From: Rudaea sp.
GTDB taxonomy: Bacteria > Pseudomonadota > Gammaproteobacteria > Xanthomonadales > Rhodanobacteraceae
Assembly: GCA_025451955.1 (NCBI GenBank)
Contig: JANWJJ010000085.1
Coordinates: 1-33,888, forward strand
Direction of reading: 5' to 3'
DNA: 33,888 nt
The notes under the pieces are model-generated. The model made no database searches, had not been told where the DNA came from, and saw only the letters and a program-made list of their open reading frames with translations. Positions 1-33,888 of the stretch are shown here, in pieces. How positions within the stretch are numbered: position 1 is the stretch's first letter; each line of letters begins with the position of its first letter. A program made the position numbers and the translations under genes.

Positions 1-119
1 CCTCCCTGGCGGATACAGCAGCGTGGTACCACCCGATCCCATCCCGAACTCGGAAGTGAAACGCGCCCGCGCCGATGGTAGTGTGGCTTAAGCCATGCGA
101 GAGTAGGTCACTGCCAGGG
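1..119 (+). rRNA. rrf: 5S ribosomal RNA (5' end at or near the window start)
   Basis: Canonical 5S blocks: CCTGGCGG...CCCATCCCGAACTCGGAAGTGAAACG...GCGCCGATGGTAGTGTGG...CATGCGAGAGTAGGTCACTGCCAGGGG. Confidence 0.95.
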
Positions 120-130
120 GCCTAAAACAA

Positions 131-154
131 AAAGCCACCCTTCTGGGTGGCTTT
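131..154 (+). terminator. Rho-independent terminator of the rRNA operon
   Basis: AAAGCCACCC-ttct-GGGTGGCTTT perfect hairpin followed by T-rich tract, just after 5S. Confidence 0.85.
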
Positions 155-182
155 CTGTTTGGCGCATACACTGGCGAGTTAG

Positions 183-911
183 TTATCGCTTGAACGTCAC
201 CACGAGCACATCGCGCCAGGCGGGCAGCTCCGGGTCCTGCGGCTCTACCGAAGTGACGCCGTGGAAGACACGTGCATCGTCCACCAGTGCGGCGTCGAAG
301 GTTTCAGTCAGGGTGAAGCTGCCGAGCAGACGGCCATCGTCTGCGTGGATCGTCGTCGTACCCCTGGCGATGTTTTGCCGAGCAATAAGGAGTACCAGCA
401 CGTAATCGACACCGTCCCGATGCACGCCTTCTGGGGTCGGTTGGCCCGGTTCGTTCGAGCGTGCTTCGATGCGGAACTGATGCACTTCCACATGCCATGC
501 GCGCGCATCGACAGCCAGCTTGCCGAAAAGTCCGGCGCAAAAACACAAAATGTTGTGCATGCTGGCGCTGTCGCCGATATCCGCGGCGACCGGTTCGAAC
601 CAGCGTTCGATGCCACCGTACAAGCGATTGTAGTCGCGGCTCTGAAAATGCGGCTGGTGCGGCAGGCGCTGAATCGCATCCGTGGACGATACCGAATAGA
701 CGGCATGTCGCCGCCGCCGAAAACGGCCGTGATTGGCAAGGTAGCCATCGACGGCAAGGTTGTTCCAGCTTTCGGTGAAAGCCTGCCAATCTGCCGGCCC
801 GGCAGTCAGTTTCAGCAAAGATCGCATCGATTCCGCCTCAATGAACGCAAAACCCTTGCGCGCAAGGGCGCGATGCAGATGATCGGTTGTCGTCGGAACC
901 GGCTTGGCCAT
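183..911 (-). CDS. 2OG-Fe(II) dioxygenase family protein (PF10014-like)
   Basis: 242-aa ORF with GVHRDGVDYV (HxD) and distal His in ARVFHGVTSV; EVHQFRIEA block typical of the family. Confidence 0.75.
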   Translation of the reverse strand: MAKPVPTTTDHLHRALARKGFAFIEAESMRSLLKLTAGPADWQAFTESWNNLAVDGYLANHGRFRRRRHAVYSVSSTDAIQRLPHQPHFQSRDYNRLYGGIERWFEPVAADIGDSASMHNILCFCAGLFGKLAVDARAWHVEVHQFRIEARSNEPGQPTPEGVHRDGVDYVLVLLIARQNIARGTTTIHADDGRLLGSFTLTETFDAALVDDARVFHGVTSVEPQDPELPAWRDVLVVTFKR

Positions 912-1059
912 ACGGCCACCTTAGCAAATTGACTGCGCTACACCAGAGCCAATCCCGGATGAAACAATCGGTGCACTTTGGCGAGAGTACCCGCTCGACC
1001 GGGTTCCTTCTGGCCGAATCCGCCGCTACACTCCCACCAGCCAAGCGCAGGGGTGATCC

Positions 1060-2109
1060 ATGAGCGTCGATGCCAGCGATCTCGCCAAGTTCTATCCGCT
1101 CGACAAGCTGTTGCCGGAAAATCTCGAACAGCTTGCACGCGAAGCCGTCAGCGAAGAAATCGCCAAGGGCACGGTTTTGTTCAAGGCCGGCGACACTGAC
1201 GATCAGACGATTTTCCTGAGCAGTGGACGCGTCCGCGGCGACTATCCCGACGGCAAGAAAAAAGAGGTCGACGCGAGCACCTTGCAAGGACGCTACGCGC
1301 TGGGCGATTTGCAGCCACGGCGTTTCACCGCCACGGTGACATCGTTCACAGCAACGATCGTCAAGCTCGATCGCCGCTACACGGAAAAGATTCAGACCTG
1401 GGATCAACTTTCCCGAGCCGAGAATTTCCGCTATTACGATCCAACTCCGGATGCCAACCGCTGGGTGTTCCGGTTGTTGCAATCGCGCGCCTTGCACAAA
1501 CTGCCTACCGGCAATATCGAGCGCATGTTCCAGCGTTTCGAGGAAATCCAGGTCAAGACCGGCGACGTGATCATCCGCGAAGGCGAGGATGCCGATTACT
1601 ACTACGCGATCAAGGATGGCGCGGCATCGGTATCCAAGAGTCTGGAAACCGGCAGCGCCATCGTCGCCTATCTGGTGCGCGGCGACACCTTCGGCGAAGA
1701 TGCGCTGCTGGCGAACACGGCGCGAAATGCCACCGTGACGATGATCAAGGACGGCAAGCTGATGCGCCTGGCGAAGAAGGCGTTCGACGAAGTACTCAAA
1801 CCGCCGGTGGTGGAATGGCTGACGCCGGGCATGGCCTCGATCATGGCGCGTCAGGGCGCGGTGGTGCTGGATGTGCGCATGCCCGAAGAACACGAGCAAC
1901 GCGCGATCAAGGATGCGATCAATGTACCATTATATACGTTACGCGAAAGCGTCAGCGATTTCGACAAGTCGAAAAAATACATCGTCTACTGCAACACCGG
2001 CGAACGCAGCGCGGCGGCGGCCTTCATTCTGAGCAAGCTGGGGTTCCAGGTATTCGCCCTGCACGGCGGCCTTTCCGGAATGATCCGGCAGCTGGAGAAG
2101 CAGGCGTAA
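1060..2109 (+). CDS. Cyclic nucleotide-binding domain protein with C-terminal rhodanese domain
   Basis: cNMP-binding-like segment (GDVIIREGEDADYYYAIKDGAASV...GDTFGEDALL) and rhodanese active loop YCNTGERSAAAA. Confidence 0.85.
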   Translation: MSVDASDLAKFYPLDKLLPENLEQLAREAVSEEIAKGTVLFKAGDTDDQTIFLSSGRVRGDYPDGKKKEVDASTLQGRYALGDLQPRRFTATVTSFTATIVKLDRRYTEKIQTWDQLSRAENFRYYDPTPDANRWVFRLLQSRALHKLPTGNIERMFQRFEEIQVKTGDVIIREGEDADYYYAIKDGAASVSKSLETGSAIVAYLVRGDTFGEDALLANTARNATVTMIKDGKLMRLAKKAFDEVLKPPVVEWLTPGMASIMARQGAVVLDVRMPEEHEQRAIKDAINVPLYTLRESVSDFDKSKKYIVYCNTGERSAAAAFILSKLGFQVFALHGGLSGMIRQLEKQA

Positions 2110-2124
2110 GCTGCGCGAGCACCC

Positions 2125-2772
2125 TCAAGCCATTACGCTGTCGCCAATCAGCACGATGTCGGCCGGACGTTGCGCGAACAGGCCGACGCAGACCACACCG
2201 GTGATCTGGTTCAGTTCGGTTTCCAGCGCGGCCGGATTGGCGATCCGCCAGTTGTGCACGTCGAGTATCCAGTTGCCGTTATCGGTGACGAAGCCGTCGC
2301 GCCAGACTGGCGTTCCGCCACGCTTGACGATTTCACGGGCGACGTGACTGCGCGCCATCGGAATGACTTCGATCGGCAACGGGAACGCGCCGAGCACATC
2401 CACGCGCTTGGCCGCATCGATCATGCACACGAAGGTTTTCGACGCCGCGGCGATGATTTTTTCGCGCGTCAGCGCGCCGCCGCCGCCCTTGATCAAGTGC
2501 TTGTGTGTGTCGCATTCGTCGGCGCCGTCGACATATAACGCCAGTCCACCGGTGCTGTTGAGATCGACCACGCGAATGCCGCGTTCCCGCAACCGCGCCG
2601 TGCTTTGCTCTGAACTCGATACCGCCGCGTCGATGCGATCGCGAATCTTGCCGAGTTCGTCGATGAAGTAGGCCACGGTCGAACCGGTGCCGACGCCGAT
2701 GATGCTGCCTTCCTGCACGTAACCGATGGCGCGTTGCGCGGCGAGAAGTTTTTGTTCTTCGCGTGTGGTCAT
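2125..2772 (-). CDS. rpiA: Ribose-5-phosphate isomerase A
   Basis: [34 protein letters not shown] motifs. Confidence 0.97.
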
Positions 2773-2779
2773 GGCGCTG

Positions 2780-3232
2780 TCATTCCAGTCCGAGGATGAA
2801 ATCCCATTGCGTTTTTGTTACCGGCATTACCGACAGGCGGGTTCCGGGCTGGATCAGCGCGAATCCGGCAAGTTCGCGGTGTCCTTTCAATTCGGTCAAG
2901 GCAATGATGCGTTTGAGCTTGCGCTTGAATTTCACGTCGACCAGCATCCAGCGCGGCGCGGCGCGTGAACTCTTGGCATCGAAATAATCGCTGTGCGGAT
3001 CGAATTGGGTGGGATCGGGATAGGCGGCGCAGGCAACGGTCGCGATGCCGACAATGCCGGGTTCGGCGCAACTGGAATGATAGAAAAACACGCCGTCGCC
3101 GGCGCGCATGCCGTCGCGCATGAAATTGCGCGCCTGGTAATTGCGCACACCGCTCCACGGCTCGGATTTCCTGCGCGCGAGATCGTCGATGGAAAATTCA
3201 TCGGGCTCGGATTTCATCAACCAGTAGTTCAT
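2780..3232 (-). CDS. EVE domain-containing protein
   Basis: [18 protein letters not shown]...[28 protein letters not shown] typical EVE protein; start trimmed from the longer ORF-track call. Confidence 0.93.
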
Positions 3233-3248
3233 GCGGGGTTCCTGCGGT

Positions 3249-3854
3249 TCAATGCGCGTACGCCGTGCAATCGATAAGTTCTCTGTCCGTGGCGATGAAA
3301 TCCAATGGAATATCCCAGGGTTCCGGCGCCAGAGCGGGCAGCTCCTGGAAATGGTAGCCGATACCGACCAGCAAGGGTCGCGCGGGGCGTGGCTGATCGC
3401 GCGAGAACGCGAAGCTGCGGTCGTAGTAGCCGCCACCGCTGCCAAGACGATTGCCGCGGCGGTCGAAGCCGAGCAAGGGCAACAGCACCAGATCGAGCGC
3501 ATCCGGCGACAGCAGATCGCGCTCATCGCATTGCGGTTCGGGAATGCCGTAACGATTCGCTTGCACGGCGTCACCCATTTGCCATGACGCGAAACGCAGC
3601 GTGTTTGCCTGCGTCACGATTGGCAAATAGTAACCCTGTCCGCGCGCGCGTAACCGCGCGCAGGCGGCGTGCAGAGGCAATTCCCCGGCGACAGCCCAAT
3701 ATCCGGCAACGCGTGCATCGGTCAGGAATTCCGGCAGTCGTTCCAGGTTGGAAACCAGCGCATCGGCGGCGGCGATACGTGCGGCGGCGCTCAGCGCGAA
3801 GCGGGCAGAACGTTGCAGTGCGCGCAAGTTGCGGCGCTCAGCAATGGCGTTCAC
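3249..3854 (-). CDS. ygfA: 5-formyltetrahydrofolate cyclo-ligase
   Basis: LDLVLLPLLGFDRRGNRLGSGGGYYDR motif; GTG start proposed at 3854 because the ORF-track start (3926) lies inside the 6S RNA. Confidence 0.9.
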   Translation of the reverse strand: MNAIAERRNLRALQRSARFALSAAARIAAADALVSNLERLPEFLTDARVAGYWAVAGELPLHAACARLRARGQGYYLPIVTQANTLRFASWQMGDAVQANRYGIPEPQCDERDLLSPDALDLVLLPLLGFDRRGNRLGSGGGYYDRSFAFSRDQPRPARPLLVGIGYHFQELPALAPEPWDIPLDFIATDRELIDCTAYAH

Positions 3855-3879
3855 GCGCGCGCGCCGCGCCAGAAAATCA

Positions 3880-4068
3880 TGGCGCCCTCCGCGATGCCGG
3901 TGCACACCAGACGACCTTGATCCCAAGGATCAGGTGGGAAAGCTCGCCGGTCTTCAGGCTTTCCGCTCACGGCGGACTTGCACACGGACTGGGGCACTGC
4001 AATCCCGGGGTCGTATATAGGGCCAAGGCAATAATGTTTGGATGCGCTGTCGCGCACCGCAGGGGACG
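3880..4068 (-). ncRNA. ssrS: 6S RNA
   Basis: On minus strand: AAAGCCTGAAGAC, TGATCCTTGGGATCAAGG, GGCATCGCGGAGGG match E. coli 6S blocks; 5' CCCTGCGGTGC pairs with 3' GCATCGCGGAGGG; ~189 nt; conserved zapA-6S-ygfA order. Confidence 0.87.
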
Positions 4069-4073
4069 CGCGC

Positions 4074-4376
4074 CTATCTTACCGGGGCAGCGAGTGCGCC
4101 ATCAAGCTTCGCACGCAGCATTTGCATATGTTGCGCCAAGATTCCGGCATCGGATTCGCTGCGCTGCCTGAGTTGCATCAGTTCGTGGGCAATGTTGAGT
4201 GCGGCCATCACGGCGATGCGGTCGACGCCTTGCGCGCGCGAGGCACCGCGGATTTCGCGCATCTTGCCATCGAGATATGCCGCAGCCGCGATCAAACCCG
4301 GGCGTTCCTCCGGCGTGCAACCGATCAGGAATTCCCGGTCCAGAATCGAGACGGCGACGGGCGCTTCCGTGCTCAT
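4074..4376 (-). CDS. zapA: Cell division protein ZapA
   Basis: VSILDREFLIGCTPEERPGLIAAAAYLDGKMREIR...DRIAVMAALNIAHEL; 100 aa from start at 4376. Confidence 0.92.
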   Translation of the reverse strand: MSTEAPVAVSILDREFLIGCTPEERPGLIAAAAYLDGKMREIRGASRAQGVDRIAVMAALNIAHELMQLRQRSESDAGILAQHMQMLRAKLDGALAAPVR

Positions 4377-4597
4377 GTGCCATTCTCCAGTGAACGCAGG
4401 CGCGCAATCATCGCTTCCACGCGCGAACGCGCCTGCTCGTTCTTGGCCAGCAAGTTGGAGCGCTCGGTCGAGAGTTGCTCCTGGCTGACGCGCAAGCTGC
4501 GGTTTTCCTCGGCGAGGCGATGGCACAATTCAAGCAGGCGATCCAGACGTCCGCTGATGTCGTGCAGATCGGCCAAGGTCGGATTGGTGTCGGGCAT
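4373..4597 (-). CDS. Small coiled-coil protein, TIGR02449/ZapB-like
   Basis: Short coiled coil RLLELCHRLAEENRSLRVSQEQLSTERSNLLAKNEQARSRVEAMIARLRSLE directly upstream of zapA with ATGA-type overlap. Confidence 0.75.
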   Translation of the reverse strand: MPDTNPTLADLHDISGRLDRLLELCHRLAEENRSLRVSQEQLSTERSNLLAKNEQARSRVEAMIARLRSLENGT

Positions 4598-4629
4598 GGT
4601 GGCGACTATAGGCGGCGGGTGCGGAACGG

Positions 4630-7600
4630 TCAACGCATCGATTGCCGTGGCCGCAGTGGCGGCCGGCTGCGCTCGAACTCGCGCACGAAGGTGAAGCAGT
4701 CCGCGGCGCTGAGCGGCGGCGAAAGCCAGTGACCCTGGATTTCGTCGCAGCGTTGTTCGTGCAGGTATTCGAGTTGCTCGATGGTTTCCACGCCTTCGGC
4801 GATGACGTTCAGACCCAGCGAATGCGCCATCGTGATGATGGTCTTGGTGATCGCTTCGTCGTCCGGGTCAGTGGTGATGTCGCCGACGAAACTGCGGTCG
4901 ATCTTGATCGAGTCGATCGGCAACCGTTTGAGATAGCTCAGCGATGAATAGCCGGTGCCGAAATCGTCGATGGCGATGGAGACGCCGAGCGCGTGCAACC
5001 GATCCAGGGTGTGGATCGCCAGCTCGGCGTTGGCCATCAGCACGCTCTCGGTCAATTCCAGTTCGAGTTGCTGCGGCTCGAGCCGCAGTTCCGCCAGGAT
5101 CTCGCACAAGCGCTGGGTGAGCTCGTCGCGCAGCAATTGCAGTGCCGACAGATTTACCGACATGGTGACATCACGCAGCCCGCGCTCCTGCCATTCGCGC
5201 AACTGCGCGCAGGCGCGGTACAGCACGAATTCACCGATGCGGCCGATCAGGCCCGCCTCCTCAGCCAGTGGAATGAAGATGGTCGGCGGCACGTCGCCGA
5301 GTTCGGGATTTTTCCAGCGCAACAAGGCTTCCATGCCGGTGATGCGGCCTTCGTCCAGATCCAGCATCGGCTGGTAGACCAGCGACAATTCATTGCGCTC
5401 CAAGGCCAGACGCAGCGCGCTGATCATGTCGGCGCGGCGGCGCGCGGCCGCATCCATGGCCGCGGTGTAGACCATGTACATGTTGCGGCCATCTTCCTTG
5501 GCTTGGTACATCGCCGTATCGGCGTACTTGAGCAGGTCGGTCGGCACCTGGCCGTGATCGGGATACAAGCTGATACCGATCGACGGCGAAATCACGACTT
5601 CCTGGCCGCTGTCGAGCGTAAGCGGGGTAGCGAATACCTCAAGCAGCCGGCTTGCCAGTTTCTGCGGCTCATCGGCGTGTTCGATGTCTTCGAGCACGAC
5701 GGTGAATTCGTCGCCGCCGAGCCTGGCCACGGTGGCGGCCTCGGGAACACAGGCACGCAGGCGTGCGCCGACGGCTTTGAGTACGCGGTCACCGGCGGCA
5801 TGACCCATCGAATCGTTGACGTGTTTGAAGCGATCCAGATCCAGGAACAGCACCGCGACTTTACGCGACGTGCGGCGCGCGCGAATCACGGCGTGCGCGA
5901 GGCGTTCACCGAGCAGGGCGCGATTGGGCAGGCCGGTCAGGGTGTCGTAGTTGGCGAGATAGCGCAATTCCTGTTCGGCGCGCTTGCGATCGGTGATATC
6001 GGCCATCACGGCGACGAAATGCGTGCGCATGCCGGCTTCGTCGCGGACTTCCACGATCTCGATCCAGCACAGGAACTCTTCGCCATTCTTGCGTTGCTGC
6101 CACAGTTCTCCGCGCCAATGGCCGTTGTCGATCAGGGTTGCGCGCATCGCCTGGTATTGCTGCGGCGTGTGCCGGGACGAATCCAGAAGGGTTGCTGGTT
6201 GCTCCAGAATTTCGGATTCCTCGTAGCCGAGCATGCGCGTGAATGCGCGATTGACCGAGACGAAACGAAAATCGAGGTCGGTCACGCTCACGGCCTCGCT
6301 CATGCTGTCGATCACGCCACTGGCGATGCGCCGGTCGCGCTCAGCCAGACGCGATGCAGTAATGTTGCGCGCGGTGCCGCACACGCGCAGCGCCTTGCCG
6401 TCATCATCACGTTCAACAATCTTGCCGCGCGACAATACCCAGATCCAGTCGCCGGTAGCGTGGCGGATGCGATGTTCGGATTCAAAGAAACCGCGCCGCC
6501 CTTCGACATGATCGTAGAGCCGTTGTTCCACCTGTGCCAGATCGTCCGGGTGCACCACGCGCAGGCGCCAGTCGTCGGCCGACATGGAATCTTCTGAACG
6601 ACCGCCGAGAAGCTGATCCGCGCCGAGGCGATGGATCATCTGGGTACGCATGTCCCAATCCCAGAATTCATCGCCCGAGCCCCACAGCGCCAGACGCAAG
6701 CGGACTTCGCGCTCGTGCAATTCGCGCAAGTGATATTGCTCTTTCCGCCGCCGCCGCCGGTAGCCCAGCCACAGCAGGCACAAAAGCAGCGCCGTCGCTA
6801 CGGCGTAAAGCGTCTTCATCAACGCGCTCGCCCACCAGACCGGCGTCACCTGTAGTGCCAGCGAGGTACCCGTCTGGTTCCACACACCATCGTGATTGCT
6901 GGCGCGAACCTCGAAACGATAAGTGCCTGCGGGCAGATTGGTATACGCGGCTTCGTGCCGGGTGCCGGCGTCGATCCAGTCCGGATCGAATCCTTGCAGT
7001 CGATAGGCAAAGCGATTGCGATCCGGCGCGGTGTAATCGAGCGCCGCAAAAGTGAATCGCACCACGCGCTGGGCCTGGGCCATGACCAGGCTGTCTCCCG
7101 GCACATGCACGATATCGGCTTTGCTGCCGACGTGGATCTCGGTGATCACCACGGGTGGCTGGTAAATGTCGTGGCGGATGCGATCCGGGTGGAACAAATT
7201 GATGCCGTGGAGCCCGCCGAAGACGAGTTCGCCATCCGCACGTTTGAGCGCCGCGCCGGCATTGAATTCCAGGCCCTGAAGGCCGTCTTCGAGGCTGAAG
7301 TCGAGGAATTTTCCCGTCGCTCTGGTGTAGACGCCGATGCCATGGTTGGTGCTCAGCCAGATGTTGTGCTGGGTGTCCTCGAGCAGGCCGAAAACCGTGG
7401 TGCCGGGCAGGCCATTCTTGGCGGAATAATGCACAAAGCTCGGTTGCTCGGATTCCGGGATATCCACCCGATCCAGGCCGCTTTGGGTGCCGATCCACAG
7501 CGTGCCGTCCTCGCTGCGATACAGCGCACGGATCAGATTGTCGCCCAGCGATTTCGGGTTGGCCGGATCGTGGCGATACGTGCGCATTTGCTGCTTTTGC

Positions 7601-9249
7601 GGATCGTATACGCTCAACCCATCCACGGTGCCGATCCAGATTCGATTGGCATGATCCTGACAGAGCGCCAGCACCAAATCATTGGCGAGACTGTCGGGTT
7701 GTCCGGTTTGGTGATGGAACACTTGCCATTGCGCCGGCTGGGCGTTCATCTGCGGCTGCCGATGCGCCAGGCCATGTCCGTAGGTGCCAATCCAGAGGCT
7801 GCCGTCGCGTGCGACAAGCAGGGCGCGTGCAGAGGCATCGGGCAGGCCATTGCCATGATCCGGATCGACGGGCAGCGGGTCGGCGTGGCGTGTAACCGGG
7901 TTGAACAGGAATACGCCGCCATTGGTCGCAACCCATAAATTGTCGCCGCCGGCTGGTGCCAGCGCGGCAATACGCCGTTGTGGAAATAAATCCGGCGCTG
8001 CCGACGCGGGTTTGAATACGTCATCGAAATATTCAAAACTGTCGTGCGCCGGATCGTAGCGTTTGAGGCCATCGCCTTCGGTGCCCAGCCACAGTCGATG
8101 TTCGCTGTCCTCGCTGATGGCGCGGATGACATTCGACATCTGGCTGCGTGCCAGCGCCGGATCCATGACGTAACTGAATTGCGCCCCCTCCGGATCGGTG
8201 GTCGCGACCCCGCCGATTTCGCCACCGACCCAGAGCAAGCCGGAGTGATCGATCAGCAGATGCGTGGTGTAATCGTCCGGCAGCGATCCGGGCATGAATG
8301 CGGCATGCTGCACGGTCTGGGTGTCGCCCGTGGCCGGGTCGTAGATGACCAGACCCGTGCCGAACACGCCCAGCCACAGGCGTCCGCGGCGGTCTTGCGC
8401 CAGCGCACGTACTTGCGCCGTGTTGCCTCGCGAATCGGTGGTCGCCGGCCACAGGCGCGATGCCGTAGCGTGAGTTGCGTCGACCTGATACAGGCCACGG
8501 TCGGTGCCGGCATAAACGCTGCCGTTGGCGCCGAGCAGGATGCTGAAAGCAGCGTGGATGTCGGCACCGGCTACCGGCTGCACCGTCTGGTCGTGTGGCG
8601 CAATCCGCAGGAGGCCGGTGCTGGCAGCGCACCACAGCGTGCCGTCGGCGCCAAGGACAAGATCGAACACGCGCGTGCCGGGTCTGCCGCCGGCAAAGCG
8701 GTACAGCTCGCGCCGCTTGCCGCTGTCGACATCCATCAACTCGATGCCTGCGGCCGTTCCGATCCATAGCCCACGCGAGGGGTCGTAGGCGAGTGCGACG
8801 ATGTAGTCGCGTGGCCGTGCCTGCATGGTGCCGATTTGCGAAGTCGCCTCGACCTTGCCGCTGGCTTGATTGAGCGCGGCCAGACCACGCGTCATGCTGC
8901 CGACCCAGAGCCGGCCGCGACCGTCCTCGGCCAAGGCGGTGACAAAGTTGTCGGGCAGGGTGGAGGAGTCGTTTTCGAGGTGTTGGTAAACCGCGTAATG
9001 ATAGCCGTCGTAGCGGTGCAAACCGCCTTGGGTGGCGATCCACATGTAGCCGGCGTGATCCTGGTACAAAGCAGTGACGGTGTGCGAAGCCAGACCGCGT
9101 TCGCTGCCCGCATCATCGAAGTAATACCGGCGTTCGGCGGCATGTGTGGCGCTGGCCACGATTGCCAGGACAATCAACAGCCAAAGGCAGACGGACCAGC
9201 GTCTGGGCAGAAGCCGTGCAAGAAGATGCCGCGACGATTGGCAGCGCAT
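4630..9249 (-). CDS. Two-component-regulator propeller / Y_Y_Y / PAS-PAS / GGDEF-EAL protein
   Basis: 1540 aa from 9249: signal segment, repeated LWIGT-type propeller blades, Y_Y_Y region (FAYRLQGFDPDWIDAG), TM segment, PAS modules, ARLGGDEF, MEALLRW and DDFGTGYSSL motifs. Confidence 0.92.
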   Translation of the reverse strand: MRCQSSRHLLARLLPRRWSVCLWLLIVLAIVASATHAAERRYYFDDAGSERGLASHTVTALYQDHAGYMWIATQGGLHRYDGYHYAVYQHLENDSSTLPDNFVTALAEDGRGRLWVGSMTRGLAALNQASGKVEATSQIGTMQARPRDYIVALAYDPSRGLWIGTAAGIELMDVDSGKRRELYRFAGGRPGTRVFDLVLGADGTLWCAASTGLLRIAPHDQTVQPVAGADIHAAFSILLGANGSVYAGTDRGLYQVDATHATASRLWPATTDSRGNTAQVRALAQDRRGRLWLGVFGTGLVIYDPATGDTQTVQHAAFMPGSLPDDYTTHLLIDHSGLLWVGGEIGGVATTDPEGAQFSYVMDPALARSQMSNVIRAISEDSEHRLWLGTEGDGLKRYDPAHDSFEYFDDVFKPASAAPDLFPQRRIAALAPAGGDNLWVATNGGVFLFNPVTRHADPLPVDPDHGNGLPDASARALLVARDGSLWIGTYGHGLAHRQPQMNAQPAQWQVFHHQTGQPDSLANDLVLALCQDHANRIWIGTVDGLSVYDPQKQQMRTYRHDPANPKSLGDNLIRALYRSEDGTLWIGTQSGLDRVDIPESEQPSFVHYSAKNGLPGTTVFGLLEDTQHNIWLSTNHGIGVYTRATGKFLDFSLEDGLQGLEFNAGAALKRADGELVFGGLHGINLFHPDRIRHDIYQPPVVITEIHVGSKADIVHVPGDSLVMAQAQRVVRFTFAALDYTAPDRNRFAYRLQGFDPDWIDAGTRHEAAYTNLPAGTYRFEVRASNHDGVWNQTGTSLALQVTPVWWASALMKTLYAVATALLLCLLWLGYRRRRRKEQYHLRELHEREVRLRLALWGSGDEFWDWDMRTQMIHRLGADQLLGGRSEDSMSADDWRLRVVHPDDLAQVEQRLYDHVEGRRGFFESEHRIRHATGDWIWVLSRGKIVERDDDGKALRVCGTARNITASRLAERDRRIASGVIDSMSEAVSVTDLDFRFVSVNRAFTRMLGYEESEILEQPATLLDSSRHTPQQYQAMRATLIDNGHWRGELWQQRKNGEEFLCWIEIVEVRDEAGMRTHFVAVMADITDRKRAEQELRYLANYDTLTGLPNRALLGERLAHAVIRARRTSRKVAVLFLDLDRFKHVNDSMGHAAGDRVLKAVGARLRACVPEAATVARLGGDEFTVVLEDIEHADEPQKLASRLLEVFATPLTLDSGQEVVISPSIGISLYPDHGQVPTDLLKYADTAMYQAKEDGRNMYMVYTAAMDAAARRRADMISALRLALERNELSLVYQPMLDLDEGRITGMEALLRWKNPELGDVPPTIFIPLAEEAGLIGRIGEFVLYRACAQLREWQERGLRDVTMSVNLSALQLLRDELTQRLCEILAELRLEPQQLELELTESVLMANAELAIHTLDRLHALGVSIAIDDFGTGYSSLSYLKRLPIDSIKIDRSFVGDITTDPDDEAITKTIITMAHSLGLNVIAEGVETIEQLEYLHEQRCDEIQGHWLSPPLSAADCFTFVREFERSRPPLRPRQSMR

Positions 9250-9308
9250 AGCGGATAATAGAAGCGTCGTCAGTCCGCAAGCAATACGTATCGCGAACCG
9301 TCGCCGAC

Positions 9309-9329
9309 GTCCGCTGCTAGAATGCGGAC
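9309..9329 (+). promoter_or_regulatory. Possible promoter/operator upstream of the UPF0149 gene
   Basis: GTCCGC-tgcTAGAAT-GCGGAC inverted repeat enclosing a TAGAAT -10-like hexamer, 24 nt before the start codon; no clear -35. Confidence 0.3.
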
Positions 9330-9352
9330 ATGCGGCCGCCAACCGGAGCCTT

Positions 9353-9901
9353 ATGAGCGCCTCTTCCGCCATCACCCACGCACACTTGGGCGAAGTACTC
9401 GCCAATCTGCGCGTCGGCGTCGGCGCCAGCGATCTGCATGGCTCGCTGACAGGCTATTTATGCGGTGGCGGACCTGCCGGTGCGCATGGCTGGCTGGCGG
9501 CGTTGCAGTTGGAGGCCGATGCCGATGTCCCGCAGGTGGACATGGCGCGTTTGTACGAACAATGCGCGGCCTGGTTCGACGATCCGGAACTGCGTTTCGA
9601 GCCGCTGCTGCCGGCCGCCAACAGCACGCTGGACGCGCGTGCGGATGCTCTGGTGGAATGGTGCCGGGGATTCCTTGGCGGCCTCGGTCTGGCCGGTACG
9701 GCAAGTGCTGCCGGGCTTTCCGCCGACGCTGCCGAAGTCCTGCACGATTTTGCCGGCATCGCCGCGGCGCATTTTGAATATGCCGATGCCGAAGAAGATG
9801 AAAACGCGTTGACCGAAGTGATCGAGTTCATTCGCGTCGGTGTGTTGCTGTTGCATGCGGAATTGACGGCTGCCGGCCTCGGCAGCGTGACGGTGCATTG
9901 A
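9353..9901 (+). CDS. UPF0149/YecA (YgfB-like) family protein
   Basis: SDLHGSLTGYLCGGG ... WCRGFLGGLGL ... EDENALTEVIEFIRVGVLLLHAEL. Confidence 0.9.
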   Translation: MSASSAITHAHLGEVLANLRVGVGASDLHGSLTGYLCGGGPAGAHGWLAALQLEADADVPQVDMARLYEQCAAWFDDPELRFEPLLPAANSTLDARADALVEWCRGFLGGLGLAGTASAAGLSADAAEVLHDFAGIAAAHFEYADAEEDENALTEVIEFIRVGVLLLHAELTAAGLGSVTVH

Positions 9902-9917
9902 TGGAGTCGCAAAGCGC

Positions 9918-11249
9918 ATGATTGAACCTAGGGAATTCGCCCGCCGCCGCAAGCAATTGATGCGCATCATCGGCGACGACGCGATCTGCATCGTGCCGGC
10001 CGCACCCGAGCGCATCCGCAACAACGACAATCACTATCCGTATCGCCAGGACAGCGATTTCCACTATCTCACCGGATTCGCCGAACCCGACGCGGTGCTG
10101 GCGCTGATCCCGGGCCGCACGATTTCTGGTCGAGATCGCGGCGAGGCGATCCTGTTCTGCCGCGAGCGCGATCTGGAGCGCGAAGCCTGGGATGGTCCGC
10201 GCGCCGGACAGGAAGGCGCGGTCAGCGCCTACGGCATGGACGATGCGTTTCCGATCGGCGACATCGACGACATCCTGCCTGGCATGATCGAAGGTCGTTC
10301 GCGCGTGTATTACCATTTCGGCCGTGATGCCGAGTTCGACATCAAGCTGATCGGCTGGGTCAATCGCGTTCGCGCGCTGGTCAAGCGCGGTGCGCGTGCG
10401 CCGCACGAGTTCGTCGCGCTCGGACACATCCTGCACGATTTGCGTCTGTTCAAGACGCGCGACGAGCTGCGCTTGATGCGCAAGGCGGCAAAGATTGCGT
10501 GCGCGGCGCATGTGCGTGCGATGCGCGCGACCCGGCCCGGAATGAACGAACACGAAGTCGAAGCCGAACTGCTGCATGATTTTCGGCGTCACGGTGCGGT
10601 GGCTTCGTATGAACCGATCGTCGGTGGTGGCGTCAATGGTTGCGTGCTGCACTATCGCGCCAACAATGCCGTGCTCAACGACGGCGACCTGCTGCTGATC
10701 GATGCCGGCGCCGAGTACGATTGCTACGCTTCCGATATCACCCGCACCTTTCCGGTCAACGGCAGGTTTTCGCCCGAACAGCGTGCGCTGTACGACATCG
10801 TGCTGGCGGCGCAACGCGCGGCGATCGCGCAGATTCGTCCGGGCAAGGCCTTCGGCGCCTATCACGATGCGGCCGTGCACACGATCACCGCAGGTCTGAT
10901 CAAACTCGGCCTGCTCAAGGGCAGCGTCGACAAGAACATCCGCGAGCAGACCTATCACCGGTTCTACATGCACAAGACCGGACACTGGCTGGGCCTGGAT
11001 GTGCACGATGTCGGCGATTACCGCGTCGACGGCGAGTTCCGCGAACTCGAACCTGGCATGGTGCTCACGGTCGAGCCGGGCATTTACATCGCGCCGGACG
11101 CCAAAAGCGTAGCGGCGAAATGGCGCGGCATCGGCATCCGCATCGAGGACGACGTCGTCGTCACCCGCGGCGAACCGGAAGTCATCACCGCCGCGGTGCC
11201 GAACGATCCCGACGAGATCGAAGCCTTGATGGCAGCCGCGCGCAAATAA
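9918..11249 (+). CDS. pepP: Xaa-Pro aminopeptidase
   Basis: M24 fold motifs DSDFHYLTGFAEPDAV, DAGAEYDCYASDITRTFPVNGRF, HKTGHWLGLDVHDVGDY, MVLTVEPGIYI. Confidence 0.96.
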   Translation: MIEPREFARRRKQLMRIIGDDAICIVPAAPERIRNNDNHYPYRQDSDFHYLTGFAEPDAVLALIPGRTISGRDRGEAILFCRERDLEREAWDGPRAGQEGAVSAYGMDDAFPIGDIDDILPGMIEGRSRVYYHFGRDAEFDIKLIGWVNRVRALVKRGARAPHEFVALGHILHDLRLFKTRDELRLMRKAAKIACAAHVRAMRATRPGMNEHEVEAELLHDFRRHGAVASYEPIVGGGVNGCVLHYRANNAVLNDGDLLLIDAGAEYDCYASDITRTFPVNGRFSPEQRALYDIVLAAQRAAIAQIRPGKAFGAYHDAAVHTITAGLIKLGLLKGSVDKNIREQTYHRFYMHKTGHWLGLDVHDVGDYRVDGEFRELEPGMVLTVEPGIYIAPDAKSVAAKWRGIGIRIEDDVVVTRGEPEVITAAVPNDPDEIEALMAAARK

Positions 11250-11254
11250 TCCGG

Positions 11255-12637
11255 ATGCTGACCATGCGCAGGATGTGCCTCGCCCTTGTTTCGGTATTCG
11301 CCTGCTCCGCCGTGCACGCTGCCACGCTGCCAGTGCACTTCGGCCTGTTCGGCAAAGTGCATGTTGCCACGCCCGCCGGCGAGCCCAAGCGCGCCGTCGT
11401 GTTGATTTCCGACAACAAGGGTTGGGATGCGCGCGCCGAAGCGCTGGCCGTCGCTCAGGCCGGCGATGGCAGCCTGGTATTTGGCATCGATCTATCTGCC
11501 TATCTGGCGCAGCTGGAATCGATCAACGCCAAGTGCTCGTTCCCGGCCGGGCATTTTGAGGAAATGATCCACTGGATGCAGCGCAACCAGAAACTGGACA
11601 AGTATATTTATCCCATTTTGGTCGGCGACGGCGCGGGCGGTGTGTTCGCGTACGCGCTCGATGCGCAGGCGCCGCAGGGCACCTACGCCGGCCTCGTCAC
11701 TCTCGGTTGGGACGCGGATTTTCGCCTACCCAAGCCGATATGCAAGGGCGATGCGGGCAAGATGACTGCGCCGGATGGCAATGGCCGGTTTGGCGTCGCA
11801 CCGGTGACGAAATTACCGAACCTCTGGCTGCCGCAACCGCTCGCGCCGGGCGCGCGCCAAGCTAGTGTGTTCGCGCGTTTGCCGGCGACATTGAAAAACT
11901 GGCTGGCGGCGACGCGCGCGGACAAATCCGATCCTGGCGCCGCGCTTGCTGCCGCGATCGCCTGGCTGACCGCGCCGGCCCGGGCCGCGCCGCCCTTGCC
12001 GCAGGACGTGGCCGATCTGCCTCTCGTCGAAGTGCCGGCGCAAGGCGCGTTCGCGCAACGCATCGGCATCGTGCTCACCGGCGACGGCGGTTGGGCCGGG
12101 CTCGATGTTGCCGTCGCCGATCAGCTCGCGCAGCGTGGCATCAAGGTGGTCGCACTCAACACGCTCAAGTATTTCTGGGAAACGCGCACGCCCGACGATG
12201 CCGCCAACGCGCTCACCCGCATCATCGGCCATTATGGCGCGCAGTATCCGCAGGCCGATTTCGTCGTGCTTGGTTATTCGTTCGGCGCGGGCCTGGCGCC
12301 GGTGCTGATCAACCGCCTGCCGGAAACCGCGCGCCGGCGCGTCGCCGCGCAGGTGCTGATTTCACCCGACGATGAGGCCGTATTCGAGATCCACGTCGGC
12401 GACTGGTTCGGTTCCACCGCGCACAAAGGCGCCATTCCCATCGCCCCGGAAATTGCCAAGACCACGGTGCCGGTGATCTGCGTGCACGGCGCCGACGAAG
12501 ACGACAGTTTCTGCAAGCAGATCGTGGGCAAACCCAACGTGCGCGAACTCGTGCTGCCCGGCGCACACCACTACAACGGCGATTACGACAAACTCGGCGC
12601 GGGGATTGCGGGGGCGTTGCCGGCGCGGAAAAACTGA
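11255..12637 (+). CDS. AcvB/VirJ family protein, two-domain (putative aminoacyl-phosphatidylglycerol hydrolase)
   Basis: 460 aa with signal peptide; C-terminal domain VLTGDGGWAGLD...VLGYSFGAGLAPVL; N-terminal VirJ-like domain has GDGAGG at the elbow position. Confidence 0.82.
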   Translation: MLTMRRMCLALVSVFACSAVHAATLPVHFGLFGKVHVATPAGEPKRAVVLISDNKGWDARAEALAVAQAGDGSLVFGIDLSAYLAQLESINAKCSFPAGHFEEMIHWMQRNQKLDKYIYPILVGDGAGGVFAYALDAQAPQGTYAGLVTLGWDADFRLPKPICKGDAGKMTAPDGNGRFGVAPVTKLPNLWLPQPLAPGARQASVFARLPATLKNWLAATRADKSDPGAALAAAIAWLTAPARAAPPLPQDVADLPLVEVPAQGAFAQRIGIVLTGDGGWAGLDVAVADQLAQRGIKVVALNTLKYFWETRTPDDAANALTRIIGHYGAQYPQADFVVLGYSFGAGLAPVLINRLPETARRRVAAQVLISPDDEAVFEIHVGDWFGSTAHKGAIPIAPEIAKTTVPVICVHGADEDDSFCKQIVGKPNVRELVLPGAHHYNGDYDKLGAGIAGALPARKN

Positions 12638-12692
12638 CGTTTCAATCCGCGTCAGTGCTCCGCTACGCGGCTTGTGGAATCGAAAGCAGCGT

Positions 12693-13016
12693 TCAGGTCA
12701 AAACCTGCAATCCGTGCTTCTGCACCACGCTCAGCAGCTTGAGCGCCGCACCGCTCGGACGTTTCGCGCCGGTTTCCCATTTCTCCACCGTGCTCGCGCT
12801 GGTATTAAGATAGTTCGCGAACACGGGTTGGCTGACGCGGTTGCTCAGGCGCAGCTTCTTGATTTGCTTCGGCCTCAGATCGGGCGGGGCAGCAAGGCAG
12901 ACTTCATTGAAGTGGCGCATGGTAGCTTTGTCGATCGTTCCAACCTTGAACATGGCCGAGGCTGAGGAATGAATGGCCTCGAAAGCGTCACTCTTGAATT
13001 TGCGTTTGGCGTTCAT
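12693..13016 (-). CDS. HigA/NadS-type XRE antitoxin
   Basis: 107 aa; RLSNRVSQPVFANYLNTSASTVEKWETGAKRPSGAALKLLSVVQKHGL; overlaps 3' end of the RelE-type toxin gene. Confidence 0.9.
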   Translation of the reverse strand: MNAKRKFKSDAFEAIHSSASAMFKVGTIDKATMRHFNEVCLAAPPDLRPKQIKKLRLSNRVSQPVFANYLNTSASTVEKWETGAKRPSGAALKLLSVVQKHGLQVLT

Positions 13017-13383
13017 GGCATATCTCCACAAGATGCTGATCGGAGATCATCTCCGCAATTTGTCGATCCGTGGCGTTGGCGTAAGCCTTCGCCAGTCGGC
13101 GAAATTCGGCGAGCTCGTCGTTGTCGATGTTGGGCCGATCCTGCTTGGCGTAAAGGTATTCGTAAATCAGATGCCGCCCGCGCTTTAGCAGAATGATCCC
13201 GCGTTGCCGATTCTTGTCCAGGCGCTTCTTGAACACACCGCCGCCAAGATCGTCGGTTTACCCGAGAGCCACCTGCCGCGCCGCCACGCAAAGTTCCGTA
13301 TCGCGAATGCGTGCTTTAGTGGCGGCCTTGGCGAACCACGCCGTCTTGAATACCCGGCCTGGATTCGCGGCAGACGTTGGCAT
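12988..13383 (-). pseudogene. RelE/HigB-type toxin gene interrupted by an in-frame TAA
   Basis: Continuous frame from ATG 13383: MPTSAANPGRVFKTAWFAKAATKARIRDTELCVAARQVALG*TDDLGGGVFKKRLDKNRQRGIILLKRGRHLIYEYLYAKQDRPNIDNDELAEFRRLAKAYANATDRQIAEMISDQHLVEICHERQTQIQE; TAA at 13258-13260. Confidence 0.85.
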
Positions 13384-13392
13384 GCGTAAAGT

Positions 13393-13409
13393 GTAGCACT
13401 CGGTGCTAC
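13393..13409 (-). promoter_or_regulatory. Operator of the HigBA-type module, between -35 and -10
   Basis: GTAGCAC-tcg-GTGCTAC perfect 7-bp inverted repeat; minus strand reads TTGACA-16 nt-TACACT across it, just upstream of ATG 13383. Confidence 0.75.
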
Positions 13410-13454
13410 CATGTCAACGGCTCGCCTGCGCAGCGCGTCGCGCAATGATAAAGC

Positions 13455-13823
13455 TTAATCCTGGCCCGCAGGCCGCATCAGTTCAAGCAGGGCATTCCTG
13501 CGCTTTGCCGACAGACCGCGGTAGCGTTGCAACAATGCGCGCTCGCGCGCATCACGCGCACTCAGAGCTTCGTCTTGCGCAAGATATATGTTGCCTGCTT
13601 CGCCGATTTTCCGCGAAGCCGGCGCCACACCGCAAATCAGTTCGTCGAGCGATGTGCGCAGCATGTCCCGCAGCTTCGGCAGCAAGCGGAAGTTAGGCGT
13701 CTCCCTGCTATTTTCCCACGCCGATACCGATGACTTGGTCACGCCAAGCGCAAAGCCGAGCTGCTCCTGCGTCAACCCCGCTGCGACGCGGGTTTCACGC
13801 AGGCGGTCGGCGAAACGCTTCAT
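13455..13823 (-). CDS. XRE family transcriptional regulator
   Basis: LRETRVAAGLTQEQLGFALGVTKSSVSAWENSRETPNFRLLPKL helix-turn-helix. Confidence 0.88.
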   Translation of the reverse strand: MKRFADRLRETRVAAGLTQEQLGFALGVTKSSVSAWENSRETPNFRLLPKLRDMLRTSLDELICGVAPASRKIGEAGNIYLAQDEALSARDARERALLQRYRGLSAKRRNALLELMRPAGQD

Positions 13824-13955
13824 CGAATCACTCCATCCCGCAGGGAATTCCTACGGTATGGCGGAGTCGGACGTCTGTCGTGTGGAATAAATTGATAAGT
13901 GAAGTTCGGAAAAACTAGACTAAAAATAAATCGCCATCGCGGTTCAGGGGCGGGG

Positions 13956-14895
13956 ATGGACGCTTGGCTAATGCGGAATGGACAACGCCACGGGCCATAG
14001 GCTCGTGACGATGTGCGGGCTTGGGCGAAAAGCGGCCAGCTACAATCGGGCGATTTGGTTTGGTATCCGGGACTCTCGGTATGGATGGCGATAGAACATT
14101 TCGACAGATCGCTCACCCGAGCACACGCCGCCTGCGCCAGCACCGCAGCCGCAACGTGCGGCCGTTTCTCCATCGTTTTCGTGCAGCAAGGCTTCCACGC
14201 CGACGGAAAAGGCGATATGCGGCAGTTCCGAACTTGCAACTTTGGATCGCCAGCTTGGCAAAACTTTCAATGAGGTGATCGAGCGCGCGCCAACGGATCG
14301 GCTAAAGGCCGTGCGCGCCGAGCAGATTGCATGGATCAAAAGTCGCAACGATGCCTGCGGTGGCGATGCGACGTGCATCGGGGATTATCTTCATCAACGC
14401 ATCGCGGCGTTGAAGCGAACCGATGCCAACGGATTTTCAGATCCTGCAACGCCTGTGTAGTCGGCGCCGCCGCCGCAACCCGCGGCGCCGAGTGTGCCTC
14501 CCATTGCGGTGGATTCGATTACATTCGGCCATGGCGCGGATGCAGGCGGAGAGATTCGCCAGCCCGATACGAAGTTCGGCGACAAGGACACCATCTACGT
14601 GCGCATTCAGGCGAGCGTTCAGTCTTCGACGCCGCAAACGCTGGATGTGGTTTGGGCTAGCGCCAACGATCAGGTTCTGAAACGCGACCGCGCGACCCTG
14701 ACCAGCGGCTCGCATCATGTTGTGTTCAATTACAGCGACTACCAGGGGATGCCCGTGGGCCAGTACAAAGTCGGCGTTTACGTCGATGGCAAGCTGGTGT
14801 CGGACAATTCGTTCAACATCGCACTGTCGGGCTTTGAAAAGTTCAAGCGCGGCATGGAGAAATTGGGCGTCAAGGTGCAGGTTCAGCAGAACTAG
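13956..14895 (+). pseudogene. GYF_2 / LprI-like (DUF1311) / Ig-like C-terminal domain protein, disrupted by TAG, frameshift, TAG
   Basis: Frame A: MDAWLMRNGQRHGP*ARDDVRAWAKSGQLQSGDLVWYPGLSVWMAIEHF (TAG 13998-14000). Frame B: SFSCSKASTPTEKAICGSSELATLDRQLGKTF...NDACGGDATCIGDYLHQRIAALK...DPATPV*SAPPPQPAAPSVPPIAVDSITFG...VQVQQN (TAG 14458-14460). Frame change at ~14095-14150. Confidence 0.75.
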
Positions 14896-14900
14896 GCTGC

Positions 14901-15293
14901 TCAGCCTCGACGCACGGCGACGACATCGAAGCCACGCAGCCGTTTCCAGGTTGCATCGGCGGTGATGACGCGGGCCTTGAGATGCTGAGCGAGCGCCAGA
15001 CAACAGCGGTCGCCGAGCGAAAGCCCGAGCGACCGCGTAACCGGTCGGAGTGCGGCGGCGAGATTCGCCTGGATTTCGTCAAAGGGCACCACGTCGAGGC
15101 CGAAGGCGCCGAGTTCGCGGGCGATTTCTTTCGCGGAGACGCCGCGTTCGGCGAGTTTGGCACCGGTCTCTGACCAATTCACTGCACTGACGGCGCCGCC
15201 CGGATGCGCGAGTTCCTCCAGGACGTCGTCGGCGCCTGCCTCGTTGAACATCACCGCCAGCAGCGCCGAAGCGTCGTAGACCACGACGTTCAT
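14901..15293 (-). CDS. vapC: PIN-domain toxin VapC
   Basis: VVYDASALLAVMFNE...NWSETGAKL...SLGDRCCLALAQHLKARVITADATWKRL PIN acidic residues. Confidence 0.9.
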   Translation of the reverse strand: MNVVVYDASALLAVMFNEAGADDVLEELAHPGGAVSAVNWSETGAKLAERGVSAKEIARELGAFGLDVVPFDEIQANLAAALRPVTRSLGLSLGDRCCLALAQHLKARVITADATWKRLRGFDVVAVRRG

Positions 15294-15538
15294 TCGTCTT
15301 TTGCGGCGTGGCGCCGCTCGCGCAGCAGCGAATCGACTGCCGGGTTCTTTGGATCGCGCAGGCGTGCCAGGCGCGCCTGCATTGCGCGTATCGCCGCGCG
15401 ACGGCTCACGACGCGGACTTCGCCATTGACGACAGAAAGCGACAGAAGCTCGCCCGCGTTGAACCCGACCTGCTCTCGTATCGAGGCCGGTATCAGGACA
15501 CGGCCTTCTTTGCTGAGGCTGCTGATGTATTCTTTCAT
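15290..15538 (-). CDS. vapB: AbrB/MazE-type antitoxin VapB
   Basis: MKEYISSLSKEGRVLIPASIREQVGFNAGELLSLSVVNGEVRVVSR swapped-hairpin AbrB fold; overlaps vapC start. Confidence 0.88.
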   Translation of the reverse strand: MKEYISSLSKEGRVLIPASIREQVGFNAGELLSLSVVNGEVRVVSRRAAIRAMQARLARLRDPKNPAVDSLLRERRHAAKDE

Positions 15539-15571
15539 GGCATGCGCGTCAGATTTGGCAATTAATGAAGT

Positions 15572-15598
15572 ATTGACAAACGTATTGCAATTGTCAAT
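15572..15598 (-). promoter_or_regulatory. Probable vapBC promoter/operator
   Basis: ATTGACAA-n11-TTGTCAAT perfect 8-bp inverted repeat; minus strand TTGACA-17-AATACT upstream of vapB. Confidence 0.6.
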
Positions 15599-15610
15599 TC
15601 TGAACACTGC

Positions 15611-18232
15611 CTAGCCGATCAAGAACCGCCGATACCCACCCGACACCAGCGCGGCAATATCGATCAGCAAACCCGGCACCCAAACGCCGCGCGGGTAGGC
15701 CAGATACGAGCCGATCCATTCGGGTTTGAACTTGTCCTTGTACTTGCGCACACCCTGATAATTGTAGAAGCGGTTGCCGTATTGGAACGCGAGTGCGGCC
15801 AAGCGTTCGTTGACGCGCGCATAAGGGTTGTCGCCGACGCGCGAGAGCGGCGCCATGCCGAGGCTGAAGAGTTCGTAGCCTTGTTCCTGCGCCCACAGCA
15901 TGACCTTGGCGAACAGGAAATCCATCGTGCTGCGCGGCGTGTCGGCGACGTGGCGCATCAGATCGACGCTGGCGTGGCCATTGGCGCCGTAGGGCGGTAG
16001 CACGTTGGCGAATGCGATCAGCTCGCCGTCGCGACGCACCAGGCCGAGCGGGCTCCAGGCGAAATACGCCGGATCGAAACGGCCGAGCGAAAAGCCTTTC
16101 TCCTCGCCGCCCTTGTCCGCCAGCCAGGCATCGGAAACGCGTTCCAGATCGCTGAGCAGGGCGGTGTCAAACGGCGGGTATACAAGTTCAAAAGTTAACT
16201 TTTCCTTGGCCGCGCGATTTGTGGCCTGACGCAAATCCTCCCAGCGCTTGCCGGCGAGCGAGAATTCCGCGAGTTCTACCAGCGCCAGTTCGCCGAGCTT
16301 GAACAAGTCGAAACCGTGATCGTGGTAGCGCGACAGATCCGGTTCGAGCACTTCGTAGAACACCGGCACACGATCCTGGGCGTCGGCGAAATGACGGAAG
16401 TCGAGAATTGCGCGATCGATGCCGGCGTCGGTCCCGCAGGGCGAACCGAGCGCAACCAGGCGATCGCGGATGCTGCCGTAGGCGATCACGGCCTGATGAT
16501 CGGCCGCCCAGAACAGGTGCTTGTCGGCCATGAAAGTAAGATGCGCGAATTCACCGCCGCCGTGCGCTTGATACAGATTGCGTGCGCGCTCCAGCTCGGC
16601 GTGATCAGGCAGATGCAAGGCCGGGCGCTTGACGGCGAACCATTGCCAGATCAGGTAGACCACCAGGCCGAGCAATGCTGCCGCCAGGCCGCGGCCGATG
16701 CGCGAAGTGTGTTCGCCGAAGCCGACATAAAACAGGTCGAACGAATCATCGCCCAGCACCTGGGCCACGCCGATGGCAAAGAATACGAGTACGCAAATCA
16801 GCAATCCGGCATACCAGCCGAGCGTGGTCGCCGAAGTCAGGGTCATGGCGCGGCGCGTGAACGCGCGTTTGCGCGTGCGCAAGAGTGCAGCGACCGTGAG
16901 CAGGAACAGGGCTTCGCCAAAGTGCAGGCCCTTGGTGACGGCCAGTCCCGCGCTGATCAGCAGCAGCCATTGCGCCACGCGATAGGCCAGGCGCAGGCGG
17001 CCGTCGATGCCGCGCGCGAGTCCGAGCAAGAGCACGCCGGACAGCACGCTGAACCAGTTCGAGCTTTCCACCGCCAGAATCGGCAAATGCGCACGCACGA
17101 CCTCGATGTGCTCGCTCACCGACGGCAGCGCCGCGGACGCCAGTTGCATTGCGCCGGCGCCGAAGGTGAGTACGGCGAGCAGGCGTGTGCCGAGATCGGC
17201 GAGCAAGGTGACCGGCAGGCCGAGCAGGCCAAACAGCGGATGTCCGGAAAGGCGTTCGCGCAGTCGCACCAGCAGCGGCAATCGCGCGGTGAGCATTTCC
17301 GATCCCAGGTACAGCGCGCCGAGCATCGGCAGCAAATAATAGGCGATGCGGAACAGCATCAGGCCGGATACCACGGCGGCCTTGTCGTAACCGGCTTCGG
17401 TCAGTGCGAGCAGGATCAAGCCGTCGAACACGCCGAGGCCGCCGGGAACCTGACTCACCAAGCCGAGCACACCCGCACCCGCGAACGCGCCCAGCAGCAG
17501 ACCCGGTTTGACGTGTTCGCCGGACAGATAAACGCAGGCATACAGCGTCACCGCGGCCAGCAGCCAGTCGAGCAGCGACACCAGGGTCAGTTCCAACTTC
17601 AGCCGCAGCGGCGGCATGCCGGCATCGGCCGGCAGCCAGCGCATCAGCGAGCGCCGCGCGGTGAGGAAAAAGTATAAAGGTAGATAAAGTGCGGCGGCGA
17701 TCAGCACCGCGCCCGCGACCCAGCGCTGCACCGTGCCATTGGTCAGCGGCAACGAACTGGTCGATAGCGTGGCGATGACCAGCAGTGACAGGCCGGACAT
17801 CAGCGACAGCGCCTGCATGCCGATCAGGGCCGCCGCGCGCGACAGCGGCACCTTGAGTGCGCTCAATCCCATCAGGCGCACGCTCGCACCCATCGCGCCG
17901 GAAAGGTTGAGCGTGTTGGCCATGCTGTTGGCGACGAAGGCGAGACGAAAAACATCGCGCGCGTGCAGGCCGAGCTTGAGCCAGCGCGCGATCAGCCAGT
18001 CGACCGTGCCGGTGAAGGCGACGCTGAACGCTGCCAGCGCGGCGACGCCGAGCGCGGGCAGGGTCGGCACGTCGAGCAGGGTGCGCTGGATTTCAGTCAG
18101 ATCGAACTCGCCCAGTTCGTGCCACAACAACCAACCGGTCAGCAGCAGGAAGGCGATCGGCACGATCCAGCGCAGCCGTGTGAACGGACGCGACGTGGAA
18201 GCTGCGCTGCTGGCGGAGGCAGGATTGCTCAT
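15611..18232 (-). CDS. mprF: Bifunctional lysylphosphatidylglycerol flippase/synthetase MprF
   Basis: 873 aa; N-terminal multi-TM flippase (PGGLGVFDGLIL), C-terminal DUF2156 synthase (FSLGRFDPAYFAWSPLGLVRRDGELIAFANVLP, DFLFAKVMLWAQEQGYELFSLGMAPLS). Confidence 0.93.
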   Translation of the reverse strand: MSNPASASSAASTSRPFTRLRWIVPIAFLLLTGWLLWHELGEFDLTEIQRTLLDVPTLPALGVAALAAFSVAFTGTVDWLIARWLKLGLHARDVFRLAFVANSMANTLNLSGAMGASVRLMGLSALKVPLSRAAALIGMQALSLMSGLSLLVIATLSTSSLPLTNGTVQRWVAGAVLIAAALYLPLYFFLTARRSLMRWLPADAGMPPLRLKLELTLVSLLDWLLAAVTLYACVYLSGEHVKPGLLLGAFAGAGVLGLVSQVPGGLGVFDGLILLALTEAGYDKAAVVSGLMLFRIAYYLLPMLGALYLGSEMLTARLPLLVRLRERLSGHPLFGLLGLPVTLLADLGTRLLAVLTFGAGAMQLASAALPSVSEHIEVVRAHLPILAVESSNWFSVLSGVLLLGLARGIDGRLRLAYRVAQWLLLISAGLAVTKGLHFGEALFLLTVAALLRTRKRAFTRRAMTLTSATTLGWYAGLLICVLVFFAIGVAQVLGDDSFDLFYVGFGEHTSRIGRGLAAALLGLVVYLIWQWFAVKRPALHLPDHAELERARNLYQAHGGGEFAHLTFMADKHLFWAADHQAVIAYGSIRDRLVALGSPCGTDAGIDRAILDFRHFADAQDRVPVFYEVLEPDLSRYHDHGFDLFKLGELALVELAEFSLAGKRWEDLRQATNRAAKEKLTFELVYPPFDTALLSDLERVSDAWLADKGGEEKGFSLGRFDPAYFAWSPLGLVRRDGELIAFANVLPPYGANGHASVDLMRHVADTPRSTMDFLFAKVMLWAQEQGYELFSLGMAPLSRVGDNPYARVNERLAALAFQYGNRFYNYQGVRKYKDKFKPEWIGSYLAYPRGVWVPGLLIDIAALVSGGYRRFLIG

Positions 18233-18257
18233 GGCGGGTGTGGCCGGCGTGGCTCGG

Positions 18258-19193
18258 TCAGTCGGCGGCGACACGCGCTGCCTTGACGCCATCGCGCAGA
18301 TCGATCAGGCCCTGCCGGTATTGCGACATCCAGTTGCGCGGCACGCCGAAACCGTGACCGACATGTGGCAGGTTGATGACTTTTCCATTTTTTACTTTAT
18401 CCACAAATACCACCGTCGCCGGCGGATTGCAGACCTTGTCGATATCGCCTTGCAGCACGATCCACGGCGCCGGAACGGCCGGCACGGTTTTGAACACGAT
18501 GCCGTACGGCGGCTTGTGCTGTTTTTCCGCGGTCAACCCGGCGCCTTCGCAAAAGGGTTTGTGGATGATCAGATCGGGGCAGAAACCGAGCGTCATCGCA
18601 CCGGAAAACCGCGTATCGCCGGCTTGCGCCAGCGCGGCGTAGGCAATCGTGGCGCCGGACGAATAGCCGACCAGAACCGGGTGGTATTGCGCTGATAAAT
18701 TCATCGCCGCGCGCACTTTCGTGCCGAGATCCGCGAGCACGCCGGCGGCATCGCTGCACGATCCCGTATCGGACTCCAGCGACTTGAGGAAAGCCGGTGT
18801 GCTGAATCCGGCGACCCAGTAGCCGAGACTCGCAGCGGTCTGCGCCATATCCCACACGCCCAGATTCCAGCCGCCGTCGCCCGAGGCGAACAGCGCCAGG
18901 CCGCGCGCTTCGCCTTGCGGCGCATACACGGTAACTTCGCCGATGCCGGGAAAATCGAGTATGCGTGTGGCTTTCGGATCGTGCGCGGGCGGCTTCGCCT
19001 TGTGCGTCGGATGCAAAGTGGATTTTGCAACTTGTGGATTATGCGGCACCGGCACAGTTGCGGGAACAATGATGGCCTGTGCCGGAACGGCGGCGGCCGG
19101 CGCTGGCGGATCGGCGGCGTAGCCGGCGCTGCCGAGTGACAATCCGGTCAGCGCAAGCGCGCGAATGAGGGTTCTGCGGGAGTTTACGAGCAC
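18258..19193 (-). CDS. VirJ/AcvB family protein, single domain
   Basis: LFASGDGGWNLGVWDMAQTAASLGYWVAGFST...VLVGYSSGATIAYAAL; ends 25 nt before mprF start. Confidence 0.85.
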   Translation of the reverse strand: MLVNSRRTLIRALALTGLSLGSAGYAADPPAPAAAVPAQAIIVPATVPVPHNPQVAKSTLHPTHKAKPPAHDPKATRILDFPGIGEVTVYAPQGEARGLALFASGDGGWNLGVWDMAQTAASLGYWVAGFSTPAFLKSLESDTGSCSDAAGVLADLGTKVRAAMNLSAQYHPVLVGYSSGATIAYAALAQAGDTRFSGAMTLGFCPDLIIHKPFCEGAGLTAEKQHKPPYGIVFKTVPAVPAPWIVLQGDIDKVCNPPATVVFVDKVKNGKVINLPHVGHGFGVPRNWMSQYRQGLIDLRDGVKAARVAAD

Positions 19194-19318
19194 GATCGTT
19201 ACGCCGGATCACCCGGCTCCTTAGGCTATGACGTCCGGCGCCAGGGCGGCGCGGTTACGTGCAAATTATCGCACGGGAAACCGGTGCCCAGCGCGTCGAG
19301 ATACGCGCACGGCAGCGC

Positions 19319-19450
19319 TCAATGCGGCGGATTGTGCTCGTCGGCACTGCGCTTGGCCTGTTCGTCGGCGTGCAGTTCGAACCACATCGCGTTGAGGATG
19401 GCGAAGGCGCAGGCCAGGCCAAGGCCGAGAATCCAGCTGAAATACCACAT
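19319..19450 (-). CDS. cydX: Cytochrome bd oxidase small subunit CydX (not in the supplied ORF track)
   Basis: Manual translation: MWYFSWILGLGLACAFAILNAMWFELHADEQAKRSADEHNPPH; 13-nt gap after cydB. Confidence 0.93.
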   Translation of the reverse strand: MWYFSWILGLGLACAFAILNAMWFELHADEQAKRSADEHNPPH

Positions 19451-19462
19451 CGTCGCGTCTCC

Positions 19463-20596
19463 TCAATACATACCGTGTGAGCGGCGCACGTGTTCCAGAC
19501 TCACGCGCCCGCGTAGCACGCGATACACCCAGGCCGTATACGCCAGCACGATTGGCAGCAACACCACGGTGCTGAGCAACATCAGGCCGAGCGTGGTTTT
19601 GCTGCTGGAGGCATCCCACACGGTCAGGCTGCTGTTTGGATCCAGACTCGATGGCAGCAGGAACGGAAACAGGGCGAGGCCGGCGGAAAGGATGGTCATG
19701 GCAATGGCCAGTGCGCTGGCGGCAAACGCGATCCGGTAGTGCGACGCCAAGCTGAGTGCGGGCATCGCCGCCGCAGATATCACGGCCAGCAGCGGTGCCA
19801 GCCAGAATGCCGGATGCATGCCAAACCCGGCGAACCAGTTGCCCTGCGCGACGACGTGTTTGAGCAGGGGATTGGATGGCGCATCGCCGGCGATCGTCGA
19901 GACGATGGCGTAACCGGGCAGGCCGAATGCCAGCCAGGCGCCGGCGCCAAGGTAAAGCAATACGAAGGCGACCGAGGCACTACGCGCCACCCGCGACGCG
20001 CGCGCGGCGAGCACGATATCGGCCTTCATCGCCGCATATGCCGCGCCGTGCATCAGGATCATCGCCAGACTGATCAGCCCGCACAACAGGGCGAACGGCG
20101 ACAGCAAGCCGAGGAACGATCCAGCATAGATCATGCGCAGTTCTTCATCGAAGCGGAACGGCACGCCGAGAAACAGGTTGCCGAAGGCGACACCGAAAAT
20201 CAGCGGCGGCACGCTGCCATTGACGGTTAGAACCCAGTCCCAAGCATTGCGCCATTGTGGATTTATGGATTTATTGCGATAGCTGAAACTCACCGGACGC
20301 AGGATGAAGGCGGCCAGCAGCACGAACATGGCGACATAGAAGCCCGAGAACGCGGCCGCGTACAGTAGCGGCCACGCGGCGAACGTCGCGCCACCGGCAA
20401 GAATGAACCAGACCTGGTTGCCTTCCCACACCGGCTCGACCGTTTCCAGCAAGGTGCGGCGTTCGGCATCGTCGCGACCGAGCACACGCACCAGCGCGGC
20501 GATGCCGAAGTCGAAGCCGTCCATGACGGCGAAACCGATCAGCAGGACGCCGAGGATCAGCCACCAGATGACGCGCAGGGTTGCATAGTCAAACAT
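19463..20596 (-). CDS. cydB: Cytochrome d ubiquinol oxidase subunit II
   Basis: [57 protein letters not shown]. Confidence 0.97.
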
Positions 20597-20666
20597 GGCG
20601 CGGCGCTCCGGATGTACTCGTCATTCCCGTGCAGGCGGGACTGCGGAGGCAGGATGCCGAAGCGAA

Positions 20667-20713
20667 CATTCGCGCAGCGAATGGCCCGTAGGGCATGCGA
20701 GAGGAGTCGCATG
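20667..20713. repeat. Array of three adjacent small hairpins (REP-like)
   Basis: CATTCGC-gca-GCGAATG, GCCC-gta-GGGC, CATGCGA-gaggag-TCGCATG back to back. Confidence 0.7.
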
Positions 20714-20747
20714 TAATCCAGTTCCTGCTCTTCTTCTTGAAGGGTAA

Positions 20748-21149
20748 AGCTTCCACTCCTCCTGCGGAGGAGCGGGTAACTTTTCTTTGCCCGTGCAAAG
20801 AAAAGTTACCAAAAGAAAGCACGTTGGCCTGCGCCCCAGGTTTTACGCCCTGCAAATCTGCAAATCTACGAACGGTTCCAGTCCACGAGTTCGGGGCATT
20901 GAACCGCGCCGCCGTCAAGCAATACCGGCGATACGCGCGCCGCCGATGACTCGATGAAACGTGAGAAGTACACCGTAAAAAGCCATTACGCCGCCTCAAC
21001 GAATACGTAATCGGGATCTGCGCAGCCTTTCCGGTTATACGTGTGTAAAACCTGGGGCGCCACGTAACGTGTTTTCTTTCTTGGTGACTTTTTTCTTTGC
21101 ACGAGCAAAGAAAGAAGTTACCCGCTCCTCCGCAGGAGGAGTGGAAGCT
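20748..21149. repeat. MITE-like element with ~100-bp imperfect terminal inverted repeats, between cydA and cydB
   Basis: Left arm 20748-20846 AGCTTCCACTCCTCCTGCGGAGGAGCGGGTAACTT..GCGCCCCAGGTTTTAC; right arm 21045-21149 is its near-exact reverse complement; ~200-bp interior. Confidence 0.85.
20776..20809. repeat. Perfect 15-bp hairpin inside left arm of the element
   Basis: GTAACTTTTCTTTGC-ccgt-GCAAAGAAAAGTTAC; degenerate counterpart at 21084-21121. Confidence 0.9.
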
Positions 21150-21177
21150 CTGCTTTAAGCGAAAACCAGAAATCATG

Positions 21178-22758
21178 TCAGGTCCCGACATCAATCTCAC
21201 GTTCCTGCGCGCGATCATCCACCGGCGGCGGCCACATGCCCAAGCCATCCGGTCCCTTGCGCGCGTAGCGCAGCATCAACACCGCGTCGACTACGGCGAG
21301 CACAGTATAAAAAACCACAAATCCAATAATGCTGAAAAGCACCTGGCCTGCCGAGACCGACGACACGCCGAGCGCCGTCGGCAGCACGCCGGAAATTGCC
21401 CACGGCTGGCGGCCGTACTCGGCGACGATCCAGCCCAGTTCGATCGCCAGCCACGGTAGCGGCAAACTCCACAGCGCCAGTTTCAGATACCAGCGTTGCG
21501 CGTCGAGCCGGCGTTTGCTCGCCAGCCAGAACGAATAGGCGAACAGCGCGATGAAATACAAACCGCACGCGACCATGATGCGGAACGACCAGAACAACAC
21601 CGGCACATTCGGAATCGTGCTGTCCGCGGCATGGTCGATGTCGGCGGGCGTGGCGGCAAGCGGATCGGCGAGCGTGCGCTTCAGCAGCAGGGCATAGCCG
21701 AGGTCGGCCTTGTGTGCATCGAAATCAGCGCGCGCTGCGACATCGTCGCGATTGCTGCGCAACTTCTGCATGGCCGAGTAGGCGATCAAGCCGCTCTGGA
21801 TGCGCGTCCGCGCATTGGCCACCAGCTCGGCAATGCCGGGCATCACGGTGTCGATTGAGCGCGTGCCGATCAGGCCCATGACCCAGGGAATGCGAACCGC
21901 GAAATGCGTGGTGCGGTTTGTCACATCGGGAAAACCGAACAGGGTGAACGATGCTGGCGCCGGCTCGGTTTCCCACATCGCCTCGATCGCGGCGAGCTTC
22001 ATCTTCTGGTTTGCCGAGATGTCATAGCCGGATTCGTCGCCGAGCACGACGACGGACAGCGCGGCGGCCAGACCGAAGCTCGCCGCCACCGTCATTGAAC
22101 GCTTGGCGAATTCGATATTGCGGCCGCGCAGCAGATACCAGGCGCTGATCGAGAGCACGAACATCGCGCCCAGCACGTAGCCTGCACTGACCGTGTGCAC
22201 AAACTTGGCCTGCGCGACCGGATTGAAGACGACGGCAGAGAACGAGGTCACTTCCATGCGCATGGTGTCGAGGTTGAACTGCGCGCCGACCGGAAACTGC
22301 ATCCAACCATTGGCGATCAGGATCCACAGCGCCGACAGATTGGTGCCGAGTGCGAGCAGCCAGGTCACGGCCAGATGTTGCACACGACTGAGACGATCCC
22401 AACCGAAAAAGAACAGGCCGATGAAGGTGGCTTCGAGGAAGAACGCCATCAACCCTTCCAGCGCCAGCGGCGTGCCGAACACGTCGCCGACGTAGTGCGA
22501 GTAGTAGGCCCAGTTGGTACCGAACTGGAATTCCATGGTTACGCCAGTGGCCACGCCCATCGCGAAATTGATGCCGAACAGCACGCCCCAGTACTGGGTC
22601 ATGCGTTTCCAGATGTCGCGACCGGTCATGGCGTAGACCGACTCCATGATCGCCAACAGCCAGCACAGGCCCAGAGTCAAGGGTACAAATAAAAAATGAT
22701 ACAAAGCGGTCAGCGCGAACTGCATGCGCGACAGGGTGACGACATCGGGATCGATCAT
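21178..22758 (-). CDS. cydA: Cytochrome ubiquinol oxidase subunit I
   Basis: MIDPDVVTLSRMQFALTALYHFLFVPLTLGL...GVTMEFQFGTNWAYYSHYVGDVFGTPLALEGLMAFFLE; start trimmed to 22758. Confidence 0.97.
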   Translation of the reverse strand: MIDPDVVTLSRMQFALTALYHFLFVPLTLGLCWLLAIMESVYAMTGRDIWKRMTQYWGVLFGINFAMGVATGVTMEFQFGTNWAYYSHYVGDVFGTPLALEGLMAFFLEATFIGLFFFGWDRLSRVQHLAVTWLLALGTNLSALWILIANGWMQFPVGAQFNLDTMRMEVTSFSAVVFNPVAQAKFVHTVSAGYVLGAMFVLSISAWYLLRGRNIEFAKRSMTVAASFGLAAALSVVVLGDESGYDISANQKMKLAAIEAMWETEPAPASFTLFGFPDVTNRTTHFAVRIPWVMGLIGTRSIDTVMPGIAELVANARTRIQSGLIAYSAMQKLRSNRDDVAARADFDAHKADLGYALLLKRTLADPLAATPADIDHAADSTIPNVPVLFWSFRIMVACGLYFIALFAYSFWLASKRRLDAQRWYLKLALWSLPLPWLAIELGWIVAEYGRQPWAISGVLPTALGVSSVSAGQVLFSIIGFVVFYTVLAVVDAVLMLRYARKGPDGLGMWPPPVDDRAQEREIDVGT

Positions 22759-22979
22759 GGCGACGCTTCGACAGTGACGACGGGGCTTGCATCGAGCAGG
22801 TGCTGCTGCAACGCGCTGGGGGAAAGATCGGTGCGCGGCTGCGGCGCGATGAAGGCGTAATACAGGATCGTCAATGCAACGAGTTTGACGAATACGACCC
22901 AGGTCAGTTCGAGCTTGTAGCGGCGACCGGCGCGCGAGGCGAGCCAGGAAAATGCGTGATGGCGGCGGTCGGCGTTCAT
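22755..22979 (-). CDS. cydP: Cytochrome oxidase putative small subunit CydP
   Basis: 74-aa single-TM protein (YKLELTWVVFVKLVALTILYYAFIAP) overlapping the cydA start. Confidence 0.8.
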   Translation of the reverse strand: MNADRRHHAFSWLASRAGRRYKLELTWVVFVKLVALTILYYAFIAPQPRTDLSPSALQQHLLDASPVVTVEASP

Positions 22980-23004
22980 CCCACGGGAATTCTACTCCGG
23001 CGTA

Positions 23005-23023
23005 GCGCGCGAATATAGCGCGC
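23005..23023 (-). promoter_or_regulatory. Candidate cydPABX promoter region
   Basis: GCGCGC-gaatata-GCGCGC inverted repeat; minus strand -10-like TATATT ~33 nt before cydP ATG; no clear -35 or ANR box. Confidence 0.3.
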
Positions 23024-23035
23024 CCGATGCCGCAA

Positions 23036-24358
23036 TCACGCCGCCGCGAACGCATCGCGCGTGAGGTTTTCCGGCGCTCTCTCGGTGCAGACGACATCGT
23101 CCTCGATGCGAATGCCGCCATAGCGCCGGAATTTATCCACTTTGTCCCAATTTATATCTTTTGACTGCGGCTTGTTCTTGAGTTCGGCCAGCAGCATGTC
23201 GATGAAGTAGATCCCTGGCTCGATCGTGGTCACCATGCGTGGTTCCAGCGTGCGGGTGAAGCGCAGGTAGGGATGGCCCGGTGGCTTCGCTATCGTGCCG
23301 CCGCTATCGTCCTTTTGGAAGCCGCCGACATCGTGCACCTGCAAGCCGAGCATGTGGCCGAGGCCGTGCGGGAAGAAGGCGCTGGACACACCGGTTTCGA
23401 CCGCAGCCTCCGCCGACAGGCGGATAAAGTTCTGCTCGCGCAGGATGCTGGCCAGCGCATGATGCGCGTGGATATGCAGTGCCGCGTAATCCTGTCCCTT
23501 TTTTACTTTTTCCACAAAGCTGCGTTGTGCCTTGTCGACCGCAGCGATCAGGATTTGAAATTCCTCGGCCTGTGCCGCCGCATAGGTGCGGGTGATGTCG
23601 CTGGCGTAACCGTGGAAGTTCGCGCCGGCATCGATCAGGAAGGAATCGGCATGTGCCGGCGGCGCGCGATTCAGATCGGTGTAGTGCAGCACCGCGCCAT
23701 GTTGGTTCAGCGCGATGATATTGCTGTAGGGCAGTTCGTTTTCGGTTTCGTGCACGGCATTGAGATAGGCCGTATTGATGTCGTACTCGGAATGCCCTGC
23801 GCGGAACGCGGCCTCTGCGGCACGGTGCGCGCGCGCGCCGAGCTTGCTGGCCACACGCAACATGGCCAGTTCGTAATCGGTTTTGTACGCGCGCTGCCAG
23901 TGCAGGTAATTCAGTACCGCAGGCGGATTGTCCGGCTTGATCGCGCCGACCGCCGCGTTGTCCTCGCCGATGATGGCGCAGCGTGCGAGATTCTTCGGCA
24001 GATGCGCCACGGCGTGATCGGATTCGCGGATGACAACGATATCGAAATGCTCGACCCAGTAGCCGGCCGGAGCTTCGGGCACGACATGCCAGTAATCCTG
24101 CGGCTGCAGATAGATCAGTTTCGGTTTTTGCCCGGGCGTGTAGGCGATCCACGAACCTGGCGCTTTCGTCACCGGCAACCAGTGTTTGAAATGCGGATTG
24201 ACCGCGAACGGATACGGCCGATCGTCGAGAAATTGGTAACGCGGCACGCCGGACGCGATCAGCAGATGCTCGAAACCGCCGCGCGCCAGTGCCGCGTCGG
24301 CATGCTGCTGCAAGGTTTGCAGATGCCCGGGATAAAGTTTTGCCAGCAGATCGGACAT
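23036..24358 (-). CDS. pepQ: Xaa-Pro dipeptidase
   Basis: M24 motifs DAGANFHGYASDITRTYA, FFPHGLGHMLGLQVHDVGGF, MVTTIEPGIYFI; N-terminal domain PepQ-like. Confidence 0.95.
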   Translation of the reverse strand: MSDLLAKLYPGHLQTLQQHADAALARGGFEHLLIASGVPRYQFLDDRPYPFAVNPHFKHWLPVTKAPGSWIAYTPGQKPKLIYLQPQDYWHVVPEAPAGYWVEHFDIVVIRESDHAVAHLPKNLARCAIIGEDNAAVGAIKPDNPPAVLNYLHWQRAYKTDYELAMLRVASKLGARAHRAAEAAFRAGHSEYDINTAYLNAVHETENELPYSNIIALNQHGAVLHYTDLNRAPPAHADSFLIDAGANFHGYASDITRTYAAAQAEEFQILIAAVDKAQRSFVEKVKKGQDYAALHIHAHHALASILREQNFIRLSAEAAVETGVSSAFFPHGLGHMLGLQVHDVGGFQKDDSGGTIAKPPGHPYLRFTRTLEPRMVTTIEPGIYFIDMLLAELKNKPQSKDINWDKVDKFRRYGGIRIEDDVVCTERAPENLTRDAFAAA

Positions 24359-24440
24359 GGTCGACGCTCGCGCGGAAAGGAACGTCTATTGTGCCGCAAG
24401 ATGCGCAGGCTGCGCGTAACAGCCGGATAAGCCGCGTAGT

Positions 24441-24791
24441 TCAGTCGAACTGCCCGCCCGGGCTCGTCACCCAGTCGTAGAGGATGTTGTAGTCCTCGGG
24501 CGCGATGTCGATGATGCGGAAGCCGGACCAGAACTGGCCGGGGACGTTGGCGGCTTCGCTCCATTGTTCGTGCATGCCGATTTCGAGCGCGTGCATCTGG
24601 CCGGTGGCGGCGCTGGGCAACTGGAAGGCGAACTGGAACAGCGCGTCTTCGGGCAATTGCCGGCTGCTGATCATCAACATGCCGTCGATGGACAGATTGC
24701 CGATATGGCCGATCTGTTGCCCGGTGAGGGCGTTGCTCACCTGGATGGCATGATGCGCGCGTTTGCGTTGCGAGCGGCGATGTTCGGTCAT
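24441..24791 (-). CDS. PilZ domain protein
   Basis: MTEHRRSQRKRAHHAIQV...IGNLSIDGM: RxxxR and NxSxxG c-di-GMP motifs. Confidence 0.88.
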   Translation of the reverse strand: MTEHRRSQRKRAHHAIQVSNALTGQQIGHIGNLSIDGMLMISSRQLPEDALFQFAFQLPSAATGQMHALEIGMHEQWSEAANVPGQFWSGFRIIDIAPEDYNILYDWVTSPGGQFD

Positions 24792-24819
24792 GGACGTTGG
24801 CCGGAAACGAAGCGATTGA

Positions 24820-27303
24820 TCATGCCGGCACCGGAACCGGGTCGTTGCCGACCAGTTGCTTGAGCGACGATACGATGGCCTTCCAGGCGCGGTCGACGAG
24901 CGATTCCTGCTCGGGTTCGACGATGCTGGCCTGACCGCCGATGATGTCGAGCGCAAGTTGCTCGAGCATGCGTTCGTCGGTGCGCACGCCGCGTTGATTG
25001 ACGAACAGACAGCGGCCGGTGAGGGTGGAAAACCACGCCAACTTGCGCCGTACCTTGTCGCCTTGTTGATTGGTGCGGAACTCGAACCAGGTGCCGAACG
25101 GCAGGGTCTTCAAGCGCTCGAACATGCGCGCCTGCTCACTGTCCGGCACCAGTGGTTTTTTCTTTTGCGCGGGTTTCGGCTTCGCCGGTTCGTCGAGGCC
25201 GATGTCGCCAAGACGGGTCTTGCTCTTGAGCTTGATTGCCAGCTCGGTGTTCGAGCTCGGGTTCTCGTCGTTCGCCGCCTCTTCCGGCAGGAACAAGTGC
25301 TTGACCACGGCCTGGATGTCGTCCTTGTGATAGCCGACCTGACCCAGCCCGGTTTCGATTTCCGCGCGCAACGCCATCGGGGGCTTGGAATCGCGGCCGC
25401 CGCCGCTGGCGAGCAATTGATCCGCCACGGCCAGGCGCTGCTTGTAGGTTTCGCTGTTTTCGCCCTGGCGCAGCAGGGTCAGGGCAAGGACATCCGTCCA
25501 GGCCTTTTCGAGCAGGGTGCGCACCAGCTTGTTCGGGCGCGCGGCGGCGATGCGCGCATTGATTGCGTCGCCAGCCTGTTCGCGCGCGACCACCAGTTTT
25601 TCCCGGCCCTTGGCGGCATCGACATGACGCCGCTCGGCCACTTCGGCCTTGCGCGCCAGTGTATGCATATGCTGCGACAGATCGCCGAGCATGTTTTCCA
25701 TCAGGCCCAGATCGCCGTCGAATTCCTGGGTGACGCGATCGACCACGATCTGCATCTTGTCGACCAAGCTGCGATCGGCCGGACCTTCGCTGTCGTCCAG
25801 CCAGTGACTGCCGGTTTCGGCGATCGCGTTGAGCAGTTGCCGTGCGGGATGCGTGCGCCGGGTGAAGAAGCTCTTGTCGCGCAATGCGACGCGCAGTAGC
25901 GGCACCTGCAACTTGGTCATCAGCGATTGCGTGCTGCCATCCGGGCGCACGTTCTTCATGATGTAGTCGAACAACATGCCGACCAGATCGATGGTGTCGG
26001 AATCCTCGGCAGCCAGTTGCGGCGTCTTGCCGTCGGGTGCGAGCTGGCGCAGGTGCGCGAGCAGATCCTGCTTCAGATGCGCCACCGAGCGCTGCACCAC
26101 TTTGCCACCCATCATCAGCGGCGAGATCGGTTTGGATTGCAGCGCACCGAGCACCGATTGCACGTCGTCGCCACTGGGGATGTGGCCGCTGCCGCCGGCC
26201 GCGGTATCGGCAACGCCCAGCGCATGCCGGCGTCCGGCCAGCAGTTCGCGCAGCGTGGTGAACAATTCAGAATCGCGTTCGTCCGCCGGCGCGGCATGTG
26301 CTTGCTCGGATGGCATCCAGTTGGGCATGCCGCCCGCACGCGGCGCCGTGTCCGCACCCATTGGAGCAGCGGGATAGGGGTGCATCCCGCGCGGCGTGTC
26401 CCGCGTAGGCGAAGTCGCTGCACCCGCACGGGCGGCTGGCGATGGCGAATATCCGAGCGGTGCTTGTGCTTCGGCTTGCCGCGATTCGGCTTGCTTGGCC
26501 GCCTCCGCTGTCGCGGTGTTTTCTGTAGCAGTGGCGCTGCCTTTGCCTCGCGGCATTTGCGCGCGCAGGTTGCGCAAGATGCGCTGATTGATCAAGTAGG
26601 TATTGACCGCTTCGTAGAATTCGCCGATCGCGCTGGTCGCCATCTGGTCGAACGTGCGATAGAGCAGAACGCGATGGTCGGTCGTGATGTCGAGGCAGGC
26701 GCAGGCGTGGCGCAGTGCGTCACCAAGCCGCGGCGGCCCGATCGGCAAGGTCTCCGCGTCGAACGCGGGCGCGCCGGCGAGCACGCCAAAACGATAGCCG
26801 AGTGCCGATAGCGCCGGCGCCTGGCGGATTTCGGCTTTTGCCGCGAGTTCCTGCAAGGCCAGCGATTCTTCCAGGTCGCTGGTTTCCACCAGCGAAAGTT
26901 CTTGCTTGACGGGTGTACCGGGACGCCGTTGCGCCGGTGCGTCGACAGCCGCCTCATGCTGGCGGTCGAAACGCGCCAGGGCATCTTCCATTGCCAGCAT
27001 ATAGCGAGGCGCGACATCGGCGCGGCCGCGCTTGATCTCGCGCAAGGTCTCGAAACATCGGTGTTGCTGTTCGTTGCTGCGACCTTGTTCGGCCAGCTTG
27101 AACAACTGCATCTCGACGTCGTTCAAGGTCGCCACCAAGGCGCGTTCCAGTCCGCTGGAACAGGCACTGAGAATGCCTTCGAGCAGGTTGCGCACACGCG
27201 GCGCAAGATCGGTGCGGCTGGCCAGCACAATCAGTGCCGGTTCGCTGTCGCCGATTTTCGGTCCCACTCCGCGTGTCGCCTGGTTCATGCTGTCGATCCC
27301 CAT
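24820..27303 (-). CDS. DUF1631 family protein
   Basis: 827 aa; VVQRSVAHLKQDLLAHLRQ...DLVGMLFDYIMKN...LQVPLLRVALRDKSFFTRRTHPARQLLNAIAETG and C-terminal GTWFEFRTNQQGDKVRRKLAWFS typical of DUF1631. Confidence 0.9.
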   Translation of the reverse strand: MGIDSMNQATRGVGPKIGDSEPALIVLASRTDLAPRVRNLLEGILSACSSGLERALVATLNDVEMQLFKLAEQGRSNEQQHRCFETLREIKRGRADVAPRYMLAMEDALARFDRQHEAAVDAPAQRRPGTPVKQELSLVETSDLEESLALQELAAKAEIRQAPALSALGYRFGVLAGAPAFDAETLPIGPPRLGDALRHACACLDITTDHRVLLYRTFDQMATSAIGEFYEAVNTYLINQRILRNLRAQMPRGKGSATATENTATAEAAKQAESRQAEAQAPLGYSPSPAARAGAATSPTRDTPRGMHPYPAAPMGADTAPRAGGMPNWMPSEQAHAAPADERDSELFTTLRELLAGRRHALGVADTAAGGSGHIPSGDDVQSVLGALQSKPISPLMMGGKVVQRSVAHLKQDLLAHLRQLAPDGKTPQLAAEDSDTIDLVGMLFDYIMKNVRPDGSTQSLMTKLQVPLLRVALRDKSFFTRRTHPARQLLNAIAETGSHWLDDSEGPADRSLVDKMQIVVDRVTQEFDGDLGLMENMLGDLSQHMHTLARKAEVAERRHVDAAKGREKLVVAREQAGDAINARIAAARPNKLVRTLLEKAWTDVLALTLLRQGENSETYKQRLAVADQLLASGGGRDSKPPMALRAEIETGLGQVGYHKDDIQAVVKHLFLPEEAANDENPSSNTELAIKLKSKTRLGDIGLDEPAKPKPAQKKKPLVPDSEQARMFERLKTLPFGTWFEFRTNQQGDKVRRKLAWFSTLTGRCLFVNQRGVRTDERMLEQLALDIIGGQASIVEPEQESLVDRAWKAIVSSLKQLVGNDPVPVPA

Positions 27304-27449
27304 CTACGGCTTCTGAATTCGGCTCAAGACCGGACTTTTCAGAGTGAATTCCATCACATTGCGCAGTCCCCGGACACGGCCGGAGACTTGCGCATCGACA
27401 ATCCCTAGCAGATTCTATGCCTGCGGCGGGAACACGGCCAGTGGCGGGA

Positions 27450-29279
27450 TCAATGCGGCGGCTGCCAGATCAGCTCGACATAGCCCGAGCGGCCCGGTGT
27501 GTTGTAGCCGTGGGCCAGTTCGTAATCGCGGTCGAAGGCATTTTCCAGCCGCAGGCCCAGCCGCCAGGCGGCGGTCAGTGCGTAGCTGGCGCGCAAATTG
27601 ACCAGGGTGTAGGCGCCCAGCGTCACCTGGTCGACGTCCTGGCGCTTGCCGCTGTAGACGAATTCGGCCCCGATGCGACCGCGCGCGCCCAGCGCCCGTT
27701 CGAGCACACTGGTGAACTTCTGTTTTGGCCGGCGCAACAGTTGTGCGCCGGAATCCGCGTTGCGCGGATTCTGTAGCGTCAGATTGTCGTCGAGCGACCA
27801 GACGGCAGCGCGCCAGTGGTGCGTCAGCTCGATGCCGTCGATGGCGGCACGATCGATGTTGATGGCTTGAAATAGCGTACCGCCGGAGAAATCGATGAGA
27901 TCGTGCACGCGCGTGGAAAACGCATGCGCCGCGATCTCGTTCGCCGCGTCGAGCGTGATTTCGGCGCCCAATTCGGCTGTGCGCGAGCGTTCGGGATCGA
28001 GCGCCGGATTGCCCGCGTAATAACCGCCGTAACCGGGCGAGTAGAGTTCGTTGAGCGTCGGTGCGCGGAACGCAGTGCCGTAGCTCGCAGTCAGACGCAC
28101 GCCATCGCCAGCCTGCCAGCCGAGCGCGGCGGAACCCGAGAACGCGCCGCCGAACGGATCGCTGTGGTCGTAGCGGCCGGCAATCTCGCTGTCGAGATCG
28201 CTGGCCTGCGTGCGCCAGCCGGCAAAGACGCCACGATTGTTGCGCGCCACATCGTAGGGCGCGCCGAACCCGGAGTCGTCGATGCTGACACCGCGATCGT
28301 GCGCGTAATCGAAGCCACCGACGATATGCTGCGTTGTGGACAATGCGACATCGTTCGTCCACGCAATTTGTTCGCGCGTCGAGGTGTAGGCGCTCTGGAA
28401 CGCTGGCGTGTCGATATCTTCGCGCGAGGTGCCAACGCTCAGTCGATGCTGCCAGGCATCGCTCAGCGCGCCTTCGAGATTGACGCCCACGGCCTGATCG
28501 AGCGTGTGCGAAATACCCTGGCCAGGATCACCGTTGTCGAAGCTTTGCGTGCCTTCGCTGCGAAACAGGCTGGCCGACAGGGTTTGCGCGGCGAGCCGGT
28601 AATCGCCCTGGGCGACGACGTTGTGATTCTGGAAGCCGTTGTCGTCGGGATTGTAGACGTAAGGGCCGGCGGCGGGATTGGTCGCGGAAAATCCGCCGAC
28701 GTGGCGTGCGCCGACCTGCACGCTAAAGCCGCCGTCAGCGGACTGCGCACCGATGCCCGCGCTGCCATCGGCACTGCGGTAGCTGCCATAACTGGCGGCG
28801 ATATGCGGCGCGTCGAGTTTGCGCGTGAAGATCTGGATCACGCCGCCGATCGCATCCGAACCCCAGTAGCTGGCGCGCGGCCCACGCACGATCTCGATGC
28901 GCTCGATTGCATCCAGCGGCAGGTTCTCGAACGCGAACGCGCCGGTGTTGGCCGAGGCCACGCGCACACCGTCGATCAGCACCAGCACGTGATTGGAATT
29001 GGTACCGCGCAGAAACACGTTGGTTTGTTCGCCGGCACCGCCGGTTCGCGCCACGTCGACGCCGGCTTGCAGGCGCAGCAAGTCGAGCAAGTCCGGCGCC
29101 GCGCTGGCATCGATGTCGGCGCGCGTGATCACGCTGACATCGGCGAGACTGGCATCGACGGTTTCGCTCACGCGCGAGGCGGTGACTTCAACAGTCGGCT
29201 GTTCGGTGACGTCTTGCGCCAGCGCGTTGACGGCAAAGGTGGTGCCGAGAAAAAAAGATAAAAAGGATTTTTGCAGCAT
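27450..29279 (-). CDS. btuB: TonB-dependent vitamin B12 receptor BtuB
   Basis: VEVTASRVSETVDASLADVSVITRADID plug, GTNSNHVLVLIDGVRV, barrel ending GYNTPGRSGYVELIWQPPH; preceded by cobalamin riboswitch. Confidence 0.93.
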   Translation of the reverse strand: MLQKSFLSFFLGTTFAVNALAQDVTEQPTVEVTASRVSETVDASLADVSVITRADIDASAAPDLLDLLRLQAGVDVARTGGAGEQTNVFLRGTNSNHVLVLIDGVRVASANTGAFAFENLPLDAIERIEIVRGPRASYWGSDAIGGVIQIFTRKLDAPHIAASYGSYRSADGSAGIGAQSADGGFSVQVGARHVGGFSATNPAAGPYVYNPDDNGFQNHNVVAQGDYRLAAQTLSASLFRSEGTQSFDNGDPGQGISHTLDQAVGVNLEGALSDAWQHRLSVGTSREDIDTPAFQSAYTSTREQIAWTNDVALSTTQHIVGGFDYAHDRGVSIDDSGFGAPYDVARNNRGVFAGWRTQASDLDSEIAGRYDHSDPFGGAFSGSAALGWQAGDGVRLTASYGTAFRAPTLNELYSPGYGGYYAGNPALDPERSRTAELGAEITLDAANEIAAHAFSTRVHDLIDFSGGTLFQAINIDRAAIDGIELTHHWRAAVWSLDDNLTLQNPRNADSGAQLLRRPKQKFTSVLERALGARGRIGAEFVYSGKRQDVDQVTLGAYTLVNLRASYALTAAWRLGLRLENAFDRDYELAHGYNTPGRSGYVELIWQPPH

Positions 29280-29446
29280 TGTGTACTCCGTACGCTCACC
29301 CGCGATTGATGGCAAGACGTGCGGAAGACGGAAGGGTGCCGGCGGACGGTTGCACGGCGGCCCGACCGTTGCCCGCCGCAACGCCTTGAGCTTGAGTGAC
29401 CGCAATAACTGCGGGCCACATGCCACAGGCCGGTCTCCGGGCTTGC

Positions 29447-29483
29447 AAGTTGAGAAGTGCGATCATGGAAGATCGCAAAATAC
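29447..29483. repeat. Hairpin repeat, short copy, inside the riboswitch
   Basis: AAGTTGAGAAGTGCGATCATGGAAGATCGCAAAATAC; hairpin GCGATC-atggaa-GATCGC (29459-29476). Confidence 0.85.
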
Positions 29484-29576
29484 CTCTCGTCGATCCGATC
29501 GCCTTCCCACGTCTGAACGCAGTGGCGTGATGACCGGATGGAACTTGCTTACCGTTGCGGGGGCAGCGCTGGAATA

Positions 29577-29645
29577 AAGTTGAGAAGTGCGGTCATGGAC
29601 GACCGTTTCTTGATTTTCGCGATCATGGATTGATCGCAAAAATAC
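29577..29645. repeat. Hairpin repeat, long (two-hairpin) copy, inside riboswitch P5 loop
   Basis: AAGTTGAGAAGTGCGGTCATGGACGACCGTTTCTTGATTTTCGCGATCATGGATTGATCGCAAAAATAC; same ends as the short copy plus one extra hairpin unit. Confidence 0.85.
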
Positions 29646-29748
29646 GCAACTTGCACCAGCTTCCCGTTTCACCTGCGATGAGCGATCACCGCGGGCACCT
29701 GCGACGCGGCGCAGTGTAGGGGCGCAACGATGCCTGCGCAACCTTGCG

Positions 29749-29779
29749 CGTCATTCCGGCAGTCCCTGCCGGAATGACG
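29749..29779. repeat. REP-like palindrome / possible terminator of the hemW-CPXCG operon
   Basis: CGTCATTCCGGCAG-tcc-CTGCCGGAATGACG perfect 14-bp stem, 8 nt downstream of the CPXCG gene. Confidence 0.85.
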
Positions 29780-29786
29780 GAAATCT

Positions 29787-29990
29787 TCAGTCGTTATCCG
29801 TTGCCGTTGCGACATCGAGTAATTCACCGTCCACGCCAACGCGTAGCGCGATTTCGATCGGTCGGCAGCACACCGGGCAGTCTTCGACATAGCGTTGCGA
29901 TCCGGCGGATGGATCGACCACGGTGTCATAGCTTTCGCCGCAGTAGGGGCAATGGATCGCCACGGTTTCGAGGTTGCCCGACATGGTCAT
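29787..29990 (-). CDS. CPXCG motif-containing cysteine-rich protein
   Basis: 67 aa: ETVAIHCPYCGESYDTVVDPSAGSQRYVEDCPVCCRPIEI. Confidence 0.92.
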   Translation of the reverse strand: MTMSGNLETVAIHCPYCGESYDTVVDPSAGSQRYVEDCPVCCRPIEIALRVGVDGELLDVATATDND

Positions 29991-31141
29991 CCCGGCAGAA
30001 ACGATCCGATCACGTCGTTGAGAAAACGCTGGCCGAACTCGGTCGCACGTATATTGCCGTCGGCGATTTCCAGCCAGCCGCGTGCGATGGCGGCGTCGAG
30101 CTTCGGTTGAATTGCGTCGAGGTCAAGACCGGTGCGTGCGGCAAAATCCACAATGGGAAATCCGGTGTTCAGGCGCAGCGCATTGAGCATGAATTCCGAA
30201 GGCAGACGTTCGGCGGCGATTGCATCATTGCCGCCGATTCTGCGTGGCGTACCGGCATGTTCGAGAAAACCGCGCGGCGTGCGCACTTTCCAGCGGCGGC
30301 GAATCGTGCCGGTTTCGGCATCGGTCAATTTTGCGTGCGCGCCCGCGCCGATACCCAGGTAATCGCCGAAGTGCCAATAATTGAGATTGTGTCGGCATTC
30401 GTCGCCGACACGCGCGTAGGCCGATACTTCATACTGTACCAGGCCGGCCAGTGCGAGTCGCGCCTGACAGGCTTCCTGCATGTCCCAGGCGCTGTCGTCG
30501 TCCGGCAGCGGCGGCGGGTTGGCGGCGAATGGCGTGTTCGGTTCCAGGGTAAGTTGATAATGCGACAAATGCGGCGTTTGCAACGTTATCGCTTTTTCCA
30601 CATCGGCGAGCGCAGCGTCCAGCGTTTGCTGCGGCAGCGCATACATCAAGTCCAGATTCAGATTCTCGATGTCGGCGTCCTGTGCCGATTTCACGGCGCG
30701 CTCGGCTTGCGCCGCGTCGTGGATGCGGCCGATGCGCTTGAGCGCGTCGTCGTCGAAACTCTGCACGCCGAAACTGATGCGGTTGACGCCGGCACGCCGG
30801 TATTCCGCGAACGGGCCGTGCTCGACCGTACCGGGATTGGTTTCCAGCGTGATCTCGATGTCGTGTGCGAACGCCAATCGTGACGCGACGCCATCGAGAA
30901 TGCGCGCGATATTGTTGGGCGCAAACAGGCTCGGCGTGCCGCCGCCGAAAAAAATACTTTGCAGCGCGCGACCCTGTGCCAGCGGCAAATCCTGATCAAG
31001 GTCCGCGAGCAACGCATCCACGTACTCGCGTTGCGGCAACGCCTGCGGCGCGTTATGCGAATTGAAATCGCAATACGGGCACTTGCGCACGCACCACGGG
31101 ATGTGGATGTAGAGCGATAGCGGGATCGCCAGCACGCTCAT
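29987..31141 (-). CDS. hemW: Radical SAM heme chaperone HemW
   Basis: LSLYIHIPWCVRKCPYCDFNSH radical SAM CxxxCxxC; QSIFFGGGTPSLF. Confidence 0.95.
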   Translation of the reverse strand: MSVLAIPLSLYIHIPWCVRKCPYCDFNSHNAPQALPQREYVDALLADLDQDLPLAQGRALQSIFFGGGTPSLFAPNNIARILDGVASRLAFAHDIEITLETNPGTVEHGPFAEYRRAGVNRISFGVQSFDDDALKRIGRIHDAAQAERAVKSAQDADIENLNLDLMYALPQQTLDAALADVEKAITLQTPHLSHYQLTLEPNTPFAANPPPLPDDDSAWDMQEACQARLALAGLVQYEVSAYARVGDECRHNLNYWHFGDYLGIGAGAHAKLTDAETGTIRRRWKVRTPRGFLEHAGTPRRIGGNDAIAAERLPSEFMLNALRLNTGFPIVDFAARTGLDLDAIQPKLDAAIARGWLEIADGNIRATEFGQRFLNDVIGSFLPG

Positions 31142-31731
31142 ATGGTTTGCAGCAGCTCGCGCAATTTCGTCAGTGCCAGCCCACGATGACTGATGCGATT
31201 TTTCACCGCAGGATCGAGTTCGCCAGCGCTCGCGTTCAATGCCGGATCGAAAAACACCGGGTCGTAGCCGAAGCCGCGGTTGCCGCGCGGCGCGTGCAGG
31301 ATCGTTCCGTGCCAGCGACCTTCGGCGATCAGCGGTGCGGGATCGTCCGCCGAGCGCAACAACACGATGACGCAATAAAAATGTGCGTTGCGTTGACTTT
31401 CCGGCACGTCGCGCAAGGCGTCGAGCAACTTGGCGATATTCGCCGCGGCGTTGCCGTGACGGCCGGAGTAACGCGCGGAAATCAAGCCCGGCGCACCGCT
31501 GAGAGCATCGACGCACAATCCGGAATCGTCGCCGAGCGCGGGCAGGCCCGATGCGTGCGAAGCATGCCGCGCCTTGAGCAGCGCATTTTCCACAAAGGTA
31601 CTCGCGGTTTCGTCGGCGTCGGCGATGCCGAGTTCGCCTTGCGCGACCAGTTCGATGCCCGAGCCGGTCAGCAGTTCGCGGATTTCGGTGAGCTTGCCGG
31701 CGTTGCCGCTGGCGAGAACGATCTTACGCAC
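31138..31731 (-). CDS. rdgB: Non-canonical purine NTP pyrophosphatase RdgB/HAM1
   Basis: [19 protein letters not shown]...[25 protein letters not shown]...[12 protein letters not shown] start at 31731 proposed. Confidence 0.95.
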
Positions 31732-32455
31732 CTGACAGCGCCTCGCGCTGCAAGGCAAAAAGTTCACTTATCCCTTTTTGCGCAAGTTGCAGCAGCGCAT
31801 CGAGTTCCTCGCGGCGAAACGCGTGACCTTCGGCGGTGCCCTGCAATTCGATAAAACCGCCACCGTCGTTCATCACCACGTTCATGTCGGTATCGCAGTT
31901 CGAATCTTCGGCGTAATCCAGATCGAGTACGGGTTCGCCGCGGAACACGCCGACGGAAACGGCGCCGATCGCGCCGATCACCGGATTTTTTTTCAGCGCA
32001 TTGCGCGCTTGCAGATTGCGCACGGCGTCGATGAGAGCGACATAGGCGCCGGTGATCGCGGCGGTGCGGGTGCCGCCATCGGCCTGCAACACGTCACAAT
32101 CCAGCGTAATCGTGCGCTCACCGAGCGCGGCGCGATCGACGCAGGCACGCAGGGAGCGTCCGATCAAACGCTGGATTTCCATCGTGCGTCCGCCCTGGCC
32201 GCCGCGCGCGGCTTCGCGTTGGGTGCGCTGGCTGGTGGCGCGCGGCAGCATCCCGTATTCGGCGGTGATCCAGCCTTCGCCCTTGCCACGCAGGAAGGGC
32301 GGGACTTTTTCCTCGACGCTGGCAGTGCACAGCACGCGCGTATCGCCGAACGCGATCAACACCGAGCCTTCGGCGTGGCGGGTGTAGTGGCGTTCGATAC
32401 TGACGTTGCGCAGTTGATCGGGCGCACGGCCGGAAGGTCGGAGGAGGGTTGCCAT
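31724..32455 (-). CDS. rph: Ribonuclease PH
   Basis: [81 protein letters not shown]. Confidence 0.97.
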
Positions 32456-32526
32456 CGCGGATATTTCACAAAAGTGCGGGCGCGGAGTTTACCATTGCCG
32501 TCCATTACGAACCGGGACCCACGCGC

Positions 32527-33390
32527 ATGATCCGCAGCATGACTGCTTTTGCCGTCGCCGAGGCCGACACGCGCTGGGGCGCATTGAGTTTCGAATTGCG
32601 TTCGGTCAACCACCGTTATCTGGAACTAAATCCGCGCCTGCCCGAGGAATTGCGCGCGATCGAACCGGCGCTGCGCGAACGCGTCGCGGCCAAGCTCACG
32701 CGCGGCAAGGTCGATGTCAATCTGCGTTTCCGGCCGGTCGATGCCGCCGCCGCCGACATCCAGCTCAACGACGCCGTGCTCGACAAACTCGAACGCACCG
32801 CGGGCGTACTCGGTGAACGTTTTCCGAAACTCGGCACCGATTTCACCCGTCTGCTCGAATGGCCCGGTGTGCTGCTGCGCGAGGAAGTCGATCAGGAAGG
32901 TCTGCGCCATGCCGCGCTCGACCTGCTCGATCGCGCACTCGCCGACATGCTCGCCACGCGCCAGCGCGAAGGCGAACGCCTCGGCGTGTTTCTGCGCGAA
33001 CGTCTGGATGCGGTCGCGCGCATCGTTGCCCAGGTGCGCGAGTGGCTACCCGACATTCGCGCGACGCTGCGCGCCAAGCTCGAAACGCGCCTTGCGGAAA
33101 TCAAGCAAAGCGCCGAACCGGGCCGTCTGGAAACGGAACTGGTGCTGCAACTGTCGCGCATGGATGTCGACGAGGAACTCGACCGCCTCGCCGCCCATGT
33201 TGCCGAAGCCCAGCGTGTGCTTTCATTGCCCGATGCCGTCGGCCGCCGGCTGGATTTTCTAATGCAGGAATTCAACCGCGAGGCGAATACGCTCGGTTCC
33301 AAGTCGGTCGATCAGCGCACCACGCAGGCGGCCGTGGAATTGAAGGTGCTGATCGAGCAGGTTCGCGAGCAGGTACAGAATATCGAATGA
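32527..33390 (+). CDS. yicC: YicC family endoribonuclease-like protein
   Basis: MIRSMTAFA...LSFELRSVNHRYLELNPRLPEELRAIEPALRERV; C-terminal GRRLDFLMQEFNREANTLGSKS. Confidence 0.95.
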   Translation: MIRSMTAFAVAEADTRWGALSFELRSVNHRYLELNPRLPEELRAIEPALRERVAAKLTRGKVDVNLRFRPVDAAAADIQLNDAVLDKLERTAGVLGERFPKLGTDFTRLLEWPGVLLREEVDQEGLRHAALDLLDRALADMLATRQREGERLGVFLRERLDAVARIVAQVREWLPDIRATLRAKLETRLAEIKQSAEPGRLETELVLQLSRMDVDEELDRLAAHVAEAQRVLSLPDAVGRRLDFLMQEFNREANTLGSKSVDQRTTQAAVELKVLIEQVREQVQNIE

Positions 33391-33404
33391 CGGCGCTTTG
33401 ATGC

Positions 33405-33430
33405 TATAGTGACGTGACGTCATAACGTCA
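33405..33430 (+). promoter_or_regulatory. Promoter/operator of the RelBE-like module
   Basis: TATAGT -10-like (33405-33410) followed by TGACGT-cata-ACGTCA inverted repeat (33415-33430) before the antitoxin ATG. Confidence 0.5.
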
Positions 33431-33439
33431 AGGTGATTC

Positions 33440-33673
33440 ATGCAACCTGAAACGACCCGCGCGACTATTTATCTGGACAAGAACCTGCACAAGGCTTTGC
33501 GGCTCAAGGCTGCCGATACACATTGCTCGATTTCCGAGATCGTCACGAATGCCGTGCGCGAATCCCTGCGTGAGGATGAGGAAGACCTTGCCATCGTCGC
33601 CGAACGCGCCAACGACAAGCGGCTGAGCTACGCCGAGTTCATCGCCAAGCTCAAAGCCGATGGCACGATATGA
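33440..33673 (+). CDS. RHH/CopG-type antitoxin of a RelBE-like module
   Basis: TTRATIYLDKNLHKALRLKAADTHCSISEIVTNAVRESLRED; 3' end overlaps a RelE-like start. Confidence 0.85.
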   Translation: MQPETTRATIYLDKNLHKALRLKAADTHCSISEIVTNAVRESLREDEEDLAIVAERANDKRLSYAEFIAKLKADGTI

Positions 33674-33888
33674 GCTGAAATTCGCAGCACGTGCCGTGAA
33701 GGATTTGCGCGGTGTACCGAAAGCGACGGTTCGTCGCATCATGCAACGCATCGTTGGCCTGCAGGACGATCCGCGACCGCCTGGTGCGATCAAGCTTGCT
33801 GGACGAGAGACGTTCCGGGTGCGTCAAGGCAATTACCGAATCTTGTACGACATTTTTGACGCCGTGCTCGTCGTCGAGGTCATCCAGA
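33660..33888 (+). CDS. RelE/ParE family toxin, truncated by the window end
   Basis: Manual translation: MARYELKFAARAVKDLRGVPKATVRRIMQRIVGLQDDPRPPGAIKLAGRETFRVRQGNYRILYDIFDAVLVVEVIQ... Confidence 0.88.
   Translation, partial: MARYELKFAARAVKDLRGVPKATVRRIMQRIVGLQDDPRPPGAIKLAGRETFRVRQGNYRILYDIFDAVLVVEVIQ

Follow-up and report, generated by a model that had tools for sequence, protein, structure and literature searches.

The window analysed here, a stretch of 33,888 nucleotides from a Rudaea sp. genome (G000 in our survey), carries on its minus strand a btuB gene preceded by a cobalamin riboswitch. The BtuB product is intact (609 residues), and its top NCBIfam match is TIGR01779 TonB-B12 (E 3e-138, under the curated cut-off). 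The aptamer, a full-length covariance-model match scoring 101.3 bits against a gathering score of 31.5 for RF00174, lies in the leader of btuB, a gene related to B12, with 131 bases between it and the start codon at 29279. Elsewhere in the window are a gene for a large DUF1631 protein downstream of btuB (24820-27303, minus strand), a 6S RNA (3882-4068, minus strand) and a 5S rRNA (5-119, plus strand), the two RNAs both above their Rfam gathering scores and ordinary. The features of the gene and its leader, in window coordinates, are:

27450 to 29279, minus strand: btuB, TonB-dependent B12 receptor (Pfam PF07715 and PF00593)
29277 to 29290, minus strand: likely ribosome-binding site CGGAG and btuB start codon (from the sequence)
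29368 to 29382, minus strand: likely P13/L13 hairpin GUUGC-GGCGG-GCAAC, read from 29382 to 29368 as GTTGCGGCGGGCAAC (from the sequence; kept in relatives)
29411 to 29717, minus strand: cobalamin riboswitch aptamer RF00174 (cmscan, E 2.7e-25, model positions 1-189)
29554 to 29567, minus strand: P5 hairpin region without insert, L5 being CCCCCG at 29563-29558 (Rfam alignment; L5 consensus in PMC10653944)

The RF00174 alignment opens a big insert between GGUGC and UUCC, and a further 37-base insert ahead of the 3' strand of P7. The first of these had been described in an earlier note made from the letters of the window alone, which recognized the cobalamin riboswitch and saw that a large insert with two hairpins occupies one of its terminal loops; the covariance model opens its insert exactly there. 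The separation of GGTGCAA from TCCAGC by 77 bases (29650-29574, minus strand) stands as first described, as does the pairing of AAGTTG (29652-29647) with CAACTT (29582-29577) around two hairpins. What the analysis adds is the second insert in the aptamer (29485-29449), and the recognition that both inserts are copies of a dispersed repeat. The elements of the two insertions (where R1 denotes a covariance model of the repeat, built from 20 of its copies) are:

29656 to 29660, minus strand: 5' arm of P4, GCUGG (Rfam alignment, fold)
29653 to 29655, minus strand: 5' segment of the L4 T-loop, UGC (read from the sequence; T-loop as described in PMC2258182)
29647 to 29652, minus strand: 5' strand of the closing stem, AAGUUG (fold; covariation across riboswitch copies)
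29579 to 29646, minus strand: repeat copy 1, two-hairpin form, in L4 (blastn; R1 77.7 bits, E 7e-21, R1 E-values being rough and copy 1 being among the 20 copies in the model)
29619 to 29637, minus strand: hairpin H1 of the repeat core, GCGATCAATCCATGATCGC (fold)
29590 to 29605, minus strand: hairpin H2 of the repeat core, CGGTCGTCCATGACCG (fold)
29577 to 29582, minus strand: 3' strand of the closing stem, CAACUU (fold)
29573 to 29576, minus strand: 3' segment of the L4 T-loop, UAUU (read from the sequence; register taken from an alignment of riboswitches)
29568 to 29572, minus strand: 3' arm of P4, CCAGC (Rfam alignment)
29449 to 29485, minus strand: repeat copy 2, single-hairpin form (R1 E 3e-5; its 3' motif is exactly as in copy 1)

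The stem interrupted by the 77 extra bases is P4. The earlier note was right that a terminal loop had been entered, but it placed the insert in P5, a reading rejected on the Rfam alignment and on the published numbering, in which the L5 kissing loop is a short C-rich hairpin with the consensus UCCCG/GCCCG (PMC10653944). In the covariance-model alignment P5 closes normally, and its loop is the intact CCCCCG. Relatives conserve both this loop and the downstream hairpin whose loop contains CGGG, and by complementarity the CGGG could pair with the CCCG of L5. The proposal that the insert sits in L5, and so abolishes or rewires the L5-L13 kissing contact, has in its favour nothing except the presence of a terminal-loop insert; it is already contradicted by the intact L5 and the identity of the interrupted stem, and deserves almost no credence.

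The P4 loop is a T-loop, and the interruption of T-loops by inserted helices is both known and tolerated (PMC2258182). The insert enters the triloop of L4 after the third loop nucleotide (UGN^RANN), and the riboswitches carrying the repeat fit the pattern of a helix-interrupted T-loop, UGN-helix-RANN, with its U and A and two 3' bulged nucleotides. T-loop positions U1 and A5 are kept in the repeat-bearing riboswitch copies examined; the window's own aptamer is an exception at position 4, where it has U rather than a purine. P4 with its insert has a predicted folding energy of -34.2 kcal/mol, which dinucleotide-shuffled controls place at z = -5.1. The riboswitch copies are predicted to share one order of elements, with z from -3.8 to -7.0: the 5' arm of P4 leads through three loop bases into the closing stem, which carries the two hairpins, and four further loop bases return to the 3' arm of P4.

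The inserted element is one member of a repeat dispersed throughout the genome, the genus and much of the family. Searching the window's own genome with the insert by blastn returned 12 places, 10 of them outside this contig, and R1 returned 38 matches; the approximate consensus, in the sense of the riboswitch, is TATTTTTGCGATCATCCATGATCGCGAAAATCAAAAAGCGGTCATCCATGACCGCACTTCTCAA, which forms two hairpins that are alike in orientation. Intergenic gaps hold 25 of the 27 copies assessed (on rough gene calls), and some copies lie head to tail. Matches occur in all 16 Rudaea genomes, at 12 to 98 per genome, and in at least 179 of 234 genomes of the family that holds Rudaea; no Rfam family was found for the repeat. 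The assembly that supplied the window is fragmented (154 contigs, 81% complete), and arrangements of a like kind are found in independent assemblies from relatives. Tandem arrays of two or three copies also lie between genes (G000:C46:11506-11698, C1:7361-7488 and C128:30983-31111), one strand of which is a hairpin followed by a T-run and resembles a terminator, and other copies adjoin or lie near tRNA genes (L144 in G000:C84 and L158 in G000:C128).

In its short palindromes, mostly intergenic location, frequent two-hairpin or tandem arrangement and many copies, this repeat is like the REP, BIME and REPIN elements. It differs from them in that its hairpins share one orientation, in its 12-98 matches per genus genome, in the absence of any GTAG or CGTC tag at the repeat end in aligned copies, and in having no consistent RAYT (Y1_Tnp) partner. 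No Y1_Tnp transposase was found in the window's own, 81% complete, genome; among the 16 genomes of the genus the domain occurs in five, in three of them over the cut-off. A REP driven by a RAYT was rejected on the basis of that absence and patchy distribution. A role for the repeat as a terminator within the leader was likewise rejected, because a terminator-like reading exists on the antisense strand only, with about as many matches as in shuffled sequences, and because the dispersed copies are not uniformly oriented relative to genes. That antisense-only resemblance may explain why the repeat stands in a single orientation in riboswitches.

Within the family the repeat was found in L4, at an identical point and in identical orientation, in 14 riboswitches from 13 genomes. 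Twelve precede btuB: the two-hairpin form is present in G000, G005, G011, G016, G186, G077, G078, G089 and G101, and a single-hairpin form in G081 and, twice, in G080 (whose two btuB copies, L085 and L108, have nearly identical leaders, each with the single-hairpin repeat in L4). One of the others precedes mmsA (G014), and one precedes nrdA in the type strain Rudaea cellulosilytica DSM 22992 (L058, G008:C1:219228-219552). The earlier note had allowed that homologous leaders across the family might show the insert to be a normal extension. In a pattern survey of the 234 family genomes P4 extensions of many kinds proved common, but the repeat-derived kind is rare; other extension hairpins are seen, for example, in G192-G235, G060-G075 and G151-G172. 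An order-level pattern search gave no riboswitch-like match outside the family, with a pattern that was not exhaustive: it recovered G008, G014, G016, G077 and G078, and missed G000 because the 5' segment there is longer.

Comparison with empty orthologous sites bears directly on how often the repeat has been captured. In about 30 other genomes the nrdA leader has only an empty 7-nucleotide loop (for example UGCGAAU), which shows that the repeat was inserted at nrdA rather than being ancestral there; in the mmsA leader of G019, L4 is also empty, and the mmsA site was likely filled by insertion rather than being ancestral. For btuB, strongly supported branches of the BtuB tree force at least six changes (gains and losses together) of the two-hairpin state. 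The copy in the window is nearest to dispersed copies from its own genome, at an identity of 0.88 as against 0.82 for those in other riboswitches; this speaks for a separate capture, with the caveat that 54 aligned bases resolve such relationships poorly; the repeat is only some 66 nucleotides long, and a phylogeny of its own is correspondingly weak. A single ancient capture in the ancestor of the family, followed by many losses or reshapings, would account for the GUUG/CAAC stem and related hairpins common to G005, G011, G077, G078, G080 and G081. Such a history fails for the nrdA riboswitch with its empty orthologues, does not readily explain mmsA, and does not easily cover the window's copy with its nearest kin in its own genome; as an account of the whole pattern we judge it unlikely. 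For the btuB copies with the GUUG/CAAC closing stem, which is common to several genera (G005 and G011 being 0.94 identical), one old capture followed by losses, or transfer, may apply, so that the count of independent captures is uncertain. The best explanation of the set as a whole is at least three captures, in btuB, nrdA and mmsA riboswitches, and probably more.

The closing stem indicates that the captured repeats have been fitted to their new surroundings. In every riboswitch copy the repeat's tail forms a stem with the strand directly after UGN, by means of AAGUUG/CAACUU in the window and of GUUG/CAAC, GAGG/CCUC, GAGUG/CGCUC and GAGAAGU/ACUUCUC elsewhere; the dispersed copies show no consistent closing stem. 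When the T-loop sets the register, the true arms of eight stem types make 41 pairs, against a mean of 20 for permuted arms (p = 0.0003). In a hand-made alignment with fixed register, all four of the outer pairs tested change on both sides, none of 500 shuffles scored as high, and slid controls fail.

Such covariation is not expected from decay, the alternative in which the inserts have left the riboswitch weak or inactive and btuB is expressed without control by B12. Decay would be in keeping with the presence of two repeat copies in one aptamer, and with the U at the fourth T-loop position in the window's own copy. Against it stand the still high model score (101 bits) and the conservation of the core, L5, L13, the ribosome-binding site and the 609-residue BtuB (whose intactness is no proof of regulation), and we regard decay as quite improbable, somewhat more so than the single ancient capture. 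Judged by sequence, the insertions spare the B12-binding core as well as L5 and L13, so that binding of B12 to the leader most likely still brings about repression of btuB translation.

The second copy lies just 5' of the 3' strand of P7, a place that in relatives holds at most a short hairpin, and stands in place of the short hairpin found in relatives such as G005 and G002. The btuB leader of G014 holds a degenerate repeat copy (21.7 bits) at the corresponding site. This copy also bears on a preference for target sites, under which the mobility machinery would recognize the P4 hairpin or loop sequence and make L4 a hot spot. One exact position has been used repeatedly, and a rough calculation based on the number of copies and the length of intergenic DNA suggests that far fewer than one match to that position would be expected by chance in the family, both of which points speak for targeting. 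The site of copy 2 in the same aptamer differs, however, the dispersed copies have no obvious common flanking target or hairpin, no convincing target-site duplication was seen in the flanks of the repeat, and the Y1_Tnp distribution described above offers no consistent machinery. Targeting is therefore the less probable account, if the most serious of the alternatives considered here, and we infer instead that selection lies behind the common site: capture at L4 would recur because few other sites would let the aptamer keep its function with such an insert.

Taken together, these observations make it highly likely that a dispersed palindromic repeat has been captured repeatedly as an optional helix of P4, with the B12 switch still working. 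A mostly intergenic, two-hairpin repeat would insert into the P4 T-loop as an optional helical domain; its tail would then pair with a complementary strand that the dispersed copies lack, creating a new stabilizing stem; and the resulting architecture (P4, T-loop, closing stem, H1, H2) would form a three-way junction directed away from the core. Insertions would be kept where the aptamer tolerates an extra helix and the core still folds.

Repeats inserted in other functional RNAs are known, as with the Rickettsia palindromic elements and the cyanobacterial STRR in rnpB, although the hosts in those cases are not riboswitches; to our knowledge neither recurrence at one nucleotide nor a covarying closing stem has been described for them. 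In the freely accessible literature searched, no account of a repeat within a riboswitch aptamer was found. The window's riboswitch shares with the AdoCbl riboswitch RF00174 the whole aptamer, the B12 box, L5, an L13-like hairpin and btuB downstream, and is set apart from it by a genomic repeat in the P4 loop and a second copy beside the 3' strand of P7. With the helix-interrupted T-loops of Barrick and Breaker (2007; PMC2258182) it shares a base-paired helix inserted in the P4 T-loop; those insertions are nonconserved stem-loops, whereas the helix here is a member of a dispersed repeat, captured repeatedly.

Many riboswitches tolerate long 'variable insertions', and the comparison of filled with empty orthologous sites now reveals one source of them: a dispersed repeat, whose copies were captured several times at one nucleotide and there acquired a covarying stem. 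In cobalamin riboswitches the P4 T-loop may even be a recurrent docking site at which mobile hairpin repeats are domesticated and come to tune folding or response, a broader idea that we put forward only tentatively. The nrdA leader of Rudaea cellulosilytica DSM 22992, with the repeat in L4 where some 30 others are empty, provides the best and a directly testable system, and the family as a whole offers a natural test case for the growth of structured RNAs by accretion.
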